Source: Cognatundibacterium griseum (lineage in GTDB: Bacteria > Pseudomonadota > Gammaproteobacteria > Burkholderiales > Burkholderiaceae_D). From it: DNA of 64,000 nt. The stretch covers positions 558,001 through 622,000 of the forward strand of contig NZ_JACOGC010000002.1 of NCBI RefSeq assembly GCF_014284195.1. Direction: 5' to 3'. The notes beneath the pieces were generated by a model that saw nothing but the letters and a program-made list of their open reading frames with translations, ran no database searches and was not told where the DNA came from. Shown one piece after another: positions 1 to 64,000 of this stretch. Made by a program: the position numbers and the translations under genes. The stretch's first letter is position 1, and the number at the start of each line of letters is the position of its first letter.

Positions 1-80
1 GCTTCACTGTCTGCGGTAGCGAGAATACTGATTCCGCTGATGATGAATGCCAGGATGTTTTTTATTTTGAATTTGTTCAT
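1..80 (-). CDS. 5' end of a gene for an exported protein (partial)
   Basis: Read leftward from an ATG at 80-78, the frame stays open to the window edge and gives about 26 residues. They look like a Sec signal peptide: a Lys-rich start (MNKFKIKN), a hydrophobic core (ILAFIISGISILA) and a likely cleavage after ATA. The mature part lies outside the window, so no function can be given. The gene is divergent from the hydrolase gene at 334; the 253 bp between them hold no other convincing gene. It rests on a short stretch only. Confidence 0.55.
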   Translation of the reverse strand, partial: MNKFKIKNILAFIISGISILATADSE

Positions 81-333
81 GTAAAAAATACCGGTTTTTC
101 CCCGGTTGTGAAACTAAATGCCAAAAAAACACTCTGTATCAGCTTCAGCCCGATGTTGCCCGGCTGATGCGGATAAGAGACTCTTTTTCATGGTAGCAGT
201 ATTTTGAAAATGGGTTGTTTCTTAATGTTGCATGCAAAAGAATACATGATGCGTGCGAATTGCTGATATATGGCTTATCAAGAATAAATCCGGACAAAAT
301 AAACATAAAAAAGATCAGAACAAAGGATAAACG

Positions 334-2280
334 ATGATCAGGATAAGAATTTCCAGGCTGGCCTGCCTGTTGCTGGCTTTGGCGCCGGCAGTATTGCCCT
401 TGAGCGTATTGGCAGATGCAGATGACGCCATTGTCAAACCGGGTGTCAGGGAACGCTACACGAAATATGAGTACCGGATTCCTATGCGCGACGGAACACG
501 ACTGTTTACCGTGGTTTATGTTCCGAAAGATACTGCAAAAACATATCCCTTTCTGATGATCAGGACTCCGTATGGCAGCGGTGTGCATGACAGTGGGCAA
601 GCCCGCTACGGCGTGGATTTTTATCCGAATGCTCTGGGGCCATCGAAAGAAATGGAAGACAGCGGATATATTTTCGTCAGCCAGGATGTGCGCGGTCGCT
701 ATATGTCGGAAGGAGTGTGGCAGGAAATGACGCCGCATCTGAAAGCACTGCGCCAGCCGGGGGAGGGCACCGAGAGTGCGGACATGCACGATACGGTCGA
801 ATGGCTGCTCAAAAATATTCCCGGCAATAATGGCAAGGTCGGAATCTGGGGAATTTCCTATCCGGGATTTTATACATCGGCCAGTATTATTGATTCTCAT
901 CCTGCGATTAAAGCAGCCTCACCGCAGGCTCCGGTAACGGATCTTTTCATGGGGGACGATTCTTATCATGGCGGCGCTTTTATGCTGGCGGCCAATTTCG
1001 ATTTTTATTCCAATTTCACAGTAGAAAAAAATCCGACTACCTTACCGGGTGCCTGGCATCCGTTTGATTATGGCATGCAGGATGGTTACGCCTATTTCCT
1101 GAAATACCAGAATCTGTCGCAGATCACGGCGCAGCTCAATGAAAAACAACGCGAGCTGTTGTTGCCAACCATTGCGCATAATACTTACGATGATTTCTGG
1201 AAGTCGCGCAATATCGCCGCGCATCTGAAAAATATCCATGCGGCCGTCCTGACAGTTGGCGGCTGGTACGATGCCGAAGATCTGCAGGGGCCGCTGACAA
1301 CGTATCAGACGATTAAAAACTCCCAGAAAGAGCACTATAACGGCCTGGTCATGGGGCCGTGGTCGCATGGAGGCTGGGGGATGGCGGATGGGAAAACTCT
1401 GGGTCACGTCAGTTTCGATTCAAAGACCGGTGAGTATTACCGGAAGCGTATTCTGTTCCCATTTTTTGAGTATTACCTGAAAGGAAATGGCAATAAACCC
1501 GGCGCAGAAGCAACTATGTTTGAGACCGGCACCAATGTCTGGCGCAGTTACCCAAGCTGGCCGCCACAACAGGCAAAAAAGCAGACGCTGTATTTTTCAG
1601 CGAATGGATCGTTAAGCTGGAATGAACCGCAGGAGGAATTCAATACCTTCGATAGCTACATCAGCGATCCGAAAAAACCGGTACCGTTTATTTCTTATAC
1701 GGCGACAGGCGTTCCACGCGAATACATGGTTGGTGATCAGCGTTTTTCTGCAACCCGGCCAGATGTGCTGACATACCAGACTGAGCCACTGGAGGAAGAT
1801 GTGACCGTCGCCGGACCAGTCGAGCCTGCGCTGTTTGTATCGACGTCCGGCACGGATGCAGACTGGATCGTTAAATTGATTGATGTATATCCGGCAGAAT
1901 ATCCCGAAAAAAACATGGGAAGGGATCGTATGAACGATGTGCCACCGCCAGCGATGACGATGGCAGGTTATCAGCAGCTGGTGCGCGGTGAGCCCTTGCG
2001 CGGGAAATTCCGTAACAGTTTTGAGAAACCGGAACCGTTTGTTCCCGGAAAAGTAGCGGCGATCCGTTACCGGATGCCGGATGTTTTGCACACTTTCCGG
2101 CGCGGACACCGGATCATGGTTCAGGTCCAGAGTTCATGGTTTCCGCTGATTGATCTGAATCCGCAGAAATTCATGGATCTGGCGACAGCCAAAGCCGAAG
2201 ATTTTCAGGCCGCCACCCAGCGTATATATCGCTCCCCGGGACAATATTCCGGCATCGTATTGCCAGTATTACCCAGATAA
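334..2280 (+). CDS. Secreted CocE/NonD family serine hydrolase (peptidase S15-like acylase)
   Basis: This is a 648-residue alpha/beta hydrolase of the X-Pro dipeptidyl-peptidase (S15)/CocE family, whose members hydrolyse acyl esters, glutaryl-7-ACA-type amides or dipeptide substrates. A Sec signal peptide covers about residues 1-27 (cleavage near VLADA), so it acts in the periplasm or outside. The nucleophile elbow G-I-S-Y-P-G places Ser175; Asp313 in GGWYDAED and His345 in GPWSHGG complete the expected triad. The C-terminal third matches the jelly-roll domain of the family. ATG 334 follows a purine-rich AAAGGATAA. It could be transcribed with the M13 peptidase 119 bp downstream. The substrate cannot be told from sequence. 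Confidence 0.85.
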   Translation: MIRIRISRLACLLLALAPAVLPLSVLADADDAIVKPGVRERYTKYEYRIPMRDGTRLFTVVYVPKDTAKTYPFLMIRTPYGSGVHDSGQARYGVDFYPNALGPSKEMEDSGYIFVSQDVRGRYMSEGVWQEMTPHLKALRQPGEGTESADMHDTVEWLLKNIPGNNGKVGIWGISYPGFYTSASIIDSHPAIKAASPQAPVTDLFMGDDSYHGGAFMLAANFDFYSNFTVEKNPTTLPGAWHPFDYGMQDGYAYFLKYQNLSQITAQLNEKQRELLLPTIAHNTYDDFWKSRNIAAHLKNIHAAVLTVGGWYDAEDLQGPLTTYQTIKNSQKEHYNGLVMGPWSHGGWGMADGKTLGHVSFDSKTGEYYRKRILFPFFEYYLKGNGNKPGAEATMFETGTNVWRSYPSWPPQQAKKQTLYFSANGSLSWNEPQEEFNTFDSYISDPKKPVPFISYTATGVPREYMVGDQRFSATRPDVLTYQTEPLEEDVTVAGPVEPALFVSTSGTDADWIVKLIDVYPAEYPEKNMGRDRMNDVPPPAMTMAGYQQLVRGEPLRGKFRNSFEKPEPFVPGKVAAIRYRMPDVLHTFRRGHRIMVQVQSSWFPLIDLNPQKFMDLATAKAEDFQAATQRIYRSPGQYSGIVLPVLPR

Positions 2281-2399
2281 TTGAATATAAACCGGATGAT
2301 CGAAAGATTGCCCTGATGTCGTCACTGTCGCTGACTGTGCCGGGTGCAGTGTCTGCCGGAGCGATCTTGCGTAAATCCGAATCAAGACAGGAAGTGATC

Positions 2400-4454
2400 A
2401 TGAACAGCATTGACATAAAGCGCCGCGCACTGGCAGCCCTGATTGCCGCAACCTGTACCGCAAGCACTTATGTGGCTCATGCACAGGCCAGTACATCCAA
2501 TGCATGGGTGCTGGAAGCATCAACCATGAATCTGAAAGCAGATCCATGTACGGATTTTTTTGAATATGCCAATGGCATCTGGTTGAAAAACAATCCGATT
2601 CCTGCTGACCGTTCCCGCTACAGCGCCTATGACGAGGTCACTGAGCGCAACTTAAGCGCCTTGCGGCAAATTGCAGAAGCAGCCGCCGCAGGAGAGACCG
2701 GCACGCCGGCAGCCCGGCTGGTAGGCGCGTTCTATGCGAGTGGAATGAATGAGGCGCAGATTGAAAAAGCAGGGGCAACGCCGCTGGAGCCTGAATTTGC
2801 CCAGATCAGAACGATACAGGATAAGCGTCAGCTGATGCGCGTGATCGGAAGCCTGCACCGTCAGGGCATCATGCCCCTGTTTGGATTCAGTGTGGATCAG
2901 GATGCGAAAAATGCGACGAGATATATTCCGCAAATGCTGCAGGGGGGACTGGGGCTGCCCGACCGTGATTATTATCTGAAAAACGACTCGAAAACCCGGC
3001 AAATCCGCCAGCAGTATCTGGCGCATATCACCCGGATGTTTGGGTTATTGGGTGAAGCGCCGGAAGCGGCGCGGCAAATGGCGGGACAAATACTGGCGCT
3101 GGAAACCCGGCTCGCCAGGGTGTCGCTGACCAAGGTGGAGTTGCGCGATCCTCAGGCCAGTTATCATTTGTCGGATCTTGCTGGGTTGCAGAAGATCGGA
3201 CGCGGTACGCCATGGCAGGCTTATTTCAATGAAATCGGCTTGAATGCGCCCGGAGCAATAAACATTGCGCATCCCCGGTTTATGGCCGAAATAGATCGTA
3301 TGCTTGACCAGATCCCGCTGGCGCAATGGCAGCTTTATTTGCGCTGGGAAGTATTGAACAGTCGCGCCGATTTTCTCAGTGATCCGTTTGTTGAGGCTAA
3401 TTTTGATTTTTACGAAAAAACCCTGGCCGGTGCCAAAGAACTCAAGCCACGCTGGAAACGGGTGCTGGCTGTGATCGACGCCGAAGCCGGTGAGGCATTG
3501 GGTGAATTATATGTGGCACGGTTCTTCGGCCCTGAAGCAAAAGCCGAGGTGCTCGATATGGTGAATCATATCAAGGCAGCCATGCGCGACAGTATCGGAC
3601 GTCTTGAGTGGATGTCTGAACCCACCAAACAACAGGCGTACAAAAAACTCGATTCACTGGCAGTAAAAATCGGTTACCCGGATAGCTGGCGTGATTATTC
3701 AGGTTTGCAAATTGATGCAGGTTCTTATGCAGATAACGTGGCGCGGGCATCCGCTTTTGAGTTTAAGCGGATACTGGGGCGTCTCGGTAAACCGATAGAT
3801 CGTAATGAATGGGGAATGACTCCGCAAACCGTGAATGCCTATTACAATCCGACCATGAATGAAATGGTTTTCCCCGCAGGTATTTTGCAGCCGCCTTTGT
3901 ATCATGTGAAAGCGGATGCGGCCGCAAATTATGGCAATACGGGCGCCACCATAGGGCATGAACTGACGCATGCGTTTGACGATCAGGGCCGGCAGTTTGA
4001 TGCTGAAGGCAACCTGAAAAGCTGGTGGGAAAGAGCAGACGAAAAGAAATTTATACGCCGTACAAAGGCGATTGAGAAGCAATTCAATGAATTTAATCCG
4101 ATTGACGATCTGCACATCAATGGAAAACTGACGGCGGGTGAAAATATTGCGGATCTGGGCGGCATGAAAATTGCGCTACAGGCTTTACGGCAATCCTTGC
4201 TGACCCGGCCACAACCCGCGCTGATCGACGGGCTGACGCCTGAACAGCGCTTTTTTGTGGCGAACGCCCAGAGTTTTCGCAGCACGATCAGAGATGAAAT
4301 GCTGCGCCTGACGCTGGCAACCGATCCTCACGCACCGGATAAATTCCGGGTGATTGCCCCGATTGCGAATATGCCCGAATTTTCAGAGGCGTTTCAATGT
4401 CAGGGCGACCGTTCACCATTGCGGCCGGAAGGGAAGCGCGTCAATATCTGGTAA
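2400..4454 (+). CDS. pepO: Secreted M13 (neprilysin/PepO-like) zinc metallopeptidase
   Basis: A 684-residue M13 endopeptidase that should cut short peptides in the periplasm. I chose ATG 2400 because AGGAAG lies 5-10 bases upstream and a normal signal peptide follows (MNSIDIKRRALAALIAATC, cleavage near AHA-QA); an earlier in-frame start at 2316 would bury the signal. Zinc-binding HELTH is at residues 520-524 and the third ligand, Glu581, is in GENIADLGG. The NAYYNP...FPAGILQPP stretch and the C-terminal CQGDRSPLRPEGKRVNIW are classic for the family, and the full length is present. The gene ends 100 bp before the paired-motif element at 4554. Confidence 0.92.
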   Translation: MNSIDIKRRALAALIAATCTASTYVAHAQASTSNAWVLEASTMNLKADPCTDFFEYANGIWLKNNPIPADRSRYSAYDEVTERNLSALRQIAEAAAAGETGTPAARLVGAFYASGMNEAQIEKAGATPLEPEFAQIRTIQDKRQLMRVIGSLHRQGIMPLFGFSVDQDAKNATRYIPQMLQGGLGLPDRDYYLKNDSKTRQIRQQYLAHITRMFGLLGEAPEAARQMAGQILALETRLARVSLTKVELRDPQASYHLSDLAGLQKIGRGTPWQAYFNEIGLNAPGAINIAHPRFMAEIDRMLDQIPLAQWQLYLRWEVLNSRADFLSDPFVEANFDFYEKTLAGAKELKPRWKRVLAVIDAEAGEALGELYVARFFGPEAKAEVLDMVNHIKAAMRDSIGRLEWMSEPTKQQAYKKLDSLAVKIGYPDSWRDYSGLQIDAGSYADNVARASAFEFKRILGRLGKPIDRNEWGMTPQTVNAYYNPTMNEMVFPAGILQPPLYHVKADAAANYGNTGATIGHELTHAFDDQGRQFDAEGNLKSWWERADEKKFIRRTKAIEKQFNEFNPIDDLHINGKLTAGENIADLGGMKIALQALRQSLLTRPQPALIDGLTPEQRFFVANAQSFRSTIRDEMLRLTLATDPHAPDKFRVIAPIANMPEFSEAFQCQGDRSPLRPEGKRVNIW

Positions 4455-4553
4455 CTGTCTGCGCATAGCGTATGGGGTATACTGTCGCTTGAGATGTAAT
4501 GGTGCGGTATGGCGCGGTTTGATGGATCGTTTGTCTGCACCATTGATAAAAGC

Positions 4554-4626
4554 GGGGGAGTATCTTTCAAAAATGCTCTGATGCCCAGGTAAATTGCGGG
4601 CTGTTTTTTATACTCCCCTCCAGTAT
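4554..4626. repeat. Paired G-run/C-run motif element, copy 1 (upstream of nadA)
   Basis: GGGGGAGTAT at 4554-4563 and ATACTCCCCTCCAGTAT at 4610-4626 form an inverted repeat (GGGGAGTAT/ATACTCCCC). The span is 73 bp and the centres of the two runs are 62 bp apart. Copy 3 at 60974 has the same 73-bp span and matches at 47 of 73 positions without gaps, the identity being concentrated at the two ends. The ATACT-N7-AGTAT site resembles operators of CsoR/RcnR/FrmR-type repressors. It ends 64 bp before the nadA start, so a role in nadA control is possible but unproven. Confidence 0.6.
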
Positions 4627-4690
4627 ATTTCGAGTAAAACAGGTTTCAGATTTCGGATTATTCAGTTTTATCCGGTCAGTGTGAAAAAAT

Positions 4691-5824
4691 ATGGAAACGA
4701 CAAAAGTCATTGAATTTGAACGTCCGCAAATGGATATCGGAAGCAGTTGCGTGGACAATGCCTGGGCGCGGGTACCGGATGTGCCGGATGCCACAGAAAA
4801 GCTGGCATTGAAAGCGCGCATTCGTCAATTGCTGAAAGAAAAGCAGGCAGTGCTGGTCGCTCATTATTATGTCGATGCCGAATTGCAGGATCTGGCCGAG
4901 GAAACCGGCGGCTGTGTTTCCGATTCGCTCGAAATGGCGCGATTCGGCCGCGATCATCCGGCGCAAACCCTGGTCGTCGCGGGTGTCAAATTCATGGGGG
5001 AAACCGCTAAAATTCTGAGCCCCGAAAAAACCATCCTGATGCCGGATCTGGATGCAACCTGCTCACTCGATCTGGGTTGTCCGGCGGATGAATTTACCGC
5101 GTTTTGCGATGCGCACCCAGACCGCACCGTGGTTGTGTATGCGAATACCAGTGCTGCTGTGAAGGCGCGTGCTGACTGGATGGTGACTTCCAGTATTGGT
5201 CTGGATATCGTCGCGCACCTGCATGCACAGGGCAAGAAAATTTTGTGGGCGCCGGATAAACATCTGGGCAGCTACATTCAGCAGAAAACGGGTGCCGATA
5301 TGCTGCTATGGCAGGGCTCCTGCCTCGTGCATGATGAATTCAAGGGGATTGAGCTTGATTTGCTGAAAGCCGAACATCCGCACGCAAAAGTGCTGGTGCA
5401 TCCGGAATCGCCTGCGGCTGTGGTTGCGCAGGCTGATGTGGTCGGCTCGACTTCGCAAATGATTCATGCGGCGCAGACAATGGATGCCGAGGAGTTTATT
5501 GTTGCCACCGACAATGGCATTCTGCACAAAATGCAGCTGGCTGCGCCGGGAAAACGCTTTATCGTCGCGCCGACTGCCGGCAACAGCGCTACTTGTAAGA
5601 GTTGCGCGCACTGCCCATGGATGGCAATGAACGGTCTGCGTAATCTGTTGCATGTGCTGGAAAGCGGTGACAATCAAATTCATGTGGAGCGCGCCACCTC
5701 AGAAAAAGCAAAACTGTGTATTGATCGCATGCTCGATTTTGCTGCCGCCAAAAAGGCTAATGTACGGCCATCTGCTGACCTTGCCAAAGAAGGAAAGCTG
5801 TTTGCAGGTATTGGCCCGGCATGA
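4691..5824 (+). CDS. nadA: Quinolinate synthase
   Basis: A 377-residue [4Fe-4S] enzyme that condenses iminoaspartate with dihydroxyacetone phosphate to quinolinate in de novo NAD synthesis. Cluster ligands are visible as Cys124 ([10 protein letters not shown]), Cys211 (GSCLVHDEF) and Cys308 in the CKSCAHC motif; each is offset by 11 from the E. coli ligands 113, 200 and 297. The [18 protein letters not shown] and [11 protein letters not shown] blocks are typical of NadA. The ATG start gives the normal family length. It is followed 110 bp downstream by nadC, and nadB converges on the pair, so the complete quinolinate branch sits here. The paired-motif element lies just upstream. Confidence 0.97.
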
Positions 5825-5934
5825 TGCAGAGTTTCATAGCCATCTGCGCAGCTGTTGTATGAGTTCGCGGAACATGGTGTACAACTCTGCTTCTGGTTAC
5901 CGCGCAGAAAATTCAGAATTCAACCTTTATCATC

Positions 5935-6801
5935 ATGTCCAGCAATTTAATTAATCAACATTTCCCTTTTGACGCAGATCTGCAAAGCGCATTCGAGCGC
6001 AATATCCGCGATGCACTGACCGAAGATGTCGGCAACGCCGATCTGACGGGCTTGCTGGTTCCGGCCGATGAGCGTGTTCATGCACAAGTCACCGTTCGTG
6101 AGGATGCTGTACTGTGTGGCGCCCCCTGGTTTGATGCAGTCATGGCAGCCTGTGACGCCAGCATTCGCATTGAATGGCAATATGCCGAAGGCGATGTAAT
6201 GCGTGCGAATTCTGTGGTCTGTAAAATCGAAGCACCGGCACGGGCCTTGCTGACGGCAGAACGTTCGGCATTGAATTTTTTGCAGTTATTATCGGCGGTA
6301 GCGACAGCCACGCATCAATATGTGAAGATAATTACCGGTACCCGTGCAGCGATACTCGATACCCGGAAAACCTTGCCGGGTCTTCGTCTCGCGCAAAAAT
6401 ACGCAGTCCGCGTCGGCGGTGGCAAAAACCAGCGTCTCGCTTTGTACGATGGAATCCTGATCAAGGAAAATCATATTGCTGCAGCCGGAGGAATTGCGCC
6501 GGCGATGCAGCAGGCGCTCAACCTGCATGCAGGTGTCAGCATACAGATTGAGGTTGAATCGATTGCTGAGCTGCAAGCGGCGTTAGAGGCCGGCGCAAAG
6601 TCGATTTTGCTCGATAATTTCAGTACGCCGATGATGTGCGAAGCGGTTGAAATTAATGCCGGACGTGCTGTGCTGGAAGCTTCGGGCGGTGTTGACCAGA
6701 GTTCAGTCAGGGCGATTGCTGAAACCGGTGTGGACCGCATCTCTATCGGAAGTCTGACGAAAGACATTAAGGCGACAGATTATTCTCTGCGCGTTATCTG
6801 A
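5935..6801 (+). CDS. nadC: Nicotinate-nucleotide diphosphorylase (carboxylating)
   Basis: A 288-residue quinolinate phosphoribosyltransferase that turns quinolinate and PRPP into nicotinate mononucleotide. The N-terminal ALTEDVGNADLTG, the central RKTLPGLRLAQKYAVRVGGGKNQR with its PRPP/quinolinate-binding basic residues, the LIKENHIA block and the C-terminal EASGGV...TGVDRISIGSLTK are all family hallmarks. The start at 5935 gives the expected length. It follows nadA on the same strand with a 110-bp gap that holds no convincing gene, so the two are probably co-transcribed. A hairpin terminator follows at 6849. Confidence 0.97.
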   Translation: MSSNLINQHFPFDADLQSAFERNIRDALTEDVGNADLTGLLVPADERVHAQVTVREDAVLCGAPWFDAVMAACDASIRIEWQYAEGDVMRANSVVCKIEAPARALLTAERSALNFLQLLSAVATATHQYVKIITGTRAAILDTRKTLPGLRLAQKYAVRVGGGKNQRLALYDGILIKENHIAAAGGIAPAMQQALNLHAGVSIQIEVESIAELQAALEAGAKSILLDNFSTPMMCEAVEINAGRAVLEASGGVDQSSVRAIAETGVDRISIGSLTKDIKATDYSLRVI

Positions 6802-6848
6802 AATGAGCTCGGGGAGAGTCGGATGATATTTCCCGGGCACTGAAATAG

Positions 6849-6877
6849 AAAAGGGCTTCCATGCGGAAGCCCTTTTT
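6849..6877. terminator. Bidirectional intrinsic terminator between nadC and nadB
   Basis: AAGGGCTTCC-ATGC-GGAAGCCCTT forms a ten-base-pair stem with an A-run on the left and a T-run on the right. It can therefore end transcripts of nadC (rightward) and nadB (leftward). Confidence 0.9.
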
Positions 6878-6895
6878 GATGTATGCCAGCAGAAT

Positions 6896-8503
6896 TTATT
6901 TTTTCCGCTTGGGCGTCAGTACGGTTGGCAGTGCTTTGGGCAAGGTGTCCGGATAATCCCGGCTGAAATGTAATCCACGGCTTTCGCGCCGGGCCAGTGC
7001 GCTATTGATGATCAGCGAAGCGACTTCCACCAGATTGCGCAATTCCAGTAAATGATTGGAAATCCGGAAGTTGGCGTAGTACTCGTCAATTTCTTCTTTC
7101 AGCAGGCGGATGCGGTGTTTGGCGCGCTCCAGGCGTTTGGTGGTGCGCACAATACCGACGTAATTCCACATAAAACGTCGTAATTCATCCCAGTTGTGGG
7201 CGATCACGACCTCTTCATCGGCGTCGGAAACACGGCTTTCATCCCAGTCGGGCAGGGCGATTGGATTGATCCGGTCCTGCGACTCAATATGTTTTGCTGC
7301 CGCACGTCCGATGACGAGGCATTCCAGCAAGGAGTTGCTGGCAAGACGATTAGCGCCATGCAACCCGGTGTAGGCTGTTTCGCCTACGGCATACAATCCG
7401 GGCAGATCTGTCCTGCCATCCGTATCGGTGACGATGCCGCCACAGGTGAAATGGACGGCGGGAACTACGGGAATTGCCTGCCTGGTGATATCGATCCCCA
7501 GCTCCAGGCAGCGAGCGTAAATCGTTGGAAAGTGTTCTTTCAAAAATTCCGGTGATTGGTGCGTAATGTCGAGTTCAACATAATCAAGACCGCGTTTTTT
7601 CATCTCGAAGTCAATGGCGCGTGCCACGACGTCACGCGGCGCCAGTTCAGCGCGCTCGTCATGTTCTGTCATGAATCGTTTGCCGGCAGCGGCTCCTGCT
7701 TCTGCCGGTAATTTGAGGATGCCGCCTTCACCGCGCACTGCCTCGGTAATCAGGAATGACTTGGCGAAAGGGTGATAGAGGCAGGTCGGATGGAACTGAA
7801 TAAACTCCATGTTGCCGACACGGCAGCCTGCCCGCCATGCCATGGCAATGCCGTCACCGGTCGCAGTGTCGGGGTTGGTCGTGTACAGGTAAACCTTGCC
7901 TGCGCCACCCGTTGCCATGACTGTATGCTGCGCAGAAAAGGTGTCGACCTTGCCAGTACGGACATCCTGCACATACAGACCGAGACAGCGAGGTGTCGGA
8001 GAATGATCGCCAAGTCTGGCTGAGGTGATCACGTCGATGGCATAGTGATGCTCAAACAGGGTGATGTTCGGATGATTGCGGACTTTTTGTTCCAGTGTGA
8101 CCTGCACTGCGTGCCCCGTGGCATCGGCAGCATGGATAATTCTGCGCTGGCTGTGTCCGCCTTCACGGGTCAGGTGGAAACCGAGTTCTGCGTCTTCGTC
8201 TTTGGTGAAGGGAACGCCCTGTTCAATCAGCCAGTCAATCGCTTCGCGACCATGTTCAATAATATAGCGGGTAGCACCTTCATCACACAGCCCACCTCCG
8301 GCGATCAATGTGTCGGCAATATGCTGATCGTGGCTGTCGTGCGAATCGAGTACGGCAGCAATGCCGCCCTGCGCCCAGTTGCTGGCGCCATCCAGCAGTT
8401 CACGTTTCGAGATAATGGCAACCTGACGGGTTTGCGCCAGATGCAGGGCAACGGATAAGCCGGCCAGACCACTGCCAACGATGACTACATCAAAATTCTT
8501 CAT
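6896..8503 (-). CDS. nadB: L-aspartate oxidase
   Basis: A 535-residue flavoprotein of the succinate dehydrogenase/fumarate reductase family that oxidises L-aspartate to iminoaspartate, the substrate of NadA. The N-terminal VVIVGSGLAGLSVALHLA is the FAD-binding Rossmann motif. ASNWAQGGIAAV, HTREGGHS-like residues, EFIQFHPTCLY and the C-terminal GLYAVGETAYTGLHGANRLASNSLLECLV match NadB. Length is normal. It converges on nadA-nadC over a shared terminator, so the three quinolinate-pathway genes are adjacent but in two transcription units. Confidence 0.96.
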   Translation of the reverse strand: MKNFDVVIVGSGLAGLSVALHLAQTRQVAIISKRELLDGASNWAQGGIAAVLDSHDSHDQHIADTLIAGGGLCDEGATRYIIEHGREAIDWLIEQGVPFTKDEDAELGFHLTREGGHSQRRIIHAADATGHAVQVTLEQKVRNHPNITLFEHHYAIDVITSARLGDHSPTPRCLGLYVQDVRTGKVDTFSAQHTVMATGGAGKVYLYTTNPDTATGDGIAMAWRAGCRVGNMEFIQFHPTCLYHPFAKSFLITEAVRGEGGILKLPAEAGAAAGKRFMTEHDERAELAPRDVVARAIDFEMKKRGLDYVELDITHQSPEFLKEHFPTIYARCLELGIDITRQAIPVVPAVHFTCGGIVTDTDGRTDLPGLYAVGETAYTGLHGANRLASNSLLECLVIGRAAAKHIESQDRINPIALPDWDESRVSDADEEVVIAHNWDELRRFMWNYVGIVRTTKRLERAKHRIRLLKEEIDEYYANFRISNHLLELRNLVEVASLIINSALARRESRGLHFSRDYPDTLPKALPTVLTPKRKK

Positions 8504-8605
8504 AGGTGGGCTTTATAAAAACGTTCTGTCTTGCTGTTGAATTTTCAACATGCCGGCCGTATTGAGGCAGCATCAGACTGACAGGAAATCGTTTGTTGAA
8601 ATGTT

Positions 8606-9817
8606 TTATTTTATTACGACAGGCCTGACTTTGCCTGCCGCTTCTTTAGCCAGGCGGCGCGCTGTATCGGTGTCACCGGCTGATGCCAGCGCCACCCCCA
8701 TGCGCCGACGTGCAAAAGATTCCGGCTTTCCGAATAAACGGATATCTGTTCCCGGCACCTGCAGTGCTGCAGCGACGCCTTCAAATCCAATGGCTTTTGC
8801 TTCATGCTGACCGTAAATCACGGCAGATGCTGCTGGTGTGCGCAGAGAGACATCGACGGGTAAACCCAGGATGGCTTTGGCATGCAACTCAAATTCGTTT
8901 TGAATCTGGCTGGACATGGTAACCATCCCGGTATCGTGTGGACGCGGGCTGACTTCTGAAAACCACACCATTTCGCCTTTTACAAATAACTCCACCCCGA
9001 ACAGGCCTAGCCCACCGAGGTCGTCTGTAATTTTCTGCGCAATCTCACGTGCACGTTCCAATGCGACAGGGGGCATTGCCTGAGGTTGCCAGGATTCTAC
9101 GTAATCCCCTTGTACCTGCACGTGACCGATAGGGGCGCAGAAATGCGTGGCAATTTGTCCGTCGGCATCCATTGCGCGCACGGTTAATTGTGTAATCTCA
9201 TAGTCGAAATCAATCATTCCCTCCACGATCACCCGTCCGGCATTCACGCGCCCGCCTGCCGCCGCGTATTCCCAGGCGTGCGCCACATCGGCAATGCTGT
9301 TCAGTTTTGACTGCCCCTTGCCTGAGGAGGACATCACAGGTTTAACGATGCAGGGAAAGCCGATTTCATCACATGCTTTACGTAACTCATCCAGATTGTC
9401 GGCAAAGCGATAGGGGGAGGTGGGCAGATTCAGCGTTTCGGCGGCGAGGCGGCGAATGCCTTCACGGTTCATGGTCAGCCATGCGGCACGCGCAGTTGGA
9501 ATGACGCGTACTTTTCCTGCATTTTCCAGTTCAACCAGCGTGGGCGTAGCGATTGCTTCAATTTCAGGAACAATCAGATCCGGCTGTTCCTTTTCGATCA
9601 GTGCCGCCAGTGCTGTACCATCGGTCATGTCAATTACATGGGAGCGATGAGCTACCTGATGGCCGGGCGCATTGGGATAGCGATCCACGGCAATGACTTC
9701 TATACCTAAACGCTGTAACGAAATAATGACTTCTTTTCCCAGTTCGCCAGAGCCGAGCAGCATTACTTTGGTTGCGGATGGGGAGAGTGGGGTGCCGATA
9801 GGCTCAAGAGATTTCAT
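8606..9817 (-). CDS. purT: Formate-dependent phosphoribosylglycinamide formyltransferase 2
   Basis: A 403-residue ATP-grasp enzyme that formylates GAR with formate and ATP in purine synthesis, an alternative to folate-dependent Pur[23 protein letters not shown] is the pre-ATP-grasp start. The [17 protein letters not shown] block is the ATP-binding core, and [13 protein letters not shown] carries the metal-binding Glu and Asn/His region typical of PurT. Full length. It lies downstream of the 296-bp gap before the HU gene and is transcribed away from it; nothing links it functionally to nadB, 102 bp further on. Confidence 0.96.
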
Positions 9818-9985
9818 GGGGTTAATGATTTTATAGAGGTGATTCTGATGTCCGCCAGTTTTGTTTTTCCCGATTTCAGACGGATGCCCGAATAAGGAAT
9901 GGCGAGGAATTCAGTGTAAAACCGAAATTATACTGAGGAAAGTTAAAATTAATCTTTAGGAATACAGGGATTGCGTGGAAAGCGC

Positions 9986-10017
9986 TTGACACAAGGCTTT
10001 GCCGCTTGTTTTAATAC
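9986..10017 (+). promoter_or_regulatory. Possible sigma-70 promoter for the HU gene
   Basis: A perfect -35 hexamer TTGACA lies at 9986-9991 in the gap between purT and hupB. The best -10-like sequence, TAATAC at 10012, leaves a spacer of 20 bases, longer than the usual 17, so the assignment is weak. If used, it would give a leader of about 90 nucleotides before the GTG start. I see nothing else gene-like in the 296-bp gap. Confidence 0.3.
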
Positions 10018-10113
10018 CGGATGCAGACTTCCTGCTTGCCGTGATAGATGGACGACTGAGAAGATAATCGAATACATCGTCGCGAAATTCAAATTTTTGT
10101 GAGGGGGCTTTAA

Positions 10114-10386
10114 GTGAATAAAACTGAGTTGATCGATCATATTGCGAAAACAGCGGATATTTCTAAAGCGGCTTCGTCCCGCGCCCTGGATGCGCTGATC
10201 GGTGCGGTAAAAACAACATTGAAGAAAAACGGTACAGTAACTCTGGTTGGTTTCGGCACTTTCTCCGTCGGTAAACGTGCTGCCAGAACAGGCCGTAATC
10301 CACGCACAGGTGAAGCGATTAAAATTAAATCTGCCAAGGTTCCGAAATTTAAACCTGGCAAAGCGTTGAAAGATGCTGTAAACTAA
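10114..10386 (+). CDS. hupB: HU-family nucleoid DNA-binding protein
   Basis: A 90-residue histone-like protein that bends and compacts [24 protein letters not shown] is the HU alpha-helical start; [22 protein letters not shown] is the signature with the DNA-inserting arm (RNPRTG). Translation starts at GTG 10114, set by a strong Shine-Dalgarno GAGGGGG at 10101-10107; no ATG gives the family length. It stands alone, followed by two tRNA genes with no clear terminator between, so some read-through into the tRNAs is possible. Confidence 0.96.
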
Positions 10387-10437
10387 TGCTCTTTCGCGCA
10401 CGGCTGTTTCAGTGCGCGATGTCATAAATAAAGGTGC

Positions 10438-10513
10438 GGGCGCTTAGCTCAGTTGGTAGAGCGGAGCCCTTACAAGGCTTAGGTCGGGAGTTCGAGCCTC
10501 TCAGCGCCCACCA
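10438..10513 (+). tRNA. tRNA-Val (anticodon UAC)
   Basis: The 76-base cloverleaf has acceptor stem GGGCGCT/AGCGCCC, D-arm GCTCAGTTGGTAGAGC, anticodon loop CTTACAA (anticodon TAC) on a GAGCC/GGCTT stem, T-arm with GTTCGAG, and an encoded CCA end. It is 13 bases before tRNA-Asp, probably one transcript. Confidence 0.96.
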
Positions 10514-10526
10514 GAGTTTATAAAAA

Positions 10527-10603
10527 GGAGTGGTAGTTCAGTTGGTTAGAATACCGGCCTGTCACGCCGGGGGTCGCGGGTTCGAGCCCCGTCCGCTCCG
10601 CCA
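10527..10603 (+). tRNA. tRNA-Asp (anticodon GUC)
   Basis: The 77-base cloverleaf has acceptor GGAGTGG/CCGCTCC, anticodon loop CTGTCAC (anticodon GTC) on a CCGGC/GCCGG stem, T-loop GTTCGAG, and an encoded CCA. An intrinsic terminator follows 10 bases later, ending the Val-Asp tRNA unit. Confidence 0.96.
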
Positions 10604-10613
10604 GAAAATCGAG

Positions 10614-10640
10614 AAGGCGAACGAAAGTTCGCCTTTTTTT
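10614..10640 (+). terminator. Intrinsic terminator after tRNA-Asp
   Basis: AGGCGAAC-GAAA-GTTCGCCT, an eight-base-pair stem with a GNRA-type loop, is followed by a run of seven T. Confidence 0.92.
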
Positions 10641-10696
10641 GTATTTGCAGTTTTATGCAAAATTTTGTGATTCCTTAGTCATACGATCGGTTGAAC

Positions 10697-12619
10697 ATGT
10701 TTGAATATATTCGTACCCATCAGCGATTGATGCAGTTTTTATTGCTGCTGATTATTTTCCCTTCGTTTGCATTTTTTGGCATCGAGAGCTACACGAGATC
10801 TCAGGCTGCTTCCGGATCAACTGTGGCAACGGTAGCCGGGCAATCCATCAGCCAGCAGGAGCTGGATGCTGCGCTGCGTGATCAGCTGGAGCGTTTCCGT
10901 CAATCGTATGGTCCGCAATTTGATCCAAAAATGATGAATACGCCTGAAGTGAGGCAGGGCGTGCTGGATGAGCTGGTTGCCCGTAAGGCTGTCAGTGCGG
11001 AAATTAAGGCAAGCAAAATTGCCATTAGTGATCAGATGTTGCAGAAACAGATTTTGTCCATTCCGGGTTTGTTGAAGGCAGATGGAAGTTTTGATAAAGA
11101 AAAATATCTGAATTATCTGGCTTCGCAGGGAATGAATCAGGCAATCTTTGACCAGCGTTTGCGCCAGGATCTGTCGGTTGAGCAGTTGACTGGTGCTGTT
11201 CAGAATACAGGTTTCATTCCTAAAACTGTTGCCGAGCGGGTGGCTATGATTGGTGAGCAGGAGCGTGAAATTCAGGCCCTCACATTCAAGCCTGCAGACT
11301 TTACTGCTCAGGTTAAGGTAACGGATGAGATGGTCAAGTCGTATTATGAAAAAAATGCGGCACAGTTTGAAATTCCGGAGACAGTGAAGGCTGAATATGT
11401 CGTTCTGAATCAGGATGCGTTGTTGGCGCAGTTGAGCGCCAGTGATTCAGAGATCGCTGAATTCTATAAAAACAACAGCAAGAGCTACAGCGTTGATGAA
11501 CAGCGGCGCGCCAGTCATATCCTGATCGCAGTGAAGAAAGATGCGAGCGATGCGGACAAGGCGAAGGCTAAAGCAAAAGCAGAGTCGCTATTAACTGAGG
11601 TGCGTAAAAATCCTTCTTCATTTGCTAAGCTGGCCAGGGAAAATTCGCAAGATCCTGGTTCTGCGGAGCGTGGCGGCGATCTTGATTTCTTTGGCAAGGG
11701 CGCGATGGTGAAGCCATTTGAAGATGTTGCCTATAAACTTCAGAAGAGCGAAATCAGTAACGTTGTGCAATCCGATTTCGGATATCACATTATCCAGGTA
11801 ACGGATATCAAGGCTGCCAGTGTAAAACCCCTGGAAGAGGTAAAGGGGCAGATTGCCGCTGATATTAAAAAACAAAAGGCTGCAAAGGCATATGCAGAAG
11901 CTGCGGAGACTTTTGGTAATACAGTGTACGAACAATCCGATAGCCTGAAGGCGGTTGCAGATAAGCTGAAGCTGAAAGTTGAGGTGGTGGATGGCCTGAC
12001 CCGTCAGGGGAATTCAGGTTTGCCTCCCGCAGCACCAGTCAATAATGCAAAATTGTTGAAGGTACTTTTTTCAGATGACGCGATCAAGAAAAAGCATAAT
12101 ACGGAAGCGATTGAGGTAGCACCGAATACATTGATTTCCGCGCGTATTCTTGACTACAAGGCGGCTAGTAAACGGCCTCTGGATGATGTGCGCGCCGCTA
12201 TTGTGGCGCGTGTCACTCAGGCAGAGGCGCAGGCGATGGCTGAGAAGGAAGGTGCTGCCAAACTGGCTGCTCTGAAAGCCGCAGATTCGGTTTCCGGATT
12301 TGCCGAACCTAAGTTGGTATCCCGTTCCAAAACGCAGGACATCCCGGCACAGGCTGTAGCGCAAATTATGAGAGCAGATACGCAAAAATTACCTGCTTTT
12401 GTCGGTGTTTCATCGGGTGCTGCCGGATACGCCATTTACCGTATCGCAAAAGTAAATGCAGGTACGCCGGATATGGCAAGAAGACAGTCTGAAAAAGAGC
12501 AGATCACTAATCTCCAGTCTCAGGAAGATCTGTTGGCCTATCTTGAGTTATTGAAGAAAAAGGCAAAAACATCTGTCAATAAAGCGGCGTTGACCGCTGT
12601 ATCGCAGGCACAGCAATAA
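10697..12619 (+). CDS. ppiD: Peptidyl-prolyl cis-trans isomerase/chaperone PpiD (SurA N-terminal domain)
   Basis: A 640-residue membrane-anchored foldase that helps secreted proteins as they leave the Sec translocon. One transmembrane segment is at about residues 14-32 (LMQFLLLLIIFPSFAFFGI), then a SurA-like chaperone region, and a single parvulin domain near 265-360 (RRASHILIAVKK, ENSQDPGSAERGGDLDFFGKG, FGYHIIQV). I start at ATG 10697 (MFEYIRTHQRLMQF, the usual PpiD opening); a TTG two codons earlier is less likely. There is no clear Shine-Dalgarno. It stands alone between the tRNA terminator and its own terminator. Confidence 0.94.
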   Translation: MFEYIRTHQRLMQFLLLLIIFPSFAFFGIESYTRSQAASGSTVATVAGQSISQQELDAALRDQLERFRQSYGPQFDPKMMNTPEVRQGVLDELVARKAVSAEIKASKIAISDQMLQKQILSIPGLLKADGSFDKEKYLNYLASQGMNQAIFDQRLRQDLSVEQLTGAVQNTGFIPKTVAERVAMIGEQEREIQALTFKPADFTAQVKVTDEMVKSYYEKNAAQFEIPETVKAEYVVLNQDALLAQLSASDSEIAEFYKNNSKSYSVDEQRRASHILIAVKKDASDADKAKAKAKAESLLTEVRKNPSSFAKLARENSQDPGSAERGGDLDFFGKGAMVKPFEDVAYKLQKSEISNVVQSDFGYHIIQVTDIKAASVKPLEEVKGQIAADIKKQKAAKAYAEAAETFGNTVYEQSDSLKAVADKLKLKVEVVDGLTRQGNSGLPPAAPVNNAKLLKVLFSDDAIKKKHNTEAIEVAPNTLISARILDYKAASKRPLDDVRAAIVARVTQAEAQAMAEKEGAAKLAALKAADSVSGFAEPKLVSRSKTQDIPAQAVAQIMRADTQKLPAFVGVSSGAAGYAIYRIAKVNAGTPDMARRQSEKEQITNLQSQEDLLAYLELLKKKAKTSVNKAALTAVSQAQQ

Positions 12620-12636
12620 GTTATTCGTAAGTTCAA

Positions 12637-12670
12637 AAAGAAACGGCACCTCAGGTGCCGTTTCTTTTTT
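12637..12670 (+). terminator. Intrinsic terminator after ppiD
   Basis: AAAGAAACGGCACC-TC-AGGTGCCGTTTCTTT followed by further T residues: a long, nearly perfect stem that separates ppiD from the cco operon. Confidence 0.92.
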
Positions 12671-12744
12671 GTGGAAATGCTCAATTGGAGCTATTCTTGC
12701 AATTGTTGTCAATCGTGCTTAGTACGACTGGATTCCGGTAATAT

Positions 12745-12758
12745 TTGATGTGTATCAA
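12745..12758 (+). promoter_or_regulatory. FNR/Anr box of the ccoN promoter
   Basis: TTGAT-GTGT-ATCAA is a perfect match to the FNR consensus TTGAT-N4-ATCAA. Its centre (12751.5) would sit at -41.5 relative to a start near 12793, and the -10-like TATTCT at 12781-12786 is exactly where a class II FNR-activated promoter needs it. This predicts induction of the cbb3 operon when oxygen is low. It also argues against any ccoN start upstream of 12817. Confidence 0.88.
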
Positions 12759-12816
12759 TGTAGTTGTGCAGTGCGGTTGTTATTCTTTCAGTGTATTTTT
12801 ACAACAGAGTGAGATC

Positions 12817-14256
12817 ATGACGATAACTAAAGAAAACTCATACAACTATAGGGTTGTGCGCCAATTTTCTGTCATGGCTGTGGTTTGGGGAATAGTCGGC
12901 ATGCTGGTAGGCGTGGTGATTGCAACCCAACTGGCCTGGCCGGAATTTTTAACTGGAATCCCGTGGCTTAGTTACGGACGTTTGCGTCCGCTGCACACCA
13001 ACGCTGTTATTTTTGCGTTTGGCGGTTGCGCACTGATGGCGACGTCTTATTATGTTGTCCAGCGCACGTCTAACGTGCGCTTGTTTTCTGATGGCCTGGC
13101 TGAATTCACTTTCTGGGGATGGCAGCTGGTTATCGTCGCAGCCGCTATTTCTCTGCCATTGGGCTACACCCAGGGTAAAGAGTATGCTGAGCTGGAATGG
13201 CCTATTGATTTGTTGATTGCTGTTGTCTGGGTTGCCTATGCAATCGTATTCTTCGGCACACTGGCCAAGCGCAAGGTTGAGCACATTTATGTGGCCAACT
13301 GGTTTTACGGGGCGTTCATTATTGCTGTTGCGGTATTGCATATCGTGAACAGCGCTGCGTTACCAGTGTCTTTCATGAAGTCTTATTCAGCCTATTCAGG
13401 CGTGCAGGACGCCATGGTTCAATGGTGGTATGGTCATAACGCGGTCGGCTTTTTCCTGACAGCCGGCTTCCTGGGGATGATGTACTACTTTATTCCGAAG
13501 CAGATTGAGCGGCCGGTGTACTCCTATCGTTTGTCTATCGTTCACTTCTGGGCGCTGATCTTCACTTACATGTGGGCGGGTCCTCATCACCTGCATTACA
13601 CCGCCTTGCCTGATTGGGCGCAGTCTATCGGCATGTTGTTCTCCCTGATTCTGCTGGCACCTTCCTGGGGTGGTATGGTGAACGGGATCATGACTTTATC
13701 CGGCGCCTGGAGCAAATTACGCTCGGATCCTATTCTGCGTTTCCTGATTGTTTCCCTGTCTTTCTACGGTATGTCGACATTTGAAGGTCCGATGATGGCG
13801 ATCAAGACAGTGAATGCCTTGTCGCATTACACCGACTGGACAATCGGTCACGTTCATTCGGGTGCTTTGGGCTGGGTTGGATTTATCACTATCGGCAGCT
13901 TGTATTACCTGATTCCACGTCTGTTTGGTCAGACACAGATGTATAGCAAACGCCTGATTGAAGTGCACTTCTGGGTCGCAACAATCGGTGTCGTTCTTTA
14001 TATCGCTTCTATGTGGATTGCCGGTGTGATGCAGGGTCTGATGTGGCGTGCAGTCAATGAAGACGGTACTTTGACTTATACCTTCGTTGAGTCTGTTAAG
14101 GCGACATTCCCATACTATGTAATTCGTATGACTGGTGGTGTGATGTATCTGACTGGCATGATTATCATGGCCTATAACGTAGCGAAAACTTTAATGGCTG
14201 CGAAACCTGTGAATAATGCCATTCCAGCACTGTCCACAACTTCTGCGCATGCATAA
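12817..14256 (+). CDS. ccoN: cbb3-type cytochrome c oxidase subunit I
   Basis: The 479-residue catalytic subunit of the high-affinity cbb3 oxidase, which reduces oxygen and pumps protons in the inner membrane. About 12 hydrophobic segments are visible. Haem and copper ligands appear in [11 protein letters not shown] (low-spin haem), [12 protein letters not shown] with its nearby Tyr (CuB), [17 protein letters not shown] (CuB His pair) and [11 protein letters not shown] (haem His pair). I chose ATG 12817 ([19 protein letters not shown]), preceded by GAGTGAG, because a longer reading would include the FNR box. First gene of the ccoNOQP operon. Confidence 0.97.
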
Positions 14257-14282
14257 TCAGGTAAGGCAAAAGGAGAAATTTG

Positions 14283-14900
14283 ATGCGTAATTTTACTCAT
14301 GATCTGATTGAGCGGAATGTTGGGTTGTTGTTGGTACTCGTTATTCTGACAATCAGTGTTGGCGGTCTCGTAGAAATTGTTCCGCTGTTTTTCCAAAAAT
14401 CGACGACACAACCGGTTCAGGGCATGCAGCCATACACACCTTTGCAACTGGCCGGACGCGATATCTATCTGAGAGAAGGCTGCTATGGCTGCCATTCTCA
14501 GATGATTCGTCCCTTCCGCGCAGAAACAGAGCGTTATGGTCATTATTCGGTTGCCGGTGAGTCGGTTTATGACCATCCGTTTCAGTGGGGCAGTAAGCGT
14601 ACCGGTCCTGATCTGGCGCGTGTTGGTGGCCGTTACAGCGATAACTGGCATCGCGACCACCTGAATGATCCCCGCTCTGTCGTGGTGGAGTCGAACATGC
14701 CTGCTTATCCTTGGCTGGCCAAGACGCCGCTTGATCCTGCGAGCATTGTGCCCAAACTCAATGCAATGAAAACGCTGGGTGTTCCTTATACAGATGAACA
14801 GATCAAGGCCGGTCCTGCAGAATTGGAAAACAAGACCGAACAGGATGCGCTGATTGCGTATTTGCAGGTGCTTGGAACTGCAATCAAAAATAAAAATTGA
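14283..14900 (+). CDS. ccoO: cbb3-type cytochrome c oxidase subunit II (monohaem)
   Basis: A 205-residue membrane-anchored cytochrome c that passes electrons to CcoN. One N-terminal transmembrane segment lies at about residues 13-35, then the haem-binding motif C67-Y-G-C70-H71 in [15 protein letters not shown]; a C-terminal Met in the SNMPAYPW region is the likely axial ligand. ATG 14283 has AAAGGAGA upstream. It lies 26 bp after ccoN. Confidence 0.97.
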
Positions 14901-14942
14901 GAGAAGTGTCTCCTTGTATTGTCACTTTTTGAAAGGATAAAA

Positions 14943-15089
14943 ATGAATTTCACAATCCTGAGCAGTGTGGTGACGGTGATCAGTCTGTTCGTGTTTCTGG
15001 GCATCGTCTACTGGGCATTCAGCTCCGGTAACAAGGAGCGCTTTGAAGAACTGGCTCGCTTGCCAATTGATAATGAGAATGGAAAATAG
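14943..15089 (+). CDS. ccoQ: cbb3-type cytochrome c oxidase subunit CcoQ
   Basis: A 48-residue membrane protein found by reading between ccoO and ccoP: ATG 14943 with GAAAGGAT upstream, one hydrophobic segment (about residues 4-26) and a charged tail (NKERFEELARLP). Position, size and the short C-terminal acidic/basic tail match CcoQ, which stabilises the oxidase complex. The stop is only two bases before the ccoP start, so the two are translationally close. At this size it is easily missed. Confidence 0.9.
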   Translation: MNFTILSSVVTVISLFVFLGIVYWAFSSGNKERFEELARLPIDNENGK

Positions 15090-15091
15090 TC

Positions 15092-16099
15092 ATGGCAGAT
15101 TTTTTTAATGAGTGGTGGGGCATCGGCATTGCTATCATCGTAGCAATCAGTATGGCTTTCTGTGTCGCTCTGTTATGGTCGCAGTCTAAGGTCAAGGTTA
15201 AGGTTGGTGCAGATGGCAAGCCTTTGCCAGCAGAAACTACCGGCCATGTATGGGATGGCAATCTGATGGAGCAAAACAATCCTTTGCCAAAGTGGTGGCA
15301 ATGGCTGTTTTATCTCACAGTCGTCTTCAGTATTGGTTATCTGGTGGTATATCCAGGTTTTGGTACGCGGCAGGGAACATTTGGCTGGAGTCAGATTGGT
15401 GCCTATGAAAAAGAAATGAAGGACGGTGAGGCACAGTATGGACCGATCTTTAATAAATATCTGTCCATGGACATTAAAGATGTTGCCAAAGATCCCCAGG
15501 CACGTGAAATTGGTCAGCGTTTGTTTTTGAATACATGCGCCCAGTGCCACGGTTCAGATGCGCAGGGAGGTAAGGGCTATCCTAATCTGACAGATAATGA
15601 CTGGCTGTATGGCGGTGATCCGCAAACCATTAAAACGACCATTACCGAAGGTCGTCATGGTCAGATGCCGCCTATGGGCGCTGCGCTTGGTACGGATGAT
15701 GATGTACGCAACGTGGCAAATTATGTATTAAGCTTGTCCAATTCAGCGCACGATCCGATTAAGGCTGCAATTGGGAAGCCAAAGTTTGCTGCATGTGCTG
15801 CTTGTCACGGTATGGATGGTAAAGGAAATCAGACCATTGGCGCGCCTAACCTGACAGATAAAATCTGGTTGTATGGTGGCGGTATTGATACTGTGATGGA
15901 GACGATTAATAAAGGACGCAATAATCAGATGCCGGCGCATAAGGATATTTTGTCTGCGGGTAAGATTCATCTGTTAGCCGCGTATGTCTGGGGCTTGTCA
16001 AACAATGCTGAAGCAGGCAAGGTATCTGACGCTGAAACGCAGGCGATCAAACAGATTGCTTCTGCAGTAGTCCCGGCAGCAGAAACGTCTGCGAAGTAA
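15092..16099 (+). CDS. ccoP: cbb3-type cytochrome c oxidase subunit III (dihaem)
   Basis: A 335-residue dihaem cytochrome c that takes electrons from the soluble cytochrome pool. Two transmembrane segments (about residues 9-30 and 69-87) precede two cytochrome c domains with haem motifs C149-A-Q-C152-H153 and C235-A-A-C238-H239. The repeated NLTDNDWLYGG/NLTDKIWLYGGG and GQMPP/NQMPAH segments show the two domains arose by duplication. The MADFFNEWWG start is two bases after ccoQ. Confidence 0.97.
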   Translation: MADFFNEWWGIGIAIIVAISMAFCVALLWSQSKVKVKVGADGKPLPAETTGHVWDGNLMEQNNPLPKWWQWLFYLTVVFSIGYLVVYPGFGTRQGTFGWSQIGAYEKEMKDGEAQYGPIFNKYLSMDIKDVAKDPQAREIGQRLFLNTCAQCHGSDAQGGKGYPNLTDNDWLYGGDPQTIKTTITEGRHGQMPPMGAALGTDDDVRNVANYVLSLSNSAHDPIKAAIGKPKFAACAACHGMDGKGNQTIGAPNLTDKIWLYGGGIDTVMETINKGRNNQMPAHKDILSAGKIHLLAAYVWGLSNNAEAGKVSDAETQAIKQIASAVVPAAETSAK

Positions 16100-16172
16100 A
16101 AGGTATCAACGAGTACTAATGTACTGAATAAGTTGCAGTATTTAAGCAGTTCAGAAGAAAGATAATGTAAAA

Positions 16173-17585
16173 ATGAAGCATATCCCCATTACTCCAGTGC
16201 CTATAGAAGAAACCGAACTGGCTTTGTTTGAAGAGCGGAAAAAAATATACCCTCGGACACAACGCGGATGGTTTGCTTCCTGGCGCTGGGTAATGGTGGC
16301 TTTTACGCAGTTGCTATTTTATGGCGCAGCCTGGCTGAATTGGAATGACAGGCAGGCCGTATTATTTGATCTCGTCGCCCGGAAATTTTACATTTTTGGT
16401 TTGGTTTTCTGGCCTCAGGATTTTATTTACCTCGCAGTTTTGCTGGTGATATCGGCTTTATCTCTGTTCCTGTTTACTGCGGTGGCGGGACGTCTATTTT
16501 GTGGGTATGCATGTCCGCAAACAGTATATACAGAAATCTTTTTATGGGTTGAACGCAAGGTTGAGGGGGACCGTAACGCGCGTATCAAGCTCGATTCTGG
16601 GCCGCTCACGACCCGGAAATTTTCTCTGAAATTTATCAAGCATTTTATCTGGCTCGCAATCGCGTTATGGACGGGATTTACTTTTGTCGGATATTTCACG
16701 CCTATTCGTGAACTTGCTGTGTCGGTTGGGTCCTGGACTCTGGGACCATGGGAAACCTTCTGGTTGTTATTTTACGGTTTTGCGACTTATGGTAATGCAG
16801 GGTGGATGCGTGAACAGGTCTGCAAATACATGTGTCCTTATGCACGTTTCCAAAGTGCGATGTTTGATAAGGATACTTTAATTGTTACCTATGACACAGC
16901 CCGGGGTGAGCCGCGCGGCGCACGTAACAAAAAAGTCGACTATAAAGCCGAGGGACTGGGTTCCTGTGTAGATTGTGGCATTTGCGTACAAGTCTGCCCG
17001 ACAGGTATTGATATCCGGAATGGATTGCAATACGAATGTATTGCGTGCGGCTTGTGCATTGATGGCTGCAATCAGGTCATGGATAAAATGGGTTATGAGC
17101 GCGGTCTGATCCGCTATACCACTGATCACGCGTTGACCCGGAAAATGGATCAGAAAGCAATGTGGGCGAGGGTATTCCGCCTCCGTACGCTGATTTACAG
17201 CGGCATCCTTGCCCTGATTATTCTGGTGACAGCGGTTTCCTTGTTTTATCACGTTCCACTAAAGGTGGATGTGATTCGCGATCGGGGTATGCCAAAGATT
17301 ACTGAGAATGGCGACATAGAAAACGTTTACCGTTTGCAGGTCATGAATACTCAGGAATCTGCCCGCCGGTATAAAGTGGAAATTGTCGGTGCGCCGGGAG
17401 CAATGATCCTGAATAATATGGATATTGATGTCAAATCTGCGACAACCAAAGCGTTCCCTATGCGAGTCAGAGTGCCTGCCCATGTTTTTCAGAATGGATC
17501 AAACCGTATCCGTTTTATGATTAAAGATGTGGATGCGCCAGATGTCACCGTGACTGAAAAAGCCGTATTTATTGTCCCGAAATGA
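16173..17585 (+). CDS. ccoG: cbb3 oxidase assembly cupric reductase CcoG (RdxA/FixG)
   Basis: A 470-residue membrane ferredoxin-like protein needed for cbb3 assembly; CcoG homologues reduce Cu(II) to Cu(I) for the CuB site. About five transmembrane segments are visible. The motif CGYACPQTVYTEIF, then CKYMCPYARFQ, and two ferredoxin clusters (CVDCGICVQVCPTGID and CIACGLCIDGCNQVM) are typical. A periplasmic Ig-like C-terminal domain of about 120 residues follows. It starts 73 bp after ccoP and is followed six bases on by ccoH. Confidence 0.96.
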   Translation: MKHIPITPVPIEETELALFEERKKIYPRTQRGWFASWRWVMVAFTQLLFYGAAWLNWNDRQAVLFDLVARKFYIFGLVFWPQDFIYLAVLLVISALSLFLFTAVAGRLFCGYACPQTVYTEIFLWVERKVEGDRNARIKLDSGPLTTRKFSLKFIKHFIWLAIALWTGFTFVGYFTPIRELAVSVGSWTLGPWETFWLLFYGFATYGNAGWMREQVCKYMCPYARFQSAMFDKDTLIVTYDTARGEPRGARNKKVDYKAEGLGSCVDCGICVQVCPTGIDIRNGLQYECIACGLCIDGCNQVMDKMGYERGLIRYTTDHALTRKMDQKAMWARVFRLRTLIYSGILALIILVTAVSLFYHVPLKVDVIRDRGMPKITENGDIENVYRLQVMNTQESARRYKVEIVGAPGAMILNNMDIDVKSATTKAFPMRVRVPAHVFQNGSNRIRFMIKDVDAPDVTVTEKAVFIVPK

Positions 17586-17591
17586 GGAAAT

Positions 17592-18134
17592 ATGATGAAT
17601 GCAATACTGACTCCAAAAAAAGCGGACAAATGGTATAAAGAACCCTGGCTGATCCTGGTTGTCGGAGGCCCTTTAACAGTAGTTTGTGCCAGTATCTTTA
17701 CCGGAATCATCGCCTTAACCGGCGCAGATAAAGTGATTACTGAAGACTATTACAAACAAGGTCTGATGATTAATAAAGATATTCAGCGTGACGCCAAGGC
17801 ACGGGCACAGCATCTTTCTGCTCAGGTCAGCCTGGATGCGTCGCGCAATAAGGTGCTTGTCCATCTGGAAGGAAATGGTACTTTACCGGATAGCCTGCAA
17901 ATGAGCCTGGCAAATGCCGCCAAAGGCGCTGCGACTGTGGATGAGATTATTCGGCGTTTACCATTAAAACAAATTGCCCCCGGACGGTATGAAGGTGATC
18001 TGAAAATAATATCGAGTATTTCTTCCAGTTCTGTTAAATTGTTCCATATCAAGTTGGAGACAACAGACTGGAGATTAACTGGCGATTGGTTTGAGCCGGA
18101 GCAAAAGGTGGCGCAGCTGACAGCAATTCAGTAG
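17592..18134 (+). CDS. ccoH: FixH/CcoH family cbb3 assembly protein
   Basis: A 180-residue protein with one N-terminal transmembrane segment (about residues 16-40, PWLILVVGGPLTVVCASIFTGIIAL) followed by TEDYYKQGLMINKDIQRD, the FixH signature, and a periplasmic beta-rich domain. CcoH stays with the mature oxidase and is needed for its stability. Two consecutive ATGs (17592, 17595) follow GAGGAAAT; the second has the better spacing. It is six bases from ccoG, so certainly in the same operon. Confidence 0.9.
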   Translation: MMNAILTPKKADKWYKEPWLILVVGGPLTVVCASIFTGIIALTGADKVITEDYYKQGLMINKDIQRDAKARAQHLSAQVSLDASRNKVLVHLEGNGTLPDSLQMSLANAAKGAATVDEIIRRLPLKQIAPGRYEGDLKIISSISSSSVKLFHIKLETTDWRLTGDWFEPEQKVAQLTAIQ

Positions 18135-18200
18135 CACGCCTTTCTGAGTTTTATCCAGTGCATTGACCAGTAATCGGATAGATCATAAAAGGGGACAAGA

Positions 18201-18458
18201 TTGGAACAGACGAGTTCAACACATCAGAAACCGAATTTGCGATCAATGCTGATGATAGTATTGTGGCCGGCGTTTCTCATGGCCTGTGCCGCCACAGGAT
18301 TGTTTTTCAGTCTGGTTGATCCGATGGAATTGATCGTTCTCGATCAACGTTTGCAGGTACATATAACCGGTGCATATACAATTGGTTTTTTTGCCTTTTG
18401 GCTGCTGGGTATTTTATCTAGTGGACTGACTGCGTTGCTGGTACAAAAAGCGCATTAA
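18201..18458 (+). CDS. Small two-helix membrane protein of the cbb3 cluster
   Basis: An 85-residue protein with two hydrophobic segments (about residues 16-37 and 58-80) and nothing recognisable beyond that. It starts at TTG 18201, supported by AAAGGGG about eight bases upstream; an internal ATG at 18246 would cut into the first helix. It lies between ccoH and the SafE-like gene on the same strand, so a role in oxidase assembly is possible but is only inference from position. Confidence 0.65.
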   Translation: MEQTSSTHQKPNLRSMLMIVLWPAFLMACAATGLFFSLVDPMELIVLDQRLQVHITGAYTIGFFAFWLLGILSSGLTALLVQKAH

Positions 18459-18550
18459 ATCCAGTTCCTTAGCCTTAGCCATTTCTGTTTCTTCTGAATC
18501 CCTGACCGTTGAATAATGTTTTATATAGTTTTAACGGTCAGACTATCTTC

Positions 18551-19321
18551 ATGCTGACATTTCCATTAGCGTTTGCTGCAATCACGGCGGGGCTCGCCGG
18601 GGGTATTCACTGTGTTGGAATGTGCGGTGGAATATCTTCCATTTTGTCGAAGCAGGCGTCATCCAAATATAAAACCATTCCTTTGCATACCGATGTATCT
18701 GCCGGCAGCAAGCAGGAAAAAACATTCAGTCCGGGCAGTGAATATTTACAGCATCAAGTCAGATTGCATGCGGGGCGTATTTCAACTTATATGATAGTGG
18801 GAGCGATATTCGGCGGGCTGGGTAGCGCTGGTATTGTATTTAAGCCCTCTGCAATGTTGCATCAGATATTATTTGTGCTTGGTAACATCGCATTGATTTT
18901 ACTGGGGCTGCGTATATTCGGACTCCGTATGCCTTTCAGCGGAAGATATTCTTTTTTTCTGAGTTTGCAGCAAACTGCTTTCTCTTTTCTGGAGCCGTTC
19001 AGAGCAGGTCTGCGGCATCCTTATCTGACAGGGCTGGCATGGGGTGGTTTACCGTGCGGACTACTGTACAGCGTCGCACCTTTTGCCCTGTTATCCGGCG
19101 ATGCATTCTCTGGTGCCTTGCTGATGTTGCTCTTTGGGTTAAGCGCGTTGCCACATCTGTTATTCAGTCAAGGTATCTATCGCCTGGCAAGGCAGACACA
19201 GCTACCGCATCTGATCAGGTACATTGGCGCCGCCACATTGGTTGTGATTGGGCTGATTGGTTTGTGGTATCTCGATATGGAAAAGATGCCCGGGTTTTTG
19301 TGTGTATTACCCGGAGGCTGA
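18551..19321 (+). CDS. Sulfite exporter TauE/SafE family-like membrane protein (UreH-type)
   Basis: About 256 residues with six or so transmembrane segments. LAGGIHCVGMCGGI near the start, HAGRISTYMIVGAIFGGLGSAG in the middle and GLAWGGLPCGLLYS are the signature of the short SafE-like/UreH group found beside cbb3 genes in many proteobacteria, probably for metal or redox handling during assembly. The internal loop after the first helix (residues about 25-75) is longer than I expect. I start at ATG 18551; a TTG at 18509 would add 14 residues and neither has a good Shine-Dalgarno. Last gene of the rightward cbb3 cluster. Confidence 0.8.
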   Translation: MLTFPLAFAAITAGLAGGIHCVGMCGGISSILSKQASSKYKTIPLHTDVSAGSKQEKTFSPGSEYLQHQVRLHAGRISTYMIVGAIFGGLGSAGIVFKPSAMLHQILFVLGNIALILLGLRIFGLRMPFSGRYSFFLSLQQTAFSFLEPFRAGLRHPYLTGLAWGGLPCGLLYSVAPFALLSGDAFSGALLMLLFGLSALPHLLFSQGIYRLARQTQLPHLIRYIGAATLVVIGLIGLWYLDMEKMPGFLCVLPGG

Positions 19322-19326
19322 GGAAG

Positions 19327-19647
19327 TCAGGCTTTGGTATTGATCAGGGTTCCCAGCATTTCATCTGCAGTTTTGACCATCTTCGCATTGACATCGAAAC
19401 CAGCTTTGTATTGAATCGATTGCACCACTTCATTCTCCAGATCAGTGCCGCTGTTATCTTGTTGAGCGATAGCGGATCCCCGGCTGAGATTGACGATAAC
19501 GCCACCGTTTGTATTTTCTTGAAAGCTGACTTGCTGGGGATTGAATCCTTGAGTGTCAGCATTTGCGACATTATGAGCGCTGCTATCCAGCGCAGTTTCG
19601 TTAGCGCGCATGCCAGACAGGCCGCTATTTAAGGCTGAAATTAACAT
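19327..19647 (-). CDS. Small flagellar basal-body rod/hook-like protein
   Basis: A 106-residue protein with both end motifs of flagellar axial proteins and almost nothing between: N-terminal SALNSGLSGMRANETALDSSAHNVANADTQGF and C-terminal DLENEVVQSIQYKAGFDVNAKMVKTADEMLGTLIN. Axial rod and hook proteins carry these as the coiled-coil D0 ends; here the core is about 45 residues. ATG 19647 has a strong GAGGTG. It is an orphan, facing the cbb3 cluster and just downstream of a histidine kinase on the same strand, with no flagellar operon nearby. Its role is not known to me. Confidence 0.75.
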   Translation of the reverse strand: MLISALNSGLSGMRANETALDSSAHNVANADTQGFNPQQVSFQENTNGGVIVNLSRGSAIAQQDNSGTDLENEVVQSIQYKAGFDVNAKMVKTADEMLGTLINTKA

Positions 19648-19725
19648 ACGTCACCTCATCATTCAAAATAACTTAATTCCCTCAAGGCAAGAGTGTATAC
19701 CTAAAATGGATGGTCTGCCTAAATT

Positions 19726-21678
19726 TTATGCAGATTGCTCAGCGTGCAAAGGAAGTTGAATTTCTATTACTGTTCCTTCGCCAGCAGGGCTGGATACGCA
19801 GAATTCGCCATTCATTGCTTTAATTCTTTCCCGCATTCCGACCAATCCAAAAGACTGGGATTTGCTCATGTCCTGCTCATCGATACCTTTTCCATTATCG
19901 GCAATCGTAAAACGCAGTTGTTCGTTATTGCGTTGAAACTCAATTTGCACATAACTGGCTTCGGCGTGGCGTGCAACATTTGTCAGGGATTCTTGTACGA
20001 TGCGATAAATGGCGGTGCTTCTCACATCATCGAGAATGAGTTGTGTTTCATCGGCGATCAGTTCGCAATCAATTTTGTGTCGCTGGGAAAAATCTTTTTG
20101 CAAAGTCTGAAGCGCAAAAAATAATCCTCCTTCATCCAGTGCCCGGGGACGCAGATCGGTGGCGATACGTCGCAGCGTCGTGATTGCAGTCAGTATTAAT
20201 TGATCCATACTGTGGATGGTTTGTTTGTTCTTGTCTGCAAACATGGCGTCACGCTGGAGTAACGATAAGTCCATGCGCAGGGCTGCAAGCAACTGACCAA
20301 GATCGTCATGCAATTCGCGGGCAATATGCTTTCTTTCTTCTTCCCTGATTGATTGGAGTGTTGCGGACAACTGACTGAGTTGCTCGTGATATTTCGCCAT
20401 TTTTTCCTTAGCGACCTTCCGGTCTGTAATGTCGCGGAAAATAACGGTATAAAAACGGTGTCCGTTTTCAAATTGATGCGCAATGGAGGCTTCTATCGGA
20501 AATTCCTCTCCGGAAGAGCGGCAGCCAGTAACATAGAAATCTTCAAAATGCGTTCCCATCTTACGCCGGGTGATTCCGGTTTCTCCGAATTGATGAACAT
20601 GGTTACGGTGGGCGTGGCGATGGCGGCCGGGAATCAGGATGTTTAAAGACCTTCCGATCAGATCGTCGAGTTCATAGCCAAAGATCAATGCTGCGGCCGG
20701 ATTTGCCAGGATGATGTTCTGATGTTCATCTACTGTGATGATGCCGTCAATTGCCGTATCGATCATCCTGCTCAGACGTTGGCGTTCGAGTTTTAATTCT
20801 TCGGCAGATTTTTCCAGAGTTGCACTGGTCGCGGCAAGATGTGCGTAGGGCGTATGAATATTGACAGCAACCATGCTCCGGTAGATCGCAATTGCAGAAA
20901 AAAGCTGGAATGCGTGCCCGATAACGACATTGACATCACTGGTTTCCGCATAGATAGAAAAATAGACTTCAGACATGGCCATCATCGAACTGGCCAAAAA
21001 CAGAGGGGTACGTTCTATGTGCAGATGTTCAGCAGATTTGTCCGATTGAAAGCGTAGCGAGTGCCGATAGAACAGCAGGGCAGTCAGGGTGTTGATGGCG
21101 ATTAAGCCAAGTTCACAACCCAGTTTAAAAACGGTTTGCCCTTTTCCGGGAAGAAAAGTTAATGGTATCCAGTCCGGGAAAATGAAAATCAGAATACCCC
21201 ATGCGCAGGTCGCCAATAATCCTGCGAGTAAAACACCATAGGACTGCAGTTGTGTAATCGGAGAGTCTTCTGGATCGAGTGCCAGACCCAGAAGTGTGGT
21301 TGCGATAATGGAACGGGATACCAACCAGAAGCTTAATGACTTGTGCATGTCTTCCGGCGAGGAGAAACCGGGCATTCCCTGAAAAGTAATGGCATGCAGA
21401 AAGCCGAGAATCGCCGTGCACAGAAAGGCGACTGCGAGAATGACGCTGCTTTTTTTCCTGATTTCTCCAAACGCATTCCAGCAAACGATAAACACGGATG
21501 CAAAAATGATGATCGTCACCGTTTCAAGCAGTGTGTGTACCGGCAGCGGCTCAGGAATCTGGAATGCCGATAACCAGTCCTGATTCAACCAGATAACACC
21601 GGAAATCAATAACAGGACGAATGCAAGCCAGCGTGTATTGTTCAGTCTGGCAGATGCTGGGTGCGTTGGAAGTGGCAT
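19726..21678 (-). CDS. Membrane sensor histidine kinase (MASE3 - PAS - HisKA_3 - HATPase)
   Basis: A 650-residue NarL-type two-component kinase. Residues about 17-270 form a multi-helix MASE3-like membrane sensor, a PAS domain covers about 301-421 (IDTAIDGIITVDEHQNIILANPAA), and the phospho-acceptor is His457 in ARELHDDLGQLLAALRMDL. The ATPase domain ends with IADNGKGID and SFGLVGMRERIKAMNGEF. It is complete. No response regulator gene adjoins it; the downstream neighbour is the small rod-like protein. The signal sensed cannot be inferred. Confidence 0.9.
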   Translation of the reverse strand: MPLPTHPASARLNNTRWLAFVLLLISGVIWLNQDWLSAFQIPEPLPVHTLLETVTIIIFASVFIVCWNAFGEIRKKSSVILAVAFLCTAILGFLHAITFQGMPGFSSPEDMHKSLSFWLVSRSIIATTLLGLALDPEDSPITQLQSYGVLLAGLLATCAWGILIFIFPDWIPLTFLPGKGQTVFKLGCELGLIAINTLTALLFYRHSLRFQSDKSAEHLHIERTPLFLASSMMAMSEVYFSIYAETSDVNVVIGHAFQLFSAIAIYRSMVAVNIHTPYAHLAATSATLEKSAEELKLERQRLSRMIDTAIDGIITVDEHQNIILANPAAALIFGYELDDLIGRSLNILIPGRHRHAHRNHVHQFGETGITRRKMGTHFEDFYVTGCRSSGEEFPIEASIAHQFENGHRFYTVIFRDITDRKVAKEKMAKYHEQLSQLSATLQSIREEERKHIARELHDDLGQLLAALRMDLSLLQRDAMFADKNKQTIHSMDQLILTAITTLRRIATDLRPRALDEGGLFFALQTLQKDFSQRHKIDCELIADETQLILDDVRSTAIYRIVQESLTNVARHAEASYVQIEFQRNNEQLRFTIADNGKGIDEQDMSKSQSFGLVGMRERIKAMNGEFCVSSPAGEGTVIEIQLPLHAEQSA

Positions 21679-21863
21679 AGGTGTGGCTTACGTGTGATAA
21701 CGTCGGACGATATTGTTGTAAGGATGGAATACCTTTGAAAACGTGCGGAAAGTCAAAGCGTGAGCAGAAATGTGGGTGTATGAATAAGGGCTCATATCCT
21801 GATGATTCGCCCGATAGTATACGTTGGTTGACTGAGTGCAGCCGGTTTTATCTGATAACCATA

Positions 21864-21892
21864 AAAAAAGGACGCCAAAGCGTCCCTTTTTT
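21864..21892 (-). terminator. Intrinsic terminator of the selO-msrB-yciB-bolA-ppiC unit
   Basis: Read leftward, GGACGC-TTTG-GCGTCC with flanking A and T runs gives a GC-rich stem followed by a T-run, just after the ppiC stop. Confidence 0.88.
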
Positions 21893-21907
21893 GACAGCAA
21901 TCCAAAA

Positions 21908-22681
21908 TTATTGGATTTTTGCCTTCTTTACCAGGGCTTGCTGGTAAGCCTGGACTTTTTGCTGTTGCAATCCATCGATGATTTGTGGTTTCACTTCTTC
22001 CAGTGCAGGGAATTTGGCAGCGCGGATATCGTCAAGTTTGATGACGTGATAGCCGAACTCAGTCTTGACCGGAGTTTCAGTGAATTGACCTTTTTGCAGG
22101 GCAACCATTGCTTGTGAGAATGGCGGAACAAACGTTGCTGGTGTTGCCCAATCCAGGTCGCCGCCTTTGGATGCAGAGCCTGTATCTTTGGACTGCTTTG
22201 CCAGTTCTTCAAACTTGGCGCCGGCTTTCAGTTTGGAGATGATCGCTTTCGCATCATCTTCTTTTTCTACCAGGATATGGTAAGCGTGGTATTCCTTGTC
22301 GCCAGCCTGGGCTTTTGCCTTGTCGTATTCAGCCTGAATTTCTGCGTCAGAAACAGGATTTTTCTTGACGTAATCAATCATCAAAGCACGAATCAGTAAA
22401 GACTGACGTGCGATTTCGAGCTGATTTTTTACTTCCGGATTGGATGCAACGCCGGATTTCTCAGCTTCTTGCATCAGCACTTCGCGATTGATCAGTTCTT
22501 GCTTGACCATAGCGCGCAACTGCGGAGTGTCCTGTTGGCCTTGCGTAGCCAGTTGTTTGACCATGGCATCAACACGTGCAGAAGGAATCGCTTTGCCATT
22601 GACTACGGCGAGATTTTGAGCCATTGCTGGCAGGGCTGTTGCAAGAAGTACTACCAGCAAATGAGCAGGTTTAAAAGTCAT
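21908..22681 (-). CDS. Periplasmic parvulin-type peptidyl-prolyl isomerase
   Basis: A 257-residue exported foldase. A signal peptide ends at about residue 21 (ALPAMA-QN), a SurA-like N-terminal helical region follows, and the parvulin domain lies at about 130-225 (EYHAYHILVEKEDDA, SKDTGSASKGGDLDW, FGYHVIKLDDIR). It helps fold or isomerise envelope proteins. It is the last gene of the leftward unit with bolA, yciB, msrB and selO and is followed by a terminator. It is distinct from the larger PpiD at 10697. Confidence 0.93.
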   Translation of the reverse strand: MTFKPAHLLVVLLATALPAMAQNLAVVNGKAIPSARVDAMVKQLATQGQQDTPQLRAMVKQELINREVLMQEAEKSGVASNPEVKNQLEIARQSLLIRALMIDYVKKNPVSDAEIQAEYDKAKAQAGDKEYHAYHILVEKEDDAKAIISKLKAGAKFEELAKQSKDTGSASKGGDLDWATPATFVPPFSQAMVALQKGQFTETPVKTEFGYHVIKLDDIRAAKFPALEEVKPQIIDGLQQQKVQAYQQALVKKAKIQ

Positions 22682-22733
22682 TGTCTGTTCCTAAATAACA
22701 AAATAATTAAAACGGATTATATAAATAAACTGC

Positions 22734-23006
22734 TTAGGTCGGTATCTCTGACGGCGCCAGCGCAGTGATTGCCAATGCGTGGACTTCCGTATGCATCATA
22801 TCGCCAACGGCATCATACACCAGTCGATGCCTGGAAATACGGTTTAGACCTTCAAATTGTTGACAAATTATTTTTACACTGTAATGACTACCTCCCGAAG
22901 CGGCGCCAGCATGACCTGCATGAGCTGCAGAGTCATCCTGCAAGTAACATTCACTGGGCTGCAAACCTTCCTGCAATCTGTGCTGTAATTTTTCGAAGCG
23001 AGACAT
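22734..23006 (-). CDS. bolA: BolA family protein
   Basis: A 90-residue BolA-like protein; such proteins partner monothiol glutaredoxins in Fe-S and redox signalling or act as transcription factors. SHYSVKIICQQFEGLNRISRHRLVYDAVGDMM carries the helix-turn-helix-like class II KH fold with the RHRLVY signature; HTEVHALAITALAP is the expected C-terminal strand. I start at ATG 23006 (MSRFEKLQ), preceded by GAGGAAACAG; a longer reading would overlap yciB. The start overlaps the yciB stop by one base (TAATG). Confidence 0.93.
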   Translation of the reverse strand: MSRFEKLQHRLQEGLQPSECYLQDDSAAHAGHAGAASGGSHYSVKIICQQFEGLNRISRHRLVYDAVGDMMHTEVHALAITALAPSEIPT

Positions 23007-23626
23007 TATTCTGTTTCCTCGATGTATTTTGATAAAAACAGACTTTGAACAATGATGAATGCCGGCATGATCGCAATCATTGAGATTAGTTTGAAATTCG
23101 CCCATACCGACGTTGAAAATTGAAAGGCGACAAACAGATTCACCAGACCCATGGTGACAAAAAAAGCGATCCAGGCCAGACTAAGGCGCGACCAGATGAT
23201 ATCCGGCAGTGTGATCTGCGATCCCATTGCAGTCTGAATTAGATTTTTTTTGAAAATAAACTGTGCCAGAAAAAATGCACCGGCATAACACCAGTAGAGT
23301 ACGGTAGGCTTCCATTTGATGAAAGTTTCGCTATGGAAGTAAATGGTTGCCCCGCCAAACACCATGATAATGATGAACGATATCCAGAGCATTGCATCGA
23401 TCTTTTTTCTCCGGATTAACAACGAAGTAATCTGGATAATGGATGCTGCCAGTGTGACAGCGGTAGCCAGCAGGATGGGGGCGATTTCCGCAGAGCTGAT
23501 TCCGCCTGAAATAAATGACGACAGATATTCAGCCGTATAGCTTTGGGCTGCCTGAGGGTGACTTTCCCCCCATTTGAACGTCACAAAAAATAAAATGACG
23601 GGAAATACATCAAATAAAAATTTCAT
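23006..23626 (-). CDS. yciB: Inner membrane septation/cell-envelope protein YciB
   Basis: A 206-residue polytopic inner membrane protein of the YciB/intracellular septation protein A family, linked to cell-envelope synthesis and division. MKFLFDVFPVILFFVTFKWGE is the typical start and LFVAFQFSTSVWANFKLISMIAIM the typical C-terminal part. Five or six hydrophobic segments are visible. ATG 23626 is chosen over an in-frame TTG two codons earlier. It is translationally coupled to bolA. Confidence 0.93.
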   Translation of the reverse strand: MKFLFDVFPVILFFVTFKWGESHPQAAQSYTAEYLSSFISGGISSAEIAPILLATAVTLAASIIQITSLLIRRKKIDAMLWISFIIIMVFGGATIYFHSETFIKWKPTVLYWCYAGAFFLAQFIFKKNLIQTAMGSQITLPDIIWSRLSLAWIAFFVTMGLVNLFVAFQFSTSVWANFKLISMIAIMPAFIIVQSLFLSKYIEETE

Positions 23627-23634
23627 TAACAATC

Positions 23635-24033
23635 TTATGCTGATAAGGGTTCAAACTTCAGTGATGCCGAGTTAATGCAATAACGCAGACCTGTAGGAGG
23701 GGGACCGTCCGGAAAGACGTGTCCCAAATGGGCGTCGCAGATGTTACACAAAATTTCGGTGCGCGTCATGCCATGAGATGTATCAATTCGTTCCAGAACG
23801 TTAGCAGGATTTAATGCACGAAAATAGCTGGGCCAGCCGCATCCTGAGTCAAATTTGGCGTCTGAGGCGAATAACGGGGTATTGCAGCAGACGCAAGTGT
23901 ATATCCCGGTTTCGTGGTGATCCCAGAATTTTCCGGTAAAAGCGCGCTCTGTCCCCGCGTGTCGGGTGACCTGATACTGAACCGGGTCGAGTTGCTGGCG
24001 CCATTCGGCGTCGGATTTAGTAATTTTTTTCAT
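23635..24033 (-). CDS. msrB: Peptide-methionine (R)-S-oxide reductase
   Basis: A 132-residue enzyme that reduces methionine-R-sulfoxide in proteins. Zinc ligands are in two CxxC pairs (Cys47/Cys50 and Cys96/Cys99), and the catalytic Cys119 is in [19 protein letters not shown] and [18 protein letters not shown] are invariant family blocks. I start at ATG 24033 ([11 protein letters not shown]); an in-frame GTG lies four codons upstream. There is no signal peptide, so it is cytoplasmic. It sits 12 bp after selO and 8 bp before yciB. Confidence 0.96.
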
Positions 24034-24045
24034 ATGGAATCTCAC

Positions 24046-25521
24046 TTAAGATGAGCAACTGACTTCGAGATGCTCGGCCCAATCAGGAGGCAGAGCAGCA
24101 TACTGATCATGTTCAGGTTGTTCATGGTACGGATGATTGAGAATCGTATTCAGTTTCTTGATTTCGCTGAAATCTTTTTGTTGCGCTTTTTGGATGGCGA
24201 TCTGGGCTAAATAGTTTCGCAAAATATACTTGGGATTGATTGATTTCATCTGAAACTGACGTTCTTCATTCTGACTCTTTTCCAGTAACAGGCATTCCCG
24301 ATAGGTAATCAGCCACTGATGCATGCTTTCACGGTCAATGAACAGATCGAGCAACCGCTCATCTTCGTGGTTGGTCTCATTCCGAAGATGACTGAGTGAC
24401 CGGAATGTCAGGGTGAAATCAGCGTGATTTTGCTGCATTAACTCAAAAAGACGGTCAAGCAGCGCGGTGTTGTCCGGGTCTGTGTGCCGCAGCCCCAGTT
24501 TCTGACGGAACAGGTCTTGCCGGCGGTTTTCAAATTCTGTGGGATAAACATCCAGCGCCTGTTGCGTTTCTTCGATACTCCCAATTAACGGCAGCATAGC
24601 CTGTGCCAGAGCATGCGTGTTCCAATGACCTATCCTAGGTTGCATATGATAAGCATAACGACCTTGCTGATCGGTGTGATTGCAGATATGCCGTTCATCG
24701 TAAGCCTCCATAAAACCGAAAGGACCATAATCAAGCGTCAGACCTAATATGGACATATTGTCGGTATTCATCACGCCATGCATGAATCCGACAGCTTGCC
24801 ATTGTGCGATCAGTGCGGCAGTGCGCCGGGTGATACAGGTCAGCAGAGCCTGATACGGATTATCTTCCTGCTGGCATTGCGGGAAATAATGTGTGATGAC
24901 GAAATCAGCGAGGGTTTTTAGTTCGTCTGGCCGGTTGTTGTAATACCAGTGCTCAAACGAACCAAAGCGGATAAAACTGGGTGAGAGGCGGGTAACCACT
25001 GCGCTGGTTTCCGGAGTTTCTCGCATTACATATTGATCTGACCCCATAATCGATAATGCTCTGGAAGTCGGAATTCCCAATGCATGCATGGCTTCTGAGC
25101 ATAAAAATTCCCGGATAGAGGAACGTAGTACAGCCCGGCCATCACCTGAGCGGGAATAGGGTGTCGGGCCTGCACCTTTTAACTGTACTTCATGCCGGAC
25201 ACCGCTCTTGGGAATGGCATCTCCCAACAAAATGGCGCGGCCATCACCGAGCTGTCCTGCCCATACACCAAACTGATGTCCGGAATATACGGCAGCCAGT
25301 GGTTCAGGAGGACTGTTGTGCTGATTGCCGCTGAAGACATGAATGAATTCCTGTTCCTGAAATTGCTCAGGAGAAAATTGAAATTCCGTTGCCGCCTGAT
25401 CGCTGACTGCTACCAGATAAGGTGATGGTAATGGCGTTGGCTGCAGATTGGTAAAAAAACTTGCAGGCAATGAAGAAAACTGGCTGGGCAGTAAAACTTG
25501 ATGTAATCCGGAGGTCTGCAT
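24046..25521 (-). CDS. selO: Protein adenylyltransferase SelO (YdiU)
   Basis: A 491-residue pseudokinase-fold enzyme that transfers AMP to Ser/Thr/Tyr of target proteins. GHQFGVWAGQLGDGRAILLGD, LKGAGPTPYSRSGDGRAVLRSSIREFL, MRETPETSAVVTRLSPSFIRFGSFE and HGVMNTDNMSILGLTLDYGPFGFME (the metal-binding Asn and Asp) are diagnostic. Full length; the C-terminal Cys pair (SCSS) fits bacterial SelO, where a disulfide regulates activity. It heads the leftward unit with msrB directly behind it, so two redox-linked protein-modifying enzymes are co-expressed. Confidence 0.95.
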   Translation of the reverse strand: MQTSGLHQVLLPSQFSSLPASFFTNLQPTPLPSPYLVAVSDQAATEFQFSPEQFQEQEFIHVFSGNQHNSPPEPLAAVYSGHQFGVWAGQLGDGRAILLGDAIPKSGVRHEVQLKGAGPTPYSRSGDGRAVLRSSIREFLCSEAMHALGIPTSRALSIMGSDQYVMRETPETSAVVTRLSPSFIRFGSFEHWYYNNRPDELKTLADFVITHYFPQCQQEDNPYQALLTCITRRTAALIAQWQAVGFMHGVMNTDNMSILGLTLDYGPFGFMEAYDERHICNHTDQQGRYAYHMQPRIGHWNTHALAQAMLPLIGSIEETQQALDVYPTEFENRRQDLFRQKLGLRHTDPDNTALLDRLFELMQQNHADFTLTFRSLSHLRNETNHEDERLLDLFIDRESMHQWLITYRECLLLEKSQNEERQFQMKSINPKYILRNYLAQIAIQKAQQKDFSEIKKLNTILNHPYHEQPEHDQYAALPPDWAEHLEVSCSS

Positions 25522-25643
25522 TGCGGTGTAGATCTGACTTATGAAATTAATTGGGGGGGCTTTCGCGCCTATTCTGACAGACTATTGGAAATTCTGTTTT
25601 AAGTGCTTTTTGCCTTTCCTTTTTAAAGCAAATGCGATGAGCG

Positions 25644-25675
25644 ATAAAAAAAGGCTCTCGCTGTGGAGAGCCTTT
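25644..25675 (-). terminator. Intrinsic terminator after cheA
   Basis: Read leftward, AAAGGCTCTC-CACAGC-GAGAGCCTTT is followed by more T residues, giving a ten-base-pair stem and T-run 22 bp past the cheA stop. Confidence 0.9.
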
Positions 25676-25696
25676 AAGCTGTTGCTGCAGGCGGCG

Positions 25697-27523
25697 TTAT
25701 GCAGTCAGCCGGTCCCGCACTTTGCAGCCATCAATCAGGAAAGACAAGCTGATGACCAGTACCAGCTCGCCTTCCGCGGAACGTGCGGTGCCGGTAATGC
25801 CTGGTGTTGTGATACAGGTTAATGGTTTAATGACGAGATCGGCGGTACCGTCGACCGAGTCGACCGATAAGATATAGGGGCTCGGGGCTGCAATCACGAT
25901 CCCCACCCGTTCTGATGATGGGGTATAGCCCAGTATTTTTCCAAGCGACCGGACCGGTAGTGGTCGTCCCAGATCTCGCAGAACCGGCTGTCCACCGACA
26001 CTTTCAAATGTTTCCGGCAATTCCACAACCCGCTGTACTGTGGCCATAGGAAGGGCGAGTGAGGCACCGTCCGTCCTGACCAGCATGGTTGGAACAATGG
26101 AGAGTTCGATTGGTAACCGGATCAGGAAGGTCGTACCTTTGCCCAACTCAGAGGCGATACGAATAGCACCACGGTGGCGTTCAACCGCAGTTTTAACCAC
26201 ATCCATGCCAACACCGCGTCCGGAGACGCTGGAAGCCACTTCTTTGGTTGAGAAACCTGGGAGGAAAACAAGCTGAAACGCTTCATCATCCGTACGTGCA
26301 TCGTGAGAATTGATGAGTCCTTTTGAAATAGCTTTTTCTCTCAAACGCTGGGCATCCATTCCTTTACCATCGTCTGAAACCTCAATCATGACGCTACTGG
26401 CCTCCTGCCAGGCTTTCAGAGAAATGGCTGCCCGCTGTGATTTGTTTTTCTGCAGGCGCTCTTCACCAGTTTCAATGCCATGATCCAGTGCATTGCGCAG
26501 CATGTGCACCAACGGGTCATACAGGCTGTCGACGACGACACGGTCCACTTCTGTTTCAGCGCCTGAAATATTCAGATCCACTTCTTTTCCAAGATCCCGC
26601 GCCAGTTCCCGTACCAAACGGGGAAATTTCTGAAACAGCCGTCCGACTGGTTGCATGCGTGTTGCCAGCGTGGCGCGCTGCAATTCTGTCGAGTAGCGTG
26701 AGGCCCGGGTCAGTGTTTCGGTCAGCGCGGACATCAGAGGTGCAGCCTGACCATCAAATTTGAATTGCGACAGTTTTTCCAGCAGGACTGCAGCCTGGTT
26801 AGCCGCCTGCACGGATTCTCCAGCCACTTCCAGCAAGGCATTCAGTTTGACGGCATCAATCCGGATGCTTTCTTCTTTGACCGGCGCATTTTGTTTGATA
26901 TCGGCATTCAGCAGCGAAGACTTGACCGCTTCGCTTTCTTCTTTTGTTGCAGATACCTGTGTTGTCGTTCCAGCCACTTCCTGCAAGGTGCCTTCCGGTG
27001 TGACTGCTCTGAAATAGGCTTCCCAATCGAGGCTATCCTGCTGTGTGATCGCTGTGGCGTTCTCGCTCGCAGATACTTGTGCTGCGATCTTAACTTGAGG
27101 AGCCGGAGTTGGGGCTGAAGCTTTAGCGGCAGTGCCGCCTTTGCTTTCAATGGCATCCGTCAGCATGGTTTCCAATGCTTTCGGCATTGTCGAGAGCTGA
27201 TCAGGAGGGGTGCCATTGTTGAGTGCAGTGAGCTGATCTGCGACAAAACCACTCGCTTCCAGTGCTGCCTCGATCGCTTCCGGTGTTACCGGAACTTGCC
27301 CGGTTCGGAGCGCGTCGAATAAATTTTCTGTCAGATGACAGGCGGACACCATGGCAGTCAGGTTCATAAAGCCTGCGCCGCCTTTAATCGTGTGAAACGA
27401 CCGGAATACCGCATTCAGCGTATTCATGTCCTGAGGATTACGTTCGAGAGAAAGCAGATGTTCCTCTACATTAGTCGCCAGATCGAGTGCCTCGACGACA
27501 AATTCTTTGAGCATGTCATCCAT
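25697..27523 (-). CDS. cheA: Chemotaxis histidine kinase CheA
   Basis: A 608-residue chemotaxis kinase. The HPt (P1) domain holds the phosphorylated His44 in FRSFHTIKGGAGFM. A proline/alanine-rich linker of over 100 residues follows in which I see no typical P2 (CheY-binding) domain, then the dimerisation domain from about 220. The ATPase domain contains HMLRNALDHGIE, DDGKGMD, PGFSTKEVASSVSGRGVGMDVV and GKGTTFLIRLP, and a CheW-like domain ends the protein. The start overlaps the cheZ stop by one base. No receptor, cheW or cheY lies in the window. Confidence 0.93.
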   Translation of the reverse strand: MDDMLKEFVVEALDLATNVEEHLLSLERNPQDMNTLNAVFRSFHTIKGGAGFMNLTAMVSACHLTENLFDALRTGQVPVTPEAIEAALEASGFVADQLTALNNGTPPDQLSTMPKALETMLTDAIESKGGTAAKASAPTPAPQVKIAAQVSASENATAITQQDSLDWEAYFRAVTPEGTLQEVAGTTTQVSATKEESEAVKSSLLNADIKQNAPVKEESIRIDAVKLNALLEVAGESVQAANQAAVLLEKLSQFKFDGQAAPLMSALTETLTRASRYSTELQRATLATRMQPVGRLFQKFPRLVRELARDLGKEVDLNISGAETEVDRVVVDSLYDPLVHMLRNALDHGIETGEERLQKNKSQRAAISLKAWQEASSVMIEVSDDGKGMDAQRLREKAISKGLINSHDARTDDEAFQLVFLPGFSTKEVASSVSGRGVGMDVVKTAVERHRGAIRIASELGKGTTFLIRLPIELSIVPTMLVRTDGASLALPMATVQRVVELPETFESVGGQPVLRDLGRPLPVRSLGKILGYTPSSERVGIVIAAPSPYILSVDSVDGTADLVIKPLTCITTPGITGTARSAEGELVLVISLSFLIDGCKVRDRLTA

Positions 27524-28281
27524 TAGAAACCCAGGCTGTCAAGAAGATTATCGACGTCATCCTGTTCCAGTGCGGCATTAGGAACCGATGGGCCTTCCAT
27601 GAGTTCAACTGCTTTTTCTTTGAGATCTGAAGGGGCATTATCGAGCAATATCTGCGCGAGTTCACGTTCGACAGCCTTGTTGATAGCAACCACTTTTTTG
27701 ATCAGCTGACCGGTGAGATCCTGGAAGTCCTGCGCCATCATAATATCAAGCAGACGGGCTTTCTCTGCATCTGTTGCGGCCAACACCGTATGTGCAAAAG
27801 CCTTCGAATCCGAAGCCAGCACTTTAAATTCTTCGATACTGAGTTTTCCGGCGAACAGATGATCCCATCGTTCGTCCATATTCCGGGCTTTCTTTGCCAG
27901 TTCGTCCTGTTCTGGCATGCCGAGATCAGTGGCATTTAAAACTTTATTTGCAGCCTGTTCTGTCAGTGTGGCGACATATTCGAGTCTGTCCTGTGCATCA
28001 GCAACCTGGATTGCAACATCAGACAAAGAACGGTCATATCCCAACTGTCGCATGGAGTCATGCAACATGCGAACCACATTGCCTAAACGGTCAAATATGG
28101 GTTTGGTAGAGTCGACGTCAGTGTTATGAAAATTTAATTTGGCAGGTTGCTCTGTTGTCAGTACGTTATTGCTCGGCACCGCAGCAGGCTCAGTTATGGC
28201 AGGAGGAGGGGCATTACCTTCCTGGCGCTGATTAGCCATTTCGTCAAACAATGCTTCCAGATCATCTTCTGAGTCGGTCAT
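27523..28281 (-). CDS. cheZ: CheY-P phosphatase CheZ
   Basis: A 252-residue phosphatase that removes phosphate from CheY-P. The catalytic segment QDFQDLTGQLIKK gives Asp188 and Gln192, matching E. coli Asp143 and Gln147. The C-terminal QDDVDNLLDSLGF is the CheY-binding peptide, joined by a flexible linker. Long helices in the middle fit the four-helix-bundle dimer. It is longer than E. coli CheZ because of a disordered N-terminus (residues about 1-55). It is directly coupled to cheA. Confidence 0.93.
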   Translation of the reverse strand: MTDSEDDLEALFDEMANQRQEGNAPPPAITEPAAVPSNNVLTTEQPAKLNFHNTDVDSTKPIFDRLGNVVRMLHDSMRQLGYDRSLSDVAIQVADAQDRLEYVATLTEQAANKVLNATDLGMPEQDELAKKARNMDERWDHLFAGKLSIEEFKVLASDSKAFAHTVLAATDAEKARLLDIMMAQDFQDLTGQLIKKVVAINKAVERELAQILLDNAPSDLKEKAVELMEGPSVPNAALEQDDVDNLLDSLGF

Positions 28282-28560
28282 AATTTTTTATTCTCCATAA
28301 TCACTGTGACTTTCATGCAATTTTTCCACAAATATCATGGTCTGTCGTTAATTTTGGATAAAGGATCTGCGTTTACCTTTAGCGCTTCAATTGGTTTTGT
28401 AAAAAAAAGAGCGAATTAAGTTTTTGCATATGTCTGATACTTGCGAAAAGATTGGCTGAGCAGACTGCCGGCCAGATTTTCGTTACATAGTAGCAGTAGT
28501 TTGTCCAAGAATAGCTGACGGCCATTAAATTTGTTAATTTTTTGCTGGATTAAAGACAGT

Positions 28561-29028
28561 TTAAGTATTTGTTTGGTTCTTGGAAAGCTTGTGATTTGTC
28601 AAAAATTGTTCCGGCGTCTCTATGGAAAACATACCGGCGTTGCGCATTTTTTTTGCTAGCTTTAATAATGCCTTGTCTTTGGTAATCAAGGTTGCCGCTT
28701 GCGTATCCCGGGCAATTTCGAGAAATTTCTGATCATCCTTATCGCTGCAGACTGGCAGTCTGATGTGGCCTAAGCTGACGGGGGAGACGCATGTGATCAG
28801 GTCGTCGAACTGCTGGCAGATGGGTGCCAGTGTATCTGGCGTGACTGGCAAATGCGGATACTTCAAGACTGCCAGCCATTCATCGCGACAGTCGGAACGG
28901 GTCACGGCTTGTAATTGTTGATTATTTAATTCTTCACGCAGTACATTCCAGCGCTGATCCTGAAAAACGAATAAATCGAGGCAGACATTGGTGTCAATAA
29001 CGATGCGCTTGGGTATGATGGCGTCCAT
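28561..29028 (-). CDS. PIN-domain nuclease-like protein (possible orphan toxin)
   Basis: A 155-residue PIN-fold protein of the group often annotated as a putative toxin-antitoxin toxin. The acidic metal-binding residues appear in RIVIDTNVCLDLF, SDCRDEWLAVL and SDKDDQKFLEIA, and ATLITKDKALLKLAKK supplies the last Asp. PIN proteins usually cut RNA. No antitoxin-like gene lies on either side: upstream is the divergent yaaA and downstream a 279-bp gap with no gene I can support. Housekeeping RNase or solitary toxin are both possible. Confidence 0.8.
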   Translation of the reverse strand: MDAIIPKRIVIDTNVCLDLFVFQDQRWNVLREELNNQQLQAVTRSDCRDEWLAVLKYPHLPVTPDTLAPICQQFDDLITCVSPVSLGHIRLPVCSDKDDQKFLEIARDTQAATLITKDKALLKLAKKMRNAGMFSIETPEQFLTNHKLSKNQTNT

Positions 29029-29054
29029 TGTGTTTTGTGGTGGTGATTGAATTG

Positions 29055-29834
29055 ATGCTTATTGTATTATCTCCGGCCAAAAGTCTGGATTATGAAAGCC
29101 CTGTTTCTACTGAATTTTCAACCGTACCAGATTTTCTGAATGAGGCAGAGCAGTTATCGCAAATTGCAGGAAGGTTGTCTGCACAGGATCTCAGTCATTT
29201 GATGGATATTTCGGCTGCACTTGGGGAATTGAATGCAACCCGTTTTCAGGAGTGGAAAAAGACGCCCCGTCGAGGCTCTCCGGTCAGGCAAGCCGTATTT
29301 GCTTTTAATGGTGACGTCTATGATGGTCTGGCTGCCAGACAGATGTCTGATCTTCAACTGAATTATCTGCAAAAGCATGTCCGGATTTTGTCCGGTCTGT
29401 ATGGTGTGTTGCGTCCTATGGATCAATTGCAGCCTTACCGGCTGGAAATGGGGACGGCATTGAAAAACCCGAATGGTAAGAATCTGTATGCATTCTGGGG
29501 TGAGAAGGTCACTCATTTATTGCGCCGGCAAATTGAGGCGATAAATGCCAACACGTTGATTAATCTCGCTTCGGAGGAGTATTTTAAGGTGGTGAAGCCT
29601 AAATTGCTCCCGGTTAAGGTTGTTACACCGATTTTTCAGGACTGGAAAAATGGGCAATATAAAATTATTTCTTTCTTTGCGAAACGGGCGAGAGGAATGA
29701 TGGCGCGATATTGCGCAGAGCATGCGATTCAGGATGCGGCTGACCTGACATCATTCAATGAGGATGGTTATTCGTTTTGTATGGAAGAGTCGTCCGGGGA
29801 ACGCTGGATATTCCGCCGGAAAGTGGAGTCATGA
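29055..29834 (+). CDS. yaaA: Peroxide stress protein YaaA
   Basis: A 259-residue DUF328 protein that in E. coli limits free iron and oxidative DNA damage during peroxide stress and binds DNA. MLIVLSPAKSLDYESP is the family start, KHVRILSGLYGVLRPMDQLQPYRLEMGT the central signature, and FFAKRARGMMARYC and FNEDGYSFC the C-terminal ones. I chose ATG 29055 since the upstream in-frame codons run into the divergent PIN gene start. A terminator follows. Confidence 0.95.
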   Translation: MLIVLSPAKSLDYESPVSTEFSTVPDFLNEAEQLSQIAGRLSAQDLSHLMDISAALGELNATRFQEWKKTPRRGSPVRQAVFAFNGDVYDGLAARQMSDLQLNYLQKHVRILSGLYGVLRPMDQLQPYRLEMGTALKNPNGKNLYAFWGEKVTHLLRRQIEAINANTLINLASEEYFKVVKPKLLPVKVVTPIFQDWKNGQYKIISFFAKRARGMMARYCAEHAIQDAADLTSFNEDGYSFCMEESSGERWIFRRKVES

Positions 29835-29846
29835 GGTCACGGAAGT

Positions 29847-29876
29847 AAAAAACCGGCAGATATTTGCCGGTTTTTT
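29847..29876. terminator. Bidirectional terminator between yaaA and bamD
   Basis: ACCGGCA-GATATT-TGCCGGT is flanked by A6 on the left and T6 on the right, so it can serve both converging genes. Confidence 0.88.
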
Positions 29877-29890
29877 ATGGTGAACGGAAC

Positions 29891-30697
29891 TCAGGACCAG
29901 AACTTCCACCAGGATGATTTATTTTTCTTTCCGTCATTCAGATAAGCGCTGTTCGGGAAATTTTTAAGAAAGACGCGATTGGCGTCATCACGCAGTTCAG
30001 TCATGCCCATGGCGTCATAGGATTTAACGAGGATAAACATTGCCTCTTCAATAGAAGGTGCATCAGGGTATTCAGTAATCGCAGCCTGAGCGCGGTTTGC
30101 TGCTGCCAGGTAAGCACCGCGGCGGACATAGTAACGTGCGACATGCACATCGTATTGTGCAAGTGCATTGACCAGGTATTTCATCCGGGAAAGTGCATCC
30201 GGGGTATATTGGCTATCAGGAAATTGTGTAACCAGCTGCTTGAAAGCATCAAACGAGTCGCGCGAGGCTTTTGGATCGCGCTCGGTAATATCCTGATTGG
30301 CAAGGAAGTTTAATAAGCCTAACTGATCGTTGAAATTGATCAGGCCGCGCAGATAGTACATATAGTCGACATTGCTGTGATTCGGATGCAGCTTAATAAA
30401 GCGCTCGACTGCTGCCAATGCCTGAACCTGATCACCCTGCTTGTAGTAGGCGTAGGCAGTTTCCATTTGCGCTTGTTGTGCGTAGGTTCCGAAAGGGAAG
30501 CGGGATTCCAGCTTTTCGAAGTACTGAATCGCTTTTTCATACGCACCATTCGACATTTCGTCTTTTGCTTCAGCGTATAATTTTGATGCTGACCAGGTTC
30601 TGGTCTCGTCACCCTTTTCACCAAAAACTCCACAGCCGCTCAAAGTGAGCGACGCGGTCAGAGCCAGGACCAGCAATTTCAAAGATTTAATGTACAT
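29891..30697 (-). CDS. bamD: Outer membrane assembly lipoprotein BamD
   Basis: A protein of about 268 residues with a lipoprotein signal (LTASLTLSG-C lipobox) and tetratricopeptide-like helical repeats: YAEAKDEMSNGAYEKAIQYFEKLESRFPFG, QAQMETAYAYYKQGDQVQALAAVERFIKLHPNH and later copies. BamD is an essential part of the BAM complex that inserts beta-barrel proteins. I prefer ATG 30697 (MYIKSLKLLVLALT), which gives a standard signal; an ATG at 30715 adds six residues. Neither has a clear Shine-Dalgarno. It is divergent from rluD with about 43 bp between. Confidence 0.93.
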   Translation of the reverse strand: MYIKSLKLLVLALTASLTLSGCGVFGEKGDETRTWSASKLYAEAKDEMSNGAYEKAIQYFEKLESRFPFGTYAQQAQMETAYAYYKQGDQVQALAAVERFIKLHPNHSNVDYMYYLRGLINFNDQLGLLNFLANQDITERDPKASRDSFDAFKQLVTQFPDSQYTPDALSRMKYLVNALAQYDVHVARYYVRRGAYLAAANRAQAAITEYPDAPSIEEAMFILVKSYDAMGMTELRDDANRVFLKNFPNSAYLNDGKKNKSSWWKFWS

Positions 30698-30740
30698 AAA
30701 TTTGTGCGAGTGCATGAATACAATTTACGGATTATAGCCG

Positions 30741-31781
30741 ATGGCAAAAAATGTGAAACCAACTACAACAGCGATTTTGTCAGATTCTGAACTTGACACC
30801 TTACCAGAGTTACTTTCTGAGCATGCTGAAACCGACGAAGATTTCTCCCCGGCGCCGGACAGTATTGAACTGAAACTGACTTCCCAGTTTTGCGGAGAGC
30901 GGTTGGACAAGACTATTTCCACACTGGTTCCCGAATATTCCCGCAGCCGCATTCGGCAATGGATCGAGTCGGGTTATGTGCATGTTGACGGGCAGCCGGG
31001 CAAGGCAAAAATGACGATGCTTGGCGATGAGCATGTCGTGATTCAGCCGCAGGCAGCACCTGATGAGGGGGCTTATGCACCAGAGCCGATTGCTTTGGAT
31101 ATCGTTTATGAAGATCGCGATATCGTGATCATCAATAAACCGCCGGGAATGGTGGTGCACCCGGCTGCCGGTAACTGGTCCGGAACATTGCTGAATGGTC
31201 TGTTGTACCGTTATCCCGAGCTGTCGGGTGTTCCGCGTGCGGGAATTGTGCATCGGCTCGACAAAGACACTTCCGGTCTGATGGTCGTAGCAAAAACACT
31301 GATTGCACACACGGATCTGGTGCGCCAGTTGCAGGAGAGAAGTGTCAGGCGCGAGTATTATGCACTGGTATGGGGAACGCCTAATTTATCGGGAACGGTT
31401 GATGCGCCGATGGCAAGACATCCGCGCGACCGGATCAAGATGGCTGTTTCAAGGAGCGTGACGGCAAAGTCTGCGATCACGCATTTCGAACGGATTGCCA
31501 GCGGTATGCTGGAAAAATTTCCGGTCAGCCTGATGGCGTGCAAACTGGAGACCGGAAGAACACATCAGATCAGGGTGCATATGCAATCTCTGGGTTTTCC
31601 TCTGGTGGGAGATCCTTTGTATGGCAAGCAGCATCTGGCCCGGTTTTTCCCGCGCCAGGCGTTGCAGGCACGTCGTTTGGGCTTGGTGCATCCCGCAAGC
31701 GGTGAGCTGATGGAATGGGAAGTACCGCTGGCAGAAGACTTTTCCCGCCTATTGCAAGACGCCCATATCAATTTGCCATGA
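30741..31781 (+). CDS. rluD: 23S rRNA pseudouridine(1911/1915/1917) synthase
   Basis: A 346-residue RluA-family pseudouridine synthase acting on helix 69 of 23S rRNA. An S4-like domain covers about residues 50-110 (GERLDKTISTLVPEYSRSRIRQWIESGYVHVDG). The catalytic Asp174 is in GIVHRLDKDTSGLMVVAKT, and the ETGRTHQIRVHM and GDPLYG blocks follow. An acidic N-terminal extension of about 40 residues is unusual but common in related betaproteobacteria. The stop overlaps the pgeF start (ATGA). Confidence 0.94.
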   Translation: MAKNVKPTTTAILSDSELDTLPELLSEHAETDEDFSPAPDSIELKLTSQFCGERLDKTISTLVPEYSRSRIRQWIESGYVHVDGQPGKAKMTMLGDEHVVIQPQAAPDEGAYAPEPIALDIVYEDRDIVIINKPPGMVVHPAAGNWSGTLLNGLLYRYPELSGVPRAGIVHRLDKDTSGLMVVAKTLIAHTDLVRQLQERSVRREYYALVWGTPNLSGTVDAPMARHPRDRIKMAVSRSVTAKSAITHFERIASGMLEKFPVSLMACKLETGRTHQIRVHMQSLGFPLVGDPLYGKQHLARFFPRQALQARRLGLVHPASGELMEWEVPLAEDFSRLLQDAHINLP

Positions 31782-32572
31782 CCATTTCAGATTCATTGTA
31801 CGGACAGGATATTCCGTTCATTTTCCCAGACTGGTCTGGCTTGCCATCGAGCATCAGGGCAGTATCCACTCTTCGTGACGGCGGTGTCAGTCAAGGGGTA
31901 TATGGCGCGGCTTCTGGTGGTGGTTTGAATTTGGGCGATCATGTGGCTGATGATCCGGTCGCGGTGGAATATAACCGGAAAAAAATAAATCGTTTACTCC
32001 CATCTGATGTCATATTCTTATCACAAGTCCATGGCAATATAGCCGTCAACAGCAATAATCTGCGCCCTGGTCTGGAGGCTGATGCGGTTGTCAGCAGTCA
32101 GCCAGGTAAGGTATGCGCCGTGCTGACCGCTGACTGTCTGCCTGTTTTATTCAGTGATGTGACCGGGCGGGTAGTGGCTGCTGCTCATGCAGGCTGGCGT
32201 GGGCTGGCTGCAGGTATTTTGCAAAATACTGTAGATCAGATGCGCTCGCAGGGGGCAGGTGAAATTTTGGCATGGCTAGGTCCGGCGATTGGGCCGGCGC
32301 AGTTTGAAGTAGGTCAAGATGTTTTCAATGCGTTTGTTTCGGTAAATGAAAATACGGCAAACTGTTTTTTGGAAAAAAGATCAAGCAGTCAAATTAAATA
32401 TCTTGCAGATATATATGGACTGGCAGGGAAGTTGCTGACTGGAGCAGGCGTGACAAAAATATTTGGCGGGCAATATTGCACAGTCAGTGAGCCGGAAAAG
32501 TTTTATTCGTATCGTCGCGATGGTGTGACGGGAAGAATGGCGAGCATGATCTGGATAGAGCCGGATCAGTGA
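31778..32572 (+). CDS. pgeF: Purine nucleoside phosphorylase/peptidoglycan editing factor PgeF (YfiH)
   Basis: A 264-residue DUF152 protein. Members are multicopper-oxidase-like in name but act as purine nucleoside phosphorylases or remove mis-incorporated residues from peptidoglycan precursors. FLSQVHGN, VCAVLTADCLPVLFSD, VVAAAHAGWRGLAAGIL and the C-terminal YCTVSEPEKFYSYRRDGVTGRMASMIW are typical, including the conserved His and Cys metal residues. I chose ATG 31778, overlapping the rluD stop, since rluD-pgeF coupling is widespread. Which of the proposed activities holds here is open. Confidence 0.92.
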   Translation: MTISDSLYGQDIPFIFPDWSGLPSSIRAVSTLRDGGVSQGVYGAASGGGLNLGDHVADDPVAVEYNRKKINRLLPSDVIFLSQVHGNIAVNSNNLRPGLEADAVVSSQPGKVCAVLTADCLPVLFSDVTGRVVAAAHAGWRGLAAGILQNTVDQMRSQGAGEILAWLGPAIGPAQFEVGQDVFNAFVSVNENTANCFLEKRSSSQIKYLADIYGLAGKLLTGAGVTKIFGGQYCTVSEPEKFYSYRRDGVTGRMASMIWIEPDQ

Positions 32573-32808
32573 TTTTCGCCGGTTTTAATTTGTTCTGAAG
32601 CGGATTCATTGATTGATAGAATTTGTTGCGGTGCAGCTTGTTTTTCAATGCGCTTCTGCTTGCGTTGCGAGGTCCGCATCAGGTATAAAACAATGGTAAG
32701 AGGAAAAACGCAATACATGATCAGCGTCATAAATCCAGCGATAAATGAAGGTTCGGTCATGGCCATGAGCAAGACCACATATACCCAGGCAATAGCAACG
32801 ATATACAT
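32566..32808 (-). CDS. Small two-helix inner membrane protein
   Basis: An 80-residue protein with two hydrophobic segments (about residues 3-20 and 24-44), a basic stretch (RTSQRKQKRIEKQ) and a polar tail. No family is recognised. Its 3' end overlaps that of pgeF by seven bases on the opposite strand. The start ATG 32808 follows a weak purine stretch AAAGAAAA. It looks coding because of the two helices with a positive-inside follow-up, but support is limited. Confidence 0.6.
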   Translation of the reverse strand: MYIVAIAWVYVVLLMAMTEPSFIAGFMTLIMYCVFPLTIVLYLMRTSQRKQKRIEKQAAPQQILSINESASEQIKTGENH

Positions 32809-32906
32809 ACTGTTTTCTTTATTAGTTCAAACCTTAACGCAAATCAGACCGGACGATTGGAAATCAAAAAATATCCGCAAGAATACGCGAAAATCAGGAG
32901 ACACGC

Positions 32907-34625
32907 ATGAAGACAACTGATCCTCAAGCTATGTACTCCGAATGGATGTCACAGCTGATTAATCAGACACCCTGGCAGGAATGGATGAAACCCGCCACAT
33001 CATTAAGCGACATTCCTCTCATTGATACACTCAGGGAAGCGGGAGCAACGATTGATGCCGTTGCTCTGGCGCGCTTACAGAACGAATATACCCAGGAATT
33101 CGCAAAGTTGTGGCAGGACTTTGCAATGTCAAAGCTGCCGGTTCTGAGTGACCGTCGGTTCTCATCCGAAGACTGGCGCAATCACGCCATGCATTCTTAT
33201 AGTGCAGCATGTTATTTGCTGAATGCCCGTTTTCTGATGTCGATTGCGGAGGCTGTCGAAGCACCGGCAAAGACCAAACAAAAAATTGGTTTTGCGGTGC
33301 AGCAGATGATTGATGCCATGTCTCCGGCGAATTTTTTGGTGACCAATCCCGAAGCGCAGACACGTCTGATTGAAAGTAAGGGAGAGAGCCTCGCAAAAGG
33401 CATCAGTCAGATGCTGGCGGATATGCAGAAGGGCAGAATTTCCCAGACCGACGAATCCGCTTTTGAAGTTGGTCAGAACGTGGCAACCACTTCCGGAACA
33501 GTGATTTATGAAAATCGCCTGTTTCAGCTCATTCAGTATACTCCGCTGACCCAAACCGTCCATCAGCGTCCGTTGCTCATGGTGCCACCTTGCATCAACA
33601 AATTTTATATCCTGGATTTGCAGCCGGAAAATTCTGTTGTGCGCTACGCCGTTGAACAAGGGCATACCGTATTTCTGGTGTCGTGGGCGAATCCCGATGA
33701 ACAATTATCCGAAGTTACCTGGGATGATTACATTGAGGAAGGGGCAATTAAGGCAATCGAGATCGTTTCGCAGATCAGCAAACAAAGCCAGTTCAATATT
33801 TTCGGTTTCTGTGTTGGCGGAACGATTATCTCCACTGCGTTATCGGTTCTTGCTGACCGCGGACTGTTTCCGGCAGCCAGCCTGACTTTACTGACGACAT
33901 TGCTCGATTTTTCAGATACCGGCGTACTGGATGTTTTTGTTGATGAGGTGCACGTGACAATGCGGGAGCAGACTATCGGCCGCAAAGGCTTGTTGCCCGG
34001 ACGCGACCTCGCCAGCACATTTTCCAGTCTGCGGGCAAATGATCTGGTCTGGAATTATGTGCAGTCAAATTATCTCAAAGGTGAGGCACCGCCGCCGTTT
34101 GATCTGCTGTACTGGAATGCTGACAGCACTAATTTACCCGGTCCGATGTTTTGCTGGTACCTGCGCAACACTTATCTGGAAAATAAACTGAAGGTGCCGC
34201 GTGCATTGACCGTCGCGGGTAACCCGGTGGATCTGGGAGCCATTAAAGCTCCGGCATTTATTTACGGATCAAGGGAAGATCATATTGTTCCCTGGCAGGC
34301 AGCATTTGCCAGCACTCGCCTGTTGAATCCGAAGCAACCAGATCAGAATATTTTTGTACTGGGCGCTTCAGGGCATATCGCTGGAGTTGTCAATCCTCCG
34401 GCCAAGAAAAAAAGAAGTTATTGGGTGAGTGCGGCAACTGCCAGAACAGCAGATGAATGGCTGGCCAAAGCAACTGAGCATCCCGGTAGCTGGTGGCCGG
34501 TCTGGGCAGAATTTCTGGCTAAACATGCAGGGAAAATGGTGAAGGCGCCGGTCAAGCCGGGAAGTGCGGCATATCCGGCGATTGAGGCTGCACCAGGGCG
34601 TTATGTGAAAGTACGGGCAGGTTAA
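32907..34625 (+). CDS. phaC: Class I poly(3-hydroxyalkanoate) synthase
   Basis: A 572-residue PHB polymerase that links 3-hydroxybutyryl-CoA units on the storage granule. The lipase-like box GFCVGGT holds the catalytic Cys302; Asp458 (EDHIVPW) and His490 (GASGHIAG) complete the triad, in line with Cys319/Asp480/His508 of the Cupriavidus enzyme. The PPCINKFYILDLQPENS, SWANPD and PGSWWPVWAEFL blocks are typical of class I. ATG 32907 follows CAGGAGA. phaB follows 43 bp later; a beta-ketothiolase gene (phaA) is absent from the window. Confidence 0.97.
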   Translation: MKTTDPQAMYSEWMSQLINQTPWQEWMKPATSLSDIPLIDTLREAGATIDAVALARLQNEYTQEFAKLWQDFAMSKLPVLSDRRFSSEDWRNHAMHSYSAACYLLNARFLMSIAEAVEAPAKTKQKIGFAVQQMIDAMSPANFLVTNPEAQTRLIESKGESLAKGISQMLADMQKGRISQTDESAFEVGQNVATTSGTVIYENRLFQLIQYTPLTQTVHQRPLLMVPPCINKFYILDLQPENSVVRYAVEQGHTVFLVSWANPDEQLSEVTWDDYIEEGAIKAIEIVSQISKQSQFNIFGFCVGGTIISTALSVLADRGLFPAASLTLLTTLLDFSDTGVLDVFVDEVHVTMREQTIGRKGLLPGRDLASTFSSLRANDLVWNYVQSNYLKGEAPPPFDLLYWNADSTNLPGPMFCWYLRNTYLENKLKVPRALTVAGNPVDLGAIKAPAFIYGSREDHIVPWQAAFASTRLLNPKQPDQNIFVLGASGHIAGVVNPPAKKKRSYWVSAATARTADEWLAKATEHPGSWWPVWAEFLAKHAGKMVKAPVKPGSAAYPAIEAAPGRYVKVRAG

Positions 34626-34668
34626 TCAAGGTTTTGTTTGGGTTTAATTATTAAACAGGAGAACAGGT

Positions 34669-35409
34669 ATGACGAAGCGCGTTGCGTATGTAACAGGTGG
34701 TATGGGTGGAATCGGAACGCCAATTTGCCGGCGTTTGTGTCAGGAAGGCTATACCGTGATTGCCGGTTGTGGCCCTAATTCTTCCCGTAAAGATAAGTGG
34801 CTGGCCGATATGCGCGCTGAAGGTCTGGATATTCATGCATCAGAGGGAAATGTTTCTGACTGGGAATCGACCAAAAATGCTTTTGATAAAGTGAAGGCTG
34901 AATTCGGTCACATTGATGTGCTGGTCAACAATGCCGGTATTACGCGCGATGGACAGTTCCGCAAAATGAGCAAGGCAGACTGGGATGCTGTGATTGATAC
35001 CAATCTGAACTCTTTGTTCAATGTCACGAAACAGGTGATTGAAGGCATGGTTGATCGTGGTTGGGGACGGATTATCAATATCTCGTCTGTGAACGGTCAG
35101 AAAGGCCAGTTTGGCCAGACCAATTATTCGACTGCCAAGGCCGGTATCCATGGTTTTTCTATGGCGCTGGCTCAGGAGGTGGCAACCAAGGGCGTGACCG
35201 TCAATACCGTTTCACCAGGATATGTCGGCACCGATATGGTCAAGGCGATCCGTCCTGATGTGCTGGAGAAGATCGTCGCCGGTATCCCGGTTAAGCGCCT
35301 GGCAGAGCCTGAAGAAATCGCCTCTATCGTCGCTTGGATTGCATCGGACGAAGGTGGTTATGCCACTGGTTCTGACTTTTCGATCAATGGTGGTTTGCAT
35401 ATGGGGTAA
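34669..35409 (+). CDS. phaB: NADPH-dependent acetoacetyl-CoA reductase
   Basis: A 246-residue short-chain dehydrogenase that makes (R)-3-hydroxybutyryl-CoA for PhaC. AYVTGGMGGIGTPICRRL is the nucleotide-binding Gly motif, LVNNAGITRDGQFRKM is characteristic of PhaB, and the catalytic Ser, Tyr and Lys lie in NISSVNGQKGQFGQTNYSTAKAG. The C-terminal GYATGSDFSINGGLHMG ends normally. ATG 34669 has ACAGGAGAA upstream. It forms an operon with phaC. Confidence 0.97.
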   Translation: MTKRVAYVTGGMGGIGTPICRRLCQEGYTVIAGCGPNSSRKDKWLADMRAEGLDIHASEGNVSDWESTKNAFDKVKAEFGHIDVLVNNAGITRDGQFRKMSKADWDAVIDTNLNSLFNVTKQVIEGMVDRGWGRIINISSVNGQKGQFGQTNYSTAKAGIHGFSMALAQEVATKGVTVNTVSPGYVGTDMVKAIRPDVLEKIVAGIPVKRLAEPEEIASIVAWIASDEGGYATGSDFSINGGLHMG

Positions 35410-35497
35410 TCCCCGGTTCCCGGTATTTTCAGGGAAATTGTTGTAAGCCAAGTTTTTCGATTTGCCGATTGCTGTTTTTTTACTGCGGTGCGGTAGA

Positions 35498-35533
35498 ATA
35501 TGCCCGTCAACTCGGTGAGTTTGATGGGCATAT
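35498..35533. repeat. Imperfect 36-bp inverted repeat between phaB and phaR
   Basis: ATATGCCC at 35498-35505 pairs with GGGCATAT at 35526-35533, and TCAACTC with GAGTTTGA inside, leaving a GGT loop and single-base bulges. No T-run follows, so it is a poor intrinsic terminator. It lies 140 bp before phaR and could be an operator or an mRNA hairpin. PhaR autoregulation is known in related bacteria, but this site is not proven to be its target. Confidence 0.55.
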
Positions 35534-35672
35534 CACATATAGCATCGTCAAGAATGCAGATAAAGGGGACAAGCAAAGCGGATCAGAATGCCGGTTTGCT
35601 TGATAAGCCAGGACTCAGCCTGCCGTGCCTGATGGCGTGTCCGGGGAGCAGAAGTTATCAATTGAGATTTCA

Positions 35673-36230
35673 ATGAATAGCGCAAAAAAAACAACACAGC
35701 ATCTGATTAAAAAATATCCGAACCGTCGTTTGTATGATACCCAGACCAGCAGCTATATCACCCTGGTCGACGTGAAGCAATTTGTTCTGGAGAATGACGA
35801 TTTTGCGGTTGTCGATGCCAAGACGGGCGAGGATCTGACACGCAGTATCCTGCTGCAGATTATTCTGGAAGAAGAGGCCGGTGGCACGCCGATGTTTTCC
35901 AGTGCTGTTCTGTCGCAGATCATTCGTTACTACGGACATGCCATGCAGGGCATGATGGGTTCGTATCTGGAAAAAAATGTCCAGGCATTCATCGAAATTC
36001 AGAACAAACTGGCAGAAAATTCCAAAGGAATTTATGAAGGCAAGCCGTTCAGCCCTGAAATGTGGACGCAGTTCATGAATGTACAGGGACCGATGATGCA
36101 AGGTATGATGGGAAACTACATTGAACAGAGTAAGAATCTGTTTGTTCAGATGCAGGAACAGATGCAGAGTCAGGCTAAAAATATTTTCAACGTCTTTCCA
36201 TTTAATCCTGAAGACGTGAATAAAAAATAA
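35673..36230 (+). CDS. phaR: PHB synthesis repressor PhaR
   Basis: A 185-residue regulator that binds both DNA and nascent PHB granules and represses phasin genes. The N-terminal DNA-binding domain starts with LIKKYPNRRLYDTQTSSYITLVDVKQFVLE, followed by two copies of the PHB accumulation domain (ILEEEAGGTPMFSSAVLSQIIRYYGHAMQGMMG and onward) and a Gln/Met-rich helical end. I start at ATG 35673 (MNSAKKTTQH), since upstream in-frame residues look non-coding. The terminator that follows overlaps the space just before rimO. Confidence 0.95.
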   Translation: MNSAKKTTQHLIKKYPNRRLYDTQTSSYITLVDVKQFVLENDDFAVVDAKTGEDLTRSILLQIILEEEAGGTPMFSSAVLSQIIRYYGHAMQGMMGSYLEKNVQAFIEIQNKLAENSKGIYEGKPFSPEMWTQFMNVQGPMMQGMMGNYIEQSKNLFVQMQEQMQSQAKNIFNVFPFNPEDVNKK

Positions 36231-36302
36231 AAAATATCGGCAACCGGCTTTAAATCCCTGATTTTTCAGGAAAATAATCCTCTGATCCAGTAGTGATTAC
36301 CT

Positions 36303-36347
36303 CAAAGAGGTACAATAACGGCTTCGTTTTTGTACCTCTTTTTGTTT
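36303..36347 (+). terminator. Intrinsic terminator after phaR, close to the rimO start
   Basis: AAAGAGGTACA and TGTACCTCTTT form an eleven-base-pair stem around a 16-base loop, followed by TTGTTTTTG. The T-rich tail ends only a few bases before the rimO ATG at 36353, so phaR transcripts should stop before rimO is translated. Confidence 0.85.
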
Positions 36348-36352
36348 TTGCT

Positions 36353-37735
36353 ATGTCTATTACTGAAATCCGTCGTCAGGAATCTCCGTCCAATCCTAAA
36401 GTGGGGTTCGTCAGTCTCGGCTGCCCCAAAGCATTGGTGGACTCCGAACAAATTCTTACCCAGTTGCGTGCCGAGGGCTACGATACCGCCAAATCTTATG
36501 ATGGCGCCGATCTGGTGATTGTGAATACCTGTGGTTTTATCGATGCGGCGGTACAGGAGTCCTTGGATGCTATTGGCGAAGCACTCGCTGAAAATGGCAA
36601 GGTAATTGTGACCGGTTGCCTGGGTGCCAAAAAAGACGCTGATGGTAATGACATGATTCAGAGCATTCACCCCAAAGTGCTGGAAGTAACTGGCCCGCAT
36701 GCACTGGGGGAGGTGATGGATGCAGTGCACAAGCATTTGCCGAAACCGCATGAGCCCTTCATTGATCTGGTGCCGGCGCAAGGGGTTAAGCTGACGCCAA
36801 AACATTACGCCTACCTGAAGATTTCAGAAGGTTGTAATCATCGTTGCAGTTTCTGCATTATTCCTTCTATGCGCGGCGACCTGGTTTCCCGCCCGATTGC
36901 TGATGTGATGCTGGAGGCGGAAAATCTGTTCAAGGCCGGTGTGAAAGAATTGCTGGTGATTTCTCAGGATACCAGCGCCTATGGTGTGGATGTCAAATTC
37001 CGTACCGGCTTCTGGAATGGCAAGCCTGTTAAAACCCATATGACGCAACTGGTCGAGGCGCTCGGCGATCTGGCAAAACAATACGACGCCTGGGTTCGGC
37101 TGCATTATGTTTATCCATATCCGCATGTCGATCAGATTATTCCATTCATGAACAATGGCCATGTCCTGCCTTATCTGGATGTGCCCTTGCAACACGCGCA
37201 TCCTGATGTCTTGAAGCGCATGAAGCGTCCGGCAAATGGTGAAAAAAATATTGAACGTATTCAGGCCTGGCGTGAGATGTGTCCTGAAATCACGATACGC
37301 TCGACGTTTATTGCAGGGTTTCCCGGCGAGACAGAGGAGGAATTCCAGTATCTGCTGGATTTTCTGAAAGAGGCTCAGATTGATCGTCTCGGCTGTTTTG
37401 CTTATTCTCCGGTGGAAGGTGCTACAGCGAATGAAATCGACAATCAGTTGCCGGATGAAGTGCGCGAAGATCGCCGCCGCCGCGTGATGGAGTTGCAGGA
37501 AGATATTTCCAAACAACGCCTGCAGGCAAAGGTAGGAAAGACATTGCGTGTATTGATTGACGCGCTCGACCGCAGCGGCGGAGTTGGCCGGACATCGGCT
37601 GATGCTCCTGAAATCGACGGCGTGGTATACGTCAAACCACCTTTTGAGCCACATCGCAAACTGAAGGTTGGCGAATTTATTGATGTCCGGATTACGGCTG
37701 CCGATGCCCATGACTTATGGGGTGAAGCAGTCTGA
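36353..37735 (+). CDS. rimO: Ribosomal protein S12 methylthiotransferase
   Basis: A 460-residue radical-SAM enzyme that methylthiolates Asp88 of ribosomal protein S12. The N-terminal cluster cysteines lie in [22 protein letters not shown] and VTGCLGAK. The radical-SAM CxxxCxxC motif is in [17 protein letters not shown], and a TRAM domain closes the protein. I start at ATG 36353 ([10 protein letters not shown]). No Shine-Dalgarno is visible because a terminator stem and T-run occupy the space upstream. The stop overlaps the next start (TGATG). Confidence 0.95.
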
Positions 37736-38193
37736 TGCGATTACCTGTGTTTCGTTCGGTCATGCGATGCATGACCGCTCTGCTATTGCTGTTGCTCGCT
37801 GCTGTGGCCTCAGCGCAGCAACCGGAAAATGTTCCCGGTAATCCGGTATTTTCTCACCCTCTGAAATTGCGCGGTTATCTGGGCGACGTCCCTGTCCTGA
37901 TGTATTTGCGACCAAAAACAGAAGATGTGGACAGTGTTGAAGGTCATTATCGCGTGCAGCCTCATAAGGCGCAGCATTTGTCCGGTAAGCCAGTTTTGCT
38001 GGCGGGAGAGGTGAGCGGCAATCGTCTGAGTATGGAAGAGTCTGATGACGGTAAAGAGGTATCGGGCCAATGGGATGGTGAGCTGCAGGATGGCGTTATC
38101 CGCGGGGTCTGGCTTTCTGCAGATGAACGTGTGCAGCGCCATTTTGAATTGCATCTGATTTCTGTGTCTGGGCTGCAGCCGGCGAAAAAATAA
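37735..38193 (+). CDS. Exported protein of unknown function, coupled to rimO
   Basis: A 152-residue protein with a Sec signal peptide (about residues 1-27, core MTALLLLLLAAVASAQ). The mature part (GYLGDVPVLMYLRPKTEDVDSVEGHYRV...GEVSGNRLSMEESDDGKEVSGQWDGEL..GVWLS) looks beta-rich, like small lipocalin- or DUF-type periplasmic proteins, but I recognise no named family. Its ATG overlaps the rimO stop by one base, so translation is probably coupled. Confidence 0.7.
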   Translation: MRLPVFRSVMRCMTALLLLLLAAVASAQQPENVPGNPVFSHPLKLRGYLGDVPVLMYLRPKTEDVDSVEGHYRVQPHKAQHLSGKPVLLAGEVSGNRLSMEESDDGKEVSGQWDGELQDGVIRGVWLSADERVQRHFELHLISVSGLQPAKK

Positions 38194-38222
38194 CCTGAAC
38201 TTTTACTGCTGAGGGCTGCGAG

Positions 38223-39107
38223 CTATTTTTCAGGCACATACCAGAGGCTGCTATCGCTCAATGGTGTTTCCGGAGGCAGATTCGGATTGCTCAGGCGGAT
38301 AATGCGGCGGGATTTCAGATTCAGTTTTTCGATCGCTTGCTGATGGTATTTTTTGAAAATGGTATCGAAGCTGCCGTCTTTTTTCATTATTCGTAAACCT
38401 GCCTCGATTCGGTCTTTGATTGCCCGGTCTTCTTTATTGAAGAAGAAATAGTAGGGAAACGGGTAATAAATCAGCAGGTTTTTCTCGATGACCAGCTCTG
38501 GATTATCAGCCTGATGCTGCTGATATTCAGCCAGAATTTCCCCGACTCCACGCGGAAACAGGTCAAAACGGTCTGCTGCCAGCATTTTAAACAATTGCGT
38601 ATATTGTCCTTGCACCACAGAAATGCCATGTGCTTCATAAATGGCATTGTCGCTCCAGCCTGAGCCCTGGCCGAAGCGCAGTTTCTTTAAATCTTCGGCA
38701 GTATTGATCTGATCTATTCGGCTTTGCTGCTTCTGCTGAATGAATGCCACCCGGTATCCCAGAATACCTTTGCGCAGCGGGATGCGGATTGCGCTGAAAC
38801 GCTGCTCCATCTCTTTTGACGTAGGATGCCAGGCGACGTTGATGCTATGTTCAGGCAGGGCCAGTTCGCGTAACAGCCGTTTTCCCGGCATCATCAATGT
38901 GCTCGGCATGCAAGTATAATCTCCCCATTGAGGACGTGTTTTTTCCAGCGCGGTATGCAGAATTTCGATCACGTCCCGGTAGCGTGTATCGTTCGCGACT
39001 TCGCCCCGGGAATAAACGATCCGGGTTATTTCAGCCGACGCATTTGTTATGCCGGATAAAAAGGTGGCAAGGAGTCCGGCGCAGATGCAATGAATGATAA
39101 AACTCAT
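38223..39107 (-). CDS. Periplasmic solute-binding protein, family 3-like
   Basis: A 294-residue protein with a signal peptide (about residues 1-25, cleavage near ASA-EI) and the layout of family 3 extracellular solute-binding proteins: INTAEDLKKLRFGQGSGWSDNAIYEAHGISVVQG, then RFDLFPRGVGEILAEYQQ and AGLRIMKKDGSFDTIFKKYHQQ. There is no adjacent permease or ATPase gene, so it may be a sensor-type or orphan binding protein; the ligand is unknown. It is divergent from metC, 412 bp away. Confidence 0.8.
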   Translation of the reverse strand: MSFIIHCICAGLLATFLSGITNASAEITRIVYSRGEVANDTRYRDVIEILHTALEKTRPQWGDYTCMPSTLMMPGKRLLRELALPEHSINVAWHPTSKEMEQRFSAIRIPLRKGILGYRVAFIQQKQQSRIDQINTAEDLKKLRFGQGSGWSDNAIYEAHGISVVQGQYTQLFKMLAADRFDLFPRGVGEILAEYQQHQADNPELVIEKNLLIYYPFPYYFFFNKEDRAIKDRIEAGLRIMKKDGSFDTIFKKYHQQAIEKLNLKSRRIIRLSNPNLPPETPLSDSSLWYVPEK

Positions 39108-39519
39108 GGGTCGATAAAGTGGTGTGCCGGGGTATCAGTCTGAGACTTGGAAGAACAGACTTTATTTTCAGTTGCTGATGTGCGTAATCATTCTGATTTT
39201 TGCATAAGCAGCAGAGTTACTTTCTATAAGGTATCAAAATTCAGATGGCCTGGGGCATTTGCTTGTTATCTGATGTTCAGCGAATTTCACCTTTGTGTTT
39301 GGATGCCAGAGGATGTTAGCGCGTGCGTTTGACCTGTTCGTGACATCGGGGCAAGCCGGAGCAGAGTGAAAATATAAATTAAATATATACTCCCCCATTA
39401 TTTTTCATGAAATGACTGAATGTCCTAATGAATATTGGGTGGAAAATATATACTGGGGGGAGTATGTTGGCGTTCTGTTTGTGTAATCATTTTTAATGTA
39501 ATTGCAGCGAGGGATCAGG
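39108..39519. other. 412-bp divergent intergenic region upstream of metC
   Basis: No gene is supported here. A 61-codon open frame at 39147-39332 shows no family signature. The region contains the paired-motif element (39387-39465), AT-rich stretches on both sides of it (ATATAAATTAAATATATAC), and a Shine-Dalgarno GAGGGATCAGG just before metC. It presumably holds promoters for both the binding-protein gene and metC. Confidence 0.5.
39387..39465. repeat. Paired G-run/C-run motif element, copy 2 (upstream of metC)
   Basis: ATACTCCCCC at 39387-39396 and ATACTGGGGGGAGTAT at 39450-39465 form an inverted repeat (ATACTCCCCC/GGGGGAGTAT). The run centres are 63.5 bp apart. Compared with copies 1 and 3 both sites are flipped: the left boundary ATACTCCCCCATT is the exact reverse complement of the left boundary of copy 3. 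TACT-G6-AGTA is close to the published RcnR-type operator (TACT-G6-N-AGTA). The element ends 54 bp before the metC start. Confidence 0.62.
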
Positions 39520-40710
39520 ATGAACGGTGAATCAAAGAAACTACCAGGCTTAACTACTGGCCTGTTGCATCATCCATACACGGCACCGGCAGGTTTTTCG
39601 GCATTTCCTGAGGCAATTCACCATGCTTCTACGGTTTTGTTCGACAGTGTGGCTGCCATGCGCGCCAGAAACTGGCAGGACAAATCGGCATATACCTATG
39701 GTCTGCATGGCACGCCAACCAGTTTTACGCTGGAAGCGCGGCTGGCAGCGATTGAGGGTGGACAACATTGTCTGCTGGCGCCGAGCGGCCTGGCCGCAAT
39801 CATGTTGGTGGATATGGCACTGCTGAGCAGTGGTGACGATGTGCTGATTCCCGATAATGTCTATGGTCCGAACCGGGAACTGGCCCTCTGGCTCAGTCAG
39901 AATTTCGGCGTCAGCGTCCGTTTTTATCCCCCGCTCATTGGCGCGGACATTGCCGGACTCATTCAGGAAAACACCAGGCTGATCTGGACAGAGGCGCCGG
40001 GTTCGGTATCAATGGAGGTGCCGGATATTCCTGCTATCTGTGCTGCTGCGCATGCGCGTGGAGTGCTGGTGGCTCTGGATAATACCTGGTCAGGCGGGAT
40101 CGCGTTTCAGGCATTTCAGCATGGGGTGGATATCAGCATGCAGGCATTGACCAAGTACCAGAGCGGTGGGTCAGATGTGTTGATGGGGGCGTTGATTACC
40201 CGTGACAAAGATTTGAATCAGCGATTGCAAATGGCGCATATGCGCTTGGGAATGGGCGTCGGCATGGATGATGTCTATCTGATTTTACGTAATTTGCCGA
40301 CACTGAAACTCCGCTTCGAAGCGCATGACAGAAGTGCCACAGAGATTGCCCGCTGGCTGAGTGCGCGTCCGGAAATTCATAAAGTGCTGCATCCTGCATT
40401 GCCTGATTGTCCGGGGCACGATATCTGGAAACGTGACTTCACAGGCGCAGGCGGTTTATTTTCGGTGTTATTTAATCCTGCACTGAGCGAAGCGCAGACG
40501 GATTGCTTTGTCGAGAGCCTGCATTTGTTTAAGATTGGATTCAGCTGGGGTGGGGCGCATAGCCTGTGCGTTCCTTACCGTATCCGGCAGATGCGTTCTC
40601 AGTGGGAAGAGCAGGGTAACCTGGTTCGTTTCAATATAGGACTGGAAGAAACTGAAGACTTGATTGCAGACATTGAGCAGGCGCTGGACAGGATGAAAAA
40701 AACCGGCTGA
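39520..40710 (+). CDS. metC: Cystathionine beta-lyase (PLP-dependent)
   Basis: A 396-residue Cys/Met-metabolism PLP enzyme that cleaves cystathionine to homocysteine. SAYTYGLHGTPTSFTLEARLAAIEG, the cofactor-contacting APSGLAAI, NTWSGGIAF and the PLP lysine in ALTKYQSGGSDVLMG are diagnostic, and the C-terminal IGFSWGGAHSLC separates MetC from gamma-synthases. ATG 39520 follows GAGGGATCAGG. It stands alone rightward, with the paired-motif element in its promoter region. Related lyases of this subgroup may prefer other sulfur substrates. Confidence 0.92.
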   Translation: MNGESKKLPGLTTGLLHHPYTAPAGFSAFPEAIHHASTVLFDSVAAMRARNWQDKSAYTYGLHGTPTSFTLEARLAAIEGGQHCLLAPSGLAAIMLVDMALLSSGDDVLIPDNVYGPNRELALWLSQNFGVSVRFYPPLIGADIAGLIQENTRLIWTEAPGSVSMEVPDIPAICAAAHARGVLVALDNTWSGGIAFQAFQHGVDISMQALTKYQSGGSDVLMGALITRDKDLNQRLQMAHMRLGMGVGMDDVYLILRNLPTLKLRFEAHDRSATEIARWLSARPEIHKVLHPALPDCPGHDIWKRDFTGAGGLFSVLFNPALSEAQTDCFVESLHLFKIGFSWGGAHSLCVPYRIRQMRSQWEEQGNLVRFNIGLEETEDLIADIEQALDRMKKTG

Positions 40711-40729
40711 CAGGAAGCGCGCCAGCCGG
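40696..40729 (-). terminator. Intrinsic terminator of the small gene at 40761, overlapping metC
   Basis: Read leftward, CCGGCTG and CAGCCGG pair around a 13-base loop and are followed by seven T. It overlaps the last codons of metC on the other strand. Confidence 0.75.
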
Positions 40730-40760
40730 CTGAATTGCGTGATCGAGGGGAGGGTAAAAC

Positions 40761-40964
40761 TTACTTGCTGCCTGCTGCTGCATCACTGGCTGGTGCCGGC
40801 GCTGCCGTGTCTGCTGTTGTGCTCGCAGGTGCGGAGGAATGCACTTCAGTCTGATTGTGGCCACCGGTTTCACCTTGCATATCGACTTTATCGCCTGCTT
40901 TGAAAATAAAAAACAGTGCCGCAGCAGCGAATACGATAAAGCCCACCAGAATTTTCCACATCAT
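40761..40964 (-). CDS. Small membrane-anchored Ala/Ser/Thr-rich protein
   Basis: A 67-residue protein: one transmembrane segment (WKILVGFIVFAAAALFFIF) and a low-complexity tail (SSAPASTTADTAAPAPASDAAAG). Two adjacent ATGs (40964, 40961) follow AGGAGA; the pair fits a strong ribosome site. No known family. A terminator follows, so it is its own transcription unit. Confidence 0.65.
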   Translation of the reverse strand: MMWKILVGFIVFAAAALFFIFKAGDKVDMQGETGGHNQTEVHSSAPASTTADTAAPAPASDAAAGSK

Positions 40965-41119
40965 TGTCTCCTGAATAAATGAAAGATTGACGACAGCCGG
41001 GAAGGAAAACAACTCTGGCGCTGTCGTGATGAGTTCAGCTTATGCTGCCTCGCTTACACCTTCCTTGCATTTTTTCAGGACGAAGAAATGTGCTGCCAAA
41101 AAACATCGGATTTACAAAA

Positions 41120-41146
41120 AAAAACGATCTCCGCAGAGATCGTTTT
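41120..41146 (-). terminator. Intrinsic terminator after acnA
   Basis: ACGATCTC-CGCA-GAGATCGT with A-run and T-run flanks; leftward it ends acnA transcripts. A second nine-base-pair hairpin lies between it and the acnA stop, at 41157-41180. Confidence 0.88.
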
Positions 41147-41156
41147 TGACTGACTT

Positions 41157-41180
41157 CCCATTCCCGTTTCAGGGAATGGG
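41157..41180. repeat. Second hairpin in the acnA 3' region
   Basis: CCCATTCCC and GGGAATGGG pair perfectly around a six-base loop, seven bases past the acnA stop and 10 bases before the terminator. It may stabilise the acnA mRNA end. Confidence 0.6.
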
Positions 41181-41186
41181 GGGTAA

Positions 41187-43922
41187 TCAGGCTGCCAGCA
41201 ATTGACGCAGAACGAATGGCAGGATGCCGCCGTGCTTGTAGTAATCCACTTCGATTGGGGTATCGATGCGCAACAGCACTTTGACCTCCTTCGTTTCACC
41301 GTTGGCACGGTGGATCACCAGAGTCACTTCCTGTTGTGGCTTGATATCGTTTTCGATACCTTTCAGGTCGAAAGACTCGTTGCCTGTAATGCCCAGGGAG
41401 TCGACACTATCACCAGCCAGGAATTGCAGTGGCAATACGCCCATACCTACCAGGTTAGAGCGGTGGATACGCTCAAAAGAACGTGCAATAACCGCTTTGA
41501 CGCCCAGCAGTTGCGTACCTTTTGCTGCCCAGTCACGGGATGATCCTGTGCCGTACTCTTCACCACCAAAAATCATGGTTGGTGTGCCGTCTGCGACATA
41601 TTTCATTGCTGCGTCGTAGATGGACATCTGTTCGCCGGTTGGCTGGAACAGTGTTTCGCCGCCTTCAACGCGGGAGCCATCTTCACGTGCAGGGATCATG
41701 AGGTTTTTGATGCGCACGTTAGCAAATGTACCGCGCATCATGATCTCGTGGTTACCACGACGGGAACCGTAAGAGTTGAAGTCCGCTTTCAGAACGCCGT
41801 TTTCTTTCAGCCATTTACCCGCAGGACTGGATTCTTTGATCGAACCAGCTGGAGAGATGTGATCTGTCGTGATGGAGTCGCCGAATACGCCGAGTGCACG
41901 CGCGCCAGTAATGCCGGTCGCTGCAGCTTTTGGCTCCATGGTAAAGTCAGCAAAGAATGGTGGCTCAGCAATGTAGGTGGAAGTTGGCCAGTTGTAGACT
42001 TCGCCTTCTGCCACGCCTTTGATGTTTTCCCACAGTTTGCCTGGCGCACCTTTGACATCGGCATAATTCTCTTTGAACGTTTTGGAGTTCATCGCGAATT
42101 TCATCAGCTTGTTGATTTCTTCGCTGCTTGGCCAGATGTCGCCCAGATAAATATCTTTGCCCTTAACTGTGCCAACAGGCTCAGTCATCAGATCCTTGGT
42201 GACATTGCCAGCGATTGCGTAAGCAACGACCAGCGGTGGGGACGCCAGGAAATTGGAACGGATGTTCGGGTGAATCCGCGCCTCAAAGTTACGGTTACCG
42301 GACAAGACTGCCGCTGCAACAATGTCGTTCGCAACAATCGCTTCGTTCATTGCCGGTGTCAGATCACCAGCGTTGCCGATACAGGTTGTGCAGCCATAAG
42401 CTGTGACGCCGAAGCCCAGTTTTTCCAGGTATGGCAACAGACCAGCCGCTTCCAGATACTTGGTGACCACGCGGGAGCCAGGCGCCAGCGATGTTTTGAT
42501 ATGGGTAGGTACTTTCAGACCAGCTTCAACTGCTTTTTTCGCCAGCAATCCAGCGGCCAGCAAAACGCTAGGGTTGGATGTGTTGGTGCAGGATGTAATG
42601 GCAGCGATCAGAACATCACCGTTTTTGACTTTGACGCCGTCTGCATTGGTGTACTCTTTATTCAGATCGTCAGCGTTTTTGTTGAAACCATTTTCAGCCA
42701 CCGGCTTGGAGAACAGGTCGGCGAAAGTAGATTTAACATTACCGATTTCAATACGGTCCTGTGGGCGTTTAGGGCCGGCCAGCGATGGGGCAACCGTAGA
42801 CAGATCCAGGCTCAGTTCAGTGGTGTAGTCGATGTCGCCTTTTTTCGGAATGCCGAACATTTTCTGGGCTTTGAAGTAGCCTTCGAATGCGTCGATTTCT
42901 GCCTTGGTGCGGCCTGTACCTTTGAAGTAGTCAATGGTTGCTTCGTCAACCGGGAAGAAGCCCATGGTTGCGCCGTATTCCGGCGCCATGTTCGCGATGG
43001 TTGCACGGTCTGTCAGGGACAGAGAGCGTGTGCCTTCGCCGAAGAATTCAACGAATTTGCCGACTACTTTTGCCTTGCGCAGCATTTCAGTGATGGTCAG
43101 TACCAGATCGGTTGCAGTCACGCCTTCACGCAATGCGCCAGTCAGGTTGACGCCGACTACGTCAGGTGTCAGGAAATATACTGGCTGGCCCAGCATACCG
43201 GCTTCCGCCTCGATACCGCCAACGCCCCAACCGACTACGCCGATGCCGTTGATCATGGTGGTGTGAGAGTCGGTGCCAACCAGTGTGTCAGGGTAGTAGA
43301 CTTCGTTTTTCTTTGCGTCTTTGATCTTGTGTACGCCGCGTGCCAGGTATTCCAGATTGACCTGGTGAACGATACCGAAGCCCGGAGGAACCACGCCGAA
43401 GGTGTCGAATGCCTGCATACCCCATTTCATGAACTGATAACGTTCATTGTTACGGGAGAACTCCAGTTTCATGTTCAGATCCAGCGCTTTCTTTTCGCGG
43501 AAGTGATCGATCTGTACAGAGTGGTCAACGACCAGATCAACTGGAACCAGTGGCTCAATATTTTTTGGGTTTTTACCCTGTTTTGCCGCGACGTTACGCA
43601 TTGCTGCCAAATCTGCCAGCAAAGGAACGCCAGTAAAATCCTGCAATACAACACGGGAAACGACGAAAGGAATCTCGTCAACGCGGGAGGCCGTTGCACC
43701 CCAGTTCGCTAATTGCTTAACGTGTTCTTCGGTAACTTTTTTACCGTCACAGTTGCGCAGAACAGATTCCAGAACCACGCGGATAGAAACTGGCAAGCGG
43801 GAGATTTTCACGCCCAGATTCTTTTCCAGTGCTGGCAAAGAGAAGAACTTGCCTTTCTTCGTGTCTGAAATCTTAAAATCTTTCAGGGTTTTGAATGCAT
43901 CTTGGTACGCATTTTGGCTCAT
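41187..43922 (-). CDS. acnA: Aconitate hydratase AcnA
   Basis: A 911-residue [4Fe-4S] enzyme that isomerises citrate to isocitrate in the TCA cycle. [36 protein letters not shown], cluster cysteines in [13 protein letters not shown] and [11 protein letters not shown], and [46 protein letters not shown] in the swivel domain are diagnostic. The AcnA/IRP type of domain order fits. It lies in the same region as mdh, gltA and sdh genes, but as a leftward unit with its own terminator. Confidence 0.97.
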
Positions 43923-44074
43923 GGCTGTTCCTTATTTACAAAAATCAACGATCAAAAACATGCTTGCTGCTTTTCCCTTTTTCAACATTTGCAATACGCT
44001 GAAATGATGGGAATAAATCTTCACGATGCGGCGAAACTCTTCGGTGAACGATCATTTACTTGCACCGCACCTTG

Positions 44075-44548
44075 TTATTTGGCTTGTGTGGCTGCCTCTG
44101 CTGCATTGACTTCCGCCAATACAGGTTCGGCTGTCTTGCATTCATTGGCGAGTTGCTGACCTTTATGGGAATCCAGCAACAATCCTTTTGCCGGAATGCC
44201 GATCCAGACGAAGCCTGCTTTAGGATTCTCAAAACGGCTGGCGCCAGTCGTGGTTTCCACGCGGGTCAAACGATACAGGCGCTTTTTCCAGCGCATGGCC
44301 ATGTGCTGAGGATCATCCTGATTGGTGTACATGGTGATCGAATTTCCAAGTTCGCACTGATAGTCGAAATTTTTGGAAAGGTGGATATCCGGTTCTGCTT
44401 CGTCCTCATCTTTGACTACAGTAGCGGCATGCCGTGATTGTTTGGCTTTCACTTTGCCTTGCAGTGCTTCAGCCTGTGCCGCAAAGGGGGCGCAAAGTGC
44501 GGCGCCGGCAACCAAGAGGCCGGCAATGCGGATGATGAATGTTTTCAT
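44075..44548 (-). CDS. Exported MliC-like (lysozyme inhibitor-type) protein
   Basis: A 157-residue protein with a signal peptide (about residues 1-26, cleavage AAQA-EA). The mature part has the MliC pattern: FDYQCELGNSITMYTN, LYRLTRVETTTGASRFENPKAGFVWIGIPAKGLLLDSHKGQQLANEC, with two Cys likely forming the family disulfide. MliC proteins inhibit C-type lysozyme in the envelope. The family match is by pattern only. Its ATG overlaps the stop of the CitE-like gene by four bases, so the two are co-transcribed. Confidence 0.65.
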   Translation of the reverse strand: MKTFIIRIAGLLVAGAALCAPFAAQAEALQGKVKAKQSRHAATVVKDEDEAEPDIHLSKNFDYQCELGNSITMYTNQDDPQHMAMRWKKRLYRLTRVETTTGASRFENPKAGFVWIGIPAKGLLLDSHKGQQLANECKTAEPVLAEVNAAEAATQAK

Positions 44549-45531
44549 GTGTGGTCTCCTTCCAGGATTTCCTGCGCCAGCGGCGGCAAGGTGATTGCGC
44601 TCATTTTGGCGCGTTTTAAAATTGTCCAGTAATAACGATAACTCGCCCGATCGTGTAAATGGCCGTTAAATTGTATGGGACCCCATTGATTGTCCTGCGC
44701 CGATTTCAGAATCTGGGCTGCGGTCATGATCTCATCCTGACCCGGTGCCATCACAGCGATGATATCCGTAATCTGATTGGGATGGATACTCCACATACGC
44801 GTATAACCCAACTCATCCCTGGCGCGTTGGGCATCTTGCCTTGCGACGTTGCGATCAGCGATTTCTGTGGTGACATTATGCGAGGGAACTTTACCGTAGC
44901 GATGGCAGGCAGCAGCAATCTTCGCTTTTGCCCGTACGATCAGCGGGTGTTGAAATTGTCCCGGTGAGCGCATTGCCTGTGCCGGAATTGCGCCAAAGTG
45001 TGCGGAAACAAAATCCATGATGCCAAAGGACAGACATTCCACTTGCGGAATAGCTGCGATCGCCATAACGTCTGCCAGTGCTTCATGACTCTCTATAAGG
45101 ACGTGAACCGGAAGGTTTTTCCGTCCACCCATTTCAGCATAAAAATTAATTCGTTGAAGTGCTTTGCGGATTTGATCTGCCGTATCAATTTTAGGTAAAA
45201 CAAGATACGCCAGGCGTTCGGCCGCTGCAGGGAGTATCAGTGATAAGTCTTGTTCAAAGGCGGGATGCCGCAGATCGTGGACCCGTACGCCTATGCGCCG
45301 GTGGCGGTTATGCTCGCTGTTGATCAGTTCTGCTACTAATCTGGCATGTTGCGCTTCGTTGCCGCTGGCCGCGCCGTCTTCGCAATCAAACGTGATATCA
45401 AACAGTGGACCCAGTTGTTCCTGCAACTGCATTGACTTGCGCATCAATTTTTCTGAGCCTGCATAATGGTCGCATACCGGCAGCAGTACCGGTTGGATGT
45501 GATCCTGAAATAAGGCTTGGGAAGGATGCAT
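44545..45531 (-). CDS. HpcH/HpaI aldolase/citrate lyase (CitE-like) family protein
   Basis: A 328-residue TIM-barrel protein of the CitE/malyl-CoA lyase group. FDITFDCEDGAASGNE carries the metal-binding Asp/Glu, LAYLVLPKIDTADQI the strand-turn-helix block, and ESHEALADVMAIAAIPQVECLSFGIMDFVSAHFG the second metal-binding acidic site. RMWSIHPNQI fits the CoA-ester lyase C-terminal motif. The substrate is not determined; L-malyl- or citramalyl-type esters are possible. It lies between mdh and acnA, in line with C4-acid metabolism. Overlaps the next start (ATGA). Confidence 0.85.
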   Translation of the reverse strand: MHPSQALFQDHIQPVLLPVCDHYAGSEKLMRKSMQLQEQLGPLFDITFDCEDGAASGNEAQHARLVAELINSEHNRHRRIGVRVHDLRHPAFEQDLSLILPAAAERLAYLVLPKIDTADQIRKALQRINFYAEMGGRKNLPVHVLIESHEALADVMAIAAIPQVECLSFGIMDFVSAHFGAIPAQAMRSPGQFQHPLIVRAKAKIAAACHRYGKVPSHNVTTEIADRNVARQDAQRARDELGYTRMWSIHPNQITDIIAVMAPGQDEIMTAAQILKSAQDNQWGPIQFNGHLHDRASYRYYWTILKRAKMSAITLPPLAQEILEGDHT

Positions 45532-45556
45532 CAGTCTGGAATGATGGAAAATAGAA

Positions 45557-45588
45557 AGAACAGAATCCGTGCAGACGGATTCTGTTCT
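45557..45588 (-). terminator. Intrinsic terminator after mdh
   Basis: AGAACAGAATCCGT and ACGGATTCTGTTCT pair perfectly over 14 bases around a four-base loop; on the leftward strand a T-rich tail follows. Confidence 0.85.
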
Positions 45589-45598
45589 GAATGGCAGA

Positions 45599-46588
45599 TC
45601 AGCCTACCAGATGCTTAACGCCATCACGCTCTTCTTGCAGTTCTTTGAGAGTGATGTTGATGCGCTCACGGGAAAATTCGTCAATTTCCAGACCTTGGAC
45701 GATTTTGTATTCGCCGTTTTCGGTAGTCACGGGGAAGCCGAACATCGTGCCTTCAGGGATGCCGTAAGAGCCATCGGAAGGAATGCCCATCGTAGTCCAT
45801 TTGCCGTTCGTGCCGAGTACCCAGTCGCGGACGTGGTCGATTGCTGCGTTCGCGGCAGATGCTGCGGAAGACAGGCCGCGTGCTTCGATAATTGCCGCAC
45901 CGCGCTTGCCGACTGTTGGCAGGAAGACGTCTTTGTTCCAGACCTGATCGTTGATCAGATCTTTAACGGATGCGCCATCAGCAGTTGCAAAACGGTAGTC
46001 GGCGTACATTGTTGGCGAGTGGTTGCCCCATACGCAGAGTTTTTCAATCGCAGCAACTGGCTTACCGATTTTTGCAGCAACTTGAGACAATGCGCGGTTG
46101 TGATCCAGGCGCAGCATGGCAGTGAAGTTTTTCGCAGGCAGATTCGGTGCGGATTTCATCGCGATGTAAGCATTGGTGTTAGCTGGATTGCCAACTACCA
46201 GAACTTTGACGTTGCGGGATGCAACTGCGTCGAGTGCTTTGCCCTGAACGGTGAAAATCTGCGCATTGGCTTCCAGCAGATCTTTACGTTCCATGCCTGG
46301 GCCGCGTGGACGTGCGCCAACCAGCAGGGCAACGTCGATATCTTTGAATGCAGTCATCGGGTCGCTGTGTGCAGTCATGCCAGCCAGCAGCGGGAATGCG
46401 CAATCATCAATTTCCATCATGACGCCTTTGAGCGCTTTTTGTGCTTTTTCGTCAGGGATTTCCAGCAATTGCAGAACAACTGGCTGATCTTTGCCAAGCA
46501 TGTCGCCGTTAGCGATACGGAACAGAAGGGAATAGCCGATTTGGCCGGCAGCGCCAGTTACTGCAACGCGCATAGGGGATTTCGCCAT
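45599..46588 (-). CDS. mdh: Malate dehydrogenase
   Basis: A 329-residue NAD-dependent enzyme that makes oxaloacetate. [25 protein letters not shown] is the nucleotide-binding start; [34 protein letters not shown] and [11 protein letters not shown] contain the substrate arginines and Asp, and the catalytic His lies in [15 protein letters not shown] start at ATG 46588 ([12 protein letters not shown]), with GGAGA about eight bases upstream. It is divergent from gntR and is followed by the CitE-like gene past a terminator. Confidence 0.97.
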
Positions 46589-46910
46589 GGTGCATCTCCG
46601 AAGTGGTATGAAAAACAGTGTTGTCGCTATGAATGGCGGCAACGGATAAACGCTTATGATACTGCCGAAAGTACATGCAGTCAGCCAAATTTGCATGAAT
46701 CTATGCGTTCGGGCTTTACATTGCAGAGGTTCGGACTATATTGCTCGATGGGTGTAAAAATCAGTCTTGTTTTACAACCGGTTTTGTTCGTACGGGAGTT
46801 TAGGTGTTGTCCTGTCGCGTGTCAATGACTATCTTATGTCTTATATAAGACATATCAGTTAGCAGTTTGTTGTGGACGACGCGGGTGTTTTTGTGGTGAA
46901 ATTGCAGCCT
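46589..46910. other. 322-bp divergent control region between mdh and gntR
   Basis: No gene is supported here. The only strong signal is the perfect palindrome at 46835-46854, 56 bp before the regulator start. Promoters for mdh (leftward) and gntR (rightward) must lie here, but I see no clear -35/-10 pair. Confidence 0.5.
46835..46854. promoter_or_regulatory. Perfect palindrome, candidate operator of the GntR regulator
   Basis: ATGTCTTATATAAGACAT, extended by one T/A pair on each side, is a 20-bp perfect palindrome. Its position 56 bp upstream of the GntR coding start is right for autoregulation. I found no second copy at the sdhC, gltA, odhA or acnA starts. Confidence 0.6.
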
Positions 46911-47714
46911 ATGACTTCTATCACGCCAAATGCCAATCTTTACCCTGCAAGCGCCATGAGTTCCGGCTCCGGTGTTGCGGCTTCCGTTGCTGGCGCTTCC
47001 CCGACATTCAGTCCTTTGTATCAGCAGATTAAATCACTGATCACCCAGAGTCTTCAATCGGGCGAGTGGAAGCCGGGTGAGCTGATCCCTAGCGAGATGG
47101 AGTTGGCCAGCCGGTTTAAGGTCAGTCAGGGAACGGTGCGTAAAGCCATCGATGAGTTGTCGGCGGAAAATCTTGTGGTTCGCCGCCAGGGTAAGGGAAC
47201 CTTTGTTGCGACGCATCACGAGGCGAGGGCGCAATTCCGTTTTTTGCGGCTGGCGCCGGATGAGGGTGTGCCGCACTATCCGGAAAACAGGATTATCGAG
47301 GTGCGTCGTTTGCGTGCGCCGGCGGAGGTGGCGCGTCTGCTGGAGATTAAGTCGGGTGATTCGGTCGTTTTTATTCGCCGCGTGCAGTCATTTTCCGGCG
47401 TACCGACCATTTTGGATGATCTCTGGCTGCCTGGTTCGATTTTTAAAGGGTTGACGGCGGAAAGGCTGAATGAATACAAGGGGCCAATGTATGGCCTGTT
47501 TGAGACTGAATTCGGAACGCACATGATTCGTGCCTCTGAGCAGATTCGGGCCATCTGCGCGGATGAAACGGTTGCTCAGTTGTTGCAGATCGAAAAGGGG
47601 ACTCCTCTGCTGAATGTGGAGCGGGTTTCTTTCACTTATGGCGATAAGCCGGTTGAATTGCGTCGCGGCTTGTATCTGACGTCGCAGCATCATTATCGAA
47701 ATGAATTGAGTTGA
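46911..47714 (+). CDS. GntR-family (HutC/UTRA) transcriptional regulator
   Basis: A 267-residue regulator with a winged-helix domain at about residues 34-102 (PLYQQIKSLITQSLQSGEWKPGELIPSEMELASRFKVSQGTVRKAIDELSAENLVVRRQGKGTFV) and a UTRA ligand-binding domain to the end (ILDDLWLPGSIF, LLNVERVSFTYGDKPVELRRGLYLTSQHHYRNEL). ATG 46911 lacks a clear Shine-Dalgarno; ATG 46956 is an alternative that trims a low-complexity leader. Placed between mdh and sdhCDAB, it very likely controls TCA genes in response to a metabolite, which is inference from position. Confidence 0.88.
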   Translation: MTSITPNANLYPASAMSSGSGVAASVAGASPTFSPLYQQIKSLITQSLQSGEWKPGELIPSEMELASRFKVSQGTVRKAIDELSAENLVVRRQGKGTFVATHHEARAQFRFLRLAPDEGVPHYPENRIIEVRRLRAPAEVARLLEIKSGDSVVFIRRVQSFSGVPTILDDLWLPGSIFKGLTAERLNEYKGPMYGLFETEFGTHMIRASEQIRAICADETVAQLLQIEKGTPLLNVERVSFTYGDKPVELRRGLYLTSQHHYRNELS

Positions 47715-47827
47715 GTCAAGGACTTGTAATCCCTTTGAGAGGGACTGCGGAATTGCCTGGTAATGCTCTGCGTATATTCCGGATTGGTATTAAGATAGGC
47801 GTATTTTGCAAAAGGCGTGCATTTTTG

Positions 47828-47844
47828 TTGGTGCGTCGCACCAA
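47828..47844. promoter_or_regulatory. 17-bp palindrome upstream of sdhC
   Basis: TTGGTGCG-T-CGCACCAA is a perfect inverted repeat centred 63 bp before the sdhC start. The order GGTGC...GCACC is the reverse of an NtrC site, so I do not assign it to NtrC. It could be an operator for the sdh operon. Confidence 0.5.
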
Positions 47845-47898
47845 AATGAGCGAAAATTGCAGGATTTTTGAACAGACTAGTTAATGGGGAGATTATTT

Positions 47899-48306
47899 AT
47901 GTCTGAAGTAGTGAAGAGCAGGCCACGCTATGGTGTGATGCGCCTGATAGATGCGACCGGCTACCGGTTGCCTCTGGCGGGGTTCGTGTCGATACTGCAC
48001 CGCATCAGCGGTATGTTGATGTTCCTCTTGTTGCCATTTATCCTGTTTTTGCTGGATAAGAGCCTGACATCGGAAGTCTCGTTTGCCGAACTGAAGGCGC
48101 TGACGTCGGGTGTATTCGTCAAGCTGGTCATTCTCGCGCTGGCATGGGCTTATCTGCATCACTTCAGTGCAGGTGTCCGTCATCTGTTTATGGATCTTCA
48201 CTATGGCCTGGATAAGCATACAGCACGTAAATCGGCAGTTGGTGTACTGGCGGTAAGCCTGACTTTGGCTGCTTTGATTGGCTTGAAATTGTTTGGAGTA
48301 TTTTAA
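47899..48306 (+). CDS. sdhC: Succinate dehydrogenase cytochrome b556 subunit
   Basis: A 135-residue three-helix membrane anchor of complex II. RPRYGVMRLIDATGYRLPLAGFVSILHRISGMLMF carries the conserved SxxHRxSG haem/quinone motif; the second haem-region His lies in HHFSAGVRHLFMD. ATG 47899 follows GGGGAGA with good spacing; an ATG at 47884 lies before that site and is unlikely. First gene of sdhCDAB; the stop abuts the sdhD start. Confidence 0.95.
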   Translation: MSEVVKSRPRYGVMRLIDATGYRLPLAGFVSILHRISGMLMFLLLPFILFLLDKSLTSEVSFAELKALTSGVFVKLVILALAWAYLHHFSAGVRHLFMDLHYGLDKHTARKSAVGVLAVSLTLAALIGLKLFGVF

Positions 48307-48675
48307 ATGGCAAATAACAATATTGGCCCCAAGCGTCTAGTCGTTGGCGCTCATTACGGACTGCGTGACTGGCTGGCGCAACGTGTCACGGCGATTGTGA
48401 TGGCCTTATACACAGTTTTGCTGCTGGTGATGTTTTTGACGGGCAGTAATTTCACTTATGAAGGCTGGGCCGGAATTTTCGCTCACCAATGGTTTAAGCT
48501 GGCAACGTTTTCTGTTGTTCTGTGCTTGCTGTATCACGCCTGGGTAGGTATGCGTGATGTCTGGATGGATTATGTAACGCACAACGTGTTTGTGCGTCTG
48601 GTATTTCAGGTTGCCACCATTTTGTGGCTGATCGCTAGTGCTGGTTATGCAGCACAGATTTTGTGGAGAGTGTAA
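48307..48675 (+). CDS. sdhD: Succinate dehydrogenase hydrophobic anchor subunit
   Basis: A 122-residue second membrane anchor with three transmembrane segments. [31 protein letters not shown] is typical of SdhD, and the haem-ligand His with quinone-site residues lies in [15 protein letters not shown]. It starts directly after the sdhC stop and ends two bases before the sdhA GTG. Confidence 0.95.
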
Positions 48676-48677
48676 AA

Positions 48678-50453
48678 GTGGCTGCGATTAAATCCACAAT
48701 TCCTACCCGTCGTTTTGATGCGGTGATTATCGGTGCTGGTGGTTCCGGTATGCGCGCTTCGTTGCAACTGGCTGAAGCCGGCCTGAACGTCGCGGTATTG
48801 TCAAAAGTATTTCCTACACGTTCCCATACGGTTGCTGCTCAGGGTGGTATCGGCGCATCGCTGGGAAATATGTCTGAAGATAACTGGTACTGGCATATGT
48901 TCGACACCGTCAAGGGTGGCGACTATCTGGGCGATCAGGATGCGATTGAATTCATGTGCCGTGAAGCTCCTAAGGTGGTTTACGAGCTGGAGCATTTTGG
49001 TATGCCTTTTGACCGCAATGCCGATGGAACAATCTATCAGCGTCCATTTGGCGGCCATACTGCAAATTTCGGTGAGAAGCCGGTTCAGCGTGCTTGTGCT
49101 GCTGCAGATCGTACCGGACATGCATTGCTGCATACGCTGTACCAGCGCAATGTACGTGCACGTACGCAGTTCTTTGTCGAGTGGATGGCAATTGATCTGA
49201 TCCGCGATCAGGATGGCGATATTCTCGGTGTCGTGGCACTGGAAATGGAAACCGGCGAAGTGATGATTTTGCAGGCGAAAACTACCTTGTTCGCTACAGG
49301 TGGTGCCGGCCGTATTTTTGCTGCTTCCACCAATGCGTTTATTAATACTGGTGACGGTATGGGTATGGCGGCGCGTGCCGGCTTGCCGTTGCAGGATATG
49401 GAGTTCTGGCAGTTCCACCCAACCGGCGTTGCCGGTGCTGGCGTGCTGATTACTGAGGGTGTGCGTGGTGAAGGCGGGATTCTGATTAATAGTCAGGGTG
49501 AGCGTTTCATGGAGCGTTATGCACCGACTCTGAAGGATCTGGCGCCACGCGATTTCGTTTCCCGCTCCATGGATCAGGAAATTAAAGAAGGTCGCGGCTG
49601 TGGTCCGAATAAAGATCACGTTCTGCTGGATCTGCGCCATATCGGTGCTGAGACCATTATGAAACGTTTGCCATCGATTCTCGAGATCGGTCATAAATTT
49701 GCTAACGTTGATGCAACTAAAGAGCCAATTCCGGTTGTGCCGACGATCCACTACCAGATGGGCGGTATTCCGACCAATATTCACGGGCAGGTTGTGGCGC
49801 CGAAAAATGGTTCCAGTGAAATTGTTAATGGCATGTATGCAATTGGCGAGTGCGCCTGTGTGTCCGTGCATGGTGCGAACCGTCTCGGCACGAACTCGCT
49901 GCTGGATCTGGTGGTGTTCGGCCGCGCTGCCGGTAATCACATCGTTGCGACGCACCTCAAGAACAGAGAGCACAAACCATTGCCTGCTGATGCGGCGGAT
50001 GTTGCGATGTCCCGTTTGTCTAAGCTGGAAACATCGAATGGTAGTGAGCGCGTTCAGGATGTGGCAAATGCTATCCGCAAAACTATGCAATACCATTGCG
50101 GCGTTTTCCGTACCGATGAGTTGCTGCAGGAAGGCGTGAAAGAAATCATGGTACTGGACGAGCGTCGTAAGCATGTCTCGTTTAAAGACAAATCCAAAGT
50201 TTTCAATACAGCCCGTGTTGAGGCGCTGGAACTCGATAACCTGATTGAGACAGCCAAGGCAACCATTATTTCTGCTGCGGCACGTAAAGAATCCCGTGGC
50301 GCACATGCTCATCGTGATTACGAAAAACGTGACGACGATAACTGGATGAAGCACACACTCTGGTACTCGGAAGCCAATCGCCTCGATTACAAACCAGTCA
50401 ATACCAAACCGTTGACTGTAGAGACCTTCAAGCCTAAAGCTCGTACATTCTAA
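48678..50453 (+). CDS. sdhA: Succinate dehydrogenase flavoprotein subunit
   Basis: The 591-residue FAD subunit that oxidises succinate to fumarate. [20 protein letters not shown] binds [20 protein letters not shown] carries the His that covalently holds [25 protein letters not shown] and [30 protein letters not shown] are catalytic-region blocks. I start at GTG 48678 ([12 protein letters not shown]), which has GGAGAG about eight bases upstream; a GTG at 48663 would lie inside sdhD. Confidence 0.97.
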
Positions 50454-50465
50454 AGAGATATTGAT

Positions 50466-51176
50466 ATGGCACGTACACTGAAATTTAAAATTTATCGCTA
50501 CGATCCGGATAAGGATGCTAAGCCTTACATGCAAGACCTGGCGGTTGAATTGCAAGACACCGATAAAATGCTGCTGGACGCATTGCAGCGTATTAAGGCA
50601 GATGTTGATGATTCTCTGGCGCTGCGCCGCTCTTGCCGTGAAGGTGTCTGCGGTTCTGACGCCATGAATATCAATGGTAAAAATGGCCTGGCTTGCACGA
50701 CTAATCTGAATGAGCTGACCGAACCTATCGTCTTGCGTCCGTTACCGGGTTTACCTGTTATCCGTGATCTGATCGTGGATATGACTCAGTTCTTCAAGCA
50801 ATATCATTCGATCAAGCCGTATCTGATGAATGATGAAATTCCTCCAGAGAAGGAACGTCTGCAATCTCCTGAGCAGCGCGAGGAGCTGGATGGCCTGTAC
50901 GAGTGCATTCTGTGCGCCTGCTGTTCGACATCCTGCCCATCTTTCTGGTGGAATCCGGACAAGTTCGTTGGTCCGGCGGGGCTTCTGCAAGCGTATCGCT
51001 TTATTGCGGATTCCCGTGATCAGGCAACAGGAGATCGTCTGGATAATCTGGAAGATCCGTATCGCCTGTTCCGTTGCCATACAATCATGAATTGCGTGGA
51101 CGTTTGTCCTAAAGGACTGAATCCGACACGTGCTATCGGCAAAATCAAGGAATTGATGGTGCGCCGGGCCGTGTAA
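50466..51176 (+). CDS. sdhB: Succinate dehydrogenase iron-sulfur subunit
   Basis: A 236-residue electron carrier between FAD and quinone. The [2Fe-2S] cysteines lie in [26 protein letters not shown]; the [4Fe-4S] and [3Fe-4S] cysteines lie in [33 protein letters not shown] and [17 protein letters not shown]. Full length. It is 12 bp after sdhA; two hairpins follow before sdhE. Confidence 0.97.
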
Positions 51177-51195
51177 TCACGGTCTTGCCCCGGAG

Positions 51196-51216
51196 GCGGC
51201 ACAGCTCTTGTGCCGC
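51196..51216. repeat. GC-rich hairpin downstream of sdhB
   Basis: GCGGCACA and TGTGCCGC pair perfectly around a five-base loop, 19 bases after the sdhB stop. No T-run follows immediately, so it is not a classic terminator. Confidence 0.6.
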
Positions 51217-51259
51217 TTCTATTTCATGCAGTTTTTCTAAAGAATTGCATGAAATAGAA
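51217..51259. repeat. 14-bp inverted repeat between sdhB and sdhE
   Basis: TTCTATTTCATGCA and TGCATGAAATAGAA are exact reverse complements around a 15-base T-rich loop. It directly follows the first hairpin and ends 21 bases before sdhE, so it may affect sdhE-gltA expression through mRNA processing or partial termination. Confidence 0.65.
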
Positions 51260-51280
51260 AGCATCAAAAAGAAAGTAACT

Positions 51281-51562
51281 ATGTCTGAGCTTGCAGTAAA
51301 TTCCCATCAAAGTGACCCAGTGAAGCGCGCACGTCTTCGTTGGCGCGCACGACGCGGATTGTTAGAAAATGATCTGATCCTTACCCGTTTTCTGGACGCC
51401 AATGAGCAATTCATGACGGACGAGGAGGTTGACGCGTTTAGTCGCCTGATGGAGTTATCCGATAATCTGCTGATGGATCTGATTATGGGAAAACAGGAGC
51501 CTTCTGCGGAGGTCGACCTGCCGCAGGTTCATGCATTATTGGCCCGTCTGCGCGCTGCCTGA
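51281..51562 (+). CDS. sdhE: FAD assembly factor SdhE
   Basis: A 93-residue protein of the SdhE/YgfY family that promotes covalent FAD attachment to SdhA. KRARLRWRARRGLLENDLILTRFL contains the RRGxxExD motif with the conserved Glu that contacts SdhA; MELSDNLLMDLIMG follows. ATG 51281 (MSELAVNSHQ) is chosen; upstream residues come from the hairpin region. It lies between sdhB and gltA, as in related bacteria. Confidence 0.95.
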   Translation: MSELAVNSHQSDPVKRARLRWRARRGLLENDLILTRFLDANEQFMTDEEVDAFSRLMELSDNLLMDLIMGKQEPSAEVDLPQVHALLARLRAA

Positions 51563-51626
51563 CTTTGAAACGATTTTTTTTGTGTTTTTTTGATTAACAA
51601 ATCACCTCTTACCAGAAGGAAGAGCC

Positions 51627-52931
51627 ATGACTAATTCTGAAACAAAAGCAACCCTCTCGTTCTCTGATGGTTCCCCATCTTTGGAAATGCCGATCTATAA
51701 AGGATCTATTGGTCCTGATGTGATTGATATCCGCAAATTGTACGGTGCGACAGGTAAATTCACTTACGATCCGGGCTTCATGTCGACCGCAGCATGTAAT
51801 TCGTCCATTACCTATATTGATGGCGATAAGGGCGAATTGTTATACCGTGGTTACCCGATTGAACAACTGGCTGTCAATGGCGGCGATTTCCTGGAAACCT
51901 GCTATCTGTTGCTGAACGGTGAATTGCCAAATGCTGCAGAAAAAGAGAAATTTGTATCCACCGTGACGAAACATACAATGGTGCATGAGCAGATGCAGTT
52001 CTTCTTCCGTGGTTTCCGCCGTGATGCGCATCCTATGTCAGTGCTGGTCGGTACTGTTGGTGCCTTGTCTTCTTTCTACCATGACTCATTGGACATTAAC
52101 GACCCGCATCACCGCGAAGTATCGGCGATTCGCCTGATCGCGAAAATGCCTACGCTGGTAGCCATGGCGTATAAGTACTCGATCGGCCAGCCTTTTGTTT
52201 ATCCACGTAATGATTTGTCCTATAGCGCAAATTTCATGCACATGATGTTCTCCACACCATGTGAAGAATATAAAGTGAACGAAGTTCTGGTTCGTGCGCT
52301 TGATCGCATCCTGATCCTGCATGCAGATCATGAGCAGAATGCATCCACATCTACCGTGCGTCTGGCAGGTTCTTCCGGTGCGAATCCGTTTGCTTGTATC
52401 GCTGCTGGTATTGCATGTCTGTGGGGTCCTGCTCACGGTGGTGCAAATGAGGCAGCACTGAGCATGCTGGAAGAAATCGGCAGCGTCGACAACATTCCTG
52501 CATTTATTGCACAGGTTAAAGACAAAAATTCCGGCGTCAAGCTGATGGGCTTTGGTCACCGTGTTTACAAAAACTACGATCCACGTGCCAAACTGATGCG
52601 TGAAACCTGCTATGAAGTTCTGCAGGAATTGGGTCTGCAAGATGATCCATTGTTCAAGCTGGCAATGGCATTGGAGAAAATCGCGCTGGAAGACGAATAC
52701 TTTGTTTCCCGCAAACTCTATCCTAACGTAGATTTCTACTCTGGTATCGTGCAACGTGCGCTGGGTATCCCGACAGCCTTGTTTACCGGTATCTTTGCGC
52801 TGGCCCGCACAGTAGGCTGGATCGCACAATGGAAAGAAATGATTTCTGATCCTGAGCAAAAAATTGGTCGTCCACGTCAATTGTTTGTCGGTGCGCCAAA
52901 GCGTGATGTTCCTCCGATGGATAAGCGTTAA
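51627..52931 (+). CDS. gltA: Citrate synthase (type II)
   Basis: A 434-residue hexameric-type citrate synthase that joins acetyl-CoA and oxaloacetate. Catalytic His/Asp residues lie in [60 protein letters not shown] and [14 protein letters not shown] 51627 follows AGAAGGAAGAG. It lies 64 bp after sdhE and is followed by a terminator, so it closes the sdh transcription block. Confidence 0.97.
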
Positions 52932-52970
52932 TTTCGCTGTCCAAGTCGTTTGAACGAGGATGAAATGAGA

Positions 52971-52999
52971 AAAGCGGGTCTTTGAGGCCCGCTTTTTTT
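52971..52999 (+). terminator. Intrinsic terminator after gltA
   Basis: AAAGCGGG and CCCGCTTT pair around a nine-base loop and are followed by T residues, 40 bases past the gltA stop. The remaining gap to odhA (about 230 bp) shows no gene and no clear promoter. Confidence 0.88.
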
Positions 53000-53228
53000 A
53001 TTCGCTAAATATGCTATGCTTCGCCTCGAATGTAAATTTTAGATGTTTTTCCGTTTCAGATTCAAACAGTAGATCGTTCCTGATGTATTGTTCGACTCTG
53101 ATATGGAAATAGTTTGAAACCAGCCCTTCCCCCACAACTTGATGTGCAATCCGCTAACCGGTCAGGCCGTGTCGCGGAAGGTTAGATTAACCCGCTAATC
53201 TCGCGAAACGCGAAGAAAGGTGAGCAAG

Positions 53229-56084
53229 ATGATGCAACAATATAACGCCAACTCTTATTTGTTTGGCGGTAACGCTCCGTACGTTGAAGAATTGTATGAA
53301 GCGTATCTGAATAACCCAGGTTCCGTTCCGGAAAACTGGCGTGCCTATTTCGATGCAATGCAAAACGTTCCTGCCGTTGATGGCTCTTCTAAGCCAGACG
53401 TGGCGCATGCGCCCGTCATTGCTTCGTTTGCCGAACGTGCAAAACAAGGCCCTATCCGTACCGTCAGCGCAGCAGCAGATGCCGATATGGCGCGTAAACG
53501 CGTTGCGGCGCAGCAACTGATCGCGGCATACCGCTTCCTGGGAAGCCGCTGGGCCAATCTGGATCCTTTGCAACGTCAGGAGCGCCCGGCGATTCCTGAG
53601 CTTGATCCCGGTTTTTACGGTTTCACTGATGCAGATATGGACATTCAGTTCAACATCAGCAACACCTATTTTGGCCCTGAGAATGCTTCGCTGCGTGATC
53701 TCGTCAACTCTTTGCGCGATACTTACTGCCGTTCGATCGGTGCTGAATTCATGTATATCAGCGATCCGGCAGAAAAGCGCTGGATGCAGCAGCGACTGGA
53801 ATCCATCCGTTCCACGCCAGTTTTTTCTGCAGAAAAGAAAAAACACATTCTGGACCGTCTGACAGCCGCTGAAGGACTTGAGCGCTATCTCCATACAAAA
53901 TATGTTGGTCAGAAGCGCTTTTCTCTGGAAGGCGGGGAGAGCTTCATCGCGTCGATGGACGAAACCATCCAGCGCGCCGGTGAGCGTGGTGTCGAAGAGA
54001 TCGTGATTGGCATGGCACACCGCGGCCGTCTGAATGTGTTAGTGAACACACTGGGTAAGATGCCGCAGGATCTGTTTGCTGAATTTGAAGGTAAGCACGG
54101 TGATGATTTGCCTGCCGGTGACGTGAAATACCATCAGGGCTTCTCCTCGGATGTTTCCACGCCAGGCGGCCCGGTCCACCTGTCGCTGGCATTCAATCCA
54201 TCCCATCTGGAAATCGTAAATCCGGTTGTTGAAGGATCTGTGAAAGCTCGTATGGACCGCCGTGGTGATAAAGACGGTTCTCAGGTACTGCCTATTCTGG
54301 TGCACGGCGATGCAGCGTTTGCAGGGCAGGGCGTCGTGATGGAAACACTGAATCTGGCGCAGACACGTGGCTATGGCACTGGTGGCACGATGCATATCGT
54401 GATTAATAACCAGATTGGTTTCACAACCTCTGATCCTCGCGATTCCCGTTCCACACTGTATTGCTCCGATGTGGTCAAGATGATTGAGGCCCCGGTACTG
54501 CATGTCAATGCGGATGATCCGGAAGCGGTTGTTCTGGCAACGCAGATCGCGATGGACTACCGCATGGAGTTCAAAAAGGATATCGTTGTTGATATCATCT
54601 GCTACCGCAAGCTGGGCCATAACGAGCAGGACACTCCTGCACTGACTCAGCCGCTGATGTACAAGAAAATTGGCCAGCATCCAGGCACCCGCAAGATGTA
54701 TGCGGACAAACTCGCTGCGCAGGGAACAATTCCTGCCGACGGCGGCGATCAGATGGTAAAAGCGTACCGCGATGCAATGGATGCCGGTAAGCATACTCAC
54801 GATCCGGTGATCTCCAACTTTAAGAACAAGTATGCCGTCGACTGGATTCCTTTCCTGAATCGTAAGTGGACAGATGCTGCAGATACAGCTGTTCCGGTTA
54901 CAGAACTGAAGCGTCTGGCGAGCCGTATTACTGTTGTTCCTGAAGGTTTCAAGCCGCACAGTCTCGTTGAAAAAGTTCTGGGTGACCGTGCCGCAATGGG
55001 CCGCGGCGATATGAACCTCGACTGGGGTATGGGTGAGCATCTGGCTTTTGCTTCGTTGCTGGCTTCCGGTTATGCAATTCGTATTACTGGTCAGGATGCT
55101 GGTCGCGGTACTTTCGTTCACCGTCATGCTGTATTGCATGATCAAAATCGTGAGCGCTGGGATTCAGGCACTTACATTCCGCTGCAAAATGTGTCTGATA
55201 AGCAGGCACCTTTCACGGTGATTGACTCGGTTCTGTCGGAAGAAGCGGTTCTGGCTTTTGAATACGGTTATTCCAGTGCTGAACCTAACACACTGACTAT
55301 CTGGGAAGCCCAGTTCGGCGATTTCGCCAACGGCGCGCAGGTGGTGATCGATCAGTTCATCAGCTCCGGTGAAGTAAAATGGGGACGTGCCTGTGGTCTG
55401 GTCATGATGCTGCCGCATGGCTATGAGGGTCAGGGACCGGAACATTCTTCTGCGCGTCCTGAGCGTTTCCTGCAATTGTGTGCTGACAATAATATGCAGG
55501 TGGTTCAGCCAACCACGGCATCGCAGATTTTCCATCTGCTGCGTCGTCAGATGATCCGCCAGTTCCGTAAGCCACTGGTGATCATGACACCGAAGTCATT
55601 GCTCCGTAACAAGGATGCAGGTTCTCCGTTATCTGAACTGGCTAAGGGCAGCTTCCATACCGTGATCGGTGAAGTTGATGAAACAATCGATGCGAAAAAG
55701 GTCAAACGCGTCATCGCCTGCTCCGGCAAGGTTTACTATGATCTGGTGAATTCCCGCAAAGAGCGCGGCCAATCGGATACGGCGATCATTCGTGTTGAGC
55801 AGCTGTACCCATTCCCGCATAAGAGCTTTGTCGCGGAACTGAAGAAATTCCCGAACATGACAGAACTGGTCTGGGCGCAGGATGAGCCGCAAAATCAGGG
55901 CCCATGGTTCCAGATTCAGCACAATATTTTTGAAAGTCTGGAAGAAGGTCAGAAACTCGCTTATGCAGGCCGCCCTGCCAGCGCGTCTCCTGCCGTCGGG
56001 TACTATGACAAGCACTACGCACAACAAAAAGCACTGCTGGAAACAGCATTTTCCAAACTGAAGGGCTTTGTCCTGACCAAATAA
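53229..56084 (+). CDS. odhA: 2-oxoglutarate dehydrogenase E1 component
   Basis: A 951-residue thiamine-diphosphate enzyme that decarboxylates 2-oxoglutarate. The N-terminal NSYLFGGNAPYVEELYEAYLNNPGSVPENWRAYFD binds E2. GMAHRGRLNVLVNTLGK, HLSLAFNPSHLEIVNPVVEGSVKA, GDAAFAGQGVVMETLNL (ThDP-binding region) and GHNEQDTPALTQPLMYKKI are diagnostic, as is the SARPERFLQLCADNNMQV block. I start at ATG 53229 (MMQQYNANS), with AAAGGTGA upstream; an in-frame GTG at 53220 lies inside that site. Confidence 0.97.
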   Translation: MMQQYNANSYLFGGNAPYVEELYEAYLNNPGSVPENWRAYFDAMQNVPAVDGSSKPDVAHAPVIASFAERAKQGPIRTVSAAADADMARKRVAAQQLIAAYRFLGSRWANLDPLQRQERPAIPELDPGFYGFTDADMDIQFNISNTYFGPENASLRDLVNSLRDTYCRSIGAEFMYISDPAEKRWMQQRLESIRSTPVFSAEKKKHILDRLTAAEGLERYLHTKYVGQKRFSLEGGESFIASMDETIQRAGERGVEEIVIGMAHRGRLNVLVNTLGKMPQDLFAEFEGKHGDDLPAGDVKYHQGFSSDVSTPGGPVHLSLAFNPSHLEIVNPVVEGSVKARMDRRGDKDGSQVLPILVHGDAAFAGQGVVMETLNLAQTRGYGTGGTMHIVINNQIGFTTSDPRDSRSTLYCSDVVKMIEAPVLHVNADDPEAVVLATQIAMDYRMEFKKDIVVDIICYRKLGHNEQDTPALTQPLMYKKIGQHPGTRKMYADKLAAQGTIPADGGDQMVKAYRDAMDAGKHTHDPVISNFKNKYAVDWIPFLNRKWTDAADTAVPVTELKRLASRITVVPEGFKPHSLVEKVLGDRAAMGRGDMNLDWGMGEHLAFASLLASGYAIRITGQDAGRGTFVHRHAVLHDQNRERWDSGTYIPLQNVSDKQAPFTVIDSVLSEEAVLAFEYGYSSAEPNTLTIWEAQFGDFANGAQVVIDQFISSGEVKWGRACGLVMMLPHGYEGQGPEHSSARPERFLQLCADNNMQVVQPTTASQIFHLLRRQMIRQFRKPLVIMTPKSLLRNKDAGSPLSELAKGSFHTVIGEVDETIDAKKVKRVIACSGKVYYDLVNSRKERGQSDTAIIRVEQLYPFPHKSFVAELKKFPNMTELVWAQDEPQNQGPWFQIQHNIFESLEEGQKLAYAGRPASASPAVGYYDKHYAQQKALLETAFSKLKGFVLTK

Positions 56085-56091
56085 TGACGCG

Positions 56092-56118
56092 GTGCTGCAT
56101 CAGAAGCTGATGCAGCAC
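56092..56118. repeat. Intercistronic hairpin between odhA and odhB
   Basis: GTGCTGCATCAG-AAG-CTGATGCAGCAC is a perfect 12-base-pair stem eight bases after the odhA stop. No T-run follows, so read-through into odhB is expected; it may protect or mark the mRNA. Confidence 0.65.
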
Positions 56119-56145
56119 TTGGCTACCCGAAACGGAGAGTAAAAA

Positions 56146-57399
56146 ATGGCAATTATCGAAGTAAAAGTTCCTCAGCTGTCTGAATCTGTTGCAGAAGCGA
56201 CTTTGCTGACCTGGCATAAAAAAGTCGGCGAAGCAGTGGCTCGTGACGAAAACCTGATTGACGTTGAGACAGATAAGGTTGTGCTGGAATTGCCTGCACC
56301 GGATGCAGGCGTGATTACCCAGATTATCAAGGGCGACGGCAGCACAGTGGTTGCCGGTGAAGTGATTGCAATTCTGGATACAGCGGCGACAGCTGGTGCA
56401 GTTGCTGCACCGGCAGCAGCTCCTGCAGCAGTTGCTTCCGCTCCTGCGGTTGCAGCTTCTGCAGATGCTAAGTCTTCTGCTGGCGTGGCGATGCCTGCCG
56501 CTGCAAAAATTCTGGCAGAAAACGGTTTATCCGCTGGTCAGGTGGATGGCTCCGGCAAAGATGGTCGTGTGACCAAAGGTGACGCATTGGCCGCCGTGGC
56601 TGGTAAAGCTGTACCAGCCGTAGCACCGCTGACGGCGCCGGTTGCAGCGAAACCTGCCTTGCAGCAAGTTGCGGCACCAGCTATGGCCAGTCTGGGTGAT
56701 CGCTCTGAAGAGCGTGTGCCGATGAGCCGTTTGCGTGCGCGTATCGCTGAACGTCTGGTGCAGTCTCAATCCACGAATGCTATTCTGACGACGTTTAACG
56801 AAGTTAACATGGCCCCGGTCATGGAACTGCGCAACAAGTACAAAGATAAATTTGAAAAGGAACATGGCGTCAAACTGGGCTTCATGTCTTTCTTCGTCAA
56901 GGCAGCAGTTGCAGCACTGAAGAAATATCCGATCATCAATGCTTCCGTTGATGGTAATGACATCGTTTATCATGGTTACTTCGACATCGGTATCGCAGTG
57001 GGCTCACCACGCGGATTGGTTGTTCCTATCCTGCGTAATGCAGATCAGATGACGATCGCTGATATCGAAAAGAAAATCGTTGAATTTGGAGCTAAAGCCA
57101 AAGACGGTAAGCTGACACTCGAAGATCTGACTGGCGGTACCTTCTCGATTTCTAACGGCGGCACTTTCGGCTCCATGTTGTCCACACCGATCATTAACCC
57201 ACCGCAATCAGCGATTCTGGGCGTGCATGCGACGAAAGACCGTGCTGTAGTCGAGAATGGCCAGATCGTGATTCGTCCTATGAACTACCTGGCGATGTCT
57301 TACGATCACCGTATTATCGATGGTCGCGAAGCTGTCCTCGGTCTGGTGGCGATGAAAGACGCGCTCGAAGATCCGGCCCGTCTGTTGCTGGATCTGTAA
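56146..57399 (+). CDS. odhB: Dihydrolipoyllysine succinyltransferase (E2 of 2-oxoglutarate dehydrogenase)
   Basis: A 417-residue E2. The lipoyl domain has Lys44 in [12 protein letters not shown], followed by an Ala/Pro-rich linker, a peripheral-subunit-binding domain ([29 protein letters not shown]) and another flexible linker. The acyltransferase core ends with catalytic His388 and Asp392 in [15 protein letters not shown] 56146 follows GGAGAGT. It works with OdhA and the LpdA encoded nearby. Confidence 0.97.
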
Positions 57400-57411
57400 T
57401 CAGCCATCATC

Positions 57412-57759
57412 ATGAACATCGCTGACGAGATCAGACGTCTGCACGAACTGCATCAGGCCGGCGCGCTGACTGATGCAGAGTTCGCGCAAGCCAAGGCGAA
57501 GCTTCTGTCCGCAGAGACAGAGGCTTCATCCACCCATAATGCTGCATATTCAGGTCTGGATAGTTCGCTGGAGCAGTTAAACCGTTTTCGCCGTTCCACC
57601 ACTGATTGCTGGCTCGGCGGAATTTGTGGCGGCCTGGGGAAATTTACAGGATTGGAATCCTGGATATGGCGCCTGCTGTTCGTTCTTTTTACTTGTTATT
57701 TCGGGGCAGGTCTGGTCGTCTATGTAATGGCGTGGATTTTCGTTCCGGAAGAGGAATAA
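57412..57759 (+). CDS. Small SHOCT-PspC domain membrane protein
   Basis: A 115-residue protein with a SHOCT-like helical start ([30 protein letters not shown]) and a PspC domain ([50 protein letters not shown]) with two hydrophobic segments. PspC proteins respond to envelope stress in the inner membrane. It lies 12 bp after odhB and 71 bp before lpdA on the same strand, an odd place for a stress-type protein. It may have been inserted between E2 and E3 genes. Confidence 0.85.
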
Positions 57760-57830
57760 GACGGAATAGACGTTTTGTCAGCGGATGTTCCCATCGCATC
57801 ATCAGAATTAATCAGAAACAGGATAAGCTC

Positions 57831-59258
57831 ATGAGCAAACAATTTGATGTCGTCGTGATCGGCGGCGGCCCTGGCGGCTATATCGCGGCGATCCGCGCTG
57901 CGCAACTCGGTTTTTCCACTGCATGTATCGATGCATGGACCAATGACAAAGGCGGTCCGGCGCCGGGCGGTACTTGCACCAACGTCGGTTGCATTCCATC
58001 CAAAGCATTGTTGCAATCGTCTGAACACTTCGAACATGCTGGCCATGCGTTTGCTGACCACGGTATTTCAGTATCCGGTCTAGGTATCGACGTGGCGAAA
58101 ATGCTGGGTCGTAAAAATACCATCGTTAAACAAAATAATGACGGTATTCTGTTCCTGTTTAAAAAGAACAAAGTCACTTTCTTTCATGGTCACGGCTCTT
58201 TCGTCAAAGCGGATGCTGCTGGTTACGAAATCAAAGTCGCCGGTAAAACCGAAGAAACGATCACTGGTAAGCACATTATCGTTGCCACCGGCTCCAATGC
58301 ACGGGCATTGCCTGGTGCTCCGTTCGATGAGAAAGCCATTTTGTCCAACGAAGGCGCATTAAATATTGCTGAAACACCGAAAAAACTCGGCGTTATCGGT
58401 GCCGGCGTCATCGGTCTGGAAATGGGCAGCGTATGGCGTCGCCTTGGTGCTGAAGTCAGCGTACTGGAAGCGCTGCCGACTTTCCTCGGTGCGGTAGATG
58501 AACAAATCGCGAAAGAAGCGAAAAAACTGTTCGACAAACAAGGCCTGAAAATCAATCTCGGCGTGAAGATCGGCGAAATCGTCAACAGTGGTAAAGACGT
58601 CACAGTCAATTACACCGACGACAAAGGCGCAGAGCACAAAGCCGTATTCGACAAGCTGATCATCTCCATCGGCCGCACACCAAACACCCACGGTTTGAAT
58701 GCCGAAGGCGTTGGTCTGGCGCTGGACGAACGCGGCTTCATCGCTGTTGATGGCGATTGCAAAACCAATCTGCCTAACGTCTGGGCGGTCGGCGACGTCG
58801 TGCGCGGTCCTATGCTGGCACACAAGGCAGAAGAAGAGGGTGTTGCTGTTGCTGAGCGTATCGCTGGCCAGCATGGCCATGTTAACTTCAACACGATTCC
58901 GTGGGTGATCTACACTTCTCCTGAAATCGCGTGGGTTGGTCGTACTGAGCAACAATTGAAAGCAGATGGCGTTGCATATAAATCCGGTACTTTCCCGTTC
59001 ATGGCGAATGGCCGTGCACGTGCGCTGGGCGACACCTCCGGTATGGTGAAGTTCCTTGCCGATGCAAGTACCGATGAAATCCTCGGTGTGCATATCGTTG
59101 GCCCTATGGCTTCCGAGTTGATTTCCGAGGCGGTCGTGGCGATGGAATTTCGTGCTTCTTCGGAAGATATCGCCCGTATCTGCCATGCGCATCCTTCTTT
59201 GTCGGAAGCGACCAAAGAGGCGGCACTGGCAGTCGATAAACGTTCGCTGAATTTCTGA
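57831..59258 (+). CDS. lpdA: Dihydrolipoyl dehydrogenase (E3)
   Basis: A 475-residue FAD disulfide oxidoreductase that reoxidises the lipoyl groups of E2. [21 protein letters not shown] binds FAD; the redox pair is Cys49/Cys54 in [39 protein letters not shown] binds [18 protein letters not shown] carries the active-site His-Glu pair. I start at ATG 57831 ([11 protein letters not shown]), with ACAGGATAA upstream; earlier in-frame codons overlap the PspC gene. Confidence 0.97.
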
Positions 59259-59283
59259 GCGACGTTCTGACCGATCAGGGATT

Positions 59284-59314
59284 AATGGACGGGTTAATAC
59301 TCGTCCATTTTTTC
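59284..59314 (+). terminator. Intrinsic terminator after lpdA
   Basis: ATGGACG and CGTCCAT pair around a ten-base loop and are followed by a T-run, 26 bases past the lpdA stop, closing the odh unit. Confidence 0.85.
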
Positions 59315-59434
59315 TTGGGCAATGCCGGTGCTCCATAGTGGAGATGGGTGTAAAGACTGTTCCGGCGATCACCTTTTCCCAACCATGTTATCTGTTGCTG
59401 TTTTTTTAGCCGCAGGTGGCAGTGAGAAATACAA

Positions 59435-60535
59435 ATGATGGATGTACAACAGTTTTATCAGGAGGCCCTGACCCAACGCGGATTCAAGGCAGATGAAGCG
59501 CAAAAACGCGCTGTTGACCGCTTGCAGCTCGCTTATGAGTCATGGGTTGCCTATAAAGGGAAGCGGGCGAATAAACTGACCAGACTGATTACCCGTCCCG
59601 AAGTGCCGCGTGGCGTGTATATGTGGGGCGGGGTTGGACGAGGCAAATCTTTCTTGATGGATAGTTTTTATTCCGTTGTGCCGGTAGTGCGGAAAACCCG
59701 TTTGCATTTTCATGAGTTTATGCGCGGCGTTCACCGTCAGCTCGATGAACTTAAAGGCATGGCTGATCCGCTGGATGAAGTGGCGCGCCGCATTGCTAAA
59801 AAATACCGGTTGATTTGCTTTGACGAGTTCCATGTATCCGATGTGGCGGATGCAATGCTGTTGTATAACTTGCTGAAAGCTTTGTTTGACAACGGGGTGT
59901 CTTTTGTCATGACCTCCAATTATCAGCCCGATACGTTGTATCCGGAAGGTTTGCATCGTGACCGGATGCTTCCCACGATCGCTCTCCTGAAAGAGAAACT
60001 GGATGTTCTGAACGTGGATTCCGGTAATGATTATCGCAAGCGTGCGCTGGAGCAGGTGCAGGCATATCTGACGCCTTTGAGCGCGGAGACCGATAAAGCC
60101 TTGCGTGATACGTTTGCACGTGTGGCAGACACGAAGGATGAAGATCCGCATGTCGATATCGAAGGACGAACCCTGAAAGCGTTGCGCCGCGCGGGTGGAG
60201 TGATCTGGTTTGATTTCCATACTTTGTGCGGCGGGCCGCGCTCGCAAAACGACTATCTGGAAATTACCAGCCGTTTTCACACTGTGATTCTGTCATCGGT
60301 GCCGCGCATGTCTGCTGCCATGTCGTCAGAAGCCCGTCGCTTCACCTGGCTGATTGACGTTTTTTACGACAACAAGGTCAAACTGATTATGTCAGCGGAA
60401 GTGGCGCCGGAAGAATTGTATACTCAGGGTACCTTATCGAATGAATTCCACCGGACGGTTTCACGCATTATTGAGATGCAGTCCAAGGAATACATGGATG
60501 CCGATCAACGCCAGTTAGCCGATGCGATAGCCTGA
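59435..60535 (+). CDS. zapE: Cell division ATPase ZapE (AFG1-like)
   Basis: A 366-residue P-loop ATPase that associates with the Z-ring late in division. Walker A is GGVGRGKSFLMDSFY, Walker B is LICFDEFHVSDVADAM, and the FHEFM, MTSNYQPDTLYPEGLHRDRMLP and SSEARRFTWLIDVFYDN blocks are family-specific. It follows lpdA as in many betaproteobacteria, but past a terminator. Its stop overlaps the next start (TGATGA). Confidence 0.93.
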   Translation: MMDVQQFYQEALTQRGFKADEAQKRAVDRLQLAYESWVAYKGKRANKLTRLITRPEVPRGVYMWGGVGRGKSFLMDSFYSVVPVVRKTRLHFHEFMRGVHRQLDELKGMADPLDEVARRIAKKYRLICFDEFHVSDVADAMLLYNLLKALFDNGVSFVMTSNYQPDTLYPEGLHRDRMLPTIALLKEKLDVLNVDSGNDYRKRALEQVQAYLTPLSAETDKALRDTFARVADTKDEDPHVDIEGRTLKALRRAGGVIWFDFHTLCGGPRSQNDYLEITSRFHTVILSSVPRMSAAMSSEARRFTWLIDVFYDNKVKLIMSAEVAPEELYTQGTLSNEFHRTVSRIIEMQSKEYMDADQRQLADAIA

Positions 60536-60942
60536 TGAAACTGAATTCTTTATTAATGCGTGCCGTATGGTGCTGTGCCGCTGTTTATCCCGCACAGTGG
60601 TCGTATGCCGGGGAGCAGCCGGACGAGCTGAAAACCATTGCGACTCTGGTACGTGCCATGGATGCACAATACCCCGTTAACAGCATTCACACCAACGAAG
60701 AAGCTGAAACCATTGTCGCGCAGAGTGAGGGGCTGCAACAGCGTTTACAAAACTGGTATGTATCGGCTGAGCGTCATTGCTACGATTTGTTTTTTGTAAA
60801 TAATTGCCTGAAACAAATTAAAATCGACCGCCGGGAATATTTGCCGATTCTGCAACGCATGGAAATCGAAGCGAAGGCCGTGCAGCGCCAGTTGCGGATC
60901 ATTGCCCGCGATCAGGAACTGGCAAAGAAACAGACGAAATAA
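60535..60942 (+). CDS. Exported helical protein of unknown function, coupled to zapE
   Basis: A 135-residue protein with a signal-like start (MKLNSLLMRAVWCCAAVYPAQWSYA-GE) and a mainly helical mature part. RHCYDLFFVNNCLKQIKIDRREYLPILQRMEIEAKAVQRQLRIIARDQELAKK contains two Cys, likely disulfide-bonded, and a long amphipathic helix. No named family. Its ATG overlaps the zapE stop by four bases, so it is translationally coupled; a periplasmic role next to a division ATPase is possible but unproven. Confidence 0.75.
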   Translation: MKLNSLLMRAVWCCAAVYPAQWSYAGEQPDELKTIATLVRAMDAQYPVNSIHTNEEAETIVAQSEGLQQRLQNWYVSAERHCYDLFFVNNCLKQIKIDRREYLPILQRMEIEAKAVQRQLRIIARDQELAKKQTK

Positions 60943-60973
60943 TCCGTCTGAATTGACCGCCATTTTTAAAAAT

Positions 60974-61046
60974 GGGGGAGTATCTGCTGATTTTGGCTGT
61001 ATCTCCTGGATAATAGCAGGGTTTTCAGGATACTCCCCCCCAGTAT
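60974..61046. repeat. Paired G-run/C-run motif element, copy 3 (convergent gap)
   Basis: GGGGGAGTATC at 60974-60984 and GATACTCCCCC from 61029 form an 11-bp perfect inverted repeat; the right site is ATACT-C7-AGTAT (61030-61046). Span 73 bp and centre spacing 62 bp equal copy 1. It lies between two 3' ends (the gene at 60535 and the leftward aminotransferase at 61065), so it is not an obvious promoter element here. Confidence 0.62.
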
Positions 61047-61064
61047 TTGAACCAGTCAATCTGT

Positions 61065-62225
61065 TCAGAGTATTGCCAGACGACGTAATGCTTCGTGTAA
61101 AGTGGCATCCTGCTTGGCAAAACAGAAGCGCACAATTCCCGACTCTTTTCCTTGCCGATAAAAAGCGGACACCGGAATCGCTGCAACACCGGCCTCAGTG
61201 GTCAGCCAGCGCGCAAAGTCCAGTTCCGGCAGAGATGAAATCGCGCTGTAATCAACACTTTGGAAATAGGTTCCTGCGCATGGCAATAAGCGGAAACGAG
61301 TCTTTTGCAGGCCTTGCCGGAATAAATCCCGTTTTTTCTGATAAAAAGCAGACAGTTCCAGATAAGGAGCCTGATTTTGCATGTAATGCGCCAGTCCGGC
61401 CTGCATCGGGGTATTGACGGTAAAGACGTTAAACTGATGGACTTTGCGGAATTCCGCCATCAAAGCTGCCGGAGCGGCCACATAACCGACTTTCCAGCCT
61501 GTTACATGATAAGTTTTTCCAAAACTGGAAATAATGTAGCTGCGCTCAGCCAGTTCCGGATAGCGTGCCAGCGATTCATGACGCATGCCGTCGAAAACCA
61601 TGTGTTCGTACACTTCGTCAGAGGCAATCAGTAACCTGGTGCCCCGCACAATCTCGCAGAGTGCGCTGATATCTGCCGCTGTCATGACAGAACCGGTCGG
61701 GTTGTGCGGTGAATTTAGCATCAACAGACGGGTTTTGTCACTGATTTTGGCCTTAATCTGGCCCCAGGGGATGCTATAACCTTGTTCATCTAATTCCATG
61801 CTGACCAGTACCGGAACACCACCAGCCAGCCGGATCGAAGGGATATAACTGTCGTAAGCCGGTTCAATCACAATAACTTCATCACCCGGATGGACACAGG
61901 CCAGCAGCGTGGTCAGGATGGCCTGGGTTGCTCCGGCTGTCACTGTGATTTCTGTGGCAGGATCGTAACGCTGGCCATACAGGCTGACGATCTTATCGCT
62001 GATCTGTTGTCGGAAAGCAGGCAGCCCCGGCATAGGCGGATACTGGTTCAGACCTTCCTGCATGGCCCGCGTGACTGCCGCTGGCAAGGCCGGATCACAG
62101 TCAAAATCAGGAAATCCCTGCCCGAGATTAACGGCTTTTTTCTCTGCCGCCAGTGCCGACATGACTGAGAAAATTGTGGTGCCGATTTCTGGTAATTTGG
62201 AAGGAGGAAGAAAACTGACAGTCAT
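61065..62225 (-). CDS. PLP-dependent aminotransferase (methionine/aromatic type, YbdL-like)
   Basis: A 386-residue class I/II aminotransferase. KKAVNLGQGFPDFDCDPAL, the cofactor block AGATQAI, MLNSPHNPTGSVM, ASDEVYEHMVFDG and the PLP lysine in SSFGKTYHVTGWKVGYVAAP are diagnostic. Similarity in pattern is to YbdL-type methionine aminotransferases, which pass amino groups from Met, Phe or Tyr to 2-oxo acids; kynurenine-type activity cannot be excluded. It stands alone, leftward; upp lies upstream on the same strand. Confidence 0.88.
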   Translation of the reverse strand: MTVSFLPPSKLPEIGTTIFSVMSALAAEKKAVNLGQGFPDFDCDPALPAAVTRAMQEGLNQYPPMPGLPAFRQQISDKIVSLYGQRYDPATEITVTAGATQAILTTLLACVHPGDEVIVIEPAYDSYIPSIRLAGGVPVLVSMELDEQGYSIPWGQIKAKISDKTRLLMLNSPHNPTGSVMTAADISALCEIVRGTRLLIASDEVYEHMVFDGMRHESLARYPELAERSYIISSFGKTYHVTGWKVGYVAAPAALMAEFRKVHQFNVFTVNTPMQAGLAHYMQNQAPYLELSAFYQKKRDLFRQGLQKTRFRLLPCAGTYFQSVDYSAISSLPELDFARWLTTEAGVAAIPVSAFYRQGKESGIVRFCFAKQDATLHEALRRLAIL

Positions 62226-62302
62226 GGTGGGTGCAGATTAATGTTCAGGCTGTGGTGTCAGGAGGAACACTCCGGTGCAGGCACCGGAGTCGGCAGAAAT
62301 GT

Positions 62303-62935
62303 TTATTTGGTACCGAACAGGCGATCACCTGCGTCACCCAGACCGGGGACGATATAGCCGTGTTCGTTCAGACACTGATCGATAGAGGCGGTAATGATCG
62401 GGACATCAGGATGGGCTTTCTGCATGACCTTGATGCCTTCTGGCGCTGCCAGCAGGCAGACAAACTTGATGCTTTTGGCGCCACCGCGTTTCAGGCGCTC
62501 GATCGCCGCAGCTGCAGAGTTACCAGTTGCCAGCATCGGATCAACCACGATCACCAGACGTTCGGCAATGTCTTCAGGGACCTTGTAATAGTATTCCACT
62601 GGCTCCAGTGTTTCCGGGTCGCGGTACAGGCCGATATGACCGACACGTGCATTGGGCAGCAGATCCAGCATGCCGTCCAGAATGCCATTGCCGGCGCGCA
62701 ATACCGAAATCACGCACAGTTTTTTGCCACTGATGGTCGGTGCGTCAATAGTCTGGATCGGCGTTTCAATCCGGGTAAATTCAATCGGTAAATCCCGCGT
62801 GACTTCATAAGCCAGCATTTGGCTGATTTCCCGCAATAAACGCCGGAAATTATCCGTCGGAGTATCTTTACTCCGCATCAGCGACAGTTTGTGTTGTATC
62901 AGCGGGTGTTTAATTTCAGTGACTAATTCGTTCAA
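62303..62935 (-). CDS. upp: Uracil phosphoribosyltransferase
   Basis: A 210-residue salvage enzyme that makes UMP from uracil and [35 protein letters not shown] and [29 protein letters not shown] (PRPP loop) and the C-terminal [17 protein letters not shown] are diagnostic. I chose a TTG start at 62935 because GGAGAG lies about seven bases upstream and gives the family length ([16 protein letters not shown]); an ATG at 63070 would add 45 residues unlike the family. Confidence 0.93.
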
Positions 62936-63148
62936 GATCTCTCTCCGGCATATTGGTGTGACCCGTATTTTACGTCCGTCAGCCGAGGATTGGGATGCCT
63001 GCTGATTCTGGAATGTAGAAATAAGGGTGTTTTCTGCCTTTGCTCGCAGGATTGTTTGATTTTCCTTCACCGATAATTCAGGTTAAGAAGTTCCGGAAGC
63101 GCCAGGCCAGTGTCTTCGGGGAACGACTCTCAAATTCAGGAGCAGGGT

Positions 63149-64000
63149 ATGGACAGTCATCAGTCAATGTTAAATCAGTTTTCTTTAGGGGGACTCACCC
63201 TGGACAGGGGTGTCGATGCTAAAGAAGATTACTCGTCCTCGCCTGATGTATTGGAGTCGAATTCCCGTATCGACGTTAAAGGTATCCGCGAAGCGATCGC
63301 CCGGGTGGAAGCCGAAGCCAGGGCAACAGTTGCCTCGGAAACCCGCCTGAAAGCAGAAACTCAGGCCAGGGTGCTGGCTGAGTCCCGCGCTCAGGCAGAA
63401 GCGGAAGCTGCCGAACTGGCACAGAAAAAACTGGCGCTGGAGCAGGACGCTGCCAGCAGCATGCAGGCCCGTTTGCTGGCTGAAAAACAATCCCAGGCAG
63501 CCGCAGCCGCCCGAATCGCTGCCAATGAACAGGAAGCCCGCAATCTGCAAGAAAGGGCGCAGATGGAAAACCGGGCAAAAGAACAGTCGGAATTGCGTCA
63601 GAAACTGGAGCAGGAAGCAAAAGCCCGCGCTGAAATGCAATGGAAAGCAGAGTCGGAAATTTCAGCCCGCGCTCAGGCCGAGGTCCGGCAACTGAGTCAG
63701 CAGACAGAAACAGCCCGCAACTGGGCCGCAGAACGTTTTGCTGCATCCGAGGGAGCGCGGCAGCAGGCCGTGGAACGTGCCCGCGCTGACGCCCGCATTG
63801 CTGAACTGGCGCGGGAGCGTGAAAAGCGCGAACGTGAGGCTCGCGAAACAGCGGAAATGCTGGCGAAAGTCCGTCACGAAAGTTTGCAGGCGGCAAAAGA
63901 GCGGGAGCAGGCAGAGGCGATGGCACTAGAATTTGCCATCAATCGTGCGCCGGTTGAGGCACGCGCTAAAGAAGATGCCTTGGCGCGGGTTGCGATTGAG
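63149..64000 (+). CDS. Long Ala/Glu-rich coiled-coil protein (5' part)
   Basis: ATG 63149, with AGGAG seven bases upstream, opens a frame with no stop to the window end (284 codons seen). After a short polar start (MDSHQSMLNQFSLGG) and IDVKGIREAIARVEAEARATV, the rest is almost unbroken coiled coil rich in Ala, Glu, Arg and Gln (AEARAQAEAEAAELAQKKLALEQ and similar). No signal peptide or transmembrane segment is seen so far. It resembles TolA-like or scaffold helical proteins in composition only; the C-terminal domain, outside the window, would be needed to name it. Confidence 0.8.
   Translation, partial: MDSHQSMLNQFSLGGLTLDRGVDAKEDYSSSPDVLESNSRIDVKGIREAIARVEAEARATVASETRLKAETQARVLAESRAQAEAEAAELAQKKLALEQDAASSMQARLLAEKQSQAAAAARIAANEQEARNLQERAQMENRAKEQSELRQKLEQEAKARAEMQWKAESEISARAQAEVRQLSQQTETARNWAAERFAASEGARQQAVERARADARIAELAREREKREREARETAEMLAKVRHESLQAAKEREQAEAMALEFAINRAPVEARAKEDALARVAIE

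Follow-up and report, generated by a model that had tools for sequence, protein, structure and literature searches.

Positionally conserved paired sites between Undibacterium genes and a candidate DUF156-family binder

The window, by which we mean the whole stretch of 64,000 nucleotides that was analysed, corresponds to positions 558001-622000 of contig C12 in a 3.6-Mb genome of 19 contigs (G000). It contains three short intergenic elements, each made up of a strong site, a second box (box 2) and the interior between them. Their parts are listed below in order of position.

4554-4563, minus strand: box 2 of element 1, reading ATACTCCCCC on the minus strand, 62.5 bp from the strong site, centre to centre
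4564-4609, no strand: interior of element 1, in the gap that separates nadA (starts 4691) from a PepO-like gene (ends 4454)
4610-4626, plus strand: strong site of element 1, ATACTCCCCTCCAGTAT, found at the same place in the relative G012
39387-39396, plus strand: box 2 of element 2, ATACTCCCCC, 63 bp from the strong site, centre to centre
39397-39449, no strand: interior of element 2, upstream of a cystathionine beta-lyase gene (39502-40710), in a divergent gap
39450-39465, minus strand: strong site of element 2, ATACTCCCCCCAGTAT on the minus strand, found at the same place in G012
60974-60983, minus strand: box 2 of element 3, reading ATACTCCCCC on the minus strand, 62.5 bp from the strong site, centre to centre
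60984-61029, no strand: interior of element 3; the gap is convergent, with an ORF ending at 60942 on one side and, on the other, an aminotransferase gene (61065-62225, minus strand)
61030-61046, plus strand: strong site of element 3, ATACTCCCCCCCAGTAT, found at the same place in G012

The three pairs lie where an earlier note on this DNA had placed them. Copies 1 and 3, both 73 bp long, are identical at 47 of 73 positions, as the note had reported, and copy 2 is 79 bp long. The distances given there as 62, 63.5 and 62 bp were close, but became 62.5, 63.0 and 62.5 bp when remeasured from centre to centre. With at most one mismatch allowed, GGGGGAGTAT was found seven times in the window, as compared to 1.6 ± 1.1 times in shuffled sequences, and six of the seven matches are parts of the three pairs. 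The window holds no DUF156 gene, again in agreement with the note; the genome has two such genes (PF02583), both located elsewhere. Searching the window with Rfam at gathering thresholds returned only a sucA RNA motif (RF01070; 53144-53226, plus strand, 84.8 bits) and two tRNAs.

A genome scan, as proposed in the note, placed the strong site far above the control. The pattern ATACTCCC-N1-5-AGTAT gave 89 matches (47 forward and 42 reverse), which correspond to 83 places because six perfect palindromes were counted twice, whereas the reversed pattern gave no match in the whole genome. A family confined to the three window copies is ruled out by this count. All 83 strong sites are accompanied on one side by box 2, as ATACTCCCC or in complement, with 61.5-64 bp between the two centres; the match is exact in 68 cases, with one mismatch in 11 and two in four. 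At equal distance, box 2 is direct in 48 elements and inverted in 35 (in the frame of this analysis), and the G-tract of the strong site occurs in either polarity. The arrangement previously described as always an inverted repeat therefore holds for the three copies in the window and fails for the family as a whole. Across the family, there is a weak interior consensus and the outer ends are sharp, with information at background level about five bases outside the strong site. In 60 of the 79 polar cases, the locally G-rich strand is the one with the G-tract of the strong site; there is no such bias for box 2. We set aside replication polarity of the tract as a sign of function, as mutational skew can determine the strand of a free G/C tract.

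The pairs extend well beyond this genome. Using patterns that accepted any core and centre distances of roughly 52-82 bp, we obtained 47 + 38 matches in the window's genome, one of them at a DUF156 gene, and 17-191 pairs per genome in 15 of 43 Undibacterium genomes; the reversed-pattern controls across the 43 genomes gave no match, except for one in G042. The complete listing for U. aquatile (G002) showed two classes of direct pairs that differ by one helical turn: of 85 such pairs, 75 have a distance of about 62-63.5 bp and the other 10 one of about 73-73.5 bp. Of the 54 inverted pairs, 53 are at 62-63.5 bp. Among 22 relatives scanned with the inverted pattern, G064 had 53 pairs and seven genomes, four of them Collimonas, had one each. 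The DUF156 protein of G064 is the same as that of Undibacterium G023 in the protein tree. Three Collimonas pairs with a distance of 62 bp (L341:4021-4098, L342:4063-4140 and L343:3976-4053) are all located upstream of a lepA-like gene; the Collimonas DUF156 genes have no self-operator, and the genomes carry a single pair each. The interior consensus differs between species. It is a palindrome in G036 (TTGTCCA-N9-TGGACAA), where the strong-site core is not G/C-rich and the spacing is still 62.5-63.5 bp, suggesting that a second protein may take part at the elements of this genome.

Comparison with the close relative G012 showed that 65 of the 83 elements, including all three in the window, have a G012 element locus at the same place, with flanks that are mostly 89-95% identical; for the other 18, no locus passed the pairing rule (one matched on one side only). 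Conservation at orthologous loci, on which the earlier note had made its reading depend, was thus observed. The G012 loci were nearly all chosen by the strong-site pattern, with only one of the 65 pairs coming from a stretch picked by position, which biases the conservation of the strong site, and box 2 alone was therefore used as evidence. Box 2 differed at 17 of 584 positions (2.9%), as compared to 1392 of 9902 positions (14.1%) in other intergenic DNA and 506 of 2857 positions in the element interior. Thus, the boxes rather than the interior are under constraint, and the interior evolves as fast as or faster than its surroundings.

Positions are also shared at greater distance. On contig C10, 18 of 22 known elements match a U. 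aquatile element locus, with identities of mostly 70-82% and with both flanks matched in 14 cases. In all 15 pairs in which both elements were recognised, three of which have one matched flank only, the two members have the same orientation and box type, and most interiors have diverged; in the other three of the 18 pairs one member had no regex match. One site that is not shared is the U. aquatile element L278, for which the corresponding gap in the window's genome has no element. Box 2 of this element (L278:1500-1580) lies within an apparent intrinsic terminator, and the window's genome keeps a terminator-like stem at this place.

All 83 elements are intergenic according to a codon-usage gene finder made for this analysis, with 56 in tandem, 21 in convergent and 6 in divergent gaps, element 2 of the window being one of these six. 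The expected numbers, taken from 77 non-focal gaps of at least 90 bp at the element loci and in the window, were 40 tandem, 9 convergent and 33 divergent by room and 55, 9 and 19, respectively, by count of gaps. The element is closer to the upstream stop codon in 37 of the 56 tandem gaps. Some sites lie just upstream of genes, including two in the window. Neighbouring sites are spaced over-regularly in three of four genomes (G000, G012 and G002); the first two, having most sites in common, are not independent in this test. For 89 sites in G000, a single gap was shorter than 5 kb, as compared to 9.4 expected, and the CV was 0.67 against 0.96 ± 0.10; the 83 strict sites only gave a weaker regularity (CV 0.84 against 0.99 ± 0.10, P 0.046). 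The test covered 135 of the 139 G002 matches, four on short contigs being left out, as was one G012 place for the same reason. Regular spacing was absent in G036 among the matches listed (100 of 145 inverted and none of 24 direct).

The two DUF156 genes of the genome differ in their relation to the pairs. One of them (L002), located on contig C10 at about 59.45-59.78 kb, encodes a protein of 110 amino acids whose PF02583 domain scores 61.9 bits against a curated cut-off of 22.8, which places it in the family. The best solved relatives of this candidate binder are CsoR and InrS chains and a putative cytosolic protein, and its closest DUF156 genes among named relatives are from Undibacterium. 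The conserved sensor Cys is nearly invariant in 24 orthologues, and the next ligand position, judged by eye from alignments with the solved relatives, is not His. A DUF156 gene with the element motif in its promoter, which the earlier note had suggested looking for, is found here: the two boxes of L002, ATACTGGGTAGAGTAT and GATACTCCCC, straddle the start of the gene at a distance of 73 bp, which is one helical turn more than the 62.5 bp of the elements. The other gene (L001) was rejected as the likely binder, since its operator, which reads ATAGTATAGGGGGGTATC and is FrmR-like, differs from the pairs. Its neighbour is an rcnA-like gene for a Ni/Co exporter, which contains a long His-Asp repeat (L001:492-1749; C12 at about 480.3-481.6 kb).

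Gene and pairs occur together. An L002 orthologue (E below 1e-20) is present in 26 of the 43 Undibacterium genomes, including all 15 with at least 17 pairs, and the 17 genomes without an orthologue have no pair, except for one match in G017 (P = 5e-5, ignoring kinship). The boxes of the gene are 72-73.5 bp apart in 14 of the 15 network species, site 1 not being recognised in G026. Their distance ranges from 30 to 116 bp in the 11 low-copy species; it says little in G022, G040 and G041, where box 2 of the gene has diverged too far, and is 72 bp in low-copy G031 as well. This species (L104) groups with the network species G034 in the protein tree and has only three pairs, and box 2 of its DUF156 gene has diverged; loss or change of specificity is a possible reading. 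The tree of this 110-residue protein is compatible with a single origin or with multiple origins of the network. More widely, a TACT-N6/7-AGTA site is found near the DUF156 gene start at 23 of 80 loci of named genomes, mostly Undibacterium, and also in Solimicrobium, Sapientia and Glaciimonas; it was found at none of the Massilia loci among the 80. The residues D-T-P-P are encoded by box 2 of the gene, which may be partly coding, as its sequence is exact in 5 of the 11 low-copy species besides 13 of the 15 network species. With ranks of 1, 9, 4 and 18 of 61, the D-T-P-P codons vary less than most, and the evenness of codons is only suggestive. The role of box 2 within the gene is probable rather than proven.

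Taken together, the type of site, the two boxes at the gene and the joint occurrence and geometry across species point to a DUF156 protein as the likeliest binder. Our preferred reading, to which we assign a probability of roughly 0.55, is that the pairs are bipartite sites of a single DUF156 (CsoR/RcnR/FrmR-family) protein encoded outside the window and that its job is architectural. One tetramer would probably sit on each box, that is, on the strong site (ATACT-N6/7-AGTAT, with a G/C tract in this genome) and on the one-sided second box six helical turns away, and the two complexes would act jointly on the intervening DNA, by wrapping or looping. RcnR is reportedly a precedent for this, from work of Iwig and Chivers in 2009. 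Two such complexes, bound to the same face of the DNA, would leave the pattern observed: distances that are equal in either orientation and fall into two classes differing by one turn, boxes under constraint, a drifting interior and no covariation. The same protein is predicted to control its own gene via these two boxes, which are separated by an additional turn at the gene. The placement and spacing of the sites suggest a chromosomal rather than a promoter role. Since the positions are intergenic and mostly outside promoters, and short gaps are avoided, we consider it likeliest that the about 90 sites of this genome would anchor or mark points of the chromosome rather than switch neighbouring genes.

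The same evidence for the binder would serve a large conventional regulon, in which the DUF156 protein on the pairs controls adjacent genes as a repressor, a roadblock or a 3'-end regulator. The family is made up of repressors, and elements 1 and 2 sit 50-65 bp upstream of nadA and the cystathionine beta-lyase gene. However, divergent gaps are depleted by either expectation, convergent gaps are enriched, where no promoter is expected, elements in tandem gaps tend towards the upstream stop, and neighbouring sites avoid each other, so that we regard such a regulon as unlikely, if still a serious contender. The idea of paired operators for a DUF156 repressor, raised in the earlier note, is accordingly well supported as regards the binder, by the site type, the boxes of the gene and the co-occurrence, but not as regards operators of neighbouring genes, in view of the avoidance of divergent gaps and the location near gene ends. 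That another DNA-binding protein occupies the pairs and the DUF156 gene is merely one of its targets would agree with the interior consensus varying between species and being palindromic in G036. This is improbable, as the site type, the presence together with the gene and the spacing at the start of the gene itself all point to the DUF156 protein.

The note had also considered a miniature inverted-repeat element and a structured RNA. Dispersed copies with sharp ends and a weak interior consensus, and the U. aquatile element place that lacks an element in the window's genome, are what a miniature transposable or REP-like family spreading in intergenic DNA could leave behind. Such a family would be expected to show position turnover and similarity of whole copies, whereas here positions are largely shared, interiors have diverged and boxes have been kept. 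Places, orientation and box type are common to distant species, constraint falls on the boxes and not on the interior, box 2 flips independently at a fixed distance, and short gaps are avoided. We therefore disfavour mobile repeats and consider them very improbable. A structured RNA or bidirectional terminator would account for the preference for convergent gaps, the closeness to stop codons and single copies with perfect interior stems or with a terminator over box 2. Against it, no covariation was seen in 71 G000 elements (12 of the 83, with other spacing, were left out) or in 89 G036 elements, taken from 100 listed strings of 145 matches after removal of incomplete strings and several with 16- or 18-base cores. 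In addition, the G/C tracts of the two boxes are unable to pair in 27 of the 79 polar-core elements, Rfam has no match at the sites, and the three window copies have no terminator-like match. The RNA reading is thus not supported, and we find it scarcely credible.

Returning to the architectural reading, a broader scenario can be put forward tentatively, at somewhat less than even odds: a CsoR/RcnR-family repressor would have become an architectural protein of the chromosome in Undibacterium, with two tetramers six turns apart wrapping or looping about 80 bp at 17-191 dispersed, positionally conserved intergenic sites, and with a version one turn longer at its own start. If true, species with the gene alone, with the gene and a self-operator, and with the full network would trace the turning of a local repressor into a genome organiser, so that the natural emergence of a chromosome-wide network of sites could be followed through intermediate species. 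The DUF156 family would also gain a new role, with a member that has about 90 conserved pairs, most of them outside promoters. Because the geometry is strict, at 62.5 or 73 bp, wrapping or looping can be tested in vitro on short DNA.

Among known systems, REP/BIME and MITE-type repeats are numerous, short, intergenic and located near gene ends, and the elements described here resemble them in these respects. They differ in that the boxes are constrained while the interior drifts, positions are conserved across distant species, short gaps are avoided and a DUF156 gene is linked to them.

The closest relatives in site type are the operators of RcnR and FrmR. The RcnR operator has two TACT-G6-N-AGTA sites, and type 1 sites consist of AT-rich inverted repeats, spaced 6-9 bp, that enclose a single G/C tract (PMC3902906, PMC7055735). 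FrmR requires its inverted repeat, and two tetramers bind (PMC5016687). The DUF156 proteins treated in the literature consulted are sensors of metals, persulfide or aldehyde at a few promoters. Common to these operators and the pairs are TACT...AGTA inverted repeats with a core of 6-7 bp, often a G/C tract, two sites in joint use and self-regulation of the DUF156 gene, which is predicted here. The pairs agree with type 1 sites in part: they have the repeat and the spacing, and the G/C tract is found in the strict G000 sites; the strong-site core in G036, which has no such tract, and several self-operators, with cores such as CAGTAG, depart from this type. Furthermore, there are about 90 dispersed, intergenic pairs here as compared to one promoter for RcnR or FrmR, and the second box is one-sided, in either orientation, at a fixed spacing of 62.5 bp.

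Within the literature searched, whose coverage mostly excluded subscription journals, we found no DUF156/CsoR-family protein with genome-wide sites or a chromosome role, and no report of these Undibacterium intergenic repeats. Dispersed networks of sites have been described for Noc, with about 70 sites, SlmA, with 24-52 sites, and MatP (PMC4726725). In both cases, tens of conserved sites of one protein, here a candidate protein, are dispersed over the chromosome and are not mainly the promoters of a regulon. The sites of Noc, SlmA and MatP are single palindromes, whereas those described here are pairs six turns apart and linked to a DUF156 protein. A dispersed site network of one protein is already known as a kind, while the protein family and the paired geometry appear to be new.
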